DNA from: a virus
IMG/VR virus record: IMGVR_UViG_3300021379_000425
Coordinates: 1 to 64,000 of that record
Length of the DNA stretch: 64,000 bases
Strand: one strand, 5' to 3'
Shown here piece by piece: positions 1 to 64,000 of this stretch. Position 1 is the stretch's first letter; every line of letters begins with the position of its first letter. The translations under genes and the position numbers were made by a program. Below the pieces are notes generated by a model that had not been told where the DNA came from, did not search any database, and saw nothing but the letters and a program-made list of their open reading frames with translations.

Positions 1-3000
1 CTTCCCTAATCCAGTCACTACACCACCAACTAAGGTATTCGTATGGAGTAAGGCTGGTGTACACTATTACAACAACTATAATGACAGTACTAGAAAGCAC
101 ATGACACAAGTTCACTTCAATGGACTTGTAGATGCAATTGACCGTACAAGACCAGCAGGCGCAGTAGGATGGGCTGGTGAAAGATACTCATACCTCAACT
201 CCTTGAGAGTAGGTACAGAAGGATATGGTGCTGGTCTAGGTGCATGGTATCCTAAACTTGGATTCAGCCCATACGGTTCTGCTTCTTCTGCTATGAGTAC
301 ATTTGGACACCTACCACACATTGCACCAATGAAATTAACACCCGAATCACTTGGTCCAATTACCAGCGTAGACGGTAATGATACACTCATTACAACACCT
401 TACGATTGGGATTATAACGATACTTCAACACCTAGCGACTGGGATTTGACATACGGTGCTTACAGTGCTACCGGTATAACATACGGTACAAAGCCGATTC
501 ACTTGCGTAGCACAGATAATGTCACACGCTCACTACATCATCCTCAAGGTGTATTCTCTCGTGGATTCGTAGTGGTATCATACGAAGGTGAACTTGCTCT
601 AATAGCAAAGCATGACCGTGATGGTATCAAGGCTACTGGTGATTGGTTGACTGTTGTATCTAAAACAGGTCAAAGCGTGTCTGCTAGTGATGCAATCAAG
701 TTCGCTGGAACAGCAAGATGGGATGAGCGCATACACAACGCATCAAGATTCGTAGCACCAGCAAACGCTGGTCCAAATGTAGAGGCGTTGATTGTAGATG
801 ATACGGCAACGCCTACTGCCGATGAACCATCTGCTTACACTCTACACGGTAGCGTGTCTGCCGATACAGAACTAGTCAATGCAGAACCATGTTTCGCTAA
901 GACTGGTGATATATTCTTTGATTTGGATGAAAGCCCTGCTAGTATATTCCTTACAAATGATGGCGATGTAGAGCGTAATTTAATTACAGATTATGACAAT
1001 AGTGACGATGTATGGCTTGGACATACCAACGCATACAAATTAGGAAAGCGTTCACCAGCAAAGAACTTCTCAGTAGAGCATGTTGTGTGGAAGCGTATGG
1101 ATGGCGGCAACCTATCCCTACCAGCAGTTAACGCTCGTGGTATGGGTAGTGTACCGTTCATAACAAGAGTAGATAGCGGTACAGCATACGAAACAGGAGA
1201 GAAAATATACGGTATAAACAGATTCTCCTTTGAGACAACTAATAGCGCAATGTTCCCTATCATACAGGCGCAGGAATTATCTCACCCGCAAATAGCAGTA
1301 CAACATCCTATTGAATTGAGAAATGTACTTTCTATACCAAATGAGGAAATGCAATTCGCTGAGGTGCAGGTAGAGGATGACACCGGACAAGTGCATGTAG
1401 TCGAAGGAGGTTCACCGTTTGGTACTATTGTAAGAACATTCAACGCTGTATCCGATAGGAGTGCAGAAGGTCTTGCACCAGCAGTTGCTAACAGTGGTGT
1501 AGAACCTAATATGAAGGTACGCCTACCCGACCCCGATACAATACCGGGTAACATCATTGTACGCAGTGGATTCGACAGACTGCAAGCATATCAAAACGAA
1601 ACAATGGGAAGTGGTGGAATGATTAGACCGCTATCCAAAGACAGTCTCAAACATTTGTTTACTGATGAAACAAAGGGTCCGAGGCTAGGTGGTACATTTG
1701 GTGATGTCAACTGGGAGCATATCAGTCAGTCTGCGACAGGTGAAGCATTCCCCGACCCTACATACAAAGGCTGGGAGACTGCTACTGGACATGCACCACT
1801 TGAGTCATCATATGAACTACATGACCGTACACTATTCTTCCATGTAACAAAGTGTGGTAACACTCACTCTCACCGCTATCCTAACTACTATACTCATTCC
1901 GCTGGTATAACCAGTAACGACTTGACTGCTGTATCATATAGCGGTACAACACTAACAGTCAATGCCAATGTAGACGCAAGCCTGTACGATGAGAGTATAC
2001 AAGACGGCAGGAAGTTCTTGCGTCTGTATGACCCAGTAACAGATAGAGGTGGAGTGGCATCATTCACAGGTATTAGTAGTGCTACATTCATTGGTTGTGT
2101 GGGTGACGCTGACTTTGCAGAATTAATTACTGGTGATATATCAACATTCAAGGTTGTACCGTCATACTACATACCTGCTGGAAGCACACGATTCTTCGCA
2201 TCTCGTAGAATGCGTGACCACGCAGAAGTCAGCGGTAACAGCCCCGACATGGCACATACGCAATACTTCGTAGGAGGTTCCACTGAACTCGGTAACGCAG
2301 TGTTCTCAAGACCGAAAATGACACCTATACCATTACCTCGTATGGGTCATCACTTTGTCAATCCAACAATGGCAGTATTACCGGGTCACTTCGCACACCC
2401 AGCATATCAAGGACTGTATAACAAGCACAGGGCAGTGCGCTCGGCTACTGTGCAATCCGATGAATATACAATCATGGAAGAACAATCACTTACCAACTTG
2501 AAGAGTGATATATCTACAACACTTAACAATGAAATAAATCCACTGGATGGAATAGCAGTTATAGGTTCTCTAAATGCGACCCCAAGTGGTCCGAGTGATA
2601 TACACGGTGGGGCATTTTCATTGATGTTTGAAACAAAGGTGAGATACGATGGATATGGAGTTCTAGCATCAGTTGGTACAGGTGGCACAAATAACTCAAA
2701 CGGTAAGCATATACTGAGCCTAGAGGCTAATGCTACTTACACCTTGAACAACCACTTCCCCGACCCTGCTGAGGTTGGTTCTTATCAAATCATTATACAA
2801 CCAAATATACACAAATCTCAGTTTATAGGATTCCATTCTAACGGTCCAGCAGACGACCTACCCGATGGTACAGTAGAAGAACTGACAAGTCAACAAGTAG
2901 GATTAGTTGTAGGAATAGAATATAGTACAGATAGAGTTGACCTAATATTGGCTGAGGCTACGATGGCTGACACGAGAGGTTGTGAGGTATTCATCAATGA

Positions 3001-6000
3001 ATTAATGATAGACCATGACCCCGATTATGGCAGTCAGTTTACTAACATACCACCATTAATGTTGTACAATCCGTTTGGTGTGCAAGGCACAGAATCTCCT
3101 GCATTTGTGAGGCGAAGTCTCCCGTATCAACCTCAAATGTTTATCGACACAACACCGGGTATGACTACCAATATACCGTGGTGGAGTATAGCACATAGAG
3201 TAGGACCGGATGATAGCACTGCGTATGGTTTTAGGCATTTGACACATCATAAATTTGACAATTATTACGAATTCATTAGAGCAAATGCGGGAAGTATCGC
3301 TACACAAATTACACTAGCGGGATACCCAAGTACCCATCCCGATGTATATTCAAGTATTTTAGAAAATGTTAGCGTGAATCCAGTATGTACTGTGGTGTCT
3401 GTGACTAGCACAACAATCACAGTTGACGATGCGAGAGGATTCCCTAAAGTTCCTTACTACGGTAATAAGTTAGTTTACACCGATGCGAATGGTGTAAGAC
3501 GCACTCACACTTACACTGAAAGAAGTGGATTAGATAGTACAAATATGAACAAACCTAAACTATTCACAATTACAGCAAAGAGTAGTTTTACATCCAATTT
3601 GACTGCTGGTACTAAATTAAGATTAACTCGTGCATATGACAGTAGACCTGCTTTCAATATACTCAAAGATTCACAAGCGAGTATGATTACTAGAGTGCTT
3701 CCACAAATGCTTCAAGGTAGTAGAGATACAAACAGTCTACACTTAGCAGACGCTTTCTTATGTCTATGGCATCCTAATTTGGGAAGACCTCATACATTCT
3801 ATTCCGATGCATCTCGTACATGGTTGAACCCACTTACAGACAGGGCAATCAATAAAGAACCATTGAATTCAATGCCGGAACATTTTGAGACTATACACTA
3901 CCACGATGCTACCTACTATGCAAGCACAGGTCCTTTCGGTATGGAAAGAAAAACACCTCACCCTGTCTACAAGAAAGCGGCTGATGTAGCATCAAACGCC
4001 GTACAATATTCTTCACATGTAGTAGCAACAAAGACAATTACAGTAAACAATGCGTTCTCTATTAGTGACGGTGATAATTTCATACTTGATGGTAGAGTAT
4101 ACACCGTTAACGGTGCGGTCAGCGGTGGAACAACAGTAGTTGTTGATGAAGTACTTCCTAATGAAATCACAAGTGGTTCTTACATATTACTTGGTGGTGA
4201 CGGTACTGCCGCTACAACCGCTACAATCATAGGTACATTTACTGGTGGTTTATCTTCTGCTGAATATACATTTCAAGGAAATGTAACTGGTGATGACGCA
4301 GGAACTAGATATACGATGTTGAACATGTTTTGGCCCTGTGGTTCTCGTGGTGGTCCACAAGTTAGTAGATTAGACGGATATGGTTTTGTTTCAACATCGT
4401 GGAGTAAACCTAGAAATTACAATGTAGGTCCTGTATGGCAAAATGATGGCGGTGGTATTGATATTGCAGGATATGACGGCGATGGCGATGCAGATGATAT
4501 AACAACAAGACCATTTGGATATAGATTTGGACTAAGACAACCGTATAATAAACCACAGTGGTCCACATATGGTGTCCGTTCATTTATCGAGAATGCTGTA
4601 ACATCTACTAACATATCATCCGGTTATCCTCATGGTCCACTGGTTCAGCAAGAAACTGAAACATGGACATACGCTGGTGGCTCAAGTATCTCTAATGCTA
4701 CTTATCCTAATACATATGTCGGTATTATGGAAAGGCAAACTAACTTTAGCGGTATGCTAGGTGTTGACAAGTACGAGTGGCAAGTAAGATACAGTGAAGG
4801 TACAAGATTCACAAGACCATTTGGTTGCCCTGTAAGAACTTTGAGAAACTTTTCAACTGTAATTAGAGATTGGTGGGGCGACCACAATGGTAAGAATCTT
4901 GATATGATAGAGGAAGCAATATCGTATTACCTAGTTGACTGGTGGGGTAACACTCGTGGTGAAGATGTACGCCGACACCCTGTAAGAGCGTTTGGTATAC
5001 GCCCGTCATGGGATGCAGGTGATGTTTACGAATACGATAGAGATAACAATAGAACACCGTATGCTAGATTATACAACAACGGTTCTCCTGTTGTTAACTT
5101 GAAGGGTCTAGTAGATTCATCGGGAGATGTTAGTGTATCTAGTGGATACAATGTACCAAGATTCGGCGGTAGACTGAATAATGCTAACAATAACAACACA
5201 GATATTTTGGTTGATGTATACATGCCTACCAACGCTCACCGTGTAGGTGATGATGGTAATGGTAGAGGATTGAGATACCCCACTGCATTTAACGAAGATA
5301 TACTGACCGACTTAGATAAACCCGTACACACTACTGGTGTTGTACTATCTCATCACACCGCAGAACCTATACTCAATGATGGATTCATTAGAGCAAGAAA
5401 CGATGTACTGCAAGCAGATGAAGTGCCTCGTGGTATCAGTGCAAGGCTCAATATAGCGGAAGATGGACTACTCAAGCCGGAGGCAGTAGTCAGTGACCGC
5501 ACAGAAACAATTAGCGGTGAATCGCCTCACAAGGATGCGGTTAGTAGAAGCAGTCCTCGTATCGGTCTTGATACAGAATATGTAGAGGGCGTAGATGAGA
5601 ATATGATTATCATTAACACGGAGGCACACAGCCTACACGCAGATAGAAATGTAGGTCAGCGTGTAATAATGCAGGGTGGATATACCGCAGGCTCACAGAC
5701 GCTAGGTAATTACGATTTGTCGGCTCTCACCTTTGCTGGTAATCCGCAAGGCGGTGCAATGAAGTTGTCACATACATCCAACTTCAACCCGCTCGGCGGT
5801 ACATACATCGCAGAAACCCGTAACTTCGTAGCACCTATCAGCGACAGTGGATGGGGTGCGTTCACCGATGCAACCTGTGATACAAACCACACATCGGGAT
5901 TAACCGATGGTTCATCAACAAGTGTTAGACACATCACAATGGATTCAACTGCAAAATTAGTAGTGGGTATGACAGTAACAGGAACAGGTATCCCTGCAAG

Positions 6001-6718
6001 TGCTACTGTCGCCGCTATCAACAACGCTACATGCTTTACCCTCAGTGCTGATACTACCGCTACCAACAGCAACACCACTCTTGTATTCGGTCCACCGACA
6101 GGAAAAGGAAGTAACCCATATGCTACATCTACATTCGACTCGTCAAGTAGTCAAACAAACATGGTTGACAAGAGCATCAAGTACATGATGCGCCCTGTCC
6201 GTATGTTAGACAAACACCATGTAGAGATGTTTAGACCTAACAACAATCTACACTCTTCTGCGCCTCAATATGGTAGCAACTACTTCTCCGCTACTGGTGG
6301 TGGAAAGTACGGTATGTATCTATACGAAGTGAGCAACGGTAGAGCAACAGGTGGTGGAACATATGTTAGAAGCACCAGCCCTAATGCTAATCCACCATAC
6401 GCCCCAGCGTATGTAATGAGTATCGGTAACAGTGTGACAGTGCCAATAAGCAAAGGTCCTACAATCATCGGTACGGCAGAAAGTAGTTTCGATAACACTG
6501 TGCTAGATAACGAAATCACTCGTGTTATCATGAGCGAAAATACACTACAACATCACAGGTCGGATGCACCTCGTAGGCGTAGTAGCGTACAAGGTGACAA
6601 AAAGCAAGATAGAATGGATTACAGTGTGAAGCCTAGATTCTCTCAAAGTCTACACCAAAAAGGACATAAAGGGGATGTAGACTACAATTCAAATGACCAT
6701 AGCGGTGATGCCTCATGA
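1..6718 (+). CDS. Giant virion structural protein, partial (N-terminus off window)
   Basis: The frame is open from base 2 with no stop before the ATG at 101, so the gene continues off the left edge and the true start is not visible. At least 2,238 residues are present. The protein is rich in Gly, Ser, Thr, Asn and Tyr with few Cys and no recognisable enzyme motif or membrane segment, as in tail, tail-fibre or adhesin proteins. The last 60 residues are basic and polar and look disordered. The stop overlaps the next gene (ATGA), placing it in the late structural operon that ends at 11383. The exact virion role (tail tip, fibre or surface adhesin) is inferred from size and neighbours only. Confidence 0.75.
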   Translation, partial: FPNPVTTPPTKVFVWSKAGVHYYNNYNDSTRKHMTQVHFNGLVDAIDRTRPAGAVGWAGERYSYLNSLRVGTEGYGAGLGAWYPKLGFSPYGSASSAMSTFGHLPHIAPMKLTPESLGPITSVDGNDTLITTPYDWDYNDTSTPSDWDLTYGAYSATGITYGTKPIHLRSTDNVTRSLHHPQGVFSRGFVVVSYEGELALIAKHDRDGIKATGDWLTVVSKTGQSVSASDAIKFAGTARWDERIHNASRFVAPANAGPNVEALIVDDTATPTADEPSAYTLHGSVSADTELVNAEPCFAKTGDIFFDLDESPASIFLTNDGDVERNLITDYDNSDDVWLGHTNAYKLGKRSPAKNFSVEHVVWKRMDGGNLSLPAVNARGMGSVPFITRVDSGTAYETGEKIYGINRFSFETTNSAMFPIIQAQELSHPQIAVQHPIELRNVLSIPNEEMQFAEVQVEDDTGQVHVVEGGSPFGTIVRTFNAVSDRSAEGLAPAVANSGVEPNMKVRLPDPDTIPGNIIVRSGFDRLQAYQNETMGSGGMIRPLSKDSLKHLFTDETKGPRLGGTFGDVNWEHISQSATGEAFPDPTYKGWETATGHAPLESSYELHDRTLFFHVTKCGNTHSHRYPNYYTHSAGITSNDLTAVSYSGTTLTVNANVDASLYDESIQDGRKFLRLYDPVTDRGGVASFTGISSATFIGCVGDADFAELITGDISTFKVVPSYYIPAGSTRFFASRRMRDHAEVSGNSPDMAHTQYFVGGSTELGNAVFSRPKMTPIPLPRMGHHFVNPTMAVLPGHFAHPAYQGLYNKHRAVRSATVQSDEYTIMEEQSLTNLKSDISTTLNNEINPLDGIAVIGSLNATPSGPSDIHGGAFSLMFETKVRYDGYGVLASVGTGGTNNSNGKHILSLEANATYTLNNHFPDPAEVGSYQIIIQPNIHKSQFIGFHSNGPADDLPDGTVEELTSQQVGLVVGIEYSTDRVDLILAEATMADTRGCEVFINELMIDHDPDYGSQFTNIPPLMLYNPFGVQGTESPAFVRRSLPYQPQMFIDTTPGMTTNIPWWSIAHRVGPDDSTAYGFRHLTHHKFDNYYEFIRANAGSIATQITLAGYPSTHPDVYSSILENVSVNPVCTVVSVTSTTITVDDARGFPKVPYYGNKLVYTDANGVRRTHTYTERSGLDSTNMNKPKLFTITAKSSFTSNLTAGTKLRLTRAYDSRPAFNILKDSQASMITRVLPQMLQGSRDTNSLHLADAFLCLWHPNLGRPHTFYSDASRTWLNPLTDRAINKEPLNSMPEHFETIHYHDATYYASTGPFGMERKTPHPVYKKAADVASNAVQYSSHVVATKTITVNNAFSISDGDNFILDGRVYTVNGAVSGGTTVVVDEVLPNEITSGSYILLGGDGTAATTATIIGTFTGGLSSAEYTFQGNVTGDDAGTRYTMLNMFWPCGSRGGPQVSRLDGYGFVSTSWSKPRNYNVGPVWQNDGGGIDIAGYDGDGDADDITTRPFGYRFGLRQPYNKPQWSTYGVRSFIENAVTSTNISSGYPHGPLVQQETETWTYAGGSSISNATYPNTYVGIMERQTNFSGMLGVDKYEWQVRYSEGTRFTRPFGCPVRTLRNFSTVIRDWWGDHNGKNLDMIEEAISYYLVDWWGNTRGEDVRRHPVRAFGIRPSWDAGDVYEYDRDNNRTPYARLYNNGSPVVNLKGLVDSSGDVSVSSGYNVPRFGGRLNNANNNNTDILVDVYMPTNAHRVGDDGNGRGLRYPTAFNEDILTDLDKPVHTTGVVLSHHTAEPILNDGFIRARNDVLQADEVPRGISARLNIAEDGLLKPEAVVSDRTETISGESPHKDAVSRSSPRIGLDTEYVEGVDENMIIINTEAHSLHADRNVGQRVIMQGGYTAGSQTLGNYDLSALTFAGNPQGGAMKLSHTSNFNPLGGTYIAETRNFVAPISDSGWGAFTDATCDTNHTSGLTDGSSTSVRHITMDSTAKLVVGMTVTGTGIPASATVAAINNATCFTLSADTTATNSNTTLVFGPPTGKGSNPYATSTFDSSSSQTNMVDKSIKYMMRPVRMLDKHHVEMFRPNNNLHSSAPQYGSNYFSATGGGKYGMYLYEVSNGRATGGGTYVRSTSPNANPPYAPAYVMSIGNSVTVPISKGPTIIGTAESSFDNTVLDNEITRVIMSENTLQHHRSDAPRRRSSVQGDKKQDRMDYSVKPRFSQSLHQKGHKGDVDYNSNDHSGDAS

Positions 6719-7050
6719 TAGAATACGATTTTTGTGACTGTTGTACTCCAATGGAAAATGCTTTTGCTTTGATGAAAGCGAAGAGTAAAAAGCCATTCCA
6801 CGGCTACAATCCTAATAAGCATCACAAAAAAGGTGGACTAAGTGCTAAAGGTCGTGCGGCGGCAAAAAGAAAGACTGGTGCAAATCTAAAACCACCAGTC
6901 ACTACAAAACCAAGTAAACTCAAACCCGGCTCAAAGAAGGCAAAGAGGCGAAAGTCATTCTGCGCTCGTATGAGTGGGGTCAAAGGACCGACTTCAAAGA
7001 AGGGTAAATTAACTCCAAAGGGTGCGGCCTTGAAGCGATGGAATTGCTGA
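6715..7050 (+). CDS. Small basic DUF6321-like protein
   Basis: A 111-residue, strongly basic protein. Residues 39-111 carry the pattern GGLSAKGRAAAKR, then SFCARMSG, then a C-terminal ALKRWNC, which I recognise as the DUF6321-type domain common in marine phages; its function is unknown. The N-terminus has a CDCC cluster followed by PMENAFALMK (residues 12-21), a version of the AWxLLK peptide found in several other proteins of this genome. The start overlaps the upstream stop (ATGA). A DNA-binding or virion-packaged role would suit the charge but is inference. Confidence 0.7.
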   Translation: MIEYDFCDCCTPMENAFALMKAKSKKPFHGYNPNKHHKKGGLSAKGRAAAKRKTGANLKPPVTTKPSKLKPGSKKAKRRKSFCARMSGVKGPTSKKGKLTPKGAALKRWNC

Positions 7051-7059
7051 GGCTAGGGT

Positions 7060-8472
7060 ATGTCTGTCATCAAAAACACACGCACAGGGCGATACAGCAC
7101 TGATGCTAATGAAGTGATGACACATGTACGCAAGCCAGTATTTGTAGATAACGCAGTGCATCATGCTAGACTAACACTACAAAAGACCACTAAACCAAAG
7201 GTTGTAATTGAGAACAAAAACTCACGCAATCTACAAGTCATGCCCGAAAGGACATATGAATTAGTTGAGGGAGAGTCTTCTATACAATTGACACACACTG
7301 AAAAGCCGGGTCACACCAGCCTCACCGCCCCTTTCTTTAACGATAATTTAATTTCCAACACTAACAAACCAATGCTAATTTACAATGCTGATGAATCATC
7401 ACAGCGTTTACTACCTCATACAATAGAAAGCAGTTCATTTGGTGTGCTTGCTAACTTGCGTAACTTGAAGGGTAAAACACTCAATGACATTGGATTTACG
7501 GGTAAAAGAGTTAGGCTCGGTCAACCAATTGATGTAGGATTGAGAACAACAGACTTGGCTATGAGATTGGCTGAGTCTATCGAAAGCGGTGCTACTAGCG
7601 TCAATATATCACGCTCACGCAATGTCATCACTGACAAGGCAAGAAAGCATAGTAACCGCTTCGTAGGTACTGACTTCAACAACACCAATTTGATGACCGC
7701 ATTGAGATTCTTGGGTAGACACGACAGTAGAATGTTACTGCTAGATAGATTCGGTAACTTACTGTATGTACCTATCACATTCAGTGAGGCTAACTATGTC
7801 ATAGACAAAGACTTCCGTGTAGGCGGTAAGAGTGAAAACCCAATCGAAAACATTGCTAACAAGGTCACTGTACAAGGTAATCCATTAGCACTCAATGACC
7901 TAGTTATAGTCACTGTCAGTGATGCAGAAGGTCAAACAACGGAAGTAAGAGAGGACTCTTCACCAGTTGTGGATAACACAGTTAGGACCACCAACTCAGC
8001 AAGAAGAGTAGCAAGACAGATACTCAAGGCTAGAGCGTTGACTAAAGGTTCTATCACTAGTGACGGTCACATAGGATTACTAACTTTGAGGCCGGGCATG
8101 TCTGTCAAGTACGATGGTGAGATGAAGGTAGTTACAGAAGTCAAACACATGCCTATGGAGAACCTTAGCAGTTTGACTATGCTAAACCTAGATACGGGCA
8201 TAGAAGGTGTTTTACAGGGCATTACAGAAGGTTCTACAATAGATGCTAACCAAACTAACCCTGCGACATATGTTCAAGTCGTAGAGCAAAATCTCGCACT
8301 ATTTGGAAAAGTTGAATTGCGTATCTCTACTATCATGACCGAGAGGGGAGTACACAACACCGCTTTCCTTATCGGAGGTGTTAAAGGCACTCACGATAGG
8401 GGCAAGATTGGTAAGAGTGGATTACCTATTGGTCTAAACAAGACTGCGGAGGAAGTGACATATGCCGATTAG
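7060..8472 (+). CDS. Putative tail/baseplate hub protein
   Basis: A 470-residue protein without transmembrane segments. The middle and C-terminal parts (an Arg/Ala-rich helix near 305-325, then a short beta domain with RPGMSVKYDGEMKVVTEVKH at about 346-365) resemble the layout of phage hub proteins of the gpD/gp27 type, where a helix precedes an OB-like barrel. It sits between the giant structural protein and small tail-like genes, and its 3' end overlaps the next ORF by 11 bases. Structural role is likely; hub identity is a guess from layout. Confidence 0.45.
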   Translation: MSVIKNTRTGRYSTDANEVMTHVRKPVFVDNAVHHARLTLQKTTKPKVVIENKNSRNLQVMPERTYELVEGESSIQLTHTEKPGHTSLTAPFFNDNLISNTNKPMLIYNADESSQRLLPHTIESSSFGVLANLRNLKGKTLNDIGFTGKRVRLGQPIDVGLRTTDLAMRLAESIESGATSVNISRSRNVITDKARKHSNRFVGTDFNNTNLMTALRFLGRHDSRMLLLDRFGNLLYVPITFSEANYVIDKDFRVGGKSENPIENIANKVTVQGNPLALNDLVIVTVSDAEGQTTEVREDSSPVVDNTVRTTNSARRVARQILKARALTKGSITSDGHIGLLTLRPGMSVKYDGEMKVVTEVKHMPMENLSSLTMLNLDTGIEGVLQGITEGSTIDANQTNPATYVQVVEQNLALFGKVELRISTIMTERGVHNTAFLIGGVKGTHDRGKIGKSGLPIGLNKTAEEVTYAD

Positions 8473-8806
8473 TGACTACATTAGGCGTTTGCTTATCGAA
8501 ACGATAGCCAACAATATCAACGAAGTCATACTGGGCTTTGATGGTACACCAGCCACTAGTGACGATGGTGCGGCAGGTAGACCAGCGGTGACACTTGTTC
8601 CTACTGTGACAATCGTGGATGATACATCGTTAATAGTCGAGGCAACATTACCCTACGATAATTCTTTTAACGAGAAAATAAAAGAAGTATATATTCAATT
8701 TAGAGATACGGCAGAATTTACACCAGTAGCAAGATATACTGTATCTCCTATAACAAAATCAAACTCCAATGAATTGAAAATTCAAATCGCAATTGAGGTG
8801 GCATAA
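8462..8806 (+). CDS. Small tail-associated protein, unknown
   Basis: A 114-residue protein with an N-terminal helix (DYIRRLLIETIANNINEVIL) followed by predicted beta strands. Size and position immediately before the fibre-like gene suggest a connector or baseplate-fibre adaptor. It overlaps the previous gene by 11 bases, and its TAA shares a base with the next ATG (TAATG). No family recognised. Confidence 0.55.
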   Translation: MPISDYIRRLLIETIANNINEVILGFDGTPATSDDGAAGRPAVTLVPTVTIVDDTSLIVEATLPYDNSFNEKIKEVYIQFRDTAEFTPVARYTVSPITKSNSNELKIQIAIEVA

Positions 8807-10380
8807 TGACAGGTAATCCATTATCGGGGCATACGAAGGCAAACGCAGGGTCAATGACTGGCAGTGCAACATTTACAGACGGTCTAACTGACGGTGAACA
8901 CATTGTTAGTCCTACTCTTAGTAACCTGTTAGAAGGGGTTCACGGTAACGGTATCATACTTGAAGAAGATACTGCGAACACTGACAGTGACCGTAACACA
9001 CCGGAAGATTTGCCGGGTGTATGTGAACAAGTCACTAACTCATACACAGTGCGTATAGCAGGTGGACATGTAGTAATTGACGGTGTACTCTACGAGTTTG
9101 CGAATGGACCGGGTTCAAGTGCAGACATAGCGTTAACATCTTCTAGTGCGAACAAAAGAGCATCATATAGCGCACTCTCATCCGGTCAAGAAGTAGCGAT
9201 AGTAATCTATGCTTCTACTGACACAAGCAATGACTGTATCACATGGGAAATGGGTACACCAATCACTACTGCGACCAATGCATACCCTACCACTCCGTCT
9301 GCATTCTTGACCGAACCTAAGAGTTCTTTAGGCGTAAAACAAAGTGTAGTGCTTGCTGTTATGAGAGCAGTATATTCCGCTACTGGTGGAGACTTGAAAC
9401 TCAATTTAAGCGAAAGTAACGACAAGCGTGTGTTTGTTAGACCTGCACCGATGTATCTCACACCAGTAGTAAGCGGTGCGGTAGGTGGCACGACAGGTGT
9501 AACCAACATAGATGCACTACACTCCGGTCAAACTGGAAGTCTTAGCGGTAGTAGATTAGGTGCTATATGGCAATCATACAACGCTGATGGTGGTGCTAAT
9601 TTGTATTACTCAGCAAAAGACAATGGTGGCACAAGACATACTCATCTTCTCGGACCTACATATGTGAATGTATCATCCCCATCCTCTAACCAAACATTCA
9701 CTATGGGTAGTAACAGGATATTTGTTCTCACCCCTTCTACTACAATCAACCTAAACCCAAGCGGTACATTCCCGCAAGGATACATGGTGTTTGTTGATGT
9801 ACCAAGTGGAAGTACAGTAACATTCGATAGCAGTGGTGTCAACACTGCGATAGCATCGGGTACTGGTGCTGTGTTTGCTTATTCGGGTAGCGCATGGAAG
9901 AAGGTATTGTCTAGTGGCGGCGGTGGAGGTATAGCAAGCGTTGTTGCTGATACTACACCTCAATTGGGTGGTGATTTGGATGTCAATGGTAACAAGATAG
10001 TTTCTGCTAGTAGTGGGAATATAGAAATTGAACCGAATGGTACAGGCGATATTATCCTTGATGGTGATGTGAGTATAGACGCAGGACATACATTTAGGGC
10101 TACGACTTTACCAGTAGAGGACATAAACTCCGACCCCAACCCGTTAGTCTTAGACACACACGCTGGTAGGTATTTACTATGTAGTTCAAATATCACGCTT
10201 CCTCCAACTTCAACGCAAGGCGACCAATATTACATTCTAAATGACTCCGGTTCTAGTATTTCCATTCTAAGGAATGGTAACAATATCAACGGGGCGGCAA
10301 GTGATGTAACGCTTACTTCTTACAAAGGTGCTACATGCATCGCCATCGGTTCTAACAACTGGATAGTATTGGGTGTATGA
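8806..10380 (+). CDS. Tail fibre / receptor-binding-like protein
   Basis: A 524-residue Gly/Ser/Thr/Asn-rich protein. The N-terminal region (about 1-200) looks like the conserved attachment part of a fibre. The C-terminal third has the beta-helical fibre phrase LGGDLDVNGNKI followed by NIEIEPNGTGDIILDGD (about 386-425), very common in marine phage tail fibres. The protein ends in a small beta domain. It overlaps the following propeller gene by 8 bases. The fibre role is well supported by sequence style; the receptor is unknown. Confidence 0.65.
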   Translation: MTGNPLSGHTKANAGSMTGSATFTDGLTDGEHIVSPTLSNLLEGVHGNGIILEEDTANTDSDRNTPEDLPGVCEQVTNSYTVRIAGGHVVIDGVLYEFANGPGSSADIALTSSSANKRASYSALSSGQEVAIVIYASTDTSNDCITWEMGTPITTATNAYPTTPSAFLTEPKSSLGVKQSVVLAVMRAVYSATGGDLKLNLSESNDKRVFVRPAPMYLTPVVSGAVGGTTGVTNIDALHSGQTGSLSGSRLGAIWQSYNADGGANLYYSAKDNGGTRHTHLLGPTYVNVSSPSSNQTFTMGSNRIFVLTPSTTINLNPSGTFPQGYMVFVDVPSGSTVTFDSSGVNTAIASGTGAVFAYSGSAWKKVLSSGGGGGIASVVADTTPQLGGDLDVNGNKIVSASSGNIEIEPNGTGDIILDGDVSIDAGHTFRATTLPVEDINSDPNPLVLDTHAGRYLLCSSNITLPPTSTQGDQYYILNDSGSSISILRNGNNINGAASDVTLTSYKGATCIAIGSNNWIVLGV

Positions 10381-11383
10381 TATGTTCGCTGGTAGTTGCG
10401 CTCAACAAAAAGTACTTTCAAATGCTTACGATTTAAATCACATTAAAACAAAATATGATTCGGGTAGTGAAGTACCGTATGGTAGAAACTTTGACTTCGT
10501 ATCAAATGATTCTGCGTGGATGACTGGTATGAGAGTTCATGGCTCTAACATGTATATTTCTAATAGAGGTAACAACAACCACTTGGATAGTAATAGTGTT
10601 AAGATGTTTAAGTTAGCCATAACTAGTTCTAATGGCGCACCCGACCAAACATTAGATTTAGGAACTTCCACTTTTACTTCTATTGATGGTTTTGATTTGG
10701 CTGATAATGGAACTAATGTTCTAATCGCCGCTTTTCATGGAACAGGTGGAGTTAGAAGCGGAACTTTAGCATCTGCCTTCGATTTTACTTCTACATTTAC
10801 TGCTACTGGTACTCTAAGACAATCGGGTGGTAGTGGTGTAAGAGCATGTTCTTGGAATAATGACGGTACTAAATACTACATGGGTTATGGTGTTGCTACG
10901 AATCAAAGTAAAATAAGACAATTTACCGCTGGTACTACATATCAAACTGCTAGTGGAGATACAGAAGGAACTGAACTTAATTTATCATTTAACAATGTAG
11001 CAGATATTACATTTAATCCCGATGGAACTAAACTGTATGTGGCTGAACACGATGGTTTTTTACATCAGTTCACATTATCATCTGCCTTTGACACTTCAAC
11101 TGCTGGTTCGCAAATAACAGTAGATGTTAGCAGTTTCTTTGGAAATGAAGGAACTAGCCCATCAAGACCTTCTACGGGTACAGGTACTACTATGTGGATT
11201 TGTGGTATGCACTGGAATGACGATGGAACTAAATTATACATTAACTCACTTTGGGGAATGACAAGTACTAGTGCAGTAGTAGGTTCACCCAATCCCTCTT
11301 CTGTTACTGGAAGCGATACGGGAGGAAGCGGTACTACAAGTAGAACAAACACATTCGCAGTTATTGAGTTTTCAGTCAACTGA
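10373..11383 (+). CDS. Beta-propeller tail protein
   Basis: A 336-residue protein built from repeats of the form FxxDGTKxY...xxFTLSSAFDxSTA, best seen near residues 160-175, 220-245 and 283-292. This is the LSTAYD-type beta-propeller repeat often found at the ends of marine phage tail-fibre operons. It is the last gene of the late block, and its stop overlaps the 3' end of the converging minus-strand gene by 12 bases. The start codon overlaps the end of the fibre gene. A role in host-surface contact is inferred. Confidence 0.65.
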   Translation: MYDMFAGSCAQQKVLSNAYDLNHIKTKYDSGSEVPYGRNFDFVSNDSAWMTGMRVHGSNMYISNRGNNNHLDSNSVKMFKLAITSSNGAPDQTLDLGTSTFTSIDGFDLADNGTNVLIAAFHGTGGVRSGTLASAFDFTSTFTATGTLRQSGGSGVRACSWNNDGTKYYMGYGVATNQSKIRQFTAGTTYQTASGDTEGTELNLSFNNVADITFNPDGTKLYVAEHDGFLHQFTLSSAFDTSTAGSQITVDVSSFFGNEGTSPSRPSTGTGTTMWICGMHWNDDGTKLYINSLWGMTSTSAVVGSPNPSSVTGSDTGGSGTTSRTNTFAVIEFSVN

Positions 11384-11599
11384 TTTACGATACTTATCGG
11401 GTATGGGTATCTTACCCAATGCACGATAGTTACGCTTTCTAACTGACGGGTCTAACCAAATATGCTCGCAGTGCCTACAATACATCATGTAAATGCGCTC
11501 CTTTCTTTCATCAAGAAACTTACCGGAGAGCCTTCTAGGTAGATGCATGGTGAAACACTTGGGGCATTCCTGCCTCAACTTGTCAATTAGTTTACCCAT
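11372..11599 (-). CDS. Small zinc-ribbon protein
   Basis: A 75-residue protein with CPKC (about residues 12-15) and CRHC (about 41-44), a two-knuckle zinc ribbon. It is basic at both ends and is the last gene of the chaperonin operon, 9 bases after the thermosome stop. It converges on the tail operon with a 12-base 3' overlap. Nucleic-acid binding is plausible; the specific role is unknown. Confidence 0.6.
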   Translation of the reverse strand: MGKLIDKLRQECPKCFTMHLPRRLSGKFLDERKERIYMMYCRHCEHIWLDPSVRKRNYRALGKIPIPDKYRKSVD

Positions 11600-11608
11600 T
11601 AAATAACC

Positions 11609-13114
11609 TCATTGCGCTGGTCTTCTTGCTACAATGTCATCAATTCTTAGGATGGCGTTAGTAACTTCTGCGGCACTCAATACTGCTTGCCTTACCAGTG
11701 ATAGAGGTTCAACTACTCCTTGCTCTAATAGGTCTAATACGCCGCCATCTTTGACATTTGGACCGACATTAGGATTACCTTGTAGAATCTCGTGTCTCAT
11801 GGCTAGAATGGTATCTAGTGGGTCATGTCCAGCATTCTCAGCAACGGTAGCAGGAATCACCTCTAAAGCGTCAGCAAACGCCTCAATAGCCATTTGCGCC
11901 CTACCACCTATCTGTGCCGCATGATTTCGTAGGTGCATAGCCATACGAGCGTATGCGTTACCTCCACCGACTACAATGCTCTTGTTTTTAATTACCAGTG
12001 AAACAACACCCAAAGCGTCATCAAACCCACGCTCGACTTCTTCTAGTGTGTGAGATGTAGCACCACGCAGTACAAGTGTAGCCTCTTGGCTCTCTTCTTC
12101 ACTGCTTACAAATAGATACCAAACATCATTCTTTCTCTCACGCTCAATTGTTACATCAGCGCACCACTCGAAGTCATCCGGTGTTTGTATGATAGGTAGG
12201 TTAGTAGCACGACTCAATGCACGAAGAGAAGACTCCGGTACACGCCTTACTACCATGATGTTGTGCTTCTTCAAGAAAGTGCATACAACATCGTTGACAT
12301 TATCTCTAGCAAAGACTACACCACCGTTAGGCATTGCCTCCACTATTGGTTTACAACTAGCAATCAAGTCAGCCTTTCCTGCTTTCTTGTATGTTTGATA
12401 TGATTCTACATTGACTTGCAGTTGAATGTTTTCTTCACTCTTCTCACTGTCCAGTCCTGCATTGATTAGCACCATCTTTGAGTATGAGTTGTCACCCTCA
12501 AGTACGAAGTCTTTGTTGACTATAACACCATCAAATAGTGTTGAGTCCTCTAGTGAGCCACCGGGGAAGGATACTACCTTCACACTCTCAGCGTCACCTG
12601 CTTTCTTGACCGCATCTACACACAATGCAGATACATACTCAATAGCACTCTCTAGTGTTTTACCAGTGATTGCAGTACGAGCGATTGATGTCAAGTCTTC
12701 ATCAGTGCCACCTTTAATGGCAATCTCATCTTTTAGATAGTTTACAGCCATCTGCGCCGCCTCATGATAACCACGACAAATGACATTCGGGTGTAGACCC
12801 TTTTCAAACAACATTTCACTGTTACCGAGTAGTTGACCCGACAACACGACTGTACTCGTTGTACCGTCATAGCAAAGCGATTCTTGTGTCTTTGCTACTT
12901 CTGCAATCATCTTTCCACCCGGATGTGATACATCTAATTCTCTCAATATGGTAGCACCATCGTTGGTAACAATAACATTGCCACCACCGTCTACCATCAT
13001 CTTGTCCATACCCATAGGACCGAGTGTAGACTTTACTGTGTCTGCTACACCTTTAGCCGCCCTTATGTTATGTATCTGCGCTTTTCCACTTCCTTTCTTC
13101 TCCTGTTCTGCCAT
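11609..13114 (-). CDS. Group II chaperonin (thermosome subunit)
   Basis: A 501-residue archaeal/eukaryotic-type chaperonin, expected to form a double-ring ATP-driven folding chamber. Visible motifs: LGPMGMDKMM (31-40), NDGATIL (51-57), DGTTS (83-87) and the late GGGNAYARMA nucleotide-site block. The family is usually about 540-550 residues, so this is a compact member. The usual GDGTT Gly is Tyr, while the Asp is kept. I chose the ATG at 13114 because GGTGA sits 6 bases upstream; an ATG at 13126 also exists. It follows the exonuclease directly in an operon with the helicase. A likely client is a virion protein (compare phage GroEL-like proteins), which is inference. Confidence 0.93.
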   Translation of the reverse strand: MAEQEKKGSGKAQIHNIRAAKGVADTVKSTLGPMGMDKMMVDGGGNVIVTNDGATILRELDVSHPGGKMIAEVAKTQESLCYDGTTSTVVLSGQLLGNSEMLFEKGLHPNVICRGYHEAAQMAVNYLKDEIAIKGGTDEDLTSIARTAITGKTLESAIEYVSALCVDAVKKAGDAESVKVVSFPGGSLEDSTLFDGVIVNKDFVLEGDNSYSKMVLINAGLDSEKSEENIQLQVNVESYQTYKKAGKADLIASCKPIVEAMPNGGVVFARDNVNDVVCTFLKKHNIMVVRRVPESSLRALSRATNLPIIQTPDDFEWCADVTIERERKNDVWYLFVSSEEESQEATLVLRGATSHTLEEVERGFDDALGVVSLVIKNKSIVVGGGNAYARMAMHLRNHAAQIGGRAQMAIEAFADALEVIPATVAENAGHDPLDTILAMRHEILQGNPNVGPNVKDGGVLDLLEQGVVEPLSLVRQAVLSAAEVTNAILRIDDIVARRPAQ

Positions 13115-13119
13115 AGTAT

Positions 13120-13725
13120 TCACCATTTCACTTCTATTTCTATTATGTCTCCTGTTTCTACATTTCGTGACGATATGAAGCCTTCGCTCTTACCAAACTG
13201 ATACAAGTCGTATGTCAGTTTAGCATCGCTTAAACAATATTTCGCCACTCCATCGTAATCACCGGCTCTCCATGCCGTAGGTGCATCCTCACCACTCATC
13301 AACTTATTGTTGTCCAAAGTATGTTTGACAAGCATGGAAAGTGATGTATCGACACTGCCGTATGCAAGTGCCGCTTTTCTAACAAGATGCTTTGTGTCTA
13401 TCACTGCATCTGTTTTACTCATTATATCGCCAGCAGTCCAGCAATCCAGTGCATCTCTAAGCACTGGTAGGTCAAACGATTTTATGTTGTGACCGATTAT
13501 CTGTCCACCTTTTTCGATATGTTCTGCTAAATCTTCTCCTAATGTACGAGGATGCAAAGCCTTCACTGTGTCATCTACATCTAGGGATTTATTGCAGTAA
13601 ATTGTACCGTCTTTACCATTCCATGTAGCCACCACTGATGGCTCAAACATGTGGGTGTTATGCCAACCCCCGATTTCGTGCGAAAAATTTGCCGTTTCTA
13701 TGTCTAATGCTAGTAAGTCGCTCAT
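13120..13725 (-). CDS. DEDD-family 3'-5' exonuclease
   Basis: A 201-residue RNase H-fold exonuclease. Exo I is LALDIETA (D8, E10), Exo II is IGHNIKSFDLP (N80, D85) and Exo III is YCLSD (Y163, D167). That is the full DEDDy set of the PolB-proofreading/DnaQ superfamily as a stand-alone domain. The start overlaps the upstream helicase stop (ATGA). It may serve in proofreading or in processing recombination ends; its partner is not evident from sequence. Confidence 0.85.
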   Translation of the reverse strand: MSDLLALDIETANFSHEIGGWHNTHMFEPSVVATWNGKDGTIYCNKSLDVDDTVKALHPRTLGEDLAEHIEKGGQIIGHNIKSFDLPVLRDALDCWTAGDIMSKTDAVIDTKHLVRKAALAYGSVDTSLSMLVKHTLDNNKLMSGEDAPTAWRAGDYDGVAKYCLSDAKLTYDLYQFGKSEGFISSRNVETGDIIEIEVKW

Positions 13726-15119
13726 GAATTATCACCTTTCAGTCTTATGTAATTTCTACCGCCGGACTTTCTTCTGTCGAATAATGCACTAGCCATGTCC
13801 TTAAAGTGTCTTCTAGCAGTACTGTTAGATACATGGTTCTTTTGTTCGTATGTACTCATAACCATTTTAGCCAGTCTCCACCCATCGCCGTGAGTATCTA
13901 ACTCGTGCGGTGCAATCATGTTGTAAGCGGCTATCATAGCCTCGTGTATCTTTGCTTCTTTCTGCTTGTTACCACCGACTTCTACGGAATCTTCAAGCCA
14001 TTCGATTAGGTTTTGGAATAGGTCAATCAATATCTCATGAGCCATGTCTACATGCTCGGCAGTAACTACCCAAGATTCGTCTAAGATAGCCATGTGCATA
14101 GCGAATATACCCAAGTAGTTCTCAATCGCTGGTGTGAAAGATGCAACGATTTCGGACATTGAAGGACTCATGTTTCTTAGCAGGTCAAATACATCATCCG
14201 ATGATTGATACAATGCAGTTTCAAAGTCGGGTGATGCAGTAAACATCTTCCACATGTGCCTTTGCACGACTTCTTCTTTGAGTTCATTACTAGCCTCAGC
14301 CCATTCTGTGTATGACATTTCTTCCATGTCGCATAATCTCTTCCTCAGTCTTGCTTCTGTATCATTGAAGTATTTGTACAGGTCATCCTTAGTGTACTCA
14401 TAATCATCCGATGGTTTCATGAAAGTACCTAGTCTTCTATTACTGACATCTTGCCTTTCTTCCATATCCCAATGACGATAGTATAGCAATACACGCTGGA
14501 AGATACCCTTAGTCAATACATATTCTTTGACACCTTTTGGTGGGTATGTAGTAATCCATAGCGATACTAGTGACGGACATTCTACTTTGTTACCCTTCAT
14601 GTGTTTGACTAGTGTGTTATTTCCACTACCCACAGGGTTACATGCGGTTTGTAAATACAATACCGTTTCTTGCCCATGCTTGTTAGGCGTGAGTAGAATA
14701 GAACCTTCGTCAAAGTTGATTGCTTTCTTACCTGCTAGTAATCCATCCACTGTTCTAAACTCACCAGTAGGTTTACCATTTTCGTCTAATACTGCCTCCG
14801 TAGAACCTACGAGTCCAGCATCAGTACCCGATGCAAACAATTCGTAATCAACACCGCATTCTTTCATTATGTCACTAATAAAGTTCCATGCAATAGACTT
14901 ACCAGTACGAGATGGTTGAATCCAAAATACATGCACTCTCAAGTCTAGGTGAGTGTCGCCAGTTGGTAGTCTAACATACGGCAAAGATACTTGTCCTTGT
15001 ATGAAAAAGAATGATAGCAAACCGGGTATCTCATTCTTCATTGATGTCTGTGAAAAGTGGTGAAGGTAGGACTTCAACACTGGAAACTTCTCTAACGCTT
15101 TGTACTTCTTAATGTTCAT
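13722..15119 (-). CDS. AAA+ replicative helicase-like ATPase (MCM / DUF3987-like)
   Basis: A 465-residue ATPase. Walker A is QPSRTGKS (68-75), with Gln replacing the usual first Gly. Walker B is AINFDE (133-138). A sensor-1-like LWITTYPP follows near 188, and IFQRVLLYYR (206-215) resembles the MCM arginine-finger SRFD segment. The C-terminal 100 residues look like a lid plus winged helix (STARRHFKDM). This order matches a minimal MCM-like or DUF3987-type primase-helicase ATPase. It is the first gene of an operon led by the promoter at 15137-15156. It is the best candidate for the fork helicase; family assignment is by motif order only. Confidence 0.6.
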   Translation of the reverse strand: MNIKKYKALEKFPVLKSYLHHFSQTSMKNEIPGLLSFFFIQGQVSLPYVRLPTGDTHLDLRVHVFWIQPSRTGKSIAWNFISDIMKECGVDYELFASGTDAGLVGSTEAVLDENGKPTGEFRTVDGLLAGKKAINFDEGSILLTPNKHGQETVLYLQTACNPVGSGNNTLVKHMKGNKVECPSLVSLWITTYPPKGVKEYVLTKGIFQRVLLYYRHWDMEERQDVSNRRLGTFMKPSDDYEYTKDDLYKYFNDTEARLRKRLCDMEEMSYTEWAEASNELKEEVVQRHMWKMFTASPDFETALYQSSDDVFDLLRNMSPSMSEIVASFTPAIENYLGIFAMHMAILDESWVVTAEHVDMAHEILIDLFQNLIEWLEDSVEVGGNKQKEAKIHEAMIAAYNMIAPHELDTHGDGWRLAKMVMSTYEQKNHVSNSTARRHFKDMASALFDRRKSGGRNYIRLKGDNS

Positions 15120-15136
15120 ATTATCATCTCTCTTTC

Positions 15137-15156
15137 CTTTATCAGTTTAAATAGTC
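15137..15156 (-). promoter_or_regulatory. Early promoter element 1
   Basis: Minus strand reads GACTATTTAAACTGATAAAG, with TATTTAAA as an archaeal TATA box. It lies just upstream of the helicase ATG at 15119, whose leader holds GAGAGATGAT. The element overlaps the stop of the upstream nuclease gene by one base. Confidence 0.75.
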
Positions 15157-15854
15157 TAACGGCGAACTTTGCGTTCCTGTTTTACAGGCTCTTCACTAGT
15201 TAGAATGTCTACGACCAACTTTCGCCGTACTTCACCCAGTCCTTTAATTTGACGCAAAGATTCGGGGAAGCACATCTCTTCTATGCTACCGCATTTCTCT
15301 AGCATCTTCTCAGCCGTTTCGTGACCTACACCGGGTATTGTGGATAACAAGTCTACTCTCAAATCATTTGATGCAACCCTGCGTATTGAATGTGCGCCAT
15401 GCTTACTTGCTGGCTTGTGAATCTTATCATGGAGTTTTACAATGAATGATGCGGCTTCACTGACATTGTTACAATAGAATACTTGGCAATCAAAATCAGC
15501 CATAAGCCTAGCAATCGTGCCTATCAATTCATTCTGTACACGAGAATATGTTAATTTTTTACCGTTAATTTGTTTCACTGTACTGATATGTTTCTCCACT
15601 GTACCATGTATAACAATGAAGAATCGCTCATAGTTAGCATCCATGTTATCCAGTTGTCTCCACAAGTGTCCACTGTGGCTAGATTGAAACAAGTCAGTGA
15701 TACTCTTGGCTTCTACGCAAGCACCACCTAGTAAGTAGTCGCCTACAACCAGTGTCTTTCTTGCTACTGACAACCCTACTTTGCTTGCTTTACGCTGTAC
15801 TGATTCACAAAGTAAACCACGCTCGTTACTGTCTATGATTAATTGAGGTTTCAT
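15156..15854 (-). CDS. XPF/ERCC4-type structure-specific endonuclease
   Basis: A 232-residue protein with an N-terminal ERCC4 nuclease domain: D8, GDY (38-40), VEAK (47-50) and D54 in place of the classic GD...ERKxxxD, so the Arg of ERK is Ala. Residues about 165-225 hold a tandem helix-hairpin-helix with IPGVGHETAEKML and IKGLGEVRRKL. This nuclease-HhH2 layout is that of archaeal XPF/Mus81 proteins without a helicase. It should cut branched DNA or flaps during replication and recombination. It overlaps the upstream gene by 4 bases and ends at promoter 1. Confidence 0.88.
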   Translation of the reverse strand: MKPQLIIDSNERGLLCESVQRKASKVGLSVARKTLVVGDYLLGGACVEAKSITDLFQSSHSGHLWRQLDNMDANYERFFIVIHGTVEKHISTVKQINGKKLTYSRVQNELIGTIARLMADFDCQVFYCNNVSEAASFIVKLHDKIHKPASKHGAHSIRRVASNDLRVDLLSTIPGVGHETAEKMLEKCGSIEEMCFPESLRQIKGLGEVRRKLVVDILTSEEPVKQERKVRR

Positions 15855-16081
15855 ACAATCAACTCCCTGTGATTTTGACAGTAATCGCTACCTTCGTTGT
15901 GCTTACGCCATGTTTTACATCGCTCACCAGTGGTAGTGGATATACCCTTACAACGATACTCTTCAGGTATGACGGCATTGAATCTACAATGACCGCAGAT
16001 AGGTGTATAGTTTGGATTGTTGATTTTTATTGGCTTTACAGTCATTTTAGCATTACAAAGTACACAAAATGTTGATGGCAT
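15851..16081 (-). CDS. Small cysteine-rich zinc-binding protein
   Basis: A 76-residue protein with three Cys pairs (CVLC, CGHC, then CKG...CKTW) and a terminal CQNH. This looks like two zinc sites, the second like a phage-type C-C-C-H finger. The ATG at 16081 is chosen because it overlaps the upstream TAA; a longer reading would run into the previous gene. It lies between the wHTH-like gene and the XPF-like nuclease. Function unknown. Confidence 0.65.
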   Translation of the reverse strand: MPSTFCVLCNAKMTVKPIKINNPNYTPICGHCRFNAVIPEEYRCKGISTTTGERCKTWRKHNEGSDYCQNHRELIV

Positions 16082-16335
16082 TATTTTAACCCCCATAGTG
16101 CAATATCGTATGTTCCTTTACTAGAAGGAATAGTAGTTGTATCTACTTGTTTGAATCTGCTATCTCTCGCTAGTAACTGTGCTAATTGATTTGCCGATGG
16201 TGTGTTAGAGTACGGCAAACCTTTGTAATTAGTTACATTTTCAATTAGCCCTTCTGTTGTTTCTACCTCGTTTTCTTCTTTCAAATACTTTATACATGCA
16301 TTTACGAATCTTGTATGTTTATGTCTTGAACCCAT
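16081..16335 (-). CDS. Small DNA-binding-like protein (possible winged helix)
   Basis: An 84-residue basic protein. The segment PSANQLAQLLARDSRFKQV followed by a short beta hairpin looks like the recognition part of a small winged-helix domain. It directly follows the primase gene (shared bases at the stop/start) and precedes a zinc protein. An accessory primase or replication role is suggested by context only. Confidence 0.6.
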   Translation of the reverse strand: MGSRHKHTRFVNACIKYLKEENEVETTEGLIENVTNYKGLPYSNTPSANQLAQLLARDSRFKQVDTTTIPSSKGTYDIALWGLK

Positions 16336-17429
16336 TATACCAACCCTGTTTCATCATAATATCTGCACTTCCCTACGCACAGTCCTTCTGTTGCTAAGGT
16401 GAAGCAATTAGCGTGGGTGTGACCCGCCATAACAATGTTACGGACTCGCATTTCCGTATATTCGGGGTCAAAGTCCACCCACTCTTGCTTTGCACATATC
16501 CTCACAATGGAGGGTACATGCGACTCTTTTGTAGCGTCATCAATCTTCCAACCGGGGAAGAACATACGCATTCTGTCTGCGAGATACGATACGAATAGGT
16601 ATCTTGCTCTATCAGTAGGATTGCCCCCACCCATTGCCGCTTGCGCCAAGCAAGGGAGAATGTGTAAGTTATCCTCTTGTACGGTAGGCAAGTCTATTTT
16701 CTTGGCACTACCTTCTTTGATTTTGTTTTTAATTACCTGTAATTTAACTCTCTCACTACCGAGGGCGATATACCCCTTGTGTGGTTCTTGTGCTTTCTCA
16801 ATTAATTGCTGATGATTTAAATTGTTGATGTCGTCACTAGTGAGGGGTACACTCCAACACTCTCTTCTAGCGTTGTAAGAGTTGGGTATGCGTATCATAC
16901 CACTGGTGTCAAACGCTACCGTAGGGTCATTACATCTCAGCGTACCTATGTCTTTCTCCCATTGATTCATTAGTAGCCTGCCCGAATACTTGATTCGAGA
17001 TAACTCATTACCAGTCTTAGGAGACAGTGTTTGAGCGAGTGGTATCCACAAGTGAAAGCCACCGCCACTAAACCATACATAGTGTTCTATTTGTTTACCC
17101 ATGAAATAATTGTGTAGTCGCTTGACTTCTTCATGGGGCTTTTCAAATGGTACATCTGCACCCTTAGCCTTGAAGTCTTTACAATCGAAGTCCATTACAA
17201 AATGGTGTATCAACGGTGTATTGTAGTTGACACGGTGATGCTTTGGGGCTTGAGTCTGTGTGTAGCCGTAAGCAGTGAAGTAGACATTACCACTTCCGTT
17301 CTTACCGCCCCAGTAGGACTCAAGTTCCTCGGCGTTTCTCACCATCCTGCGCCAGCCCTTAGCACCGCTACTCGGTAACTCTAGGACTTCACGAGGGAAG
17401 TCTATCGGTACAAAGCCCAAGTGAATCAC
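16335..17429 (-). CDS. Archaeo-eukaryotic primase with PriL-like Fe-S C-terminus
   Basis: A 364-residue primase. The AEP core shows FVMDFD (catalytic D80, D82), SGGGFHLWIPL (H126) and IRIPNSYN. The C-terminal 110 residues hold four spaced Cys (LPC, ANC, GLC, GKC) with conserved Arg/Trp context, resembling the 4Fe-4S domain of the large primase subunit PriL. So catalytic and Fe-S parts normally split between PriS and PriL appear fused. The start is a GTG that overlaps the upstream TGA (GTGA). Assignment of the core is strong; the Fe-S reading is an inference from Cys spacing. Confidence 0.82.
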   Translation of the reverse strand: MIHLGFVPIDFPREVLELPSSGAKGWRRMVRNAEELESYWGGKNGSGNVYFTAYGYTQTQAPKHHRVNYNTPLIHHFVMDFDCKDFKAKGADVPFEKPHEEVKRLHNYFMGKQIEHYVWFSGGGFHLWIPLAQTLSPKTGNELSRIKYSGRLLMNQWEKDIGTLRCNDPTVAFDTSGMIRIPNSYNARRECWSVPLTSDDINNLNHQQLIEKAQEPHKGYIALGSERVKLQVIKNKIKEGSAKKIDLPTVQEDNLHILPCLAQAAMGGGNPTDRARYLFVSYLADRMRMFFPGWKIDDATKESHVPSIVRICAKQEWVDFDPEYTEMRVRNIVMAGHTHANCFTLATEGLCVGKCRYYDETGLV

Positions 17430-17767
17430 CTTTGGCTTCTAATGTAATCGTCTAGGTCGTCTAATAGTTCCTCTAACAATATAGCAATGCCCTGCAATGA
17501 TACTGCTCTTGGGTGTACCTCATAGATGATGTGACGAGGATGTACCTTGCTCGGTACAGGCTCTATCACACCAACATCAGTCTCCACTGGTGCAAACTCA
17601 AACAATGTAGTTTGCCTCATGGTAGTACGAGTGAATGACTTTCTGCGTGGGAAGTTACCTCCACTTGCTAAGTTCACTCTTACCTCATACTGTGGGTTGT
17701 CACCCTTTGCGTCATTCATCATCTTTTCTAGCAGTGTTAATACTGTTCTCATTCCTTCTTTGTCCAT
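17426..17767 (-). CDS. Small protein with a PCNA-interacting (PIP) motif
   Basis: A 113-residue protein of no known family. Residues 52-59 read QTTLFEFA, matching the PIP-box form Q-x-x-L-x-x-F-A used by archaeal partners of PCNA. The motif lies in an Arg-rich, probably unstructured stretch between a short N-terminal helix (about 1-20) and a C-terminal helix (about 92-112). The gene lies between the Cas4-like nuclease and the primase in the operon that also encodes the clamp, so it may tether a replication protein to PCNA. Confidence 0.6.
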   Translation of the reverse strand: MDKEGMRTVLTLLEKMMNDAKGDNPQYEVRVNLASGGNFPRRKSFTRTTMRQTTLFEFAPVETDVGVIEPVPSKVHPRHIIYEVHPRAVSLQGIAILLEELLDDLDDYIRSQR

Positions 17768-18744
17768 TCTATTCCCTCCAATAAGTCATCTAATTCTTCC
17801 TCAGTTAAGTTCCAAAAGTCACAATGCTCTTGATAATCACACCACTCACACTTCAACTTGGTGCGACCCAAGAATGGTGTAGGTGGGAAATCCATCTCAA
17901 CATGTGCCTTTACTAATTTCTTTAATTTGTTTTCTACCGATTTCATTGTTCTAGGTTTGATTTCCTCGTAGAATATCTTGTTACCTTCTCCACCTTCTAT
18001 GTGTCCACCGGGAAATTCCCAGCCCCAGTGTGTGATAGGTAGGTATTCGTGGTGATTGCTATGCTCAAGCATCATACGATAGAACGCCATTTCTGCTCGC
18101 ATGTTGCTGACTTTGTTATCTTTCCATTTACCAGTCTTCAACTCCATCAGTGCGTAGCCGCCTTCTGTCGTATCGAATATGGTATCAATGAATCCGTTCA
18201 TGTGAATAGGTATACCTATCCCATCAACCTCTACATATCGCATTGCATGTATGTTAGCCTCAACCTTTGCAGGATACCAGCCCTTACCTTTAGTGAGTTT
18301 CAATCTCTCGAATTGCCAGTCTAACCACTGTGCTATTTGGTCTTCTTCACCGTAAGCGTATTTGTCAGTAGGCATCTTCACTGCATCATACAACATTTGT
18401 TTAGCCGTTAATTCATCTCCGTTGTCTATACATTCTAATGCCTCATCCATCTTATTGAATGTATCCCAAAAGTACTCAACCATGTCGTGAACATTCAGTC
18501 CTCTATCGTGGTAGTATCTTTGCTCGCCACGCAAACCCTTGAACTTCTCAAGGTAATATTGCTGTGGACACCAGCCGAATGTACCAAGACTGGACTTAGT
18601 GATTCTCAACTTCTTATCCTCTTCAAGAGGATTCCAAGCATAGGTACTCATCTTGTATGACTCGTACTCTTCTTGATGACCCGTAGCCTCAAGGTATTCC
18701 TCGATGGTAGGTCTGTGGTCTTCGCCTTTTGGATTATATCTCAT
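17749..18744 (-). CDS. Cas4/RecB-like PD-(D/E)XK nuclease
   Basis: A 331-residue nuclease. The N-terminus has SLGTFGWCPQQYYLEKF, a Cas4/AddB-type start with the first Fe-S Cys. GFIDTIFD followed by ALMELKTGK (about 185-207) is the PD-(D/E)XK core. The C-terminus has CEWCDYQEHCDF, the remaining three Cys of the Fe-S cluster. It probably resects DNA ends for recombination together with the RecA-fold ATPase and the OB protein. No CRISPR array or other cas gene is present, so this is a replication/recombination nuclease. It overlaps both neighbours. Confidence 0.85.
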   Translation of the reverse strand: MRYNPKGEDHRPTIEEYLEATGHQEEYESYKMSTYAWNPLEEDKKLRITKSSLGTFGWCPQQYYLEKFKGLRGEQRYYHDRGLNVHDMVEYFWDTFNKMDEALECIDNGDELTAKQMLYDAVKMPTDKYAYGEEDQIAQWLDWQFERLKLTKGKGWYPAKVEANIHAMRYVEVDGIGIPIHMNGFIDTIFDTTEGGYALMELKTGKWKDNKVSNMRAEMAFYRMMLEHSNHHEYLPITHWGWEFPGGHIEGGEGNKIFYEEIKPRTMKSVENKLKKLVKAHVEMDFPPTPFLGRTKLKCEWCDYQEHCDFWNLTEEELDDLLEGIEWTKKE

Positions 18745-18923
18745 TCTACCAAACCCAACAACTTTTCAATATATACACTCGCATCCATTAATTCCTGTTG
18801 GAGATGGTTCAACCACTCACGGATAGATAGGACTTCTTCTTCCATAGTAACGCCGTACTTGTTCTTACCAACCTCAGCCCTTTGCTGTATTTTGTCGCAT
18901 ACTGAATCTTCTATCTTGCTCAT
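18741..18923 (-). CDS. Small MazG-like / nucleotide pyrophosphohydrolase-like protein
   Basis: A 60-residue protein with KYGVTMEEEVLSIREWLNH followed by QQELMDASVYIEKLL. This resembles the short phage MazG-like (all-alpha NTP pyrophosphohydrolase) proteins, where EW...EExMDxAxY carries metal-binding acidic residues. It is shorter than full MazG and may act as a multimer. Overlaps at both ends place it in the replication operon, consistent with nucleotide pool control. Confidence 0.6.
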   Translation of the reverse strand: MSKIEDSVCDKIQQRAEVGKNKYGVTMEEEVLSIREWLNHLQQELMDASVYIEKLLGLVE

Positions 18924-19036
18924 TCCTGTTCCTCCAATATGTCTATTACTAAATCTAATTCACCGTCAATCTCTATTTCGTTATCTCTAAATGCCCTTAA
19001 TACATTTAGAAGAAAATTAAATGCTTTTTTACCCAT
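18920..19036 (-). CDS. Tiny acidic protein, 38 residues
   Basis: An ATG at 19036 opens a 38-codon frame (MGKKAFNFLLNVLRAF, then an acidic tail with NEIEIDGELDLVIDILEEQE). It exactly fills the space between two genes, overlapping the MazG-like start at its stop (ATGA) and the zinc protein upstream by 8 bases. Coupling and spacing argue that it is real. Function unknown; one amphipathic helix is likely. Confidence 0.5.
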   Translation of the reverse strand: MGKKAFNFLLNVLRAFRDNEIEIDGELDLVIDILEEQE

Positions 19037-19172
19037 ACCTCTTCATCTCCTTTTTGAATTTGTCCATACACTCATCACTGCAAAAGAATATCTTATCTTC
19101 GTAGTTGTGATGAGAGATACCCATTATTTTCCAACATTGCTTGCATCTCATCTTGTACTTTATTCTCTTCAT
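19029..19172 (-). CDS. Tiny MYM/TRASH-like zinc protein, 47 residues
   Basis: The frame from the ATG at 19172 encodes 47 basic residues with CKQC and FFCSDECMDKFKKEM, the Cys layout of TRASH/MYM-type treble-clef fingers. The start overlaps the upstream stop (TGATG). Zinc binding is clear from pattern; the role is unknown. Confidence 0.55.
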   Translation of the reverse strand: MKRIKYKMRCKQCWKIMGISHHNYEDKIFFCSDECMDKFKKEMKRYG

Positions 19173-19387
19173 CAAATCATCCCCCTGTACTTTCTAGGTG
19201 GACTTTCACGACCAATGCTTTCTGTCATGAAAGGTAGTTTCGTTTGAGATTCGGGAGTCATGTCTGCAAACTCATCTAATTTGGTTTGTCTAGTCTTTAT
19301 TCCCCCGCAATTACAACAGTATTTCACTGGTGCAGGTTTAGTTTCTGTGTTCATCACTTTTTTCCATATCTTCCATTTCTTTACCAT
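19172..19387 (-). CDS. Small zinc protein with one or two PCNA-binding motifs
   Basis: A 71-residue protein. It has CCNC (24-27), then QTKLDEFA (34-41), a good PIP-box match (Q-x-x-L-x-x-F-A), and a second shorter QTKLPF (48-53). The rest is basic and probably disordered. It lies directly downstream of PolB and one zinc ribbon, in the clamp-polymerase operon. It is a candidate clamp-binding adaptor or inhibitor; this rests on the peptide match alone. Confidence 0.6.
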   Translation of the reverse strand: MVKKWKIWKKVMNTETKPAPVKYCCNCGGIKTRQTKLDEFADMTPESQTKLPFMTESIGRESPPRKYRGMI

Positions 19388-19388
19388 A

Positions 19389-19550
19389 TCATTCCTCTTC
19401 CTCTATGTGTACATATTCTACATGAGCGTTACAAGAACTGCAATTGAGTATTGTAACTATACCCTTCTCATATCCTAAATCCTCAGCATCGTAGTCATTT
19501 TGCCAAATCAACTTACCACCGCAATACCAACATACATCTCTTCTTGTCAT
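19389..19550 (-). CDS. Phage-type zinc ribbon, 53 residues
   Basis: The frame from the ATG at 19550 encodes CWYCGGKLIWQNDYDAEDL, then CSSC and an acidic Glu tail. This CWxCGxxLIWQxDxD pattern recurs in many phage proteins of unknown role. It starts 1 base after the PolB stop and is followed by the PIP protein. Two Cys pairs make a zinc ribbon. Confidence 0.6.
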   Translation of the reverse strand: MTRRDVCWYCGGKLIWQNDYDAEDLGYEKGIVTILNCSSCNAHVEYVHIEEEE

Positions 19551-19551
19551 T

Positions 19552-21954
19552 TCACCACCACCTCTTAGGTACTCTTCTAGCAGTTAAGGAATTTAAATCC
19601 CACTCCAATGTTTCATACACTCTCTTGAGTTTACTGTGAATCCATTTATCGACTATCGTAGACCAATCTACCCCGTAGCCTTCAAGTTGACTCTCATCAT
19701 CATAGGCAATGACATTACAGTATTCTTGGTCCTCCGGTACATCATCAATGAAAACCCACTTGACACTTTCACCTTTGTTGTATTTAGTACCCAAGTATCT
19801 GTTAGAATATCTCGATGCCTTGATTGCATTAGGCACTACCTTGTCATACTCGTGTAGTTGCTTCTTGATACGACCAAATGATGCCGCATAATCAGCACTC
19901 TTTTCACCACTAAATAATTCTTTGATGCTTGGGCGAAGTGCTTCGTACACCTCGTCTTCGTCAGCCCCGCTACCTATCATGCGGAAGGCTTCGCCAATCA
20001 ACTCTTTAGTTACCGCTGGTGCGGTTGATGCCTTGATAGAGAATCCTGTAACCTTCATGTCACCTGCATCTTCCGGTGGCCATGACTTGATACCAAAGTT
20101 CCTGTTCTTGGTATTAGCAGTGAACCAGTAATCAAAGAATGCCTCCAACTCTACATCCAAATACTTCAAGCCCATCTCTTCTTGAGCAATACGAGTCAAC
20201 TCTTCCGCAACTGGTATTGCCTCATCAAATGGTACTTGTATGTAGCAGGAGTCAGTGTGACCTGCAAGACCACGATAGCCCATCTCTTCGCTTTTGTCTA
20301 CAAGCATAGAGATTGACTCACGCCCTAGATAGGTGATAGACTGTGCGATAGGGTAACTTGTCCAGCCACCCTGTAACTTGCCCATTCCTACCATGCCATA
20401 GATAGCGTTGACCGAAACCTTGACCGCCATCTGTAACATGTTGTAGCCCAGTTTCTCATCAGCGTCAGTAGACTCTTTCATAAGTTTCTTGTAGTGCTTA
20501 CGCAATTGTAGCAACTCTCTTACAACCTTTGGAAGTATACCTTCTTGCTTTTGATTCCAGTGGAATGTTCCACCAGTGCCAGCAATGTGATTACCAGCGT
20601 CATCTAACTTTGGTGGTATAGTGAATGAGATAACATCCTCACCAGCCTCTTCCACCATTGTAGTCCAACAAAGGTTTGCTGATAGGATAATGTTAGGGTA
20701 TAGCGATGCGAAGTCAACCAGTGCAACATTCTCATGTCTACCAGCAACAGGAGGCATAACCCATGCCGCCTGTAACTCCGGTCTTTCTTCTTGCCTTGTA
20801 GTAGGTGCTTTGAGTTTTGTTCTTCTACCTACTAACCCTCTAAAGTAGTTTGATACATTGTGCGTACTAGCGAACTGTACACCAGCAACATTCTGCAATG
20901 CTAGGTGGAAATCTGTGCAGTTCAGTTTCATATCAATGTCACGAAGGAGTGTGGTGTCCACTAAACAATAGTCAACGAAATCATCGTAGTACTCCGCCCA
21001 ACCATTGAACACTGTCATGCCCTCAATCTCGTCTGTTAGTTTATGACCCAACCCAAGCGCAGTAGCGAACCAGTTCAGTTTACGCTGTTGTGCTTGACCA
21101 CGACCACTCTTCTGCCATACCCCCTCGAAGCCACTACCTTCGGTAGCCATAGCCGCAGTATCATAAACAAGACGACCCTTGATGGGTTGTGCAGTGGACT
21201 TGTAACCTTCACCATTTTTCTTAGGTGGTAAGAAAATATTTAATGGTGAAATATCTTTTATTCGCTCGCCCAATCTGTCATGCAACTTAGGCAGGTCAGC
21301 CCATGCCCCAGCGTGTGCAATCAGCATATCGGGGTCACACTCTATCAAGTGTGCAACGAAGTTGGATAACATGTACTCTTCGCTTGCGAATGTACGCAAT
21401 TCATAGCCATCGTATCTGTCTATCCATTCCTTCTTTGTAATGCGATTATCATATGAATCTTGACTCCATGCGAATACTACATTCTTCTCAGCATGTGTAT
21501 CACACACTGCTATGACTGTGATTCTACCTTCACCATCTGTCTCCCACTCCATATCGTAATACCACTTACGAGGATGGAATTCGGGAATGCCGTTAGGATA
21601 ACGCTCAAGCAATACTTGGTCTAGGTAAGGTGTGTCCATCTCACATGTCCACTTACCTTTAGGGTCAATAGCATCTTTCATGTTCCACGAATCAAACGGA
21701 TTGTCGTAAGTGACCTTCCATAGTTTACCACCATCAAGGGCAGTAGCCACGATGTTTGAATGTATTACTGCTTTGAATCTCTTAAGTTTCTTTAGTATGA
21801 ATGAAGGCGCATTCTGTCTAATCCAAAAGAACGGTTTAACAAATGCACTATCATCACTGTAAATATAATTCTCTTTGAGTACCCCATCAGGCCCACGAGT
21901 GCGCTCGTACAAATACAAACCCTCGTAACGGCTTTGTACAAAATCTACAATCAT
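19552..21954 (-). CDS. polB: Family B DNA polymerase
   Basis: An 800-residue replicative polymerase. Proofreading domain: Exo I YDMEWE (D134, E136), Exo II AHAGAWAD with D220 but no Asn, Exo III YCLVD (Y329, D333). Polymerase domain: motif A DFASLYPN (D414), motif B KVSVNAIYG (K512-Y519), motif C GHTDSCY with His where most family members have the first Asp (normally DTDS) and the catalytic D568 retained. It lies immediately after PCNA with 1 base between the genes. No protein-priming TPR1 insert is evident. Function is secure; the motif variants suggest a divergent viral lineage. Confidence 0.96.
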   Translation of the reverse strand: MIVDFVQSRYEGLYLYERTRGPDGVLKENYIYSDDSAFVKPFFWIRQNAPSFILKKLKRFKAVIHSNIVATALDGGKLWKVTYDNPFDSWNMKDAIDPKGKWTCEMDTPYLDQVLLERYPNGIPEFHPRKWYYDMEWETDGEGRITVIAVCDTHAEKNVVFAWSQDSYDNRITKKEWIDRYDGYELRTFASEEYMLSNFVAHLIECDPDMLIAHAGAWADLPKLHDRLGERIKDISPLNIFLPPKKNGEGYKSTAQPIKGRLVYDTAAMATEGSGFEGVWQKSGRGQAQQRKLNWFATALGLGHKLTDEIEGMTVFNGWAEYYDDFVDYCLVDTTLLRDIDMKLNCTDFHLALQNVAGVQFASTHNVSNYFRGLVGRRTKLKAPTTRQEERPELQAAWVMPPVAGRHENVALVDFASLYPNIILSANLCWTTMVEEAGEDVISFTIPPKLDDAGNHIAGTGGTFHWNQKQEGILPKVVRELLQLRKHYKKLMKESTDADEKLGYNMLQMAVKVSVNAIYGMVGMGKLQGGWTSYPIAQSITYLGRESISMLVDKSEEMGYRGLAGHTDSCYIQVPFDEAIPVAEELTRIAQEEMGLKYLDVELEAFFDYWFTANTKNRNFGIKSWPPEDAGDMKVTGFSIKASTAPAVTKELIGEAFRMIGSGADEDEVYEALRPSIKELFSGEKSADYAASFGRIKKQLHEYDKVVPNAIKASRYSNRYLGTKYNKGESVKWVFIDDVPEDQEYCNVIAYDDESQLEGYGVDWSTIVDKWIHSKLKRVYETLEWDLNSLTARRVPKRWW

Positions 21955-21955
21955 C

Positions 21956-22705
21956 TCACTCAGCCTCGTTAGTAATCAATAGCAGTGTGTTGTTCTGTTC
22001 AAAGATGACTAGAGAGTTGTCAGCAAAGTGTAGCCTAGCGGAACCTTCATCCAAATATTGTAGGCATGTAGGGAACCAGTCTCCAAAGTTAGTCTGTACA
22101 GTAGCGTTAGGTCCATCTGTATCAGTAACAGGAAGGACAGTGAATAGTCTACCAGTGACCGCTTTACCAGCCACAATGCCTAACTCTTCTTCGCCGCAAT
22201 GTACACGCAGTTTGAACTGCGAATCCTTCTTGACTAAGTTCTTCATACCCGACAGGGAAATCAAATCCTTTGTCTGTACTGTAACATGGGTATCAATTAT
22301 TTCACCAGCAAAAGACTTCCAGCCGCTATCAGCAGACTTGGCTACAAGTTTTCCTTGTACTACCGTCTTTGATGCGGAGATAATGTCGTCAGTGCTAGGT
22401 AACTGTATCTTGTTACCACCTGCTACAATGTACAGGAACTTACCTGTGCTTTCTTGTCGCAGTACTACTTTGTCGCTCTTGGCTGACTTCAAGAATGCTA
22501 CTGCCTTCTCAAGTTCCATGATGTGAATGAATCCTTCATCCACTACATTGACACCCAGCAGTTGCTTGCGTAGATAGTGTGTACTGTATCCAATCTCAAC
22601 AACCACTCTATTACCAGCGCAGTTCACTCGCAGGTCAGTCACTTGCTTCCCAAACGAGGAAAGGAAGGTGAGCAATTCTTTTCTGTCAACTTCTATTCTA
22701 GTCAT
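21956..22705 (-). CDS. PCNA-like sliding clamp
   Basis: A 249-residue protein with the length and strand pattern of archaeal PCNA: two similar halves of alternating strands and short helices, a central linker near residues 115-130, and an acidic C-terminus. Sequence is divergent, so the call relies on length, pattern and position between the RecA-fold ATPase and PolB, with a clamp loader in the same operon. RBS GAGGTGAT precedes the ATG. The 136-base leader upstream can fold (see 22728-22806). It should encircle DNA and tether PolB and the PIP-motif proteins. Confidence 0.8.
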   Translation of the reverse strand: MTRIEVDRKELLTFLSSFGKQVTDLRVNCAGNRVVVEIGYSTHYLRKQLLGVNVVDEGFIHIMELEKAVAFLKSAKSDKVVLRQESTGKFLYIVAGGNKIQLPSTDDIISASKTVVQGKLVAKSADSGWKSFAGEIIDTHVTVQTKDLISLSGMKNLVKKDSQFKLRVHCGEEELGIVAGKAVTGRLFTVLPVTDTDGPNATVQTNFGDWFPTCLQYLDEGSARLHFADNSLVIFEQNNTLLLITNEAE

Positions 22706-22727
22706 AGTATCACCTCATGAAAGGGGG

Positions 22728-22806
22728 GAACAGATAGCGGAAAAGCACAGGGAGAAAACCAAAGCCCCAAAAACCGCTACGAAGGAGGTGTTCAGCCCGT
22801 CTGTTC
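22728..22806 (-). promoter_or_regulatory. Structured leader RNA upstream of the PCNA gene
   Basis: In the only sizeable intergenic gap of the replication operon. Minus-strand GAACAGA (22806-22800) pairs with TCTGTTC (22734-22728), and TAGCGG (22779-22774) with CCGCTA (22740-22735), a 13-bp interrupted stem. The 20-base bulge contains CACCTCC, complementary to the PCNA ribosome site GAGGTG at 22711-22716. It could mask translation start, or act as a processing or termination site. Inferred from complementarity only. Confidence 0.45.
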
Positions 22807-22841
22807 ATTACCCTTCAAAACCCCTCTCAAATTAATGAGTA

Positions 22842-23813
22842 TCACAAACTCCCGTCACTCAACTCCGGTAGACCGAACCATTGCGGCTCGCTATCGGGTC
22901 TTGTAACAAACAGTGTTCTTTCTTGGTCTTGCAGTGTAGGATTAGTCTTACACTTGTGAAATTTAGCCTTGTAGACTGTCTTTACCAATTCACCCTCATC
23001 ATCATACTCATCCTCAGTGGATGTGTAGATAATGGTAGGAAGGTAGTTGTTAGTCTTCTTTTCCCATTCGGGTTGCCATACTTGTTCATCATCGTTAGTC
23101 TTACCAAAGGAGAAGGATGTTGCTCTCATGTGTGTCTCCCAAAAGACTCTCACGCCTGCTCTCACTAGGTTACGAGATAGCGCAGTCAGTTGGTGGAATC
23201 TAGTGTTACGAATAGCCCAGTCGGATTGTCTTTCGACTCTCTTCGCTTCCCCAGCCCCACGATTGTCAGCCGCTTCGATACCATCCTTTGCTAGTCCTAA
23301 GTCAATGATACGCATGTTGTTGGTACATACTTCTAACCATGAGTCAAGACCACTGACTAGTACACCCCAAATGTTTGCTTCACCGCTTTCGGCTCTTGTA
23401 AGAATGAATTTCATGATGTCCATCACACGCTGATGTGTACCCGGATAGTCGTAAGCAGTTCTATCTGCAACACCCATTTGCCATGGCCTCCATGACTTGA
23501 TGTTTTCATTAGGGTTGACTGCTGAGTTCAGCATACTAACACCCATGTCAAAGTCGATAGCGTGTAGTTCCGCATCGGGGTTGTCTTTGACATACTCATC
23601 GAATGCGCCTTTGACTATACCCGATTTACATGTTCCGTCAAATCCAGCAATACCTACAAACATGTGAGTCAAGTTGACTGGCTTCATTGCTTGTAGTTCT
23701 GCTTCTAAGTGAGCAAAAGGACTACCACCAAGCGTAGGTGCTTGTTGTGTAGGTGCTTTCACTACTTCTTTCTTCTCTTCTTGTTTCTTTACTGTCTGTC
23801 CAAATCCTGCCAT
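22842..23813 (-). CDS. RecA-fold ATPase, Sak4/AAA_24-like
   Basis: A 323-residue protein. After a Gln/Lys-rich N-terminus comes an ATPase core with GFDGTCKSG near residues 57-65, a Walker A variant with Cys before the Lys. A Walker B-like IWGVLVSGLDSW lies near 155, followed by a C-terminal beta region. Size and neighbourhood (OB-like protein upstream, Cas4-like nuclease and PCNA nearby) fit the phage Sak4 group of single-strand annealing/strand-exchange ATPases. It also fits a RadA-like factor. ATPase fold likely; subfamily tentative. Confidence 0.6.
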   Translation of the reverse strand: MAGFGQTVKKQEEKKEVVKAPTQQAPTLGGSPFAHLEAELQAMKPVNLTHMFVGIAGFDGTCKSGIVKGAFDEYVKDNPDAELHAIDFDMGVSMLNSAVNPNENIKSWRPWQMGVADRTAYDYPGTHQRVMDIMKFILTRAESGEANIWGVLVSGLDSWLEVCTNNMRIIDLGLAKDGIEAADNRGAGEAKRVERQSDWAIRNTRFHQLTALSRNLVRAGVRVFWETHMRATSFSFGKTNDDEQVWQPEWEKKTNNYLPTIIYTSTEDEYDDEGELVKTVYKAKFHKCKTNPTLQDQERTLFVTRPDSEPQWFGLPELSDGSL

Positions 23814-23822
23814 TTAATCACC

Positions 23823-25166
23823 TCACTCGAATTGCTTTACCCCTGTGTCTCCACCAGTTGCTCTTTGTCTGCATCTTCTCCAATCCCCAAAGATACCGTG
23901 TGCAGTAATCTTGGGTGTGCTTAGTCCGTCAACGGTTCTCATACCAATTCTACCGAATACATACACTGTACTCTTCTCACCGTATGGGAATTCCTTTCCT
24001 CCACCAGTTGTGAATGGGTCAGTCATCATACCGACTGCACCGCTTATCCAGCAAGAGATGTCACCAGCAATAGGACTAGTCAATGTCATGACATAGTTGT
24101 GTCCTTCTTGGTCGTAATCGGAATCTCTTGGTGATGTGTTCATGTTGACAATAGTTGCCTTAGTAATCACGAGTGGTCCACCCACACGCTTTTCACCGTT
24201 GATTGTGAATGTCTGCTTTCTTTGCTCGTATGCTTCCTCTAAGGAATCAATGCTTACGAACATGTCATGGAACTCCGGTGAAGTCCAGTACTTGGCAGGA
24301 TGCAATAGTGAGCGCATGTCTTCACTAACGAATGTGTTTGTGTACTCTATCTCAAAGTTAGAGTAAATACCTAGTACATCCTTGAATGCTTCAAGTCCAC
24401 CTTCTTTCGGTGGAGTTACAGGAATCTTACATGCCTCACCAATCTTGAGGTCCTTGTATACATGGTCGCCAGTTAGGTCAACTCTCCATAGTTGGATGTC
24501 ACCGTCATTCACGAACTTGCTCTCTTCATTACCCAAGAAGTATGCATATCTACCAAATTTTTCATAGTGTGTTGGCTGTCCGTTGTATGAAGTCAAACAC
24601 AGTTTCTCTTTGCCAGTGTAAGGTATCACATATGGTGGTTGTTCTGTTACAGGGTATTCTGTTGTGATTGTGTTGTCCTTAGTTTCAACCTCCCAAAACT
24701 CCTTGCCCTTTGAGTATACACCGACTCTACCCGATGATACTGCGTGGTTCGGGTCTTCTTTGAATAGTTTCAAGTTAGCCCTTACGATGTTCTTCTGTCT
24801 GTCAGCCTTCTTGTCAGCGACACCTAAGAAGCACCCTACCCATGTAGATAGGTTACTGTTGCCACTGCCTGTCTGTCTTCTTGTTTCTACAACGAATCCT
24901 TCACACCAATCAAGCACTAAGTCTTCATCGGGTTCAGTCGTAACATCTTCACCAAAGTTTTTCTTAACATCTTCTGCAAATGCCTTTATCGCATCGGGCA
25001 GTTTCATGTTGGTGCGTTCAGCATACTTAGTCAGCAAATCTATTACTGACTGTGGTAAACCACCTGTGTCGTTTGTTTTTGCTACACTACCAAACCCATT
25101 ACCTTTAGATTCTTCTGCCGGCTCTAAGTGGTCGTATTCATCTTCTATATCCCATTGTTCTGTCAT
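23823..25166 (-). CDS. Putative OB-fold single-stranded DNA-binding protein
   Basis: A 447-residue acidic protein. The ATG at 25166 overlaps the clamp-loader stop (ATGA), so the longer upstream reading is rejected. Beta-rich segments with aromatic and Gly residues (about 110-200, 255-310 and 330-430, for example CFLGVADKKADRQ and TVYVFGRIGMRTVDG) suggest several OB folds, as in RPA. It sits between the clamp loader and the RecA-fold ATPase, where an SSB is expected, and no other SSB candidate is present. No motif proves it. Confidence 0.45.
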   Translation of the reverse strand: MTEQWDIEDEYDHLEPAEESKGNGFGSVAKTNDTGGLPQSVIDLLTKYAERTNMKLPDAIKAFAEDVKKNFGEDVTTEPDEDLVLDWCEGFVVETRRQTGSGNSNLSTWVGCFLGVADKKADRQKNIVRANLKLFKEDPNHAVSSGRVGVYSKGKEFWEVETKDNTITTEYPVTEQPPYVIPYTGKEKLCLTSYNGQPTHYEKFGRYAYFLGNEESKFVNDGDIQLWRVDLTGDHVYKDLKIGEACKIPVTPPKEGGLEAFKDVLGIYSNFEIEYTNTFVSEDMRSLLHPAKYWTSPEFHDMFVSIDSLEEAYEQRKQTFTINGEKRVGGPLVITKATIVNMNTSPRDSDYDQEGHNYVMTLTSPIAGDISCWISGAVGMMTDPFTTGGGKEFPYGEKSTVYVFGRIGMRTVDGLSTPKITAHGIFGDWRRCRQRATGGDTGVKQFE

Positions 25167-26104
25167 TCTATCTTCTCCATTTCTTTCTTTAGTTTCGCTA
25201 CCAATACTTCCACGAATGCCTCGGCTGAACCGCCCCATTCATAGATTCTTCCCATCATGTCTCCCCATACCACCATGATAGCAAAGGTCGTATCGGGAGA
25301 GTTGTCGAAATGCTTTCTAATCGAGCGTTGGAATCTGTTCATGAATTCCTGTATACCACTGCAATCGTGAAGCATTGTGAGTAATGTCTTTCTCAATTCA
25401 TTGTACTTGTGTTCAACCGTGAAATCCCACCAGTCATCATCATCATTTACTTTAGCCGTAAATTGTTTTATGGCATCGGCATTCTTTGGGATGCGCTCTA
25501 GGGAGTTGACCGCCGCCCTCAAATCACCATCATGCCACTCTACAACATCGCCGTAGAACGGTTGCCAGTCAATAGGCGCACCGCATGATTCTGTTAGTCT
25601 GTGAAGGTGTTTTGCACCCTCGGTAGGACTTACACGATTGAATGTATATGTTGTACACCTGCTCTTGATAGCAGGTCTAATCTTGTCACCGTAATTAGCG
25701 GTAAGAATGAAGAGTACCTTGTCAGCATACTCTTCCATGATGCCTCTCAGTGCATCTTGAGCAGACGGAGTTAGACCGTCAGCCTCATCAAAGAAAATTA
25801 CTTTGCGCTTCGCACCGTAACCTTTGATACGAGCGAAACGCTTTACTTCATCACGAATGAATCCAATGCCTCTATCGTCACTTGCATTGCCCTTCATCAT
25901 GTTCAATTCATTATATGCTTCGCCAAGCATGGTTTTTCCAACTGCAAGTGCCGCACTTGTTTTACCTGTACCCGGTCCTCCTAAGAACAGGAGAGCAGAC
26001 GGGTATACACCAGTTTTTTCCCACTCCCCAGCATCCTCTACGAATTGTTGATTACCAACAATCTGTGTAGGGTGGCTGGGTCGTACCATCTCATTCCAAG
26101 TCAT
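25163..26104 (-). CDS. RFC-like clamp loader small subunit
   Basis: A 313-residue AAA+ protein. Walker A GGPGTGKTS (42-50), Walker B VIFFDEAD, sensor 1 FILTAN and the clamp-loader signature IKSRC are all present. It should load the viral PCNA. The start MTWNEMVRP aligns with the usual xWxEKYRP opening of RFC small subunits, so the ATG at 26104 is preferred over 26113. No RFC large subunit is encoded, so it must act alone or with the host's. It is the first gene after promoter 2. Confidence 0.93.
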   Translation of the reverse strand: MTWNEMVRPSHPTQIVGNQQFVEDAGEWEKTGVYPSALLFLGGPGTGKTSAALAVGKTMLGEAYNELNMMKGNASDDRGIGFIRDEVKRFARIKGYGAKRKVIFFDEADGLTPSAQDALRGIMEEYADKVLFILTANYGDKIRPAIKSRCTTYTFNRVSPTEGAKHLHRLTESCGAPIDWQPFYGDVVEWHDGDLRAAVNSLERIPKNADAIKQFTAKVNDDDDWWDFTVEHKYNELRKTLLTMLHDCSGIQEFMNRFQRSIRKHFDNSPDTTFAIMVVWGDMMGRIYEWGGSAEAFVEVLVAKLKKEMEKIE

Positions 26105-26122
26105 AATATTCATCTCCCTTCT

Positions 26123-26142
26123 CTTTATCAGTTTAAATAGTC
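26123..26142 (-). promoter_or_regulatory. Early promoter element 2
   Basis: Minus strand reads GACTATTTAAACTGATAAAG. It heads the replication operon that starts with the clamp loader, followed by the leader GAGAAGGGAGATGAATATT before ATG 26104. The upstream gene's last codons and stop (Asp-Tyr-Leu-Asn-stop) are encoded by the element itself. Confidence 0.75.
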
Positions 26143-26553
26143 CGACTCCAATTTTTCCTTGTTAGCATCAAAGTCGTCTACCCATTGTCTAAACTTGGGC
26201 CAGTTACGAACCTGTGACTTTGGTATTCTTGGGTAGGGGTTGTCTAGTATCCACTTCATCTGCCAGTAGTTCACACGGTCTTTCGCTTTCATTAGAAACT
26301 CAAACGGCTCAAGTATGTCCATCCACTTGCGTACTAACTCTTCACGCTGAATCGTTTTGAATCCGTACACTGTCAAGTCATGTGTGTTAGCCCATACCTC
26401 AATGCACTTCTTTTGGTCGTCAGTGACATTCTCCTTTAGGCTGATACATCTGCGTACCTTGAAGCCATATCCTGTATCAATGCGCTCGAATGATATGTAG
26501 AACGACAATGACTTGAGAGCCAGCCCCAGCCCGATGTATTCAGTAGGGTTCAC
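26128..26553 (-). CDS. Unknown protein, possibly LAGLIDADG-like remnant
   Basis: A 141-residue protein. The middle (KKCIEVWANTHDLTVYGF, then REELVRKWMDILEPFEFLMK) resembles the second half of a homing-endonuclease fold in helix spacing, but no LAGLIDADG catalytic motif is visible. The last codons DYLN and the stop lie inside promoter element 2. It overlaps the upstream gene by 4 bases. Function unknown. Confidence 0.55.
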   Translation of the reverse strand: MNPTEYIGLGLALKSLSFYISFERIDTGYGFKVRRCISLKENVTDDQKKCIEVWANTHDLTVYGFKTIQREELVRKWMDILEPFEFLMKAKDRVNYWQMKWILDNPYPRIPKSQVRNWPKFRQWVDDFDANKEKLESDYLN

Positions 26554-26891
26554 TCTTCCTCATCTCCTATGTAATAACAATAACGAGCATACTTGGAAAA
26601 TAATTTACCGTTAATCTTCACCCATTCTTCACCGTTCTTAATTTTCCACTTTGATTCTTCGAGTACTGATTTGATTATGTACGGCTTTTGCTTCAAGTCT
26701 TTACTGTACCTGCTACTACCTGCGGCGTTACCTCTTGCTTTCTTTCTTTTAGCATGAATCGCTTTGGTGTAATTCAAAGCAAATTGAGGATACAAGTCGT
26801 CTACCCTATGCTTCTCGGATTTATCTAACGAATTGAATATGTCTAGTTGTATCTGTTTCATCAATTGGAAGTCTATCTTTGGGCGTGTCAT
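26550..26891 (-). CDS. Basic hypothetical protein
   Basis: A 113-residue protein rich in Lys/Arg (HAKRKKARGNAAGSSRYSK near 48-66) with a Glu tail formed by the GAAGAGGAAGAGTGA junction. A nucleic-acid-binding role would fit the charge. It overlaps both neighbours by 4 bases; its start is ATG 26891. Family not recognised. Confidence 0.55.
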   Translation of the reverse strand: MTRPKIDFQLMKQIQLDIFNSLDKSEKHRVDDLYPQFALNYTKAIHAKRKKARGNAAGSSRYSKDLKQKPYIIKSVLEESKWKIKNGEEWVKINGKLFSKYARYCYYIGDEEE

Positions 26892-28081
26892 GCTACCACC
26901 GTATAGTAATCGTTGATGTCGTCAATGTCATCTATGCCCATGTCATCTTCTACACTGTCTAACTTGAGATGCCAGTCATGGGTAGGACTCCAAGTGTAAT
27001 TTACTTTCACGACTAAACAATCTTCGACCTCGTGGTTCACGAACTTGACTCTAGGAGAAACACCCCTCCGCTTCAATGCCGACTCCAACTCGAAAGTTAG
27101 GTTGTCAAGCACTATCATATCCTCGGCGACTGCTTCATCCCCATCCATGAAGGCTAAAGACAACTCAAATTTATCATCAGCATTTTTCCGTATCATGGAA
27201 AGTTGAGCGTACAAAACGGAACTTCCATTGGAAAGCAAGGTATAATTTCCTTCATGATAAATCAAAAATCCACCTCTTGCGTATGAGTCTAAAATCACCT
27301 GCGACTCATGCCATTCATGAAACATCGGTTCTTGATAGGTTGAGAAAGGCAGTACTGTGTCCTTACTGTGCCTGCGCCCAGTGCCAGTTGGATTACTCCA
27401 ACACCAACAATTTACCTCTTCTTCAACTAACGGAGTTAATTCACCGTTAATTTTTCCACTCCTTTCTTTAACTACCCTATCACCTATATACAATAAAGTT
27501 CCACAGTCGGGGATGAACCACCAACTGTCGGGAACATCACCAGTCCACTTCGACAGTTTTGTAAACGATGAACTTACCTTGTCTACGCTTAGGCCATCGA
27601 AGATGACCGCCATCTGTGTGTCCACGCCATGAGTACTATCGACACCACTAGCCTTTGAGAACCACGCTCTCATTCTATTTCGTATCGCTTTCCAGTAGTA
27701 ATCTAATGCCCATCTCCATATTAGTTCAGCCTCTTCTTCGCTGAGTGTGCGGCAGAAGTCTAGTATCCATACATCATCGTTACGAGCATTGCGTATTACT
27801 TCAACGACTTGCTTTAGTGTCAACTCATGTTCAGTTGTTTCGGGTGACTCTAGCATTAGTATTCTAGCAAGAGCCAGCCCCTCAGTGACCTCTTCTAATC
27901 TCTCCATGAATACCCCGCACTCTTTGGCGAGGTTCACCTTGAGCATGTGCTGAGTGATATTCAGTTTGTTACTGGTAGTCATGAAAGACCACAGTTCAGT
28001 AGCCTCTCTCTTGGTGATGTCACTAGGGTTCAACTTGTGTGGCATTCTTGCTACTAACTCAGTTGCCCTCGATAACTTCAT
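26888..28081 (-). CDS. Hypothetical protein, 397 residues
   Basis: A medium-size protein with a helical N-terminal half (about 1-150, Leu/Glu-rich) and a beta-rich C-terminal half with many Trp and acidic residues. It ends in an Asp-rich tail (DDMGIDDIDDINDY). No catalytic motif recognised. It lies two genes before the 26128 gene in an operon with zinc-ribbon and DUF932 genes. Length and clean ATGA overlap with the upstream gene support it as real. Confidence 0.6.
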   Translation of the reverse strand: MKLSRATELVARMPHKLNPSDITKREATELWSFMTTSNKLNITQHMLKVNLAKECGVFMERLEEVTEGLALARILMLESPETTEHELTLKQVVEVIRNARNDDVWILDFCRTLSEEEAELIWRWALDYYWKAIRNRMRAWFSKASGVDSTHGVDTQMAVIFDGLSVDKVSSSFTKLSKWTGDVPDSWWFIPDCGTLLYIGDRVVKERSGKINGELTPLVEEEVNCWCWSNPTGTGRRHSKDTVLPFSTYQEPMFHEWHESQVILDSYARGGFLIYHEGNYTLLSNGSSVLYAQLSMIRKNADDKFELSLAFMDGDEAVAEDMIVLDNLTFELESALKRRGVSPRVKFVNHEVEDCLVVKVNYTWSPTHDWHLKLDSVEDDMGIDDIDDINDYYTVVA

Positions 28082-28800
28082 TCCTCTTCGCCACCGTGAT
28101 GTACAATCTTAACGGTTGTACCCCACATCCACGGAGGAACTTTTTCACCTTTGTAGGTCTTACCAAGCAGTGTAATGAATGGTGGTACTGATTCATCAAA
28201 ACAACCAGCATCAGCCAAATCAACAATGTTGTTTCTCGTAAGAGCCGCCAAAGTTTCTTCACCGTTATTCCATTTCATGAATGCCTCATCGCCAGCCAAC
28301 AACAAGAAGTCATCGGGGTCAACTGAAAGGTCATAGCCACATGAGTTACAGGGCATTATGTATCTCCACAACTCTAAAGGAGCAGTAGTACCGTCATTCA
28401 ATTCAGCATCAATCGTTTCTACGAATTCCAAGATGTGATTGTCGAAGTCATTGTTAGCAAGAGGGTATCCACATTCGGGGCATTTCCAGCCCTGTGCTAC
28501 CTTCTGCTTGTGTTCGTGTTCCATCTGCATTTGCATCTGTGGATTCAATGGTGGGGTTTGTACCTCAACATCATCGGGTTCAATTACATTGTACCCGCAC
28601 TCTTTCAATAGTAGACACAACTTCTCGTAATGCTCTCTAGCAGTTGGATGGTTGTACATGAATACGAGTTGGAAGGTATCTTCCGCCGTCTTCATGAACT
28701 GTACACCACTATCTTGTGGTGTCCACATTGCGTCTACACTGAGAGCCTTGAAATGCTCGTTGCCCCATTTAATCAAATCTTCATTCGGTTTCCAATCCAT
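28078..28800 (-). CDS. Zinc-ribbon-containing hypothetical protein
   Basis: A 240-residue protein. CPECGYPL and CNSCGYDL form a split zinc ribbon in the second half. The N-terminal 90 residues look like a small alpha/beta domain. The ATG at 28800 is favoured because AGGTGAGG lies just upstream; a GTG at 28809 is the alternative. It overlaps the upstream gene by about 20 bases. Function unknown. Confidence 0.6.
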   Translation of the reverse strand: MDWKPNEDLIKWGNEHFKALSVDAMWTPQDSGVQFMKTAEDTFQLVFMYNHPTAREHYEKLCLLLKECGYNVIEPDDVEVQTPPLNPQMQMQMEHEHKQKVAQGWKCPECGYPLANNDFDNHILEFVETIDAELNDGTTAPLELWRYIMPCNSCGYDLSVDPDDFLLLAGDEAFMKWNNGEETLAALTRNNIVDLADAGCFDESVPPFITLLGKTYKGEKVPPWMWGTTVKIVHHGGEEE

Positions 28801-29056
28801 TGTCCTCACCTGTGTCCTTACCTGTTACCTCGCAGACAGCGAACTCCCCACAACACTTTGCTATGTAAAGGTACTCGCCAGTATCCAGTAGAAATCCTCT
28901 ATTCCCTTCGCATGGTGGAGAAGCGCAAACAGGACAGTCGAAGTTGAGCATTGACTTCTCAATCTCCATTACTATCCTTACCTCGTTGCCATCCAGTAGA
29001 AGTACATCATTGATGAACTGCTCATCAACATCCTCTATGGTAATTGTTTCATTCAT
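28781..29056 (-). CDS. Small cysteine-rich protein
   Basis: A 91-residue acidic protein with CPVC, then CEG and CCG, giving one probable zinc site. Start ATG 29056 overlaps the upstream stop. No family recognised. Confidence 0.5.
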   Translation of the reverse strand: MNETITIEDVDEQFINDVLLLDGNEVRIVMEIEKSMLNFDCPVCASPPCEGNRGFLLDTGEYLYIAKCCGEFAVCEVTGKDTGEDNGLETE

Positions 29057-29382
29057 ACATCTTCCTCTTTGTCTAATCCAATTTCAATTCGTATTTCTTG
29101 CCACAAGTCATAGTGGTGTTCCATCATGTAGTTGTCTATGTCTAAGAACCAACCATACACCTTGTTGTATTCTCTCCTTACACGAGTAAAATCATTCCAA
29201 AGTTTAGGTGCGTCTGCTATCAGTTGTGCATCAGCCTCACTCATTAGTTGCCCTTTGTTGTTTTCGTCTACACGAAGAATCCAATCATCATCACCAGTAA
29301 TGACCGCCCACCCAGTAGGAAGTTCCTTTGATGCTAACCACGGTCCGGGCGTATGTCCTTCGTATTTGTCTATGTCAATCAT
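29053..29382 (-). CDS. KYEG-family small protein (TPGPW type)
   Basis: A 109-residue protein starting MIDIDKYEGHTPGPW, with ADAQLIADAPKLW near residue 60. The TPGPW...LIADAPxLL pattern is widespread in small phage accessory proteins of unknown function. It is one of five genes here that share the MIDTSKYEG-like N-terminus. Confidence 0.65.
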   Translation of the reverse strand: MIDIDKYEGHTPGPWLASKELPTGWAVITGDDDWILRVDENNKGQLMSEADAQLIADAPKLWNDFTRVRREYNKVYGWFLDIDNYMMEHHYDLWQEIRIEIGLDKEEDV

Positions 29383-29627
29383 TCTTCTTCACCCCATATT
29401 TTCAATTGTTCTTTAGTGTAGCCACCTGTTCTTTTCTTTTCTTCAAAGCACTTAACGCAAATCTCGTCTTGAAAAGTGATGTGCTTTTGTGCATTCAATG
29501 AATTGAAATGTGTCATAGGGAAGAAGCCCAAACAATAATCGCACCTACCCATAGGTATGCCTTTTGTTTCCCAAACCTTCAACGCTTCGTCATGTGTGAG
29601 TCCTTCGTATTTGCTCGTATCAATCAT
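29379..29627 (-). CDS. KYEG-family zinc-finger protein
   Basis: An 82-residue protein that begins MIDTSKYEGL, like its neighbours, but continues into a zinc-finger body with CDYC and CVKC rather than the TPGPW domain. The shared leader on an unrelated body suggests leader exchange between neighbouring genes. Ends in a Glu run at the GAAGAAGAATGA junction. Confidence 0.55.
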   Translation of the reverse strand: MIDTSKYEGLTHDEALKVWETKGIPMGRCDYCLGFFPMTHFNSLNAQKHITFQDEICVKCFEEKKRTGGYTKEQLKIWGEEE

Positions 29628-29881
29628 TCAATCAACTCCACTAACTCTTCATCTCCATACTCCTGCACAAGTTTCTTCCCTTCGTGTTCTAAACCGAGCC
29701 AACAAATAAACTCAAGATAACGATTGTTCTCTTTCTGTAACCGTTTGACTTCTGCTAGGAGAAGTGGAGCGTCTTCTACCAATGCTTGAGACGCTGGTGA
29801 GAGTTTCTTCCATTCTTCATTTGAAATGCTATGGACTAAAGAGCCATGTGGTCGTCCATCGTACTTACTCGTATCAATCAT
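29624..29881 (-). CDS. KYEG-family small protein with helical tail
   Basis: An 85-residue protein. ATG 29881 overlaps the DUF932 stop (ATGA), so a longer reading is rejected. It begins MIDTSKYDGRPHG and has SQALVEDAPLLLAEVKRLQ, the helical segment seen in the other KYEG proteins. Function unknown. Confidence 0.55.
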   Translation of the reverse strand: MIDTSKYDGRPHGSLVHSISNEEWKKLSPASQALVEDAPLLLAEVKRLQKENNRYLEFICWLGLEHEGKKLVQEYGDEELVELIE

Positions 29882-30876
29882 TGAGCCATCTCCATAAGTT
29901 TGTTCCATGCCTTCTGCTTCTTGCGTGAGTATGGTCCGAATAGTGCAGACTCCATTCTCTTCTTGCTTTCAGTACCATCTTTCAGTTTGGTGAAGTGGTG
30001 GTCGATGACACCAGTAATGGTGTTGTAAGCAGACCACGCAGTACCACTCATACCGAATACATGGTTGGAGTCATCCTTTGAGTACTCTCTAATCTCATTG
30101 AGTATGTTCATTGAACGGGTAGTCAAGTCACCCTCTTTGTTGAATTGTAAGTCCATGACATCAATGTAGTATTCATCCATCTCATCAGCAGTCATCTTGA
30201 TGTTGACGAGTTCTTGTGCCTGCTCACCCCATGCGATGAAGTCCTTGTTGACAAAGCCTAGAACCTTCTTGGCTTCCTCAACCTTACTGTGCATCTTGCT
30301 GGTGTGTCTAATGTTGTATCCACCTTGCCTGCCTTGTAGAGCCATTGTCAAAGTGTTGGCACATACCACACGGATAGGTGTCAAGAATACCTTGACTGAA
30401 CCTTTACCATCGTGGTTGTTGACAATCAGTATGTACTGGTCTACTACATCTGCGCCATTGATAACAATACTGTGTGGTAGTTTGGCTAGAATCCAAACTC
30501 TCTCACCGTTACCCAATGCACCTGCTACCTCAATCTTGGCTTCGTGGTTATCAGTCAACTCATCCAAGAATGCGAATGCATCTACATTCTGCATTGCTTT
30601 CCATACCTTACCGACTGCGTTGCTACGAGTCAGTGCAATATAGTCATCATCTTCTTTTCTAAACACACCAAAGGTATTAGGTACAACTTCGATTGTACCG
30701 TCATCCAGTTGGTTGAACAGTGGTCGCTTGACAACTTCCCAGTCAAGGTTGGCTAGTGCCAACGCTTCTGCTGATGTCATCAGTCCTTCTGCTTGCGTTC
30801 CCAGCCTGTGCCACGGTGTATTACCTGCCCATGCCGTCATATATCTTCCGTTCTTTACTTGTGCTATTCCATGCAT
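29878..30876 (-). CDS. DUF932 / phage-plasmid-like protein
   Basis: A 332-residue protein. The opening (MHGIAQVKNG...AWAGNTPWHRLG), the TRSNAVGKVW segment and the VRVVCANTLTMAL-like block at about 180 match the DUF932 family found in phages and plasmids; its biochemical role is not established. ATG 30876 has AAGGAG nine bases upstream and is preferred to 30885. It is the first gene after promoter 3. Confidence 0.8.
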   Translation of the reverse strand: MHGIAQVKNGRYMTAWAGNTPWHRLGTQAEGLMTSAEALALANLDWEVVKRPLFNQLDDGTIEVVPNTFGVFRKEDDDYIALTRSNAVGKVWKAMQNVDAFAFLDELTDNHEAKIEVAGALGNGERVWILAKLPHSIVINGADVVDQYILIVNNHDGKGSVKVFLTPIRVVCANTLTMALQGRQGGYNIRHTSKMHSKVEEAKKVLGFVNKDFIAWGEQAQELVNIKMTADEMDEYYIDVMDLQFNKEGDLTTRSMNILNEIREYSKDDSNHVFGMSGTAWSAYNTITGVIDHHFTKLKDGTESKKRMESALFGPYSRKKQKAWNKLMEMAQ

Positions 30877-30908
30877 TTTTTTCATCTCCTTGTTTTCATC
30901 TCTCTTTT

Positions 30909-30928
30909 CTTTATCAGTTTAAATAGTC
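30909..30928 (-). promoter_or_regulatory. Early promoter element 3
   Basis: Minus strand reads GACTATTTAAACTGATAAAG, upstream of the DUF932 gene. As at element 2, it also encodes the DYLN-stop end of the upstream gene. Confidence 0.75.
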
Positions 30929-31372
30929 ATTATTTAATTCTTGGAGGATTTCGTTGTAGAACTCCTGCCTCTCGTCTAGTATCGTAAACCACTCTTCTTT
31001 CATCGCAGGTCGCATGTAATGTGTCATAAGTAGACATGTTTCTTCATGGCTCCATGAGGGAAACATTGTTTTGAGTACAACATAGGCAACTCCGCCTGTC
31101 CTATCCCTACCGTGTACGCAATGTAGTAGTACATCCTTACCACCTCTCATTAGGTCTACAACCAATCGAACTGCATGACTCCATATCGCAGGGTCAGTAT
31201 TATGCGCTCGGAAGTAATAGTGGTGTCGCTCATTGCTATCTGTCGAAGTCCACTTAGGTTTGTATCTACACAAGGTAACAACAGTATGTTCCTTCTTGAG
31301 TGTATCACGGAAATCATCCACACCGCATAAGGTTAATGAACCCCTTCCTGCTAATTCCACTCTTCTATTCAT
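30914..31372 (-). CDS. CX5R dual-specificity protein phosphatase-like
   Basis: A 152-residue protein. HCVHGRDRTGG (about residues 94-104) is the P-loop C-x5-R-T of tyrosine/dual-specificity phosphatases, with Cys nucleophile and Arg. An upstream RDTLKKEHTVVTLCRY segment and a WSHAVRLVVDLM helix fit the fold. ATG 31372 is preferred because the upstream gene stops at 31365. It is a likely phosphatase on host or viral proteins, or on small molecules; substrate unknown. A second CX5R enzyme is encoded at 45495-46652. Confidence 0.75.
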   Translation of the reverse strand: MNRRVELAGRGSLTLCGVDDFRDTLKKEHTVVTLCRYKPKWTSTDSNERHHYYFRAHNTDPAIWSHAVRLVVDLMRGGKDVLLHCVHGRDRTGGVAYVVLKTMFPSWSHEETCLLMTHYMRPAMKEEWFTILDERQEFYNEILQELNNDYLN

Positions 31373-31808
31373 AGAATCTCTCCGAAAATTCAATCTTACA
31401 ATCCCTGCATGTCCTGTGGTCGTCAGCATCGTAGTCTTCTCCTACGCATGACGGGCAACAGCCGCACTGCCTACCATCTTCAAAGAGGTAGAAGCCATCG
31501 CATTTGTCACAGAACTCTACAAGTTCACATTCCTTGATGAAAGTAACCAAGTCGTTTAGGTATGCCCTTGTAGCAACTAATTGTCCTGCTAGGCTCTTAC
31601 ACTTCGCTAGAAGTTTTGGTGCGTCTGCTATCAGTTGTGCATCTGCCTCAGCGTATTTGTTTTCAACTTCAACTTCCGCTAACACTTCGTTAGTGTGTGT
31701 AGTCAAAGGGGATTCAATTACTATTGCGCTTATTTCCTCACCGACTTTGTGAACATCAACAGTCCACGGTGCAGGTGTGTGTCCTTCGTATTTCTTTGCA
31801 TTAATCAC
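31365..31808 (-). CDS. KYEG-family protein with zinc ribbon
   Basis: A 147-residue protein that starts MINAKKYEGHTPAPW and has ADAQLIADAPKLLAKCK, as in the 29053 paralogue. It then adds a Cys-rich C-terminus (CDKC, CGCCPSC, CRDC), making two zinc sites. Overlaps the phosphatase start by 8 bases. Confidence 0.6.
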   Translation of the reverse strand: MINAKKYEGHTPAPWTVDVHKVGEEISAIVIESPLTTHTNEVLAEVEVENKYAEADAQLIADAPKLLAKCKSLAGQLVATRAYLNDLVTFIKECELVEFCDKCDGFYLFEDGRQCGCCPSCVGEDYDADDHRTCRDCKIEFSERFYE

Positions 31809-31917
31809 TCTTGTTCAACTCCTTCAATTCTTTCTGTATCTCGTGCAGTGACATAGCAAACCAGCCCACCCATGCACCAAAATATGCTAACAGAAATATT
31901 ACTGTGTAATCACTCAT
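31801..31917 (-). CDS. Tiny single-pass membrane protein, 38 residues
   Basis: The frame from ATG 31917 encodes MSDYTVIFLLAYFGAWVGWF and a short Lys/Glu-rich tail. Residues 5-21 are a transmembrane helix with an aromatic/Gly face. It overlaps both neighbours by 8 bases, which supports coupled translation. Role unknown. Confidence 0.5.
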   Translation of the reverse strand: MSDYTVIFLLAYFGAWVGWFAMSLHEIQKELKELNKSD

Positions 31918-32233
31918 TCTTCTTCACCCCCCAGTATTTGTCATGGCATTTCTGTGAACAGAAATGTGTATCTTCAAAATCCTCGTCTGTAATCCAACCA
32001 TCTAAACTGTCAGTTGTAGTTTGGCACTGGTCGCAAGTGTACGATACCTCTTGCTCACCATCTATTACTAAGGTATAGTACTCATTAATATCCCAAGAGT
32101 AGTCTGTTCTTCTTTCTTCACCGCATCTGTCACATGTCGCTTCTACCTGTACATGTACAATACCATCGCTATCACTAGGTCTGTACGGTATACTGTAACT
32201 CCACATGTGGTCGCATTCTATTTGTTCTTTCAT
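31910..32233 (-). CDS. Zinc-finger protein, three Cys pairs
   Basis: A 107-residue protein with CDHMWSY, CDRCGEE, CDQCQTT and CSQKCHDKYW, two to three zinc knuckles ending in a treble-clef-like CxxxCxxxW. ATG 32233 overlaps the upstream stop. Function unknown. Confidence 0.55.
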   Translation of the reverse strand: MKEQIECDHMWSYSIPYRPSDSDGIVHVQVEATCDRCGEERRTDYSWDINEYYTLVIDGEQEVSYTCDQCQTTTDSLDGWITDEDFEDTHFCSQKCHDKYWGVKKNE

Positions 32234-32520
32234 TCTTCTTCCTCTCCATATTGTTCTTTTACCCATTCTTTTGCCATATCTTGATACTCTTTTGCTATTT
32301 CAAAATAATTACCTTCTAAAGTAAGATAACCAAGTTCTACGCAGGGGTATCTTAATTCCTTGTGCCACGGTGAGCCACGACTACATGCCTCCATCCATGA
32401 ACCTACAACTGCTTTCTCTAGTCTTCTTAGTCGCTCTAATTCATCTGCAATCTTCCATGCTAGTTCAATAAGATGTTTGTGACCATCAAACATCTGTGCC
32501 ATTTCGTCTTTCTCAGTCAT
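32230..32520 (-). CDS. Hypothetical small helical protein
   Basis: A 96-residue, mainly helical protein (AWKIADELERLRRLEKAV) that ends in a run of Glu at the junction with the next gene. No family recognised; start ATG 32520 overlaps the upstream TGA. Confidence 0.5.
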   Translation of the reverse strand: MTEKDEMAQMFDGHKHLIELAWKIADELERLRRLEKAVVGSWMEACSRGSPWHKELRYPCVELGYLTLEGNYFEIAKEYQDMAKEWVKEQYGEEEE

Positions 32521-32813
32521 TCTTCTTCACTTCCTGTATCTCTAAATTCTGTCCATGAATCGTACACTTGCTCTTCCGCTATGTCGAACTTGACATGCGC
32601 TTCCAGCCCGCATACTCTACAAACAAACGGTACACGGAATCCATTCTTGTCATATCTAGGTGAATGTATACCCGATGGAATCCACTCGTGGGTGACGGGG
32701 CATACTACACTACTGTATCCAGTAGCCTCCCACTCCCCCAGCCTAGCCATTCTCTCTTGCAGTGCAAGCATTTCATTTCTCAATTGAGTCTTGTAATCGT
32801 CTGTCTTTGTCAT
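32517..32813 (-). CDS. Hypothetical small Cys-containing protein
   Basis: A 98-residue protein with an N-terminal helix, then CPVTHEW and CRVCGLE, a possible zinc site with His. Glu tail at its ATGA junction. Function unknown. Confidence 0.5.
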   Translation of the reverse strand: MTKTDDYKTQLRNEMLALQERMARLGEWEATGYSSVVCPVTHEWIPSGIHSPRYDKNGFRVPFVCRVCGLEAHVKFDIAEEQVYDSWTEFRDTGSEEE

Positions 32814-33235
32814 TCTTCTTCACCTCTCACAGTAAATTCAATTGGTTCGCTTGATACCTTAGTTTCGTCATCCCATTTGTATGAGTATGGAATAAATGTG
32901 GAAATTGAACCACCATCGGGGGCAGTAAAAACACCATGCTGATTCAAGAATTGATAATCTAAATCATGCTTGGACATGAAGTTCATGGCACAATGAACAA
33001 AGCGATTCAGCCGCTTGACTTCTGCTAGTAAATCGGGTGCGGCGGCTATCAGTTTAGCGTTCCTTGCTTGTACATCTTTGTATAGAGGGTGATAATCTAA
33101 ATAGCAAACATGCTCATCTGCGATTTCATTATTACCTTTTACTCTCACTTCATCTTTACGGACACTTTCATGGTGTACCACAAACCAACTGCTATCATGT
33201 CCTTCGTACTTGCTCGTATCAATCATTCTTCTCAT
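32810..33235 (-). CDS. KYEG-family protein, 141 residues
   Basis: Begins MRRMIDTSKYEGHDSSW and carries ARNAKLIAAAPDLLAEVKRL, the same helix as the 29624 gene. ATG 33235 overlaps the upstream TGA, ruling out the longer reading. Ends RGEEE. Function unknown. Confidence 0.55.
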   Translation of the reverse strand: MRRMIDTSKYEGHDSSWFVVHHESVRKDEVRVKGNNEIADEHVCYLDYHPLYKDVQARNAKLIAAAPDLLAEVKRLNRFVHCAMNFMSKHDLDYQFLNQHGVFTAPDGGSISTFIPYSYKWDDETKVSSEPIEFTVRGEEE

Positions 33236-33549
33236 TTGTAAACACCTCTTTGTAGTCCAAACATGACATGCCAAACATCCATGCAAGCATTAGCATATTC
33301 AATGTCGCTGATTGTGTTCTTGAAGTTGTCATACTGCATGTCATTGAATCTCTTCGATACAACCTCAATCACTTTGTCTCTCGGTATCTCAGCCCTGTAC
33401 AAGTAATCGGCAGTCGGGTCAGTGAACATGACACCCTTGCCAAAGATACGAGGTATGGTTCTCTCCTGCCTTGCCCTTACCAGTAGCATGTCGGGATTAC
33501 TACGGTGAGCAACAATGCTCAACCATCCTTCTGTAAACGCCAGCCACAT
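33232..33549 (-). CDS. Conserved phage-type protein of unknown function
   Basis: A 105-residue protein opening MWLAFTEGWLSIVAH, with LLVRARQERTIPRIFG, YLYRAEIPRDKV and YDNFKNTI...VWHVM. I recognise this order (MW...LSIV...LLVRAR...YRYRA...YxNFK...VWxxM) from many small phage proteins. No function is known to me. ATG 33549 overlaps the upstream stop (TGATG). Confidence 0.6.
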   Translation of the reverse strand: MWLAFTEGWLSIVAHRSNPDMLLVRARQERTIPRIFGKGVMFTDPTADYLYRAEIPRDKVIEVVSKRFNDMQYDNFKNTISDIEYANACMDVWHVMFGLQRGVYK

Positions 33550-33716
33550 CACTCAGCACTCTCCAATTCTTTTAACACACTTTTCAAACAGTCATGAAAT
33601 CTTTTTGCATCAATAACAAATTTCTTCTTGGTGTATTCTCTTGATTCTACTTGCCAATATTTTTCGGGGTACATTCTCAGTAGTTCTTTTATCATCTCTA
33701 TTGCTTTTTCTTCCAT
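33549..33716 (-). CDS. Tiny hypothetical protein, 55 residues
   Basis: The frame from ATG 33716 encodes 55 basic helical residues (MEEKAIEMIKELLRMYPEKY, later DAKRFHDCLKSVLKELE). It fills an otherwise empty gap and overlaps the next start. RBS AGGAGG is part of the upstream junction. No family recognised. Confidence 0.5.
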   Translation of the reverse strand: MEEKAIEMIKELLRMYPEKYWQVESREYTKKKFVIDAKRFHDCLKSVLKELESAE

Positions 33717-33717
33717 C

Positions 33718-34185
33718 TCAATTCCTCCTGTAAATGTAGTAGTCTATGTCATCAATCTGCACATGATTTTCTTCATGGTCATAAGACGCAAGGAAATGTC
33801 CTCGCCCATCACAACGCACTGCATCTTCAACAAAGTAATCGAAGTCTTTTATCATCGCCTTGAGTGGTTCATTAGCACCCTCACATTCTTTTTGGATTAT
33901 CTCAATTGCGTCAGCGTCAACTCCTGTGTGTGCTTGTAAGAATGATGGTGTGAATGCCCATACTAATTCTTCAATCTCTTCTCTTACCCATTCGTCTGCT
34001 TGCTCATCAGTTAGCACTAAGGTATCTTCCATGTCAATTTCATGTTGTGCATCTTCTAACTCACTTGCAGTGAGTTTTCCCCTGTGCAATGCTAAAGCGA
34101 CTGCCTCAGTAGAAGCATTTGTATCATCCAATGTGTTCCTCCATAGGTCTTCTTTCAATTTATCATATTCGTATTTCATATTCAT
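33718..34185 (-). CDS. Conserved phage-type protein of unknown function
   Basis: A 155-residue acidic protein. The C-terminal CDGRGHFLASYDHEEN and YIYRRN match a phrase common to many phage accessory proteins (DGRGxxLAxYDxxE...YRxN). The central region is helical and Glu/Asp-rich. RBS AGGAGG follows its stop for the next gene. Confidence 0.6.
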   Translation of the reverse strand: MNMKYEYDKLKEDLWRNTLDDTNASTEAVALALHRGKLTASELEDAQHEIDMEDTLVLTDEQADEWVREEIEELVWAFTPSFLQAHTGVDADAIEIIQKECEGANEPLKAMIKDFDYFVEDAVRCDGRGHFLASYDHEENHVQIDDIDYYIYRRN

Positions 34186-34391
34186 TCCTCCTTATCCTTT
34201 TTTATCAATCTCATAATTCTCTTGAATTCTTTTTCCTCAAACACCTTTTCGATTATGTCTCTCAAGTCACCGTGAAGACTACACATTTCGTCATACTCCA
34301 AATCGTAAGCATGACAAAATGCATTTGTCTCATGTTCTAAGTAAGTCCATGTGGTTAGTATGTAGTCTGCCAAATAGTACATCATGTTCAT
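34182..34391 (-). CDS. Small hypothetical protein, 69 residues
   Basis: An N-terminal hydrophobic/aromatic helix (MNMMYYLADYILTTWTYLEH), then acidic, then a Lys-rich end. Overlaps neighbours at both ends with ATGA junctions. Function unknown. Confidence 0.5.
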   Translation of the reverse strand: MNMMYYLADYILTTWTYLEHETNAFCHAYDLEYDEMCSLHGDLRDIIEKVFEEKEFKRIMRLIKKDKEE

Positions 34392-34624
34392 TCATATTCC
34401 TCCTGCTCTACATGTACCCACTCTTCGGTTACATTGACTGGTACATTGATGTCAAATTGTTGACCGCACTCATTACCTTCTTCGTCTTCTTGTTCGCAGT
34501 ACATTACAAAATCAAAGACAATTCCATTGTCTCCCATGTCCACCATGTCAGGATTGAGATAATCTAAATCCCACACTATGTCTACTATCGTTGTCTTGCC
34601 ACATTTGTTACATGTTATCTTCAT
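34388..34624 (-). CDS. Small zinc-binding protein
   Basis: A 78-residue protein starting MKITCNKCGKTT, with a second Cys pair around YCEQEDEEGNECGQ, a zinc ribbon. GTG 34633 is an alternative start; GGATGAG lies upstream of both. First gene after promoter 4. Its leader contains a 6-bp hairpin at 34649-34665. Confidence 0.55.
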   Translation of the reverse strand: MKITCNKCGKTTIVDIVWDLDYLNPDMVDMGDNGIVFDFVMYCEQEDEEGNECGQQFDINVPVNVTEEWVHVEQEEYE

Positions 34625-34648
34625 TGCTTTCACTCATCCTTTTGGTTT

Positions 34649-34665
34649 GGTTGGTATTTCCAACC
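34649..34665 (-). promoter_or_regulatory. Leader hairpin upstream of 34388-34624
   Basis: Minus strand reads GGTTGGAAATACCAACC, a perfect 6-bp stem with a 5-base loop. It lies between promoter 4 and the first start codon; no other operon leader here has it. It may affect leader stability or protein binding. Confidence 0.4.
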
Positions 34666-34672
34666 TTATTCT

Positions 34673-34692
34673 CTTTATCAGTTTAAATAGTC
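34673..34692 (-). promoter_or_regulatory. Early promoter element 4
   Basis: Minus strand reads GACTATTTAAACTGATAAAG. It is about 50-65 bases from the start of the zinc protein, a longer leader than at the other elements. Confidence 0.72.
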
Positions 34693-34703
34693 AGTAATTA
34701 AAA

Positions 34704-35354
34704 CTAGGCTACTCGCCTCGCCAAATCCTGCACTCGCTGTTGCATTATGTTACGAGTTTGATTATCTCGTAAGTGTTGAAGCGCATCTTCCATTGCTGAT
34801 TGCCCTCCGTGAATATCGTAAGACCTTCCTATGTCTTGTTCTGTTATACCTGCTAATGCAGGATTCTTTTCTCGTAGTGTATCTAGTTCACCTACGCTTG
34901 TAGCAAACGCACCACCTTTCGGTGCGCCCATTGCCCTGTACTTCCCAGCCCCGCCTACATCAACATAGGAGAGTGTACCATCGGGTCTTCGTATTGCATT
35001 GTCGCCCTCCATCCCTAGTACATCCCAGTTCGCTACAAGGGCGTGGGGTACAAAGTCTGTCGTCAGTTGGCGTATGTCTTGTTGTGTAGGATTGTATCCT
35101 ACTGGTTGTCCTGCCTCCATTTCTGTGAGCATAGTATCACCTTGTAGTCCTGCTCGTGGTACTGCCACTCCCAACGCATTGAGATATTGATTCATGTCAA
35201 ATTCATTTTGTATATGGTCGGGGTGTGCGCCACGCTTCTCTACAAATCTACCCATTGGTAGGTCGTGTCCTCTTGCGCCAGTCGAGCCACCCATGAACCT
35301 ACCCTGTGGTTGGTTCTGCCTTAGATAGTCAAAGGCTTCATCGAATGCGCTCAT
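34704..35354 (-). CDS. HipA/PI-kinase-like protein with N-terminal AFxxLR peptide
   Basis: A 216-residue protein. It begins MSAFDEAFDYLRQ, a variant of the AWxLLK peptide. Later, FVPHALVANWDVLG...DNAIRR and LSYVDVGGAGKYRAMGAPKG (about 106-146) resemble the catalytic-loop NWD and metal-binding VDxGG of HipA/phosphatidylinositol-kinase-like folds known from phage and bacterial effector proteins. No clear ATP P-loop is seen. It may phosphorylate a protein or have lost activity. It ends just before promoter 4, opposite in strand to most peptide-bearing genes. Confidence 0.5.
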   Translation of the reverse strand: MSAFDEAFDYLRQNQPQGRFMGGSTGARGHDLPMGRFVEKRGAHPDHIQNEFDMNQYLNALGVAVPRAGLQGDTMLTEMEAGQPVGYNPTQQDIRQLTTDFVPHALVANWDVLGMEGDNAIRRPDGTLSYVDVGGAGKYRAMGAPKGGAFATSVGELDTLREKNPALAGITEQDIGRSYDIHGGQSAMEDALQHLRDNQTRNIMQQRVQDLARRVA

Positions 35355-35379
35355 GACTATCGCAAGGATTCACCATTAA

Positions 35380-35595
35380 TTATTCTTCTTCGCAAGCGGA
35401 AGGCATCCTGTATGATGGAACTAACATTCTCTCGTCACGGAATGCCTGCCAGCCAGTAGGAGTCTTTACCATTAAATCTCCAACATATATCTGTGGCATA
35501 CTATTTACTTCAATTACCTGTGAAATAAATTTCGATATTTGTTCGCACCTTATCCATGCATGTCTTCCTTGCTTTATCTTAAACTTCCTTGTCAT
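35380..35595 (-). CDS. Small basic hypothetical protein
   Basis: A 71-residue protein (MTRKFKIKQGRHAWIRCEQI) with a beta-rich body. It ends ACEEE and overlaps the Dam stop by 4 bases. Follows the methylase; no family recognised. Confidence 0.5.
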   Translation of the reverse strand: MTRKFKIKQGRHAWIRCEQISKFISQVIEVNSMPQIYVGDLMVKTPTGWQAFRDERMLVPSYRMPSACEEE

Positions 35596-36371
35596 TCTTT
35601 CACCTCTCTTTTACTTACTATCAAAATCTCATTTGACTCTTTACTACTGTTCATTCCGTACTTCCATTCAAGCGGAATAATTTCAAAGTCACTATACCAC
35701 TTCTCGATTTGTTCATTACCATTGTAGGACATGACTATTTTCCAGCCCAGCGCATCCAGTCCTTTGACAACTTTGACTAATGCTTTGTGGTCGAAGTCTT
35801 TGTGCATGTCACCTTTGTTACCGTACAAATTATTCTCTATCATGTAAGGCGGGTCAAGGTAAATCACTTTGCCCGATGGTTCTTCTCCCATCAACATTCG
35901 TAGGAAAGTGAATGCATCATTGTGACCTACCTGCACATTCGGTGCTTCAAAATATCTCAGCCTGTCAATGGATGCTTGATTGAATCTTGGATGGTCGGGT
36001 GACATACCTCCCGAATTAGTTGAACCCGAAAAGGATGCCCTGTTTAGAACATAGAACATAGAAGCAATGTCAAGAGGCTTCCATGTCTTAGGTAACTTTT
36101 CTTGTAAGGATTTGAATTCATCCTTTGACAATGGGTGATACTCTTCCACCTTGTCTGCTAAACTGATTGGGTCTTTGAGTACCTGTTGCCAAAACATTGC
36201 GACTGGTTTGTACAAGTCACAACCGATGACCTTACCTTTCTCGGAGAAAGCAAACTCGATTGAGCCTCCCCCAAAGAAGGGAGAGTACAATGTGTCTGCG
36301 CCCTCAAGGTAAGGTAGGATGTGCTTGACTGCCCTACTCTTACCACCGACATATCTTAGAATACTCTTCAC
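35592..36371 (-). CDS. dam: DNA adenine methyltransferase (Dam/D12 class)
   Basis: A 259-residue N6-adenine methylase. KSILRYVGGKSRAV is the D12-class opening, YSPFFGGGSIEF the AdoMet-binding motif and YLDPPYMIENNLYG the catalytic DPPY block. It probably modifies viral DNA against host restriction. The start is a GTG overlapping the upstream TGA. The sequence around it (36368-36389) is repeated at the next two upstream junctions. No matching restriction gene is nearby, so it is an orphan methylase. Confidence 0.92.
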   Translation of the reverse strand: MKSILRYVGGKSRAVKHILPYLEGADTLYSPFFGGGSIEFAFSEKGKVIGCDLYKPVAMFWQQVLKDPISLADKVEEYHPLSKDEFKSLQEKLPKTWKPLDIASMFYVLNRASFSGSTNSGGMSPDHPRFNQASIDRLRYFEAPNVQVGHNDAFTFLRMLMGEEPSGKVIYLDPPYMIENNLYGNKGDMHKDFDHKALVKVVKGLDALGWKIVMSYNGNEQIEKWYSDFEIIPLEWKYGMNSSKESNEILIVSKREVKE

Positions 36372-36389
36372 GCCGTCACCTCCACGCCT
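36368..36389 (-). repeat. Junction repeat copy 1 (start of Dam)
   Basis: Minus strand ends GCGTGGAGGTGACGGCGTGA. One copy carries the C-terminal codons GVEVTA of the upstream gene, the ribosome site GGAGGTGA, the stop TGA and the overlapping GTG start. It is identical to the copies at 36658 and 36828. Confidence 0.9.
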
Positions 36390-36661
36390 TCTTCATCTCC
36401 TAACACAGACCAATCAAACTCACCGTCTGCTTTCCATCGAATGACCCAACTTTTAGGAACATACTTGATATGCTCTTTGTGTAGTTTGACTCTTTGGTGA
36501 AGTCGGTTTGAATCACCATGAGCAGGGCATAAGCCCCACTCCATGTCTCCTTCATGTTTATCCCACTTCGGAGTTCGCTCGATGAAGTATGGCTCTTGTT
36601 CATCACCACACTCCATACAATACCAACTCATCTTGAGTGAATGGTACTGTCTTTTACTCAC
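36368..36661 (-). CDS. Small zinc-binding protein ending GVEVTA
   Basis: A 97-residue protein starting at the GTG in junction copy 2. CMECGDEQE and CPAHGDSN give a Cys/His zinc site; the C-terminal half is basic with Trp. ATG 36631 is an alternative start. The last six residues are encoded by the repeated junction. Confidence 0.55.
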   Translation of the reverse strand: MSKRQYHSLKMSWYCMECGDEQEPYFIERTPKWDKHEGDMEWGLCPAHGDSNRLHQRVKLHKEHIKYVPKSWVIRWKADGEFDWSVLGDEEGVEVTA

Positions 36662-36679
36662 GCCGTCACCTCCACGCCT
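36658..36679 (-). repeat. Junction repeat copy 2
   Basis: Same 22 bases as copy 1, at the boundary between the 57-residue gene and the zinc gene. Confidence 0.9.
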
Positions 36680-36831
36680 TTTTCTTTCAACCATTTGATA
36701 ATATCATTCACATCTCGTTCAGCCAAATCCCACTGTTCATCGGCTCTATAATTATCACGCTCTTGAATGAACCTTTGATAACTGATACCTCTTTCAACAA
36801 GTTGCCACAACATAGTTTCTGTAATTTTCAC
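36658..36831 (-). CDS. Tiny hypothetical protein, 57 residues, ending GVEVTA
   Basis: Starts at the GTG of junction copy 3 (KITETMLWQLVERGISYQRF follows) and ends in GVEVTA at copy 2. Mostly helical and charged. The longer upstream reading would run inside the previous gene, so it is rejected. Confidence 0.5.
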   Translation of the reverse strand: MKITETMLWQLVERGISYQRFIQERDNYRADEQWDLAERDVNDIIKWLKEKGVEVTA

Positions 36832-36849
36832 GCCGTCACCTCCACGCCT
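36828..36849 (-). repeat. Junction repeat copy 3
   Basis: Same 22 bases as copies 1 and 2, at the 3' end of the 181-residue gene. Confidence 0.9.
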
Positions 36850-37373
36850 CGCCACCAGTCGGGAGCAGGTGTACCCTTCTCCCACTTGGCGAACTGCTTG
36901 GAATGGTAGTATCTTCTGTATGCATTGACCGCTACCTGCCCCTCCGCATGATACAAGTCTTGCCAGTTGTTGTCAACTGGTCTGTACTCATCGGGCATTG
37001 CTAGAGCAAATGGTGTTTTGTCACCACTGGGTAGCATACTTGTCATGGCAGACATTTGGTAGATTGCATTGTGGCATGTGTGTACCTTACCGAACCTGTT
37101 GTAGTATTCGTCAAGCAGTGCCTCCCCATGCCATGCAAGCCACTGGAAGTTACCTACTGAGTCACCAGCCCATACTGTGCAAGGGTGATGGGCATAGCCA
37201 CCCTTGTAGGGTGTACCACTCTTGGTAAGTGGCATCTGCTCATCAGTCGCACCGTGTCTTCTCAATGCACTAGCCATCATCTGCGCTGTCTCAACAACCA
37301 TCTTTGGTATGTGCTTGTCGCACATCATGTTTGCCGATGTGAATGCGTTCTCGTGTAATACAAATATGTTCAT
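36828..37373 (-). CDS. Conserved phage-type protein (FVLxENAxxSAxxxCDKHxxKM)
   Basis: A 181-residue protein. The opening MNIFVLHENAFTSANMMCDK, the YAHHPCTVWAGDSVGNFQWL block and MPDEYRP...AYRRYYHSKQ are a set I know from many marine phage proteins. I recall no demonstrated function. Conserved His, Cys and Trp suggest an enzyme. The last six residues GVEVTA belong to the junction repeat. Confidence 0.65.
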   Translation of the reverse strand: MNIFVLHENAFTSANMMCDKHIPKMVVETAQMMASALRRHGATDEQMPLTKSGTPYKGGYAHHPCTVWAGDSVGNFQWLAWHGEALLDEYYNRFGKVHTCHNAIYQMSAMTSMLPSGDKTPFALAMPDEYRPVDNNWQDLYHAEGQVAVNAYRRYYHSKQFAKWEKGTPAPDWWRGVEVTA

Positions 37374-37816
37374 TCTATCAATTCCTTCAATAAACTATTT
37401 GAAAGAGAAACCTTCTTTTGATAATCGGAATAAGCCCCTTCGTATTTGCTTTCCCCGTTAGTAAGAGAAAGCACTTCTTTCATCTTTTTCAATCTCTTTA
37501 TGTTGCTTTCAATGCTATTTAACGCTCCAATCATGTCAGCAATTAACATGAATTCATCTTGTGCGAAATATGTTTTCTCTTCATCAGTTTGAATATGCTC
37601 ATCCCAATTGTGAATAGGTTTTACTAAAACAACTGTACCTTGTTTTTTTCTCTCCCACAAATGATGCACTCTATTCATTCTGTGATATACTGTTACTTTT
37701 CCTGTATCGGACAAGGAAATCATGTTTCTAAATTCCGCCCATCCTGTCTCATCTTTGGCTTTGTCATACAAAGCAACCAATATATTCATCACTTCTTTAT
37801 CATCGTTTATTCTCAT
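37370..37816 (-). CDS. Hypothetical helical protein
   Basis: A 148-residue protein. ATG 37816 is preferred because the upstream gene stops at 37819 and AGGGAGAG precedes it. Charged, largely helical, Lys-rich C-terminus. No family recognised. Confidence 0.55.
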   Translation of the reverse strand: MRINDDKEVMNILVALYDKAKDETGWAEFRNMISLSDTGKVTVYHRMNRVHHLWERKKQGTVVLVKPIHNWDEHIQTDEEKTYFAQDEFMLIADMIGALNSIESNIKRLKKMKEVLSLTNGESKYEGAYSDYQKKVSLSNSLLKELIE

Positions 37817-37818
37817 TT

Positions 37819-38064
37819 TTATTCTCTCCCTAGTACTTTGTTTAGGCTGATTTGTGGGTCGCCTAACACCCATCTAAGTGAGTAGCAGACTCCCTGCAAC
37901 CCCTTGTAGTCTCTCATGTGTTTCGCTTTCTCCTTCATTGAAGTATTTTTATCGTGAATTAATTTTTTGTGCTTCGCCCTTTCAGCCTCAGCGAACTCTA
38001 ACAACTGGTAGATTTCAGCCCACTCTTTATCGTAAGTGAATCTACTGTCGTCAATCATTTTCAT
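37819..38064 (-). CDS. Small charged hypothetical protein
   Basis: An 81-residue helical, Lys/Glu-rich protein with a coiled-coil-like middle (EFAEAERAKHKKLIHDK). Starts within the end of the upstream zinc gene (14-base overlap). Confidence 0.5.
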   Translation of the reverse strand: MKMIDDSRFTYDKEWAEIYQLLEFAEAERAKHKKLIHDKNTSMKEKAKHMRDYKGLQGVCYSLRWVLGDPQISLNKVLGRE

Positions 38065-38341
38065 TCACCTCTCTTTCATAGCAGTAAAGACATTCGTAGT
38101 TACCGTCTTCATCTTTACCTAGTGTCTTACCACGCCAATATTCATAACAACCGTGACCGTCATCGGGTCTTTGACATACAGGACACCATCCTGCATGGAC
38201 AACCATGTGTTGATAATACTGCCATTCAAGAAGACCGTAGCCATCAATCAAGTGTTTAACTATTACATCCTTCCAGTCGGACATGTACCTATGGTAATCT
38301 TCTTCTTTGGTGCATTCAGCCCATTCAGGTTTGTCAATCAT
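38051..38341 (-). CDS. Zinc-ribbon protein, 96 residues
   Basis: CPVCQRPDDGHGC and CLYCYE form a zinc site in the C-terminal half; the N-terminus is helical with Tyr/His. ATGA overlap upstream. Function unknown. Confidence 0.55.
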   Translation of the reverse strand: MIDKPEWAECTKEEDYHRYMSDWKDVIVKHLIDGYGLLEWQYYQHMVVHAGWCPVCQRPDDGHGCYEYWRGKTLGKDEDGNYECLYCYEREVNEND

Positions 38342-38685
38342 CTTAATTCCTCAGCAATTGTTTCGTCTATTCCATCCATGAATACAGGTGCATCAATAGC
38401 CTCTAAATATCGGTTCAAGTCATGCTCGAAATGTTCTATGTGGTCATCATATACCTTCTGTGCTAACTCAACACATTCTTTCATTCTCTTTATCGCATAA
38501 TTGAAATCGTGGTACACCTCTTCATAATCATCCATGTTACAATCACCAGTATCTCTCACTGTTTCCCTAACTTGTGAAGAAGACTCCTTCACTTTACTGA
38601 ATGCTTCGTCAATCAATTGTTGGTATCTCACTAAGCGACTCTCTAAGAATCGCAATTTGTTAGTCAAGAAATCATTCATGCCCAT
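38338..38685 (-). CDS. Coiled-coil-like hypothetical protein
   Basis: A 115-residue, almost entirely helical protein (heptad-like Leu/Val spacing through about 10-100) with an acidic C-terminus. No family recognised; overlaps the upstream gene by 10 bases. Confidence 0.5.
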   Translation of the reverse strand: MGMNDFLTNKLRFLESRLVRYQQLIDEAFSKVKESSSQVRETVRDTGDCNMDDYEEVYHDFNYAIKRMKECVELAQKVYDDHIEHFEHDLNRYLEAIDAPVFMDGIDETIAEELR

Positions 38686-39254
38686 TCCTCAGCGAAAGCA
38701 CTATCATCAAACAGGTCAGCCTCATCATGCTTACGCAAGGGCAGTAGTAGCGAAGGCTTCATGTTCTTGATTTTCTTTACTGCATCCTCAAACCCATCGG
38801 GTAACTCGAATAGATATTCCTCGTCTTCGTCAATCAGCCCTGCATCCTTACCATCAAGGAAAGCAATGTACGGTAGTATCATTGACTTACCCTCATCATC
38901 TACAAAGATGTCTTTGTCAATCTTGTACTCGGACTGTATCTCTACACGGAAGTTATTGTTAACGCCATCAACAACTGTATGAGGTATCAACATCACCCAC
39001 GACATAGGTACATCGTGGAAGTTAGCAATGTGTTGTAATGTATGAACTAACTTGAACTTGACAGTCATGTTATCTTCCAGTGCCTCCAAAACAAATGTTT
39101 GTGTGGGATGAAAGGGATGCTTACTCGAATTACTTTTGAGTAGTGCTTTGTTGTGAAACTTCATTTCATCAAGCAAAGTATTCATCCACTTAGGCATACC
39201 ATAAGATGAATCCATGTCATCATACAGTTGTTTTATTTTCTCGGTAAAAGTCAT
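38676..39254 (-). CDS. Hypothetical protein, 192 residues
   Basis: An N-terminal helical region, then mixed alpha/beta with an acidic segment near 140-155 and a final acidic tail. No motif recognised. Start ATG 39254 overlaps the upstream TGA. Confidence 0.55.
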   Translation of the reverse strand: MTFTEKIKQLYDDMDSSYGMPKWMNTLLDEMKFHNKALLKSNSSKHPFHPTQTFVLEALEDNMTVKFKLVHTLQHIANFHDVPMSWVMLIPHTVVDGVNNNFRVEIQSEYKIDKDIFVDDEGKSMILPYIAFLDGKDAGLIDEDEEYLFELPDGFEDAVKKIKNMKPSLLLPLRKHDEADLFDDSAFAEEWA

Positions 39255-39703
39255 TCCTCTTCATCCTCCATTACAAATCTGTTCTCATCCAATTCAGTGA
39301 CGAGTCCTTCCTCAGTAGCGAAGTTAATCAGTGCGTTAGCACCCATATCCTTCTCATTCAAATCGAATTGCCATGCGTTGTCTTTGTTACCATTGTTGTC
39401 TGCAATATCCAAATACAATTGATAGCCGTCATTGTATTTGTACACAATCATGTGTCCACGCAAGTAGTCTTTCGCATTGGTAGCAAGAGACTCAACAGCG
39501 TATTCAAGGTAAGAGTTGTAGTCAATAGTAACACCCTGTGGTAGAGTGAGGTTGACTGCGAACCCGTACTCTCTATTGTATTCTGTTTCAGCATAACCTT
39601 GTATGTGAAGTGCTGATACACCGTTCACCATCTTCAATTGTAGTATTGCTTCGCCTTTCGTTAGTTCTTTTTGTTTATACCATTCGTCATTCATTTTATT
39701 CAC
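39251..39703 (-). CDS. Hypothetical protein, 150 residues
   Basis: A beta-rich acidic protein (VSALHIQGYAETEYNREYGF, later DNGYQLYLDIADNNGNKDN) that ends EDEEE at its junction. Soluble, no motif. It directly follows the 375-residue operon leader gene. Confidence 0.55.
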   Translation of the reverse strand: MNKMNDEWYKQKELTKGEAILQLKMVNGVSALHIQGYAETEYNREYGFAVNLTLPQGVTIDYNSYLEYAVESLATNAKDYLRGHMIVYKYNDGYQLYLDIADNNGNKDNAWQFDLNEKDMGANALINFATEEGLVTELDENRFVMEDEEE

Positions 39704-40827
39704 TCTCCTTGTTGTGTTACTCCTTTAAACCAATTATTAATGCTGATACTGTCAATTGAATTTTGGTACACTTTGTACTTACCTCTCAATATGTCTTGAT
39801 GCATTTGTGAAGGTGTAGGTAAGGTTTCAACCTCAGCCTCACCTTTCAACTCTATTTTATTAGTACGCTCAAGAACTTCACTGTATTCTATTGTACTTGC
39901 GAATGAATCTGCATCTGCTTTGTCAATAAATGATTTAACAGTAATGTTCTTAGTCGAATTATTATGATGAGTGATGTTGTTCTTGGCGTAGTAACTGTAT
40001 GTAGAGAACTCCATGTAACCTCTTGAAACGCTCATTTGCACATCGTATTGTGATATGGTATTCTCATTACCCAGTGGCTTCCAGCCGTGAACAGGTGTTT
40101 GTAATCCGTAGTGGGTGTTGTATCTTAGCGGAGTGTACACCCAGCCGTTAACTACATCACCCTCTTTTCTCACTTTACCAGTAGCAGAAATATGCTTAGT
40201 TCTTATCTCATTGAGCCAGCCCCAAGAGTTCCATTTGAATTTACGACCCCTGCCTTGAGTAACTTGTGTGACTGAGCCACCTCTTTTCATTCTGTTGAGA
40301 GAGTTGTTGATTTTCTTGAGTACATCTTTTTCATCAACTGAGTTGATGAGTGTACGCATGACTGGTTGAGCAAGGTCAAGGTCTACATCAATATTCATTG
40401 AAGTCCAATAGTAACTACCTTTGTAAGCAAGTCTAACTCGGTTGTTAGAATAATCATGTGGTGAGATGTGTAACCTACTACTCCATCTTGATGTAGGATG
40501 GTTTCTGTGAATCATCTGTCCACCCTTGTCGTATACCCATGTGAGTACACCTTCAATCTTAGTAGTAGCAATCAGCCCAGCCTCAACCAAGTATGCAATC
40601 TTAGTGTGCCTGTTAATTAGTTCACTAGCAGTTGGTTCTGCTTCCATGCCCAATGTAATCATGCTGTATCTAACTGCTGAATCCATTGCACAATGGTCGC
40701 CATACTTACCAGTCAGCATACCAATAGCAAGAGTATTGATTGCTTCGTCAGTAGTGAAGCCTACGCTATCACCAATCACTCCAAGTTCTTTCCATGTTTG
40801 TCCGTTTTCATATCCACTGTAATACAT
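39700..40827 (-). CDS. Hypothetical protein, 375 residues
   Basis: First gene after promoter 5 with the ribosome site AAGGAAGTGA. The N-terminal 100 residues resemble a helical DNA-binding or wHTH-like region (RHTKIAYLVEAGLIATTKIE). The middle is Lys/Arg/Trp-rich (GRGRKFKWNSWGW), and the C-terminus is helical. No catalytic motif. Possible DNA-binding regulator by composition only. Confidence 0.55.
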   Translation of the reverse strand: MYYSGYENGQTWKELGVIGDSVGFTTDEAINTLAIGMLTGKYGDHCAMDSAVRYSMITLGMEAEPTASELINRHTKIAYLVEAGLIATTKIEGVLTWVYDKGGQMIHRNHPTSRWSSRLHISPHDYSNNRVRLAYKGSYYWTSMNIDVDLDLAQPVMRTLINSVDEKDVLKKINNSLNRMKRGGSVTQVTQGRGRKFKWNSWGWLNEIRTKHISATGKVRKEGDVVNGWVYTPLRYNTHYGLQTPVHGWKPLGNENTISQYDVQMSVSRGYMEFSTYSYYAKNNITHHNNSTKNITVKSFIDKADADSFASTIEYSEVLERTNKIELKGEAEVETLPTPSQMHQDILRGKYKVYQNSIDSISINNWFKGVTQQGE

Positions 40828-40859
40828 TCTTTCACTTCCTTTTGTTTCATCTCTCTTTT

Positions 40860-40879
40860 CTTTATCAGTTTAAATAGTC
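40860..40879 (-). promoter_or_regulatory. Early promoter element 5
   Basis: Minus strand reads GACTATTTAAACTGATAAAG, upstream of the 375-residue gene, followed by a GAGAGATGA leader motif. Confidence 0.75.
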
Positions 40880-40890
40880 AGTAATTAATT

Positions 40891-41187
40891 TCATTCAATC
40901 ATCTCCATTTCGTCAAAGTCAAAGTTATCCCAAAGAGTATGACCTGCCCAGCATACTCCCATTTCACTTATCATGTTATTATCGAGAAGTAGTTCTTTGT
41001 TCTCACACAATAAGGCATACATCTCTTCAACATTATCCATGATGTTTGAAAAGAACCCGTAATTATCAAGGTGTTCTATTGCGAATAAGTCCGCAAGTGT
41101 CCATGCTTCATCATTGACTTCAATGGGTGCTTCGTCTTCGTCTTTGAAGTTGCTTCGTAGTATTGATATTAGTTCTTCTTTGTTCAT
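40891..41187 (-). CDS. MNKEEL-family acidic protein, copy 1
   Basis: A 98-residue acidic protein. It shares MNKEELI...SN, EAPIEVNDE.WTLADLFA, LLCENKELLLDNNMISE and LWDNFDFD with the gene at 44599-44895. The two copies flank a block that holds the SNF2-like helicase. Function unknown; acidic charge could mimic DNA (inference). Confidence 0.6.
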   Translation of the reverse strand: MNKEELISILRSNFKDEDEAPIEVNDEAWTLADLFAIEHLDNYGFFSNIMDNVEEMYALLCENKELLLDNNMISEMGVCWAGHTLWDNFDFDEMEMIE

Positions 41188-41191
41188 TCTT

Positions 41192-41587
41192 TCATCTCCT
41201 AGTTAGATACCTTTCATCAATCCCTGTGAGGAATGACCTTATCTCCGCCTTAGTCATTTTTTCGGCTATCGACCATCCACCGACATACGAGCCATCATTA
41301 GGAATCCGACTCTTTACTGCATCCCATACGCATTCAGCCCAGTTCATACCGTAGGGTTCATCACGCCACTTGCCGTATGCGAAACCGTGGGCTACATCAT
41401 AAGGGTTTAATCTCCATTCTTGGTCTTCCCACAAACTATCCGTCCATCCATTCACATAATCCCTAATCTCGGAATAAGGAAGATGCCATGTCAAAGTAAC
41501 AAGGTGTTCTTCTTCCTCGCCTTCTGCTATTATGTGGTCTTTTCCATCTTCAAATATGAAATACATACTCTCTTTTTTGTTAGTCAT
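41192..41587 (-). CDS. Hypothetical acidic protein, 131 residues
   Basis: Rich in Trp, Tyr, Glu and Asp (EIRDYVNGWTDSLWEDQEWR). Soluble alpha/beta by composition. ATG 41587 follows the upstream stop by 2 bases. No family recognised. Confidence 0.5.
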   Translation of the reverse strand: MTNKKESMYFIFEDGKDHIIAEGEEEEHLVTLTWHLPYSEIRDYVNGWTDSLWEDQEWRLNPYDVAHGFAYGKWRDEPYGMNWAECVWDAVKSRIPNDGSYVGGWSIAEKMTKAEIRSFLTGIDERYLTRR

Positions 41588-41589
41588 TC

Positions 41590-41766
41590 TTAATCCTCCA
41601 ATGGGATAACTTCTGTAATGTTACCACACATGGGGCAAAAGATACGGTCTGCTCCGTCACCGTATATGTCATCCCAAATGTATAACAGTTCTTTCAATAG
41701 TTCTTTCATTCCACCATTGCTTCCGCAATTGTTACATTTTATTTCATCTACATCATCTGTTCTCAT
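41590..41766 (-). CDS. Small zinc ribbon, 58 residues
   Basis: CNNCGSNGG and CPMCGNIT form a complete zinc ribbon around a short acidic helix. ATG 41766 overlaps the upstream stop (ATGA), ruling out the longer reading. Confidence 0.55.
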   Translation of the reverse strand: MRTDDVDEIKCNNCGSNGGMKELLKELLYIWDDIYGDGADRIFCPMCGNITEVIPLED

Positions 41767-42041
41767 TCTTCTTCCTCCTTTCTTATCCATCCATCTTCTT
41801 CTGTGTATGTGTACAATTCTTTGAGAAGTATGTAACCATCCTGTTCAACATACTCATCGGGTAATGGTTCGTACAAATCAATCAGCCGATAGTCGTCAAG
41901 ACACACATTGTAATTTTCAACACCATCCCAAAGAGCATTGCCACTTAGAACCATTTCTATCAATTGTTCTTTGCTGTATTTTCGATACTCTTTTTTCCTT
42001 TTCTCGATGTATTCTAATTTCTTTCTTGTTTCTTCCTTCAT
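41763..42041 (-). CDS. Small charged hypothetical protein, 92 residues
   Basis: An N-terminal basic helix (KKLEYIEKRKKEYRKYSKEQ), then an acidic Tyr-rich part and a final KEEEE tail. Directly follows the helicase with an ATGA overlap. No family recognised. Confidence 0.5.
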   Translation of the reverse strand: MKEETRKKLEYIEKRKKEYRKYSKEQLIEMVLSGNALWDGVENYNVCLDDYRLIDLYEPLPDEYVEQDGYILLKELYTYTEEDGWIRKEEEE

Positions 42042-44602
42042 GCTTTCACCTTCTTTATCTTTCCAAAGTCAGCAGGTAAGTCACCTGCATCAATCATTGA
42101 TTCAATCAATGCTTTGGCAATACCTTCTCTTTGTCCGATGTCGCCTCCATCTAGTACTGCCTTGACGACCCTTCTTTTCTGCTCTACAACATAGTCAAAC
42201 TTCTCGTCAATGGTCTTAGCCACTGAGAGATAGACTGCGTGTACTGATTGTGATTCTTGACCGATACGGTTGACTCTATCTTCTGCTTGCTCTTCCCATG
42301 CAGGAGTCCATTCTCTCTCAACGAAGAGAACTGTATCGGCTGATGTGAGTGTGATACCTTCCTTAGCGGCTACCGTAGCGCATACGATAACATCTAACTT
42401 GTTTGCTTGGAATGCCTCAACCATTTGCTGACGCTTCTCGGCTGATTGCTCCCCAACGATTACACCAACTCTCAAGTTGGTTTCTTTCAGTTGAAGTGTG
42501 ATGCCCTTGAGTACATCTCGATGATGTGCAAAGACAACGATGGGCTTACTAGTGATGTTGTTGTACTCCTTGATGTAGTCAACTGCTGAATCAACTTTGA
42601 TGAGTCCACATTCATGCCTCAACGCTGTAAGCATGTTCAACACGAATCCCTTTGGAATGCTACCTTCTCTTGCATACATCTCGTAGTCTTCAAGCCATGC
42701 TCGATGAAGGTCATTGTATCTCTTGAGGTTGGTCTTGCTTGGTTGCACTGTATTGATTGTCCTTACCTTGTCGGGTAGTTCATCCAGTACCTCTTTCTTG
42801 AGCCTACGAATACAGAAGTCTCTTGTTCTATGATGCAACTCTTCTGTGTTGCTTGCACCGTTGAAATCCCAGCCAAAGCCAGTCTGTTGTCCGTCACAGT
42901 ATGTGATACCGTAGTTGAAGAATGAAGGGAATTCATTCGGTCTAAGTAAGTTGAGTGTAGTGAAGAACTCGTTTGGTCTGTTGGTTATCGCAGTACCACT
43001 CAAGCAAAGGATGTGTTCCGATGCTTGAGCAATCTCAAGGGTTGCCTGTGTTCTTTGTGCCTTACTGTTCTTGAGATAGTGCGACTCGTCACAGACTACA
43101 ATGTTGAATCCATAGTCAAGCAATTGTTCCATTCTACCCTTGATGATGTCGTAGTTACATACAATGATGTCAGCCTGTGGCATTGCACCTTTACGCCCTT
43201 CCAGTACCTCAGCAGTGAGGCTAGGCATCCATGCTTGACACTCCTTCTTCCAGTTGTACTTGACAGAAGCAGGTGCGACAATGAGGGCAGGTAACTTGTC
43301 AGTGTTGAGTGCGATGTGTGCAATGGCTTGGATAGTCTTTCCAACTCCCATGTCATCACCAATCAAACATCTTCCACCAGCCAATTCAGCAAAGCGAACA
43401 CCGACATACTGGAACGGGTATAACTGACGGTCATCGGGGAATACCTTCGACAGTTTGGCATCCATTTGAGCAATCAGTTCTTCATCAGCCAGTGCCGATG
43501 CACCACTGATAGCGATTCGCTGACCTCTCTCTTCCATGTATGTACCGATTTGCGGAATGTCCTCAAGCATCTCGTACAAGTCATAGAGAACAGTGTTAGT
43601 GTTGTCGTTAGTGTACGCTTGCTCAAGTCTATCCATGAAAGCACCAGCCTCGCCAATTGAGATAGACCATGTTTTCTTGTTTGGATTGTATTTCCGCCCT
43701 TGCGTATCTTTGATTAGAGCAATAAGTCTCTCGTTGTATGGGAAAGCCATCTCTAGTGATGTACCCTTGAGTTCAACTGCCATGACAACCTCTTCCTTCT
43801 TTGGCTTCGCAGTACCACTTTCAGTAGTTTGTTGCACACTGGCTAGAGTGGTAGGACATGCCCAGTATTTTGTTCCCGAATAAATCAACTCCACAGCCCT
43901 CGCCAGTACACTATCATCATTCTGTAATGTCCACAGTTTGCGTGTGCCATCATACTTACACGCAGGGAATCCCAGTCTACTCTTGAGCAAGTTGTTCACC
44001 TGCGGGTCATACGGATAGTGTAGTGCAATTCTTTTACTGGTGAATTCTTTTCCGTACCTGTTAGTCCATACATCATCCACGCATGAGAATCTAATCAGCA
44101 TACTGCTCGGTGGTTTCCACTCGGCTACCTTCTGTTCCATCAATGCTCTCGCCTCATCAACCTCGATGTCGAATGCTTCTGCAACTCTAAGCAAGTTCTT
44201 CTCATCGTATCTTACTTCCAACTTTTTGTTCAGTCTTCTTTCTGTGGCGTGCCATAGTACATGTTGTCTTTTCTTCTCAGCCTCTTGCTTGGCGTGAAGG
44301 ATTGCTTGCTGTTGCTCATACACACGCTTGGCTTCTTCGCCTTCTTTCTTTAGTCGTGAAATAAATTCAAGGGCATCGTCATCCAGTCCTGCATCCTGCA
44401 AGAGTGTAGGCAGTTGTGTGTTACGATACTTGTAGAATCTCTCGCTTGCTTCAACCATGTCTTTCATATCAAGAGTGTCTTGATGCGCCAGCCTGTTGAA
44501 GAAAGGATAGTCAGGTTTGTTTGCACCAGTATCATCCTTGTGGTCGGGCGCACCATATCCTACAAAGGTGCGAATCATCTTGTGTAGTTTTAGTTCATTC
44601 AT
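42038..44602 (-). CDS. SNF2-family helicase, SMARCAL1/HARP-like
   Basis: An 854-residue protein. The SF2 core has GDDMGVGKTIQ (motif I, near 415), CDESHYLKN (DESH, motif II), LSGTAITN (motif III), VVFAHHRDV, GITLTSADTVLF and EDRVNRIGQ (motif VI). Two N-terminal segments (YDPQVNNLLKSRLGFPACKY...RKLWTL near 205 and YNERLIALIKDTQGRKYNPNKKTWS near 293) resemble HARP repeats, the annealing-helicase module of SMARCAL1. It may anneal ssDNA or remodel stalled forks. HARP reading is by eye; the SNF2 core is certain. Confidence 0.88.
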   Translation of the reverse strand: MNELKLHKMIRTFVGYGAPDHKDDTGANKPDYPFFNRLAHQDTLDMKDMVEASERFYKYRNTQLPTLLQDAGLDDDALEFISRLKKEGEEAKRVYEQQQAILHAKQEAEKKRQHVLWHATERRLNKKLEVRYDEKNLLRVAEAFDIEVDEARALMEQKVAEWKPPSSMLIRFSCVDDVWTNRYGKEFTSKRIALHYPYDPQVNNLLKSRLGFPACKYDGTRKLWTLQNDDSVLARAVELIYSGTKYWACPTTLASVQQTTESGTAKPKKEEVVMAVELKGTSLEMAFPYNERLIALIKDTQGRKYNPNKKTWSISIGEAGAFMDRLEQAYTNDNTNTVLYDLYEMLEDIPQIGTYMEERGQRIAISGASALADEELIAQMDAKLSKVFPDDRQLYPFQYVGVRFAELAGGRCLIGDDMGVGKTIQAIAHIALNTDKLPALIVAPASVKYNWKKECQAWMPSLTAEVLEGRKGAMPQADIIVCNYDIIKGRMEQLLDYGFNIVVCDESHYLKNSKAQRTQATLEIAQASEHILCLSGTAITNRPNEFFTTLNLLRPNEFPSFFNYGITYCDGQQTGFGWDFNGASNTEELHHRTRDFCIRRLKKEVLDELPDKVRTINTVQPSKTNLKRYNDLHRAWLEDYEMYAREGSIPKGFVLNMLTALRHECGLIKVDSAVDYIKEYNNITSKPIVVFAHHRDVLKGITLQLKETNLRVGVIVGEQSAEKRQQMVEAFQANKLDVIVCATVAAKEGITLTSADTVLFVEREWTPAWEEQAEDRVNRIGQESQSVHAVYLSVAKTIDEKFDYVVEQKRRVVKAVLDGGDIGQREGIAKALIESMIDAGDLPADFGKIKKVKA

Positions 44603-44895
44603 TCAATCAACTCCATTTTGTAGTATAAGTCAAAGTCAAAGTTATCCCAAAGAGGATAGCCCGAATTGTTTCTTGCCGATTCACTTATCATGTTGTTGTC
44701 GAGAAGTAGTTCTTTGTTCTCGCACAACAAAACATACATCGCTTTAACATCTGTCATGTAAAATCCATCACAGGCATTGTTTAGGTACTGTCGTGCGAAC
44801 AAGTCAGCGAGTGTCCACTGTTCATCATTCACCTCAATAGGTGCTTCATCATCATAGTTGCTTTGTAATGTTTTTATTAGTTCTTCTTTGTTCAT
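44599..44895 (-). CDS. MNKEEL-family acidic protein, copy 2
   Basis: A 98-residue paralogue of 40891-41187, with the same blocks and similar order but a divergent middle (residues about 40-55). Overlaps the helicase start by 4 bases. Confidence 0.6.
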   Translation of the reverse strand: MNKEELIKTLQSNYDDEAPIEVNDEQWTLADLFARQYLNNACDGFYMTDVKAMYVLLCENKELLLDNNMISESARNNSGYPLWDNFDFDLYYKMELIE

Positions 44896-45083
44896 TCAAT
44901 CATCTCCCTGTGTTGTTCATGGAAGTCGGGTACAAGTGAATGCTTGATATTGCTAAGGCACTCCATCGCTTTCATCACATCTGTATCGTAACCATGTAAT
45001 CCATCATCAAGCATCCTAGTAGATACACCAAATATCTTCCAAAGGATGTCATTGATTTCTATTGCATGTTTCATTTCATTCAT
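44892..45083 (-). CDS. Tiny hypothetical protein, 63 residues
   Basis: ATG 45083 lies just inside the end of the upstream gene; the longer reading is rejected. Helical, Met/His-rich (NEMKHAIEINDILWKIFGV), no motif. Confidence 0.5.
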   Translation of the reverse strand: MNEMKHAIEINDILWKIFGVSTRMLDDGLHGYDTDVMKAMECLSNIKHSLVPDFHEQHREMIE

Positions 45084-45255
45084 ATGTATCACCGTGTTGG
45101 AACTCACTCTCCTTCTGTCTGTCTCTAGCATCCACAAGTGTTCTGTTGTAGTTGCCTATTGAATCCATTATCTCTCTTAGGTTAGTCATGCTCAGGTCAT
45201 TCCTGTCCAGCCACCTAAGCACATATATTGCTAGTTGTTGTGTATCATCATTCAT
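45076..45255 (-). CDS. Tiny hypothetical protein, 59 residues
   Basis: First gene after promoter 6. ATG 45255 is preceded by GAGAAGTGAT; a GTG at 45264 is possible. Helical (AIYVLRWLDRNDLSMTNLRE). Function unknown. Confidence 0.5.
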   Translation of the reverse strand: MNDDTQQLAIYVLRWLDRNDLSMTNLREIMDSIGNYNRTLVDARDRQKESEFQHGDTYE

Positions 45256-45273
45256 TGTTATCACTTCTCAATT

Positions 45274-45293
45274 CTTTATCAGTTTAAATAGTC
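45274..45293 (-). promoter_or_regulatory. Early promoter element 6
   Basis: Minus strand reads GACTATTTAAACTGATAAAG, followed by GAATTGAGAAGTGATAACA and the ATG at 45255. Confidence 0.75.
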
Positions 45294-45294
45294 T

Positions 45295-45498
45295 TCATTC
45301 TTCTTCATCGTTTTTGGTAGGATTGACATGCCAGTACTCTTCACTGTCTTGTAAGTCATCTTCATTCACTTCCTCAATGTAATGTGCTTCACGCCATTCT
45401 TCATCGTGTGAATCATAGTGTGCCTTTGCTTCTTTGTAGGTAGCAAACGGGCCATCGGACTCTCCACTCTTGATGTGTGTTACCATGTACTCAATCAC
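45295..45498 (-). CDS. Small hypothetical protein, 67 residues
   Basis: An acidic protein (EWREAHYIEEVNEDDLQDSE) with a short N-terminal strand-turn region, MIEYMVTHIKSGESDGPFAT. Its stop abuts promoter 6; it overlaps the phosphatase stop by 4 bases. The only gene between the phosphatase and the promoter. Confidence 0.5.
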   Translation of the reverse strand: MIEYMVTHIKSGESDGPFATYKEAKAHYDSHDEEWREAHYIEEVNEDDLQDSEEYWHVNPTKNDEEE

Positions 45499-46652
45499 TG
45501 TTCTTCCTCCTTGATGTTCTTGTCACCGTATGCACACTCACCGCAGATGAATTCCTTCTCGGTCTTATCCCACATAGTAATCTCAATGTTGTCTTTCATC
45601 TGCTTGCACTCGGAACATTGCACAGTTGTGTAGTCGAACTTGATTTTGTTCTGTGATGCAACACACTGTATGCAAGTACCCGACTGATAGATACCATCAA
45701 TGATGTTGATTGTTTCGGGAGTCATGTCATCTCGGTAGTCCTTCTCGTCACCGCATGTGTCACAGTAGGTTGTACCACTAGGCAACTCGAAGTAGTCACA
45801 GGCTGAACAGTGAGTCTTGTCAGCCATAGGAGATTTACAACAAGGGCATTTACCATAGTTGTCAAACAGTATGTCCATACCATCATCGTAATACTCTTCT
45901 TCAAATTCAAGGTAATCGTCAAAGGTATAAACAAAATCATCTATACCAGTGGTGGCTTTGGGAAAATTTGTATCACCGCCCCACTTAGAACCGATAGTCA
46001 TGTCACCGACAGGCAACTGACACACATCAGCAATGTACTGCAACTGTGCTTGAGTCTCAACTGCATGATGACAATAGACATCACGAACCCAACGCACGAT
46101 GTCACTGGCTGAGTTGTAGTCGCCACGCTTGTCATCGCATAGAAGGTAGCGAAGGATAGACAACTGAACACCAGTACGACCATGACCGCCAGCACACTGA
46201 GTAGAGATAGTCTTGATACCATGAACACGGATGTCACGAGTAAGTGCATACCAAAACTCAGCACCACTAGCAGGGATACCAAAGTCGGGGAAGTCAAGGT
46301 GTATGAACAGTGGGTCTTTGGGTGGCTGAACAATAGCGTCAGCGCAAGACCAACCATCGGGTACAGTAGTCTCGTCAGCGATAGCAGTTTTGGACTTGCC
46401 CCATGCAGTCATAGTTTCACTAGCACCAATGGAGAGGTCGGGCAGTGGAGTCATAGTCCACCAGCCACCTTGTCTGTTACGACCACCGCCATGTACAGTG
46501 ATGCCGTCATGTGTAGTGAACACGACTGGCATACCAGTGTGGCATTGTGGTTTAGGTTCGTATGGTTTCTTCATATTGTTCACCTTAGTTTTCTTGTTAG
46601 TCCATTTGTGTAGTTTCGTTTGTTGTTTCTTTATCTTGTTCTTCTTTCCCAT
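45495..46652 (-). CDS. CX5R phosphatase with C-terminal zinc ribbons
   Basis: A 385-residue protein. TQCAGGHGRTGVQLSILRYL (about 160-179) is a dual-specificity phosphatase P-loop with Cys nucleophile and Arg. The C-terminal third has at least three Cys-pair sites (CPCCKSP, CSACDY, CDTCGDE, later CIQC, CSECKQ and CGEC). It directly follows the dikinase-like gene with only 2 bases between, suggesting a paired function. The N-terminus is basic. Substrate unknown; a target linked to the dikinase product is an inference. Confidence 0.7.
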   Translation of the reverse strand: MGKKNKIKKQQTKLHKWTNKKTKVNNMKKPYEPKPQCHTGMPVVFTTHDGITVHGGGRNRQGGWWTMTPLPDLSIGASETMTAWGKSKTAIADETTVPDGWSCADAIVQPPKDPLFIHLDFPDFGIPASGAEFWYALTRDIRVHGIKTISTQCAGGHGRTGVQLSILRYLLCDDKRGDYNSASDIVRWVRDVYCHHAVETQAQLQYIADVCQLPVGDMTIGSKWGGDTNFPKATTGIDDFVYTFDDYLEFEEEYYDDGMDILFDNYGKCPCCKSPMADKTHCSACDYFELPSGTTYCDTCGDEKDYRDDMTPETINIIDGIYQSGTCIQCVASQNKIKFDYTTVQCSECKQMKDNIEITMWDKTEKEFICGECAYGDKNIKEEEQ

Positions 46653-46654
46653 GT

Positions 46655-48943
46655 TTATTCCTCCATCACTGACGAGACTATTTTGCTTTGTATGTACTTA
46701 GCGAACTCAGTGAAGAGTTGCCAAAGTGTAAGGCTAGTTTCTTCAATACCACTAAGGTATTCTTTAGCGTGTTTTGTTAGTTTGTTGTAGAGTAGTAAAT
46801 CCTTTTGAGTCATGTTGACAATACCTGTGCTGATGTATGTAGCATTGCTAGTTGTCAACCACTGCGGGTTGTGCATACAATACTCATTAGCAAAGGCAAG
46901 GAAGTATGGATTAGGTTCACCGTATGCTTCCCTAAACTTAACGACCTTCTCTTCCGACTCAGGCTTAGGTAGAGTGAGACTTGTATCTTCGTGGTACGCA
47001 GTAGCCATGTGAGATGGTGATGCTTCAACTTGCTTCTTCTTCTCCGTATGACAGATAGGACAGTTCTCGACACCACACATGATGTGCTTCTGCCCTACCG
47101 TCTGTGGTGGATGTCGGAAGCCTTGAGTAAGTACATCCCTGTATGTAGCAAGGAATGGTGTAACCTCACCAGTCTTGGTGAACTTCTTCACGCTGTCAAA
47201 GATAGGTTGAATGGAATGGAGAGCAGGCAATGGTTCGTTGCCAATGTGTTGCTCGTAGACATCCATAGCAACTGCGTATATCTTGAAGAACATGTTAGGC
47301 TCTACTTGTATATTGTTCGGGTCAGTACCCCAGTCAATTGCTTTCTTATCCATGAACTTGTTGAAGAAGAAACCATTGTTGTGTACTGCATGTTCAAGTG
47401 CGTTGGCTTTGTCAATGAGTGTCATGAGATTGTCACGGCTACCATCAGCCCAGTAGTCCTTGAGTGCATCAATCGCTTCGATGCCCATGCGAACAGTCTT
47501 GGAGTATGCCTTACCACCGTAGCCACTAGACCATTGTAAGTTGAACACTTGGTCTAGCATCTGCATCATGAAGTCCATTGACTCGCAATCAAGTGGCTTG
47601 CCCTCGATGTTGAGATAGTATGATTGTCTCTCATGCATAGAGCGAGAGTGTATCTCACTCCACTCAGTATCGTAAGCATAACGAGCGAGTGCATATGGTA
47701 TGAAGTTAGAGCCAGTAGTCCTTGACTTAGCGTGGCGTAACTCACCGAGAGATACTGCGTAAGTCGCTTGGATAATCCAGCCAACGAATGCACCACCGAG
47801 CAGTGCAATGGTTTGTGGTTCAGCAGTAGGTCCACCTGCATACTGATGGAATGGATTGGATAGGTAGCCATGTTGTCTAGCGAATCTTCGATAGCCAATC
47901 TGCAAGCCAGCATCGAACTGTTCCTTGAAGTCATAAGGGTCGTAAGGTTGTGGCTCGTATGTACCATCATTGTCAAGGACAACCCAGCCAGCCGCCGCCT
48001 GTGTCCACTGCTGACCGACCTCGACATCAAGTGATGCAATGTATGGAACATTGTACTTGAGACACTGTGTTGCATGATGGGATAGGTGAGTGCCGTTGTT
48101 GTGACACACCACTGAACCATCGGGCATACCATTACGAAGTGCCTCTTCCATCTTGTCTAGTTGTTCTTCACTTGAGTCCTCGACTAAGTGAATATGTTTG
48201 ACTGTGATTCTGTCAACACCATGAAATGTACCACTGATTGTCACACCCGCAGGAGCAGGAACAATAGGTTGTACACCATCACAACCACGCAGTTGCACGA
48301 GGTAGGACAGTGGCTCAACGAGTGATGACCTTCTAGTATTCTTGTCGCTTATAGAAGCAACGAACTCCAACTGAATGTTTTCGGGTGTGAGATTCATTTG
48401 CTCGAAGTCATGGTTGATGTTGGTATCCTTGCCTTGTGCAAGTGGGATAGCAAACTTGAGTCCATCCTTACCAGCAGTGATACCATTGTTGTCACGCCCC
48501 ATGTAGATGTAGTTGTTAGGTGCAACTACGGCTGATGCGAATGCATCAATGTAAGGCATAGCAATGATACAACCATTGGGGTCAGTGAACCCATGCTCGT
48601 ACTCCTTGACTGCTGACTGGTCTTCGCCTAGCATACACTCGGCAATGTTGAGGACAGCATCCTTGTACTCCTGTTCATTGTGTACTGCAACAGACTCAAG
48701 CACACCCGCACGAGGGTTGAGTGGACAAGCACGAATGAACTGTGGGAAGTTGACCCACTCGAAAACCATATCATGTAGTGTGTATGCCAGTGCTGTGTAC
48801 GCATCTTGACAAGTCTGTTCTGTGACCTCACCCACTACGAGGTCGAACCTCTTAGTCTCAGGTACATTCCAGTTAGTCCAACTGTTGTAGTCGCTCTTCA
48901 ATGCGTTGTATGTTTCTAATGCTTTTGCTTTTTGACTCATCAT
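46655..48943 (-). CDS. Dikinase-like protein (PEP-synthase/PPDK-type)
   Basis: A 762-residue protein. Residues about 75-175 (CPLNPRAGVLESVAV, then AMPYIDAFASAVVAPNNYIY and NNGITAGKDG) resemble an ATP-grasp nucleotide-binding region. Near 285-330, NGTHLSHHATQCLKYNVPYI followed by a Gly/Val/Asp-rich segment resembles the swivelling phosphohistidine domain (usual GGxTSHAA). This suggests a PEP-synthase or antibiotic-phosphotransferase relative. The C-terminal half is helical, with CGVENCPICH. ATG 48943 has GAGATGAT upstream; 48952 is an alternative. Moderate confidence; no exact family match. Confidence 0.5.
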   Translation of the reverse strand: MMSQKAKALETYNALKSDYNSWTNWNVPETKRFDLVVGEVTEQTCQDAYTALAYTLHDMVFEWVNFPQFIRACPLNPRAGVLESVAVHNEQEYKDAVLNIAECMLGEDQSAVKEYEHGFTDPNGCIIAMPYIDAFASAVVAPNNYIYMGRDNNGITAGKDGLKFAIPLAQGKDTNINHDFEQMNLTPENIQLEFVASISDKNTRRSSLVEPLSYLVQLRGCDGVQPIVPAPAGVTISGTFHGVDRITVKHIHLVEDSSEEQLDKMEEALRNGMPDGSVVCHNNGTHLSHHATQCLKYNVPYIASLDVEVGQQWTQAAAGWVVLDNDGTYEPQPYDPYDFKEQFDAGLQIGYRRFARQHGYLSNPFHQYAGGPTAEPQTIALLGGAFVGWIIQATYAVSLGELRHAKSRTTGSNFIPYALARYAYDTEWSEIHSRSMHERQSYYLNIEGKPLDCESMDFMMQMLDQVFNLQWSSGYGGKAYSKTVRMGIEAIDALKDYWADGSRDNLMTLIDKANALEHAVHNNGFFFNKFMDKKAIDWGTDPNNIQVEPNMFFKIYAVAMDVYEQHIGNEPLPALHSIQPIFDSVKKFTKTGEVTPFLATYRDVLTQGFRHPPQTVGQKHIMCGVENCPICHTEKKKQVEASPSHMATAYHEDTSLTLPKPESEEKVVKFREAYGEPNPYFLAFANEYCMHNPQWLTTSNATYISTGIVNMTQKDLLLYNKLTKHAKEYLSGIEETSLTLWQLFTEFAKYIQSKIVSSVMEE

Positions 48944-48961
48944 TGTTATCATCTCTCAATT

Positions 48962-48981
48962 CTTTAGTAGTTTAAATAGTC
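48962..48981 (-). promoter_or_regulatory. Early promoter element 7
   Basis: Minus strand reads GACTATTTAAACTACTAAAG (variant: ACT for GAT). Heads the dikinase/phosphatase operon. Confidence 0.72.
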
Positions 48982-48982
48982 C

Positions 48983-49165
48983 TCAATTCTCAAAGGCTTT
49001 CTCTCTCATGTATGCTTCGTGGTTCTGTGATAGGAAATCCTTGATGGCTTCTTCCCTGCTGTAACCAATGTAGAACTTGTCTGTATAGAAGCCCTCGATT
49101 ATATCACTCACTAGGTATGCCCCATGTTTTTCTTTTACCGTTATTCTATCTCTTGCGTATGTCAT
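48983..49165 (-). CDS. Small hypothetical protein, 60 residues
   Basis: Basic and Tyr-rich (HGAYLVSDIIEGFYTDKFYI), a compact alpha/beta pattern also seen in other phage small proteins. Its stop lies just before promoter 7; it overlaps the upstream gene by 4 bases. Confidence 0.5.
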   Translation of the reverse strand: MTYARDRITVKEKHGAYLVSDIIEGFYTDKFYIGYSREEAIKDFLSQNHEAYMREKAFEN

Positions 49166-49332
49166 TCTTCATCATCTCCCCAGTATTGTAGTCTCTTTCT
49201 TCCAGCAGGTAGGCTTGTTATTTTCTTCACTAATTCTTCTCTATTTACTTTATAGGATTGTAAATACCACATGCAATTAACAATGTAATCTATTTCATCC
49301 TGTGATATTATTATCCAATCTGCGTCAGTCAT
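49162..49332 (-). CDS. Tiny hypothetical protein, 56 residues
   Basis: The frame from ATG 49332 encodes an acidic/basic helical protein (ISQDEIDYIVNCMWYLQSYK) with a short Glu tail. ATGA overlaps at both ends support translation coupling. Confidence 0.45.
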   Translation of the reverse strand: MTDADWIIISQDEIDYIVNCMWYLQSYKVNREELVKKITSLPAGRKRLQYWGDDEE

Positions 49333-49508
49333 TCTTCATCCCTCCATATCTTAGGGTATCTGTCGTGTCCTACACAAACACAACATAGTGAAACAGATTT
49401 CATATCGTAGTTGTTTAGATAGTCTTCTTTGTCATCGTTACCATTGGGTACACAGACCTCGACTTCAATGAGTTCGCCTAGACTTTGCTTACAATAATCG
49501 CAGTTCAT
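49329..49508 (-). CDS. Tiny zinc-binding protein, 59 residues
   Basis: The frame from ATG 49508 encodes CDYCKQ and LCCVCVGH, a zinc ribbon around an acidic loop. Overlaps the next gene; preceded by a gap of 6 bases. Function unknown. Confidence 0.5.
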   Translation of the reverse strand: MNCDYCKQSLGELIEVEVCVPNGNDDKEDYLNNYDMKSVSLCCVCVGHDRYPKIWRDEE

Positions 49509-49514
49509 TCTTCA

Positions 49515-49715
49515 TCACTCCTGCCTGTTCCAGTATTCATCTTTCTTATCCCATTTCCAGTACCAGCCACCGACTTCAAGGATGACTGAGTGGTAATGTA
49601 CTAGGCTGTAAAAAGCACTGTCAATATTTACCGAGTGTCCTTCTTCTTGTAGGTCTTGAAGCAAGTCAATGCAAGCCTTCAATGCGTTCTCTATTTGTTC
49701 TTGTTTGTTATTCAT
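49515..49715 (-). CDS. Small helical hypothetical protein
   Basis: ATG 49715 overlaps the upstream stop. A 66-residue protein with an amphipathic N-terminal helix and a Trp/Lys-rich end (WYWKWDKKDEYW). No family recognised. Confidence 0.5.
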   Translation of the reverse strand: MNNKQEQIENALKACIDLLQDLQEEGHSVNIDSAFYSLVHYHSVILEVGGWYWKWDKKDEYWNRQE

Positions 49716-49990
49716 TCTTCTTCCTCCGTGTTCAACCATGCGTCAATCAATTCATTGAGCAGTCCACTTCCAACACCCCATGTCCTGTCTGCATAATCGA
49801 ATGCCCAAAGGATAGTCTCTTTGCAGTACACATCGGGTGTCTCTTCTATCAAAGCAATCAAGTCTCGCATTGCGTCTTGACTGTAAGTACCACCACCACC
49901 GTACCCCGTAAGGTGCATCATTGTTTCAGGGTCAAGCATGTATTCCATACCGTTTCTTATCTCTTCCATTGTCGTAAATCCGTGTCTCAT
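49712..49990 (-). CDS. Hypothetical protein, 92 residues
   Basis: Helical and acidic, ending NTEEEE. A central GYGGGGTYSQDAMRDLIALI segment has a Gly-rich loop but no P-loop Lys. ATGA junction upstream. Function unknown. Confidence 0.5.
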   Translation of the reverse strand: MRHGFTTMEEIRNGMEYMLDPETMMHLTGYGGGGTYSQDAMRDLIALIEETPDVYCKETILWAFDYADRTWGVGSGLLNELIDAWLNTEEEE

Positions 49991-50271
49991 TCTTCTTCAC
50001 CTTCCTCTTCGTAAAACTCAATTTTGTAGTGCGTGTCTTTTGGTAAGTCAACCACATTGACTTTCCATTTACCTGTTACTATGTTCAGCAACTCACGACC
50101 TGTTAGGTAGGGCATCAGTACTGCTTGTTGCCATAAGCGAACAGCCATGTCACGAGATTCTTTATTGTAATTAGTTGCCCGCCAGTTCATGTTGTATTCT
50201 ATTAGGCTAGGTTGTATTATTGAATCCTTATTCCATCGTAGTGTCTTTGTTACTTTCATTGTTACTTTCAT
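49987..50271 (-). CDS. Small basic hypothetical protein
   Basis: First gene after promoter 8; ATG 50271 has GAGAGATGAT upstream (50280 is an alternative). 94 residues, N-terminal beta strand (KVTMKVTKTLRW), then helix. Ends EGEEE. Confidence 0.5.
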   Translation of the reverse strand: MKVTMKVTKTLRWNKDSIIQPSLIEYNMNWRATNYNKESRDMAVRLWQQAVLMPYLTGRELLNIVTGKWKVNVVDLPKDTHYKIEFYEEEGEEE

Positions 50272-50289
50272 CTTAATCATCTCTCAATT

Positions 50290-50309
50290 CTTTATCAGTT
50301 TAAATAGTC
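50290..50309 (-). promoter_or_regulatory. Early promoter element 8
   Basis: Minus strand reads GACTATTTAAACTGATAAAG and is followed by GAATTGAGAGATGATTAAG and the ATG at 50271. Confidence 0.75.
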
Positions 50310-50626
50310 AGCCTTCCATCTTCCTTTGCATGTTGAATGAACCAATCACTTAGCAACTCATTCTCATACAACCACTGGTACAGACGAGGGGGTAAGTCTG
50401 CTACGCCATCGTAGTCACTCAGTTTGTTATCGTCAAACCAAAGCCCACCTTCCGCATAGAACCTGTTGCCTCCTGTTTCTATGTCGTACCATTCAAGTCC
50501 ACCTCTTTGTCTCTCAAGGTCAACCCAGCATGTTAGTTTCATCGTAGCAGGTTGTGGCTTAGTAGCACCCCAACTTCCTTCGTGAAACACTTGTTCTTCT
50601 TGTTCGCTATCGTAATCGTATCTCAT
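50300..50626 (-). CDS. Hypothetical acidic protein, 108 residues
   Basis: ATG 50626 is preceded by AGGAGG. Beta-rich with many Tyr, Trp, Asp and Glu. Its stop lies inside promoter element 8. Function unknown. Confidence 0.55.
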   Translation of the reverse strand: MRYDYDSEQEEQVFHEGSWGATKPQPATMKLTCWVDLERQRGGLEWYDIETGGNRFYAEGGLWFDDNKLSDYDGVADLPPRLYQWLYENELLSDWFIQHAKEDGRLTI

Positions 50627-50628
50627 GT

Positions 50629-51021
50629 TTATTCCTCCTGTGTGCATAAGTGGTCGTAGTCCTCGTCAGTTACTCTCATGTCCTTGAGATGAATCATCTC
50701 GCAGTCAAGTGTGATGTAATCGAAGTGCATCGGATAATACTTCTCCGTTGTTTCGGGGTCATCATCATAAGCCCAAAACATCTCATCATCATGTGGTAGT
50801 CTTTCTAATGTAGCAATCCAATTCCCATCCAAGTACAGGTTAATGAAGTTGTATGAGTAACCGTTATCACCGTAGTCTGTGTATGATAACCTGTCCTTAC
50901 TCCAATCAACTAGCATACGGAAGTCAAGCGTTTCTTTGTCAACGCATTCCATTACATCCCCGTCATATGAAGAGCGACCTCTACCCTCACAGAAGTATAT
51001 TTGATTCTTTACCATGCTCAT
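50629..51021 (-). CDS. Hypothetical acidic protein, 130 residues
   Basis: Rich in Tyr, Asp and Glu (DRLSYTDYGDNGYSYNFINL). A possible beta-sandwich by composition. ATG 51021 overlaps the upstream TGA in the junction repeat copy at 51018-51030. Confidence 0.55.
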   Translation of the reverse strand: MSMVKNQIYFCEGRGRSSYDGDVMECVDKETLDFRMLVDWSKDRLSYTDYGDNGYSYNFINLYLDGNWIATLERLPHDDEMFWAYDDDPETTEKYYPMHFDYITLDCEMIHLKDMRVTDEDYDHLCTQEE

Positions 51022-51030
51022 GCAATCACC
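51018..51030 (-). repeat. Second junction repeat family, copy 1
   Basis: Minus strand GGTGATTGCATGA: it encodes the end VIA of the upstream gene plus stop and overlapping ATG. Identical to the copy at 51233-51245. Confidence 0.85.
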
Positions 51031-51236
51031 TCTTGTGCGTCAGCGTAGCCACCGTTGTTGTCTCGCACATCCTCAATGCACCACGCCTTGAACTCATCAT
51101 GCGAGCCAAACAATTCCCAGTCACCAGCCATGATGTGATAGGTGTAGCGTACGCCATCGTGATTGATGCTCACCGACTTGGTACTGAAACACACCGATGT
51201 TTGGAATAGGTTCTCGTATGCTTGTGGTCCTATCAT
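51018..51236 (-). CDS. Small hypothetical protein ending VIA
   Basis: A 72-residue protein with a C-terminal EVIA encoded by the junction repeat. One Cys, aromatic-rich. GC-richer than most neighbours. Function unknown. Confidence 0.5.
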   Translation of the reverse strand: MIGPQAYENLFQTSVCFSTKSVSINHDGVRYTYHIMAGDWELFGSHDEFKAWCIEDVRDNNGGYADAQEVIA

Positions 51237-51245
51237 GCAATCACC
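51233..51245 (-). repeat. Second junction repeat family, copy 2
   Basis: Same 13 bases as copy 1, at the boundary between the 117-residue gene and the next. It again produces a VIA C-terminus and ATGA overlap. Confidence 0.85.
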
Positions 51246-51586
51246 GCCGTAAGTGTGTCCTCATCATCAGCAAGCACGAACCTATTGACTACGAAGCCAT
51301 TGGTGTCAGCCCAAATGGTAAGCCTGCCATATGATGCAAGCGAGGTAGTGTCCTCTTCGATGAGCCTTGCCTTGTCCATGACTGTGTGATGGTCGGCGTA
51401 AAGTATGGTAGATACATATGCAAGTGTGGTGTGACCAGTCTCAATAAGATACATGTATCTGTTCCAGCCCATGCCCTGCGTGTACTTCTTAGTGAACCCA
51501 GTATCCATACGAGATGCTGATGGTGGTACGAAACCTAATGGGTTGGTACTGTTGTGGTATGTTGTGTCGATTATCTTGTAGTTCAT
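51233..51586 (-). CDS. Hypothetical protein, 117 residues, operon leader
   Basis: First gene after promoter 9; ATG 51586 with AAGGTTG immediately upstream. Mixed alpha/beta, ends TLTAVIA. GC-richer than the operons to its left. Function unknown. Confidence 0.5.
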   Translation of the reverse strand: MNYKIIDTTYHNSTNPLGFVPPSASRMDTGFTKKYTQGMGWNRYMYLIETGHTTLAYVSTILYADHHTVMDKARLIEEDTTSLASYGRLTIWADTNGFVVNRFVLADDEDTLTAVIA

Positions 51587-51598
51587 CAACCTTGAATT

Positions 51599-51618
51599 CT
51601 TTAGCAGTTTAAATAGTC
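51599..51618 (-). promoter_or_regulatory. Early promoter element 9
   Basis: Minus strand reads GACTATTTAAACTGCTAAAG (GCT variant). It is the last element before the iteron region and drives the 51586 operon. Confidence 0.72.
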
Positions 51619-51645
51619 AAGGCTTCAGTCCATCGGTTTTTGCTT

Positions 51646-51934
51646 TGCTCACTATGTTTAGAATGTTCACAATGTTCATCAGTATGTTCATCAATTTTGA
51701 GCATGTTCATTATGTCATTACACCCCTACAATAATATGTGATTCTCCCCCTACGAATGTTCATTATTACTATATCCTATACTCATATATATTATAGAGAG
51801 TAGGAGTACTATGAAAATGAGCAAAGCCTGTGAGATTTTCCCTATGTAATTGAAGCAAGGTATTGAGCATGAACAATGTTCATTTTTAGTGAACATGGTG
51901 GTGAACAAAGTGAACAAAGTGGGCATCTTGAACA
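51646..51934. repeat. Iteron region A, candidate replication origin
   Basis: TGTTCA starts at 51664, 51673, 51685, 51704 and 51757 (plus TGCTCA 51646). A 55-base AT-rich core (51763-51817) contains AGAGTAGGAGTACTATGAAAA-like sequence. To its right come TGAGCA 51818 and 51864 and TGAACA 51870, 51890, 51902, 51911 and 51929, in mirror orientation with mainly 9- or 12-base spacing. A perfect 15-base palindrome ATGAACAATGTTCAT is at 51869-51883. Part of the 736-base gap 51590-52325; the rest of that gap is GC-rich and non-coding. Origin or operator role is inferred from architecture. Confidence 0.65.
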
Positions 51935-52133
51935 TGTGATATTAATTGCTTTTCAGTAGGTGAATATTAATTGCTTCTCGATAGGCGTTTGATGTGGGGA
52001 AATGAAAGCCTCCCCTTCCCATGTGAAGTGAATACCATCAGCCTCATAAGCGGGGGTACAGGAAATGCGCTTCTCTCGCACTCGAAAAAGGCTGAGAAAA
52101 ATACAGGCGGGGTTGTAGGAGAGGCATACTCTT

Positions 52134-52149
52134 CCCAACCCATATGGGT
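52134..52149 (-). repeat. Inverted repeat copy, left of gene 52326-53204
   Basis: The minus strand reads ACCCATATGGGTTGGG. The 12-base core ACCCATATGGGT is a perfect palindrome. The second copy, in opposite orientation, is at 53319-53334, so the two flank gene 52326-53204. Confidence 0.75.
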
Positions 52150-52240
52150 GCGATGCAATTACTCGCAAGGCTGTCAGTTAGACAGGCGCAAGCGAGGCAT
52201 CGTTACCCCTTGCGAATTGCGCTATGCGAATTTTTGCGAT

Positions 52241-52279
52241 AAAAAAAGCCCCCCGCACCCCCACAGGGGTACGAGGGGC
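52241..52279 (-). terminator. Hairpin plus T-run terminator of gene 52326-53204
   Basis: On the minus strand a GC-rich hairpin (52279-52248; GCCCCTCG pairs with CGGGGGGC apart from one mismatch, with CCCC/GGGG inside) is followed by TTTTTTT at 52247-52241. It lies about 45-85 bases after the stop at 52326. Confidence 0.6.
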
Positions 52280-52325
52280 GAACTCGGCTAACCGCCGTAC
52301 TACTTCACTCGGCTACGAGTTATGC

Positions 52326-53204
52326 TCAAGAGAGCATGTCAGGTGTGAGTTTGCTGATGTTCTCAGTGATGTACTGCAATGCTTTGGCTTTGGTCTTGGA
52401 CTCAGCCTCGGATGCACCCATGTCTCTAGCGACTCTCTTGATTGTGGAGTGGTGCTTGCCCTCGATTACTGCAAGTGCATGTTGACCTGCTTCTTGATGA
52501 CCTTCGTTGCCCAGTGATGTACCTTGCTCGTACACAAACTTGCTTGCTTCCTCAAGTCTGTCTTGCTTCTTAACAGCCCACCAGTCTTGCCCGTACTTGT
52601 TTCTTGCCCACGCTTTCTTAGCCTTAGCCTTAGATGGGTATGGGATTGCTTGTCCTTGCTTGTCACCTTTTGCGTATACAACACCTTGAGCGAAGAATGC
52701 TTCACCAGCCTTGAGTGTGTCTGCAAGTTTGTTCGCTTTACCCAGCCTCTTGAGTGTCCTGCGGTAGTTGCCTAGAATGTGGAAAGCACCGTTTCTCTCA
52801 ATGCCTGCATTGTTACCCTTGCTAGGTGTGTAAGGGAGTGAGAAGAGTTTAGCCATGTGCGCTCTTGTGTTCCAAAATGCAGGTATTTTGTTCCTCATTG
52901 CAACAGGTGTGCAAGGGTCTTCTCTCAAGTCCATGAGCATCATGCCCAAGTTAACCAGTTGTTCAGCAGTGAACTCGTTGTGTGTGTACACAACTGTCTT
53001 GTCTGCGCCTTTGCCGACTTGCTTGCTGTCGAACTCAGGTGTGCCTGCTTGTACGCTTGCTTGTGTAAGTGGTAGTACGCAAGTCTTGGACTTGCTCGCT
53101 AGGAATGCTCCTATGCGTTCACCCACCCCCGTCATTTGGTTAGCGTATGCTACGGTTCGGTCTATGTTATCTGTGCTTATGGGTATCATGTATTTGTTTG
53201 CCAT
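52326..53204 (-). CDS. Unknown DNA-binding-like protein beside iteron region
   Basis: A 292-residue basic protein. ATG 53204 has GGTGGAGGTTAAGAAC upstream; the longer reading to 53264 would run through promoter 10, so it is rejected. Lys/Ala-rich middle (SKAKAKKAWARNKYGQDWWA), and a C-terminal helical part (HHSTIKRVARDMGASEAESK) that looks like a helix-turn-helix. It is single, with its own promoter and terminator, flanked by an inverted palindrome and next to iteron region A. It is a candidate initiator or regulator. No family recognised. Confidence 0.6.
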   Translation of the reverse strand: MANKYMIPISTDNIDRTVAYANQMTGVGERIGAFLASKSKTCVLPLTQASVQAGTPEFDSKQVGKGADKTVVYTHNEFTAEQLVNLGMMLMDLREDPCTPVAMRNKIPAFWNTRAHMAKLFSLPYTPSKGNNAGIERNGAFHILGNYRRTLKRLGKANKLADTLKAGEAFFAQGVVYAKGDKQGQAIPYPSKAKAKKAWARNKYGQDWWAVKKQDRLEEASKFVYEQGTSLGNEGHQEAGQHALAVIEGKHHSTIKRVARDMGASEAESKTKAKALQYITENISKLTPDMLS

Positions 53205-53228
53205 GTTCTTAACCTCCACCCTTCGATT

Positions 53229-53248
53229 CTTTAGCAGTTTATATACTA
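53229..53248 (-). promoter_or_regulatory. Early promoter element 10 (divergent variant)
   Basis: Minus strand reads TAGTATATAAACTGCTAAAG, keeping the ACTGCTAAAG half but with TATATAAA as TATA box. Drives the single gene 52326-53204. Confidence 0.7.
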
Positions 53249-53276
53249 AAGACGCTTTTTGCACTTGTTAGAGAAC

Positions 53277-53538
53277 CATAGCGCATAGCGTATAGCAGGT
53301 CATAAGCATGGGTGTACTACCCATATGGGTTGGGGTTAAGGTGTCGCTATTTATGGGGGCTTACGCCCTTACGGGCGCAGGATTAGGGGCGAGGTTGGTG
53401 GGAGAGGGCATCTCACCCGCCCGCCCATAGGCAGGTACAGGGGCGCAAGGGGGTCATAGCACGACCCCATAGCACGGTTTTCCCCACCCCATAGCACGCC
53501 CTTAGAAGGAGGCATAGCCATAGCACACCCCATAGCCC
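53277..53538. repeat. CATAGC repeat cluster in the divergent intergenic region
   Basis: CATAGC starts at 53277, 53284, 53455, 53468, 53490, 53513, 53519 and 53531; four copies extend to CATAGCAC. They lie between the minus-strand promoter 10 and the plus-strand gene at 53620, in a GC-rich stretch that also holds the palindrome at 53319 and a small hairpin (53364-53377). No ORF is credible here. It could be an operator array or second iteron set. Confidence 0.5.
53319..53334 (+). repeat. Inverted repeat copy, right of gene 52326-53204
   Basis: Reads ACCCATATGGGTTGGG, the same 16 bases as the minus strand at 52134-52149. Confidence 0.75.
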
Positions 53539-53590
53539 TTCTTTTAACCGCATACACCTCTCGGAGAAAAAAATTACAAAATGAAAAATT

Positions 53591-53598
53591 TTTAATAA
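53591..53598 (+). promoter_or_regulatory. TATA box for gene 53620 (likely leaderless)
   Basis: TTTAATAA is centred about 26 bases before the ATG at 53620, the normal archaeal TATA-to-start distance, so the transcript probably begins at or near the start codon. It lacks the early element's downstream ACTGATAAAG. Confidence 0.5.
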
Positions 53599-53619
53599 AC
53601 ACCCCTCATACGAGTATCA

Positions 53620-53973
53620 ATGTCTCCTTTCCAAGACGCATGGAATATTTTGAAATCAAATGTCTATAATGCCGCTAGGCGTTCCACTTTACCAGCATAT
53701 CACCCTGCGATTATGGGTATGATGGAAAGAAGATACTTGACAGGTGAAGCAGGACCATTTGAAGGATTTGAGCCTAGCGATGTCCACCCTAACGAGCAAT
53801 CACCATTTAGAGTAAACAACATAGCAAATATGAGGGCTGATGAACTAAGAGGTAGAATACAACGCCAAAGTGTACCTAAAGTGATGCCGTATACAGATTC
53901 TCCTAGCGATGAAAACATAGACAGGGAATCTCGTGAGCAACTTCTTAGAGAAAGTAGACCGCAATTTAGATGA
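53620..53973 (+). CDS. AWxLLK-peptide protein, 117 residues
   Basis: Begins MSPFQDAWNILKS, a clear member of the shared N-terminal peptide. The rest is Arg/Gln/Pro-rich and probably disordered. First plus-strand gene after the non-coding region. A virion or assembly-associated cargo is guessed from the shared peptide. Confidence 0.55.
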   Translation: MSPFQDAWNILKSNVYNAARRSTLPAYHPAIMGMMERRYLTGEAGPFEGFEPSDVHPNEQSPFRVNNIANMRADELRGRIQRQSVPKVMPYTDSPSDENIDRESREQLLRESRPQFR

Positions 53974-54038
53974 TAATGGTCATTCCAGTGGTCAACCAGT
54001 AAGTTTAACTTCTACACCGCTATCGTCTGTAAGATAGC

Positions 54039-54872
54039 ATGGAAGTCACAGTGTACGAAGTCGGTCCTAGAGATGGTTTGCAGTACCTTGATGACATCGT
54101 GCCGACTAGAGAGAAAGTCAAACTAATCGAGATGCTGTACGACAGTGGGCTTACCAAAATCGAGGAAGTCAGTTTCGCTCACCCCAAACTGCTACCGCAG
54201 ATGGCTGACGCTGAGGCTGTTTTCACAGGGAGTGGGTCTGTGCTGGTGATGAACCAGCGTGGGTTCGAGCGAGCCAATTCGTGCGGTGTCGTGCTAATCA
54301 ATGTGGTTATCAGTCCTTGCGAAGTCTTCAATGTCAAGAATACCGGCAAAACACGGTCCGAGTTGATGACGATGTACAAAACAATGCTGGCGAATCACCC
54401 TAAGCAGTTCGTGAGGGTGTACATCAGCATGGCGTTTGGTAGTCCGTATAGTGGGCAGTTTAGTGCAAGAGAGATTCGTAACTGCGTGAGGGATGCAAGG
54501 ATGCTTGGCGGTACAGTGGTCTTTGCTGATACCGTAGGGGCTGGTACGCCCGATGAAGTAAAGATGATGGCTGACATAGCCAAAGATGAAGGTGTGCGCC
54601 CGGCTTTGCATCTGCATCATAAGGGCGAAGACGAGAAAGCGATTCGTTTGGTGCAGGCGGGGCTGATGGCTGGTATAACTGAGTTTGATAGCAGTATAGC
54701 CGGGCTTGGTGGGTGTCCGTTTGCTGAGGGTAGTGGTGCTAACCTGTCTACCTCGACACTGGTGCGTCATTTACATGCATGGGGCTTTGAGACAGGCGTT
54801 GACGAGAAAAAGTTAATTGCCGCTGAAAAATTCGTTAATTATTTTAGTCGTGACTCCATCCCAGCCCCATGA
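54039..54872 (+). CDS. HMG-CoA lyase-like DRE-TIM metallolyase
   Basis: A 277-residue enzyme. EVGPRDGLQ (R11, D12), IEEVSFAHPKLLPQMAD, HLH (H191, H193), AGLGGCPFAEG (C226) and N235 match the catalytic and metal-binding residues of HMG-CoA lyase, which splits HMG-CoA into acetyl-CoA and acetoacetate. The usual HxHDT is HLHHK, and the middle is diverged, so substrate specificity may differ. Visibly GC-richer than its neighbours, suggesting acquisition from a cell. The stop overlaps the next gene (ATGA). A likely auxiliary metabolic gene. Confidence 0.82.
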   Translation: MEVTVYEVGPRDGLQYLDDIVPTREKVKLIEMLYDSGLTKIEEVSFAHPKLLPQMADAEAVFTGSGSVLVMNQRGFERANSCGVVLINVVISPCEVFNVKNTGKTRSELMTMYKTMLANHPKQFVRVYISMAFGSPYSGQFSAREIRNCVRDARMLGGTVVFADTVGAGTPDEVKMMADIAKDEGVRPALHLHHKGEDEKAIRLVQAGLMAGITEFDSSIAGLGGCPFAEGSGANLSTSTLVRHLHAWGFETGVDEKKLIAAEKFVNYFSRDSIPAP

Positions 54873-55099
54873 GCGCATTTGACAAGGCGTGGAGTTTACT
54901 CAAGCAACAGCCAATGATAGGCGACCCGGAAGGACCTTTGGCACAAGCACTGGCTAGAGCAAGGCAACAACCAAAGCCAAAACCTTTGCAGATAACCAAT
55001 CTACCGCCTAAAGAGCCTCAAATGGTGCAGACTCAACTGCCAGCCGAACTAACTCAAGGCGCACATGAGACACCTTTCAAGATATTCGGTCAGCAGTGA
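54869..55099 (+). CDS. AWxLLK-peptide protein, 76 residues
   Basis: Begins MSAFDKAWSLLKQ, nearly identical to the tag at 34704. The rest is Pro/Gln-rich and disordered-looking. Translationally coupled to the lyase, so it could be its partner or an adaptor (inference). Confidence 0.6.
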   Translation: MSAFDKAWSLLKQQPMIGDPEGPLAQALARARQQPKPKPLQITNLPPKEPQMVQTQLPAELTQGAHETPFKIFGQQ

Positions 55100-55103
55100 T
55101 AGC

Positions 55104-55856
55104 ATGACACCGATGGAGAAGGCTTGGCAATTGCTCAAGGCGACCTATCGCATTGAGGCACAGCGACCAATGTATGCACATTCAGGTAGAAGGGAGTATA
55201 GGCTCTTAGACCAAGACGACAATGTTTTATCAACACTATCAGGTGATTTGTCAAGAAATAACAGTCTTAGTGATATTCACGGACATACTCGTGGAAAATA
55301 CCGTAGACAAGGAAATTATAAAAAATTGATAAATGCTCTATTACAACAAGGTATAGGTATAACTAGTAGTGAAAGAAACGATAAATCTCACCCATTTCAT
55401 GAAAAGTTCATGTCTAATTTACCTAAGAATGTAGATTATGCTGATACATTTAATGATTTTCACCACCTTACACCAATACACTATTCAAAAAAGAAAACCG
55501 CAAGATTCCCAAATAGCGATTTGAATATTCGTGACTACGGCTCTATTCCTATACATCATCTAGGATATGAAAATCCTACTGAAAATAGTAGATTCCACGG
55601 CACAATGGATAATAGAAGATTAACTGAATTTGCTGGTCATTCAATGTTCCCCGGTAGAGTAGCAAATCCTTTAGATTTCGCTAGAGACTGGGCATGGGAA
55701 GATTATGATAAAACTCGAAATGAAAAAGAGAAATTAAATCGTTTACAAGTGGATAACCAACCTGAGACTTTCCAAGCCGGACTCGCTAATTATGACAGGA
55801 ATTTTCTTAAACCGCCTGAATTACAGCAGTTCCTAGATGATATTAACCAAAGATAA
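55104..55856 (+). CDS. AWxLLK-peptide protein, possible GNAT acetyltransferase
   Basis: A 250-residue protein beginning MTPMEKAWQLLKA (ATG 55104; the upstream reading from 55065 lies in the previous gene). Residues about 63-100 (HTRGKYRRQGNYKKLINALL, then GIGITSSERN) look like the acetyl-CoA-binding motif of GNAT enzymes with RxxGxY. The C-terminal half is His/Asp/Arg-rich and unassigned. Fold call is weak. Confidence 0.5.
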   Translation: MTPMEKAWQLLKATYRIEAQRPMYAHSGRREYRLLDQDDNVLSTLSGDLSRNNSLSDIHGHTRGKYRRQGNYKKLINALLQQGIGITSSERNDKSHPFHEKFMSNLPKNVDYADTFNDFHHLTPIHYSKKKTARFPNSDLNIRDYGSIPIHHLGYENPTENSRFHGTMDNRRLTEFAGHSMFPGRVANPLDFARDWAWEDYDKTRNEKEKLNRLQVDNQPETFQAGLANYDRNFLKPPELQQFLDDINQR

Positions 55857-55965
55857 TCATGATTAAGTCCTCTATTAGAGGCTTGATAATCTTCTCATAC
55901 AACCATGCAAACGGCATTAAAATAATCGCTAAACAAACTTTTGCTACTCCTTTCAACAGTGACAT
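55843..55965 (-). CDS. Tiny membrane protein, 40 residues
   Basis: The frame from ATG 55965 encodes MSLLKGVAKVCLAIILMPFA and a basic/hydrophobic end (YEKIIKPLIEDLIMIIFG): one or two transmembrane segments. It lies 12 bases after the stop of 55978-57486 on the same strand and converges on the plus-strand gene with a 14-base overlap. A holin-like size, but no evidence beyond hydrophobicity. Confidence 0.4.
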   Translation of the reverse strand: MSLLKGVAKVCLAIILMPFAWLYEKIIKPLIEDLIMIIFG

Positions 55966-55977
55966 CCCAAATCCCCA

Positions 55978-57486
55978 TCAGTAGTAGAATTGGGGTGGAG
56001 TATATGTTGGTTTTGCTATATCATCAACATCTTCCTGCATTCCGGTGAGTAATTTGACGACATGTTCCATGTCCGGGTGGATATTTCCTACCATAGTGCC
56101 GTCACTTGTCTCTTCAAATGTGTGATTGCGGTCTAGCACTGCAAGGTCACGGCGCATATCTTCACTGATTTCGTTAGGAAGTTGTAGTTCACCCTTGAGC
56201 ATACGCCATGCTAAGTCCATTGGTTCACTTTTTAGTACTAATTTTTCATTTCCATATTCATCAGTTTCTATTACATAAGCCCCCGATGATAGCATCATCT
56301 GTACTTGTGGGTCATTGCGGTCAACTTTAGTTGGTTCTGCTTGGACATTCAGTGGATTGACAGTATCGTTTTTTGCCCTAATGTTAAGCAAGTTTTGTTG
56401 TAGCGGGTGCTGTGCTTGAAGATATGTAGACCTCGGTGCGCCAGTTTCGGGGTCAATATCCATTCTACCGGCAAAGTTTTGCATCATTCTATCAGCACCT
56501 TGCCTGTAAATGTTTCTTGGATTGAATATATTAGTTAAATTTGCAGAAGATGAAACATCATCTCTACTGATTCTACCGCCCTCAGCGACTCTTTCTACTG
56601 CTCTTTGGTTTATTTCTTGGGCAGATGGTCCTTTTGATTCCATAAATTTAGGTGCAGAAACGAATTCATACTCGGAATCTCTTATTGGATGCCATTCTTT
56701 TGTCTGTCGATGACCAGTATGATGTTCTGCGCCTACTGTTATTAAACCGATACCGCTTCCTCCATCTTCTGCTCTTGATGTTTTATGTCCGATTACATAG
56801 TGTGGTCTATCAATGCCCTCTTTAGGTTCATCAGTGGAGAGTCCGGGTACTTTCAAAACAGGATATTCATTGTATGTTTCATTACCCAGCCTTGTTTCTA
56901 TTTTAGTGTTAAGATACTCTTTCAGTTCGGGATTTTTCTCTAATAAAATATCTGCAACTGCAAGTGCTACATCTTCATGAGAATAACCCTCAAGACCTTT
57001 TGGCATTTCTTGATTCGGTTCTATTCTCTTATCAGCGTTTTTAGAATAATGATTTTTATCTGCTAAACCGACAGTGTGTTTTTTCCCTCTTTTCATTTGT
57101 GCTTTAATATTGTCTATTTGACTGTCATTCCACATGGCATCCCATTTCCATGCTTTCATCAAATTCCAAAGGATGTCCATCGGCTCACCTGTGCGTATTT
57201 CGCTACCGGCTTTTGCCGCTTGAGCCATCTGTTGATTTTGATTCATCATGTTTTGCTGTTGCATTTGTTGGCGGTTTGCCTGTTGCTCACCTACATTTGA
57301 AGCGATTTGTCCAGCAGTTAGAGCCTGTCCAGCCTTCGTGTTGCCAGCCTGTACTGCGACCTTACCTACTTTCTTGGCGGCCTGTTTAGCACCCTGTACT
57401 GCCGCCTGCCTTCCAGCCTGTGTAGCCACTGCACCAGCAACCGCCTTTGCACCGGCGATAAGTGCAGGAGGTATGAACGCCGGCAT
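55978..57486 (-). CDS. Large AWxLLK-peptide protein (two copies)
   Basis: A 502-residue protein. The Ala/Gly/Gln-rich N-terminus (1-95, low complexity, with MQQQNMMNQNQQ) resembles a membrane-interacting or ejection-protein segment. Tag copies are GEPMDILWNLMK (100-111) and SEPMDLAWRMLK (420-431). The middle has His/Gly-rich stretches (AEHHTGHRQTKEWHP). It is the only strongly minus-strand gene in this late block and shares a divergent promoter with 57539. Possibly an internal virion protein; inference. Confidence 0.5.
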   Translation of the reverse strand: MPAFIPPALIAGAKAVAGAVATQAGRQAAVQGAKQAAKKVGKVAVQAGNTKAGQALTAGQIASNVGEQQANRQQMQQQNMMNQNQQMAQAAKAGSEIRTGEPMDILWNLMKAWKWDAMWNDSQIDNIKAQMKRGKKHTVGLADKNHYSKNADKRIEPNQEMPKGLEGYSHEDVALAVADILLEKNPELKEYLNTKIETRLGNETYNEYPVLKVPGLSTDEPKEGIDRPHYVIGHKTSRAEDGGSGIGLITVGAEHHTGHRQTKEWHPIRDSEYEFVSAPKFMESKGPSAQEINQRAVERVAEGGRISRDDVSSSANLTNIFNPRNIYRQGADRMMQNFAGRMDIDPETGAPRSTYLQAQHPLQQNLLNIRAKNDTVNPLNVQAEPTKVDRNDPQVQMMLSSGAYVIETDEYGNEKLVLKSEPMDLAWRMLKGELQLPNEISEDMRRDLAVLDRNHTFEETSDGTMVGNIHPDMEHVVKLLTGMQEDVDDIAKPTYTPPQFYY

Positions 57487-57510
57487 GGAATTACCATAGA
57501 GCGATAATTC

Positions 57511-57520
57511 TTTAAATTAT
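57511..57520. promoter_or_regulatory. Bidirectional TATA promoter
   Basis: TTTAAATTAT lies about 25-30 bases from both ATG 57486 (minus) and ATG 57539 (plus). One AT-rich box could serve both divergent genes, giving near-leaderless transcripts each way. Confidence 0.45.
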
Positions 57521-57538
57521 CCGTAATTAAAACATTTC

Positions 57539-60250
57539 ATGCGTAGGGGCGAAGACATCGAGAAAGCCCCTTCCAAACCTAAATCTTTCAAAGAATATTT
57601 AGAAACAATGCTGTCCGAAACTCCACCGTGGGCTTTGTACGAGGAAGGTGGAGAAACGGCACTTGATTATTCACCTTACGACCACCCTAAACTGAAAAAT
57701 GTTGAAGATAAAAAGAAAGAAGATAAATTAAGAGAGTTGCTATTACATGATGAACCTAGATACCGACCTAGACTTCTTGACCCCGAAAATGCTGTGTTTG
57801 TACCTAAATTAGATGATAGATTAGATTCTGTTATAGATGACCCTTTGATAAACTATGGTAAAAAATTCGCAAAGCCTTTTGAAAATGTAATAAGACAGGG
57901 TAAAAGATTAGTTGACCCTAAATTAATACGACCAAAATCGAGTGTACAAACTACATTACCGCAACATTTTCCTAGACTAACAACCGAAAATCCTTACGAT
58001 GAAGAGGGTAGAATAAAACCCGGTGCTATTGCGCCGATAACTGCTTTTAAACAAATGGGTAGAGATGCTTTCAATAATCTTCTTTCTTACGGTTTGATAC
58101 CCGGATTAACAGTTGATTCCTTAGATTGGGAAGATAGGTCTAATTTACGAGATATGACTCCTGTTCCTGTAAAATCGGGGGCATCATTTGTAGCCCCAGT
58201 AGGTACTTTAGATGCCATAAGGGGTACAATGAATCAATCGGGAGGTCGAGGAAAACCGATTTATGTAGGCATTAGAGGATTTGCACAACCGGAAGATAAA
58301 GCATTCTTGAGAACAGACAGTAGAGAACCAATAGAGGCGGCGGCTTTGGGTCGTATTCCACCGGAAAGATTGGTTTTACCTTTCAATGTAGCACAATCGG
58401 GAAAGGAATTTGGAAGCCCACTTTCTTTTGAAGAATGGCGAAATGCTTCAAAAGGACCTACAACATTTGAAGATTATGTGGCACAAATGAAAGGTCCGAG
58501 GTATCTTCAACATTTACAAGATGCTGGATATACGGAAGAAATAGATGATTACAGGCAACTTTGGAATAGTAGACAAGATATGCAAAGATTAGATTATGAA
58601 AAGTATTTACAAACAATGAAAAATTCTAGTATAAGAACAAATTTATTGAATCAAAGACTGGCTGAATTAGGAGAAGATTTTCCACCCTTAACGGCTGAAA
58701 ATTACCCAATGGAAGGGGGGCAAAGAAATCCTTACCAAACATTATACTACGAACATCTTTACGAAGATAAATTTCCAAAAACTGCCGCTGATACAAAAAA
58801 TACAAGGGTAAAACAGGCTTTAGGTGCTGTGCCGAAAGAATGGAGTCAAAACACTAAATTTAATTTGATGAACCCTGCTTTAAGCGATGCTGAAAGGGAA
58901 GCAATAAGACAAGAATTTCAAGCGAATGCTGACCACGAAATACATATGAATAGTAGACATGATGGCACTGTTCACCCTGCTCAATTCAATAGAATTACAA
59001 GAGGTTTGATGAGCGCAATATATGGTCCACAAGCATCTAATATGATTGATTTCCGAGACAATGTAGGAGATTCTTATTCCGAAAGAGGTGAAAAAATAGG
59101 ATTAGAAATGAATAACCCAGCGGCGGCATCGTTAGGATTACCTAATACATGGAACGCACCTCAATTATTCAATCCTAATTTCAATCCTAATCAATCAGTG
59201 ATAAAAGCACCAAGAATCACTGCATACAGTCCTAGAGAAATAAGAGACATAGCACCCGACCTGCAAGGAATTAGGTATATACCGAAAGAATACTTAGAAT
59301 CCGCTGGTAAGCCAATTAGAGTTCATAGTGGTGGGAAAAGAGGTGTAGGGCAATCCTATGATTGGGAGCAGGATTTACAGCGATTAAAATACGATATACC
59401 GCAAAGTAGTTTTTATTCATGGATGATAAATAAACCAAAACCGCTTACAGGTTTGTTTAGTGAAGAATTTAGAATGATACCCGAATACAATATTGCAGGA
59501 AGAGAGTTAGAATTATCTCCGGTTGAAAGTGGAAATATTGTCGCTGGACAGTTTATGCACCCACCAGTAAAAGAAGCATTAAGAGAACCCGATTATACTG
59601 CACATCTTCACAGACCGATGGCTCTCACTGGAATATTGGAACAGCCTCAATTCATGAGAGAAGGAACTGAGGGGTCTAAAGGATTAGGTGAAGGATTCCA
59701 CTATGGAGAACTAGAGCCGGATTCTGTCGTACAATTAGAACTACCACATAATATACAGCCTATGGAAATGGCTAGTGTTGCTAGGAAAAGAGAGTATGAT
59801 AGACCTAGAAATCAAAGAGAGAAAGACGCAATGAATTGGTTAAGCCACATACCAAGTATGGGTGTGCCTACATCTACTGAATGGTGGAAGCAACAGGGTG
59901 CAACGGAAATGACCGCACCTCAACTTGAACAGGCTGGATTATTCCAAGCCGGTGAACCAATGGACATCGCTATGCAGTTGCTAAAGCGGGAGATGAGTCC
60001 GGAAGCGAAACAACATAAACTCGAATATGACAAGAAGTATGAGTCCACGCCGGAGAGAGTCAAGTATCGTGAAGAGTTGAACCGTGAGCGCAGAAAGCGT
60101 GGTATCTACGGTAGCGGCGACCATATGGATGTCAGTCACACCGAGGGTGGTAAGTTAACTCTCGAAGGTGAACATGAGAATAGAGCGAGACATTTCAAAG
60201 AGCGTGGTACGCTTAGACCTAGCAAAATCGCTGTACGCAAAGACAATTGA
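57539..60250 (+). CDS. Large AWxLLK-peptide protein, 903 residues
   Basis: A soluble charged protein. The tag EPMDIAMQLLK (about 806-816) is followed by a basic tail (ERVKYREELNRERRKRG) and SHTEGGKLTLEGEHENRARH. The N-terminal two-thirds has no recognised catalytic set; a YVGIRGFAQPEDKAF block near 240-255 hints weakly at an enzyme fold. Long, late, and followed by iteron region B. A virion-internal or injected protein is guessed from size and tag. Confidence 0.55.
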   Translation: MRRGEDIEKAPSKPKSFKEYLETMLSETPPWALYEEGGETALDYSPYDHPKLKNVEDKKKEDKLRELLLHDEPRYRPRLLDPENAVFVPKLDDRLDSVIDDPLINYGKKFAKPFENVIRQGKRLVDPKLIRPKSSVQTTLPQHFPRLTTENPYDEEGRIKPGAIAPITAFKQMGRDAFNNLLSYGLIPGLTVDSLDWEDRSNLRDMTPVPVKSGASFVAPVGTLDAIRGTMNQSGGRGKPIYVGIRGFAQPEDKAFLRTDSREPIEAAALGRIPPERLVLPFNVAQSGKEFGSPLSFEEWRNASKGPTTFEDYVAQMKGPRYLQHLQDAGYTEEIDDYRQLWNSRQDMQRLDYEKYLQTMKNSSIRTNLLNQRLAELGEDFPPLTAENYPMEGGQRNPYQTLYYEHLYEDKFPKTAADTKNTRVKQALGAVPKEWSQNTKFNLMNPALSDAEREAIRQEFQANADHEIHMNSRHDGTVHPAQFNRITRGLMSAIYGPQASNMIDFRDNVGDSYSERGEKIGLEMNNPAAASLGLPNTWNAPQLFNPNFNPNQSVIKAPRITAYSPREIRDIAPDLQGIRYIPKEYLESAGKPIRVHSGGKRGVGQSYDWEQDLQRLKYDIPQSSFYSWMINKPKPLTGLFSEEFRMIPEYNIAGRELELSPVESGNIVAGQFMHPPVKEALREPDYTAHLHRPMALTGILEQPQFMREGTEGSKGLGEGFHYGELEPDSVVQLELPHNIQPMEMASVARKREYDRPRNQREKDAMNWLSHIPSMGVPTSTEWWKQQGATEMTAPQLEQAGLFQAGEPMDIAMQLLKREMSPEAKQHKLEYDKKYESTPERVKYREELNRERRKRGIYGSGDHMDVSHTEGGKLTLEGEHENRARHFKERGTLRPSKIAVRKDN

Positions 60251-60253
60251 TAC

Positions 60254-60458
60254 TGTTCACTATGTTCACTATGTTCACTTTGCTCATCAAAGTGTTCACT
60301 AAAAATGACCATTTCGATTGCCTAATGTTCAATATATCCCTTATTATAATAATATAATATTAAGAGTAGTAGTACTATGAAAAAATGAACATTCTCATTC
60401 TGCTCATTTTGAATGAACAAAGTGGTGAACATTTTGAACAAAGCGAACATTTTGAACA
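60254..60458. repeat. Iteron region B, candidate replication origin
   Basis: TGTTCA starts at 60254, 60263, 60272, 60293 and 60326 (TGCTCA at 60281). The core 60332-60385 (54 bases) contains AGAGTAGTAGTACTATGAAAA-like sequence nearly identical to region A. TGAACA starts at 60386, 60414, 60426, 60435 and 60453, with CGAACA at 60444. Spacing is mostly 9 or 12 bases, in mirror image on the two arms. No gene occupies this 240-base gap. Confidence 0.65.
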
Positions 60459-60491
60459 CAATCTTTATGATGACCTCTCGGTTGACCATAA

Positions 60492-61067
60492 ATGAGGACA
60501 ATGGATGAAATCAATCACTCGGAAGCAGAAATAAGACTACTGGGGCTGATACTTACTCAGTCTGCATTGGTTGGATTAGCAATCGGAGTATTCGACTCGG
60601 ACATATGGTTGAATAACGATGATGCGTTGGTAAACGGCTTTACATATGCAATGGCCGCTTTCTTTATACAAGGAATAGCATATTATTTCTTTAAGATGTT
60701 CTTTGAACAGAACATGCAAGAAAGAGTCAAGATGCAGAATATTGAGAGACAAAGACAAAGCAGATTCAAGAATATGCAAAGCACATTTGATAATCGTAGA
60801 GCAGAAATGGAGTTAAGAATGCAAGAAGCACAACTAGAGGCTGAATTGCGCTGGATGGAGTCCAACCCCGGTAAAATGCCTCCTTCATGGGGTGTACAAG
60901 GTGGTTCACCTTCACTGATAAATCAGTATGAAAATAAATTAATTACAAATCCTCCTACACATCAAGCAGAAATAAAACAGCCAATTAATCTAGGAATAAA
61001 AGATGAAGAGGAAGAAGTACCTCTAAAGAAGGATGGAACACCGGATAAGAGATACAAAACCGAGTGA
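60492..61067 (+). CDS. Membrane protein with coiled coil
   Basis: A 191-residue protein. Residues about 15-35 and 53-73 are transmembrane helices, followed by a long Gln/Arg/Glu coiled coil (about 75-125) and an acidic/Lys tail ending KKDGTPDKRYKTE. A TATA-like CTTTATGA lies about 26 bases upstream of ATG 60492 (60501 is an alternative). Topology suggests a large cytoplasmic part. First gene of the GTPase module. Confidence 0.6.
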   Translation: MRTMDEINHSEAEIRLLGLILTQSALVGLAIGVFDSDIWLNNDDALVNGFTYAMAAFFIQGIAYYFFKMFFEQNMQERVKMQNIERQRQSRFKNMQSTFDNRRAEMELRMQEAQLEAELRWMESNPGKMPPSWGVQGGSPSLINQYENKLITNPPTHQAEIKQPINLGIKDEEEEVPLKKDGTPDKRYKTE

Positions 61068-61072
61068 TGTAA

Positions 61073-61333
61073 ATGGGTCGCATATTCAAAACCCCTTCCG
61101 ATGACTCTACGGAGGCAACGCTTAGGGCTATGCATACCCAAAATACTCTTGACACATATTACGAAAAAAGTTTAGGATGGATTAGAACCGTAATAATAGG
61201 GTTTATCGCAGTATTGATAACAAGTTTTTATGAATTACAAACAGGAAATTCCGTATGGGAGGGTACAGTAGAATGGTTTTACGGCAAGGTGGAAAATTTA
61301 GCGAATTTCTTATTCGGGTGGTTGTATGGTTGA
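61073..61333 (+). CDS. Single-pass membrane protein, 86 residues
   Basis: A charged N-terminus with a helical segment, then a transmembrane helix (about 35-55: LGWIRTVIIGFIAVLITSFY) and a second amphipathic or membrane-associated aromatic segment at the end. Overlaps the start of the GTPase gene by 8 bases, so the two are probably translated together. Confidence 0.55.
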   Translation: MGRIFKTPSDDSTEATLRAMHTQNTLDTYYEKSLGWIRTVIIGFIAVLITSFYELQTGNSVWEGTVEWFYGKVENLANFLFGWLYG

Positions 61334-62042
61334 ACCAGCAGGTACGGCACTTGTTGGTGCGATGGTTTGGGGAAAAGCGGTCTTCAATTCATACAGGCCA
61401 CGCAAGGTCGGCATTTACGGCGCAGGACTAGTTGGTAAAACTACACTTGACCGCTTTATGACAACTCCGGGTGAAATGGAAGAGATTGATGAAGAAGATA
61501 GAACAACACACCTAAAATTACTGGGTAAATTTCTCTTACCTAAACCGACAAGAAAAAGAGTAGCATGGAAAGGAGAAAAGAGAGTAGTCTTTTCATCCGA
61601 TATAGGTGGACAAGAGAGATTTTGGAATCTATGGATAGATGATATGGTATCAAGACAAGTAGAGGCTGTTGTCTATGTATTTGATGATAGAGCAGTAAAA
61701 GGCGGTGATGATGCATTACAACAGATTGCTGGGTTCAAATATCTAGTAGACGCAATAGTGTACAAGCAGTATCGTTATCGTAGTTTGAAAAGTAAAATTA
61801 AAGGAAAAAGATATTCTCCAAAACTGATTATGTTAGTTGCTAACAAAGCGGATAGGTTCTTTGACGAGACTGCCGCAATGCTTTGGGGGCAAGACAGAAT
61901 AGGAGAACACAAGATATTCGACCCGTTTAGAGATGATTTGATTAGGCTACAAAAGAACGGTATACCTACAAGAAAATCTTTCATGGCTACAAGAATAGGG
62001 TGGAATGTTGAAAATACAATGGTAAGTCTTTTGACAACATAG
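61326..62042 (+). CDS. Ras/Arf-like small GTPase
   Basis: A 238-residue protein. G1 GAGLVGKTT (32-40), a possible G2 Thr near 60, G3 DIGGQERFW (92-100; the DxGGQ form of Arf/Ras), G4 NKAD (173-176), G5-like ATR (221-223). An N-terminal extension of about 25 residues precedes G1. Coupled to the upstream membrane protein and followed by an AbrB-like gene. GTP binding is well supported; function in the virus is unknown, with membrane remodelling or virion assembly as hypotheses. Confidence 0.82.
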   Translation: MVEPAGTALVGAMVWGKAVFNSYRPRKVGIYGAGLVGKTTLDRFMTTPGEMEEIDEEDRTTHLKLLGKFLLPKPTRKRVAWKGEKRVVFSSDIGGQERFWNLWIDDMVSRQVEAVVYVFDDRAVKGGDDALQQIAGFKYLVDAIVYKQYRYRSLKSKIKGKRYSPKLIMLVANKADRFFDETAAMLWGQDRIGEHKIFDPFRDDLIRLQKNGIPTRKSFMATRIGWNVENTMVSLLTT

Positions 62043-62051
62043 GTGAGATAT

Positions 62052-62219
62052 ATGGATAAAACGAAAATAGTATCAGTTGGTAAGGCAAGCAATAGCGTAA
62101 GAACTGTCATACCGATGTGGGTTGCTAAAATGTTAGAGATAGAAGTAGGCGATAAGGTAACTTGGCAGATAGTAAAAACTGACAATGGCTATGCGGCAAG
62201 AATAGAGGTGGTAGAATGA
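62052..62219 (+). CDS. AbrB/SpoVT-like transcription regulator
   Basis: A 55-residue protein (MDKTKIVSVGKASNSVRTVI then MLEIEVGDKVTWQI). This is the swapped-hairpin AbrB domain, a short DNA-binding dimer in archaea and bacteria. It lies 9 bases after the GTPase and overlaps the next start (ATGA). It may autoregulate this module. Confidence 0.7.
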   Translation: MDKTKIVSVGKASNSVRTVIPMWVAKMLEIEVGDKVTWQIVKTDNGYAARIEVVE

Positions 62220-63139
62220 ATCAAGGATATAATTTAGCAGAAGTAAACACAGCGCATTTGTACGCTTTGAGTCAACAGGGTAACAATATGCTTTCTCATC
62301 AAGCCCTTAGTGACCAAGCATTAGCGCAAACAGCAATGCAAGAAATAGGTACTGAACAGAATTTACAAGTTCCTAAAGTAAATTTCTACCCAAGTAGACA
62401 TCCCGACCCTCATAAGGCTAGAAGAAAAGACATCAAACAGGCTTACAAACTTCTTATGCCTTCAAAACGAAACTTTTTCAATCCGGCAAGAATGTTCTTA
62501 GGTCGTAAACATAGATACAACAAGCAAACAAATGTTTGTGTTGTTGATGGATGCGATTGTGCTACTTTAATCAAATATGATAACTTGTATGATAAAATTA
62601 AAGATGAAGAAACTGGAAAATCTCTTTGGGAATTATACTGGCAAAATCCAGTAACAGGTGAAGATGAAGCGTTTATTGCGAAAGAAAAAGTCACAAATGG
62701 TAGAAAAATGAGAGGTACATATTGCCCCGAACATTTACATCTCTATCATTTGCTATGTAAGTGGGAAGCAGAAGAAGAGAAAATTCGTGAAGCAAACCCA
62801 AGAAGATTGCGTGACCATGTGAGAAAAGGAGTTAGTGTTGTTACTGTACCAGTATCGACTATCAAAAGAAAAGACCCCACTCCTAAATTCTTAGAAAAGT
62901 ACGAAGGATTCTTTGCTGAACTAGAAAAAGACTCTAAGAGGACAAAAGGTATCAACATTCTGCATTATCAAAACCCTCAAAATGGAATGAATGATGTCAC
63001 TATGATTGTTTTTGACCTTAGAATATTCCAGCAAGAACTAGCAATGATGAACCAACCGACCCCTGCATTTCAACAAATGATGAATGGGCAAGTTAATATC
63101 CAAGCCCCTGCTGAGGAAGTACCACTGATGGGTGAGTAA
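62216..63139 (+). CDS. Cys-rich protein in GTPase module
   Basis: A 307-residue basic protein. CVVDGCDC and YCPEHLHLYHLLCK form a Cys/His site (residues about 105-185), probably zinc. An N-terminal region is Gln-rich and disordered, and the C-terminus has helices and MMNQPTPAFQQMMNGQ. No known family. Expressed with GTPase and AbrB genes. Confidence 0.6.
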   Translation: MNQGYNLAEVNTAHLYALSQQGNNMLSHQALSDQALAQTAMQEIGTEQNLQVPKVNFYPSRHPDPHKARRKDIKQAYKLLMPSKRNFFNPARMFLGRKHRYNKQTNVCVVDGCDCATLIKYDNLYDKIKDEETGKSLWELYWQNPVTGEDEAFIAKEKVTNGRKMRGTYCPEHLHLYHLLCKWEAEEEKIREANPRRLRDHVRKGVSVVTVPVSTIKRKDPTPKFLEKYEGFFAELEKDSKRTKGINILHYQNPQNGMNDVTMIVFDLRIFQQELAMMNQPTPAFQQMMNGQVNIQAPAEEVPLMGE

Positions 63140-63140
63140 C

Positions 63141-63728
63141 ATGCTCGGACTCGGAAATAATAATCAACAACCAATGAATAACGGTATGCTTAATTTAGGT
63201 GTACAAACACAAACACAACCTGTACCGGGTCAATTCCCCGGTATGGTGCAACAACAACAGTTTGGACAACAAATGTATCAACAACCAGCACCTCCTAGTG
63301 AAATGGAAATGCAGATTCTTTTGTTGAGAGGTATAGTTCCTGTTGACAGGTTTATCGCAAGTAATCAAATGGCTACACTAGTACAACTAATCAACAATGT
63401 GGTTAGTCTAAGTGTTCTTGAGGTTATGAAGAACGCAGTATTCATTGAAGACGAAGAGGCTGGCGGATTAAAACTAGATATTACTAAACTACCAAGTCAT
63501 CTTCAAACAATGAGTGCTGAGAACATCAAGGCTGAGTTTGCTACAATGCAAGGCACTGCACAAGGTAACATTCAACAGGCTGAGATGACACAGCAACAAA
63601 TAGCGCAAATGGCTCAACAATCTGCAATGAGTGGTGCAATGCAACGCTTGATGCAAGATGAAAGTCTAATGGATAAGGCTGGTGAAACCGCTGGCAAGTT
63701 CATGGGCAACTTCTTAGGCACGAGATGA
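63141..63728 (+). CDS. Gln-rich protein with helical core
   Basis: A 195-residue protein. The N-terminal 50 residues are Asn/Gln/Pro-rich and low in complexity, then LLLRGIVPVDRFIASNQMA and a helical Gln-rich C-terminus with GKFMGNFLGTR. ATG 63141 has GGTGAG upstream. No family; low-complexity ends suggest self-assembly or scaffold use (inference). Confidence 0.55.
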   Translation: MLGLGNNNQQPMNNGMLNLGVQTQTQPVPGQFPGMVQQQQFGQQMYQQPAPPSEMEMQILLLRGIVPVDRFIASNQMATLVQLINNVVSLSVLEVMKNAVFIEDEEAGGLKLDITKLPSHLQTMSAENIKAEFATMQGTAQGNIQQAEMTQQQIAQMAQQSAMSGAMQRLMQDESLMDKAGETAGKFMGNFLGTR

Positions 63729-63732
63729 TAAT

Positions 63733-63975
63733 ATGGATGAAAGGAGATACATGCCAAGTGGAGTGGCGGCTTCAACGCTAGATGTTTTGAACCCTACAAG
63801 AAGCGTTACTGTTGATATGATAATGGTACAGTTCTTGTCTGCCATACTTACAATTCTTGTAATCATATTATTCAAAGGTCAAACTTTAGGTTCTTCTACT
63901 GCATCTTACTTGATGCTCGCTATGATAGCATCAATTATTATGCTCTCAACAGTATATGCTAGAATAACCAAATAG
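63733..63975 (+). CDS. Small two-pass membrane protein
   Basis: An 80-residue protein with two hydrophobic helices (about 30-47 and 56-76). Last complete gene in the window; only 25 bases follow. It is the third membrane protein in this module. Confidence 0.55.
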   Translation: MDERRYMPSGVAASTLDVLNPTRSVTVDMIMVQFLSAILTILVIILFKGQTLGSSTASYLMLAMIASIIMLSTVYARITK

Positions 63976-64000
63976 TCACCATTTGTTTAACGGGCAATTA

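Follow-up and report, generated by a model that had tools for sequence, protein, structure and literature searches.

A divergent HMG-CoA lyase-like enzyme is widely kept in a lineage of putative magroviruses

HMG-CoA lyase (EC 4.1.3.4), known structurally from human (HMGCL, PDB 2cw6 and 3mp3), Bacillus (1ydo), and Pseudomonas (2ftp), uses Arg41, Glu72, Tyr167, and Cys266 as catalytic residues and Asp42, His233, His235, and Asn275 as metal ligands (PMC6941031). The occurrence of HMGCL in magroviruses is already known: an earlier paper names it, in a single line on leucine degradation, among the auxiliary metabolic genes of these viruses, and calls such genes sporadic (PMC10160649). The gene analyzed here is very probably of the same kind and from the same virus group; it lies in the first 64,000 nucleotides, hereafter the window, of the IMG/VR record IMGVR_UViG_3300021379_000425, which totals 85,252 bases. 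The TIM barrel and the DRE-type metal site of its predicted product are also found in the DRE-TIM synthases (LeuA, citramalate synthase, and homocitrate synthase), which to our knowledge do not carry the GLGGCP cysteine loop seen in the viral enzyme. The positions of the features discussed below are collected in Table 1.

Table 1 Positions of the HMGL gene, its surroundings, and other features, in the window unless a locus is named
Feature	Position	Strand	Remarks
HMG-CoA-lyase-like enzyme, HLHH variant (HMGL)	54039..54872	+	ATG start, 277-aa ORF
Promoter-like element AAGTTTAACTTCTACACC	54001..54018	+	38 nt before the HMGL start codon; exact consensus match
117-aa neighbor	53620..53973	+	begins MSPFQDAWNILK; similar TTTAATAAACACC element upstream
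76-aa protein	54869..55099	+	N-terminal MSAFDKAWSLLK motif; ATG overlaps the HMGL stop (ATGA)
263-aa neighbor	55065..55856	+	same AWxLLK motif
ORFs with AWxLLK-type motif	53620, 54869, 55065, 55978-57486, 57539-60250, 6715		also in loci L002, L004, L119
Divergent spacer between two genes	57487-57538		52 nt, near-palindromic GGATAATTTAAAGAATTATCG
238-aa protein	61326-62042; 5535-6248 in locus L002		GTPase-like motifs GxxxxGKTT, DIGGQERFW, NKADRF
Group II chaperonin (thermosome)	11609-13126		425 bits to Cpn60_TCP1
Minus-strand genes preceded by (GA)CTATTTAAACTGATAAAG	15119, 26113, 30885, 40827, 48952, 50280, 51589	-	element roughly 20-50 nt before the start codon

The window enzyme matches the Pfam family HMGL-like (PF00682) with 79.7 bits (E 3e-22), above the gathering cut-off of 29 bits, and its top NCBIfam family is HMG-CoA lyase (NF004283, 217.7 bits, E 1.9e-64), whereas the runner-up, homocitrate synthase, reaches 27.3 bits. 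Ten diverse viral relatives score 183-227 bits with NF004283 and at most about 32 bits with other families; they and the window enzyme all miss the curated NF004283 cut-off of 246 bits, although it remains their best family by far. With the same ceiling of about 32 bits, the viral members stay far below the cut-offs of the LeuA, citramalate, and homocitrate synthase families (413-950 bits). A sequence search of the PDB returned HMG-CoA lyases as the sole relatives (E to 5.7e-43). The AlphaFold2 model, computed from an alignment of 73 viral and bacterial rows, predicts a TIM barrel with a mean pLDDT of 94.1 and a pTM of 0.92. When this model was compared with known structures by Foldseek, 14 HMG-CoA lyase chains led (E 5.6e-27 to 9.5e-23), with TM-scores up to 0.90 and about 32-36% identity, followed after a gap by LeuA (isopropylmalate synthase, 1.4e-14), so that the modeled fold is nearer to the HMG-CoA lyases than to the synthases. 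Membership among the DRE-TIM synthases was rejected, since the NCBIfam scores and the Foldseek ranking both favor HMG-CoA lyase. The family proposed by the first-pass annotation is hence borne out by PF00682, NF004283, and Foldseek, and the grouping with isopropylmalate or citramalate synthases that it had named as speaking against its proposal did not occur. From sequence and model, we regard the window enzyme as a divergent viral HMGL-family lyase rather than a proven HMG-CoA lyase.

Two further proteins resemble the model. The 4-hydroxy-2-oxovalerate aldolase DmpG has the same barrel, with a Foldseek E value of 1.7e-11 against 5.6e-27 for HMG-CoA lyase; its family scores 21-24 bits in some viral members and is not listed for the window enzyme. 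The sole strong BFVD match is an HMGL-like protein of Klosneuvirus (A0A1V0SKU2, E 5.5e-23, TM 0.87), which differs in its source, a giant eukaryotic virus, and in its 28% identity. An HMGL match was also observed in a record of the Acinetobacter phage MD-2021a (L038), amid genes for acetyl-CoA carboxylase and enoyl-CoA hydratase, and it groups with Pseudomonas rows; given these neighbors and this grouping, that part of the record is probably bacterial chromosome.

The catalytic residues of the human enzyme have their equivalents in R11, E42, Y128, and C226 of the window enzyme (human R41, E72, Y167, and C266), and the metal ligands in D12, H191, H193, and N235 (human D42, H233, H235, and N275); D164 is likewise retained, and the GLGGCP loop is common to the viral enzyme and HMG-CoA lyase. 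R11, D12, H191, H193, C226, and N235 had been picked out from the letters of the sequence, and all of them align with their human counterparts. The whole set of catalytic and metal residues is invariant in 73 of 73 viral rows; that even very divergent members keep the active site intact speaks for a functional lyase.

The viral enzymes depart from HMG-CoA lyase in three regions. HxHD or HxHN is present in nearly all 80 rows of the bacterial comparison, whereas the window enzyme has HLHH. Among the 73 viral rows HLH (H191xH193) is invariant and the residue that follows it varies, being His in 68 and Val, Gly, or Lys in the remainder, never Asp or Asn; the His is therefore not private to this virus. 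All 62 viral loci of our broader IMG/VR scan have H-x-H-H, and the divergent HLHG, HLHK, and HLHV members came from large contigs chosen by terminase or chaperonin similarity. His after HxH may also be a feature of DmpG. The HLHHK string, which the first-pass annotation took for an altered HxH region, is real, but the HxH itself is intact: what has changed is the following residue, together with a 2-residue insertion after it relative to the bacterial enzymes. The bacterial GLQNE motif is missing from most viral members, and a 7-8-residue loop after the second strand is shortened compared with the sampled bacterial enzymes. Because of these three differing regions (GLQNE, HxHDT, and the loop), specificity may have shifted. 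A MAFFT alignment that placed the bacterial HxH two residues downstream had suggested H193/K195 as the metal site; it was rejected in favor of H191/H193, since HLH is invariant even in the HLHG, HLHK, and HLHV members, residue 195 is variable, and the model strand 187-193 terminates at H193.

Besides the chaperonin, the record encodes a family-B DNA polymerase, an ERCC4 nuclease, a clamp-loader-like AAA ATPase, and a SNF2/HARP helicase, and it contains terminase and portal genes. The replication genes lie on the minus strand, opposite the plus-strand morphogenesis side, in agreement with the opposite-strand arrangement of replication and morphogenesis modules described for Magrovirales (PMC12999244). 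The gene content is thus that of a magrovirus, with tailed-virus head genes, a PolB replisome, and opposite-strand modules; the chaperonin is encoded by 17 of 24 HMGL-bearing records. This marine virus very probably infects archaea, and from its gene content we infer a magrovirus of Poseidoniales, in line with the archaeal, Poseidoniales-type virus assumed by the first-pass annotation. No close record and no named magrovirus genome was found in the phage collection searched, and the magrovirus assignment rests on gene content.

Besides the window, no fewer than 62 marine viral loci have an orthologue of the gene: a first alignment-based scan of IMG/VR found 34 and a broader one 62. For an unbiased prevalence, 23 related contigs of 67-107 kb were selected solely by terminase or chaperonin similarity, without regard to HMGL, and 16 of them carry the gene. 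The magrovirus genes called sporadic in PMC10160649 thus stand against a near-core distribution here, a difference that could come in part from sampling and detection. In a first tree, 54 viral rows lie on one side of a fully supported branch opposite 84 bacterial and haloarchaeal rows; in a second, a thinned and more varied set of 28 viral rows makes up a single clade apart from 47 bacterial and haloarchaeal rows (100/100). Both trees are midpoint-rooted, and their cellular rows are mainly the most similar bacteria, with no Poseidoniales sequences among them, so that the phylogeny with bacterial and Poseidoniales lyases proposed at the outset is realized on its bacterial side. A search of genome contigs for Poseidoniales homologues returned none, and a second search gave only bacteria among the best 80 matches listed.

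Purifying selection on the viral gene is strong, with dN/dS of 0.016-0.158 between close viral pairs. The elevated GC content from which a recent host origin had been read is real in this genome (0.505, the neighboring ORFs averaging 0.426); across 31 viral loci, however, the excess averages just +0.010 and is positive in 21, and the gene mostly tracks the GC of its genome, the excess being peculiar to the window genome. Recent host capture as judged by GC was rejected because the excess is not general over these loci. The single clade of 28 diverse rows, the carriage in 16 of 23 contigs, the dN/dS of 0.02-0.16, and the GC tracking together point to a long history of the gene in these viruses. 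The sister of the window gene in the tree is L178, and since both have lost the small upstream gene described below, virus-virus exchange would be a better account of the local GC excess than recent host capture.

Directly upstream of HMGL, 42 of the 62 loci have a small ORF with a C-terminal G[ML]R[RK] motif, whose stop overlaps the HMGL start (xTGA) in 40 loci. Where measured (20 loci), the protein has 51-63 aa and an N-terminal hydrophobic stretch with a 19-residue Kyte-Doolittle peak of 1.6-2.9, and its gene has a dN/dS of 0-0.15; size, hydrophobicity, and selection together suggest a genuine single-TM gene. When this small TM protein was itself used for a search, 13 of 13 full-length matches had HMGL directly after them. 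The TM gene is absent before HMGL in the window and at loci L004/L005, L193-L195, and L206.

A TATA-like element close to AAGTTTAATTTCTACACCG precedes the HMGL unit in 46 of the 62 loci and in the window, where it is the single match at up to 3 mismatches in 64 kb (0.29 expected). Where there is no TM gene (the window and the loci listed above), it sits 31-38 nt ahead of HMGL; elsewhere the TM gene follows it after about 33 nt. Six stretches among all IMG/VR contigs matched a 20-nt form of the element, and all six belong to HMGL operons. The element is distinct from GACTATTTAAACTGATAAAG, which is common before minus-strand genes. The distance to the gene is what would be expected of an archaeal TATA-type promoter whose message is leaderless or has a short leader, and we consider the element a putative promoter. 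The alternative that it is coding sequence, read in frame as KFNFYTALG in TM-bearing loci, is disfavored, since many loci lack a preceding start codon and in the window and L004/L005 the element directly precedes HMGL.

A gene with an AWxLLK motif comes next in the window and several relatives, and its start overlaps the HMGL stop; from the ATGA overlap in the window, the HMGL and 76-aa genes are probably translationally coupled. The motif, [FM][DEQ]xAWx[IL][LM]K, is mostly N-terminal and common to unrelated proteins; among 103 ORFs it occurs 6 times, whereas shuffling predicts 0.05. Five of the six ORFs flank the HMGL gene, and the motif is possibly a virion-targeting or assembly tag. The 238-aa protein, whose gene is kept downstream of HMGL in several loci, resembles Ras/Arf/Roc GTPases, with a Pfam Roc match (E 0.0064) under the family cut-off. 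As to other candidate control regions, the (GA)CTATTTAAACTGATAAAG element is a probable early promoter of the virus, and the 52-nt near-palindromic spacer is perhaps a two-way promoter.

Archaea build their isoprenoid lipids from HMG-CoA, which makes it the obvious substrate for such an enzyme in an archaeon. On balance, we think it probable that the window enzyme is an active divalent-metal acyl-CoA carbon-carbon lyase that cleaves HMG-CoA and withdraws a lipid precursor from the host. D12, H191, H193, and N235 would hold the metal, and R11, E42, Y128, and C226 would carry out the cleavage of HMG-CoA, which in an archaeal host is the most likely substrate, into acetyl-CoA and acetoacetate. 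Removal of HMG-CoA from the mevalonate route during infection would leave less new isoprenoid membrane lipid, while acetyl-CoA would be returned for energy. Expression would be driven by the gene's own promoter-like element, which differs from the one before many genes of the minus strand; most relatives would co-produce the enzyme with the tiny single-TM protein, which may, as a guess, hold it at the membrane. Neither thiolase, CoA transferase, nor HMG-CoA reductase was found in 25 related viral records, nor any viral gene using acetoacetyl-CoA or mevalonate; the enzyme would therefore work stand-alone on host metabolites.

A shifted substrate is a serious rival to HMG-CoA cleavage, given the altered loops and the haloarchaeal neighbors, and we allow it a modest chance: the lyase would act on a different 3-hydroxy-acyl-CoA, such as citramalyl-CoA, a 3-methylmalate-type ester, or a longer HMG-like ester, and the changed loop and lost GLQNE would mark the new specificity. 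The HLHH in place of HxHD/N, the 2-residue insertion, the loss of 'NE' in the viral clade, the consistent lack of Asp or Asn after HxH in the 73 viral rows, and the scores of the viral members, all under the HMG-CoA lyase cut-off, are in its favor. So are two genes annotated as HMG-CoA lyase on Haloferax and Natrinema plasmids (L125 and L126), which stand in an operon with a CoA transferase on one side and an isopropylmalate dehydratase on the other; these neighbors suggest that the haloarchaeal family members take a substrate other than HMG-CoA. Yet E42, Y128, D164, C226, and N235 are retained, HMG-CoA lyases account for every top match by sequence and by structure, and no viral gene was found that would supply such a substrate, thiolase and CoA transferase being absent. 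The same reaction could instead complete leucine breakdown to acetyl-CoA and acetoacetate in a peptide-eating host during infection, as the placement of magrovirus HMGCL under leucine degradation implies (PMC10160649); we hold this to be unlikely, as no further leucine-pathway gene adjoins HMGL in the loci read and a lone last step would be useful only where the host lyase is limiting.

That the protein is no longer an enzyme, and serves as a structural or regulatory part of a virion or membrane complex with the small TM partner, would agree with the location of the gene, flanked by AWxLLK-motif proteins at the opening of the cluster on the plus strand, the morphogenesis side, and with its pairing with a TM protein in relatives, but a scaffold needs none of the active-site residues that all viral rows preserve, and we rate it very unlikely. 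A recent host or bacterial gene capture or an assembly chimera, unrelated to the biology of the virus, could account for the GC excess of the window gene; it is hardly credible, being already contradicted by the 62 viral loci, the single viral clade, the gene's own upstream element, a conserved partner, and a GC content that elsewhere mostly tracks the genome. As an improbable extension of HMG-CoA cleavage, the operon of TM protein and HMGL might attack the host membrane itself, a membrane-held lyase destroying HMG-CoA, stopping isoprenoid lipid synthesis, and so weakening or arresting the archaeal envelope. Were this true, it would parallel, in archaea, the lysis of cells by phages that block wall-precursor synthesis; we know of no described lysis mechanism for the magrovirus group.

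In the part of the magrovirus literature searched, where earlier mention is possible, we found neither the viral subfamily nor its near-core distribution, upstream element, or TM partner described. Compared with the earlier listing of HMGCL (PMC10160649), what appears new is the pairing of the TM protein with HMGL, the upstream element, the residue signature, the single-clade tree, and the near-core distribution, of which the pairing and the signature could have been mentioned before. The proposal can be tested at the bench without virus culture, by expressing and assaying the enzyme. The retention of the lyase by most of these viruses, the strong selection on it, its own upstream element, and its membrane partner suggest that controlling HMG-CoA, the point of entry into archaeal membrane lipid synthesis, is important during infection.
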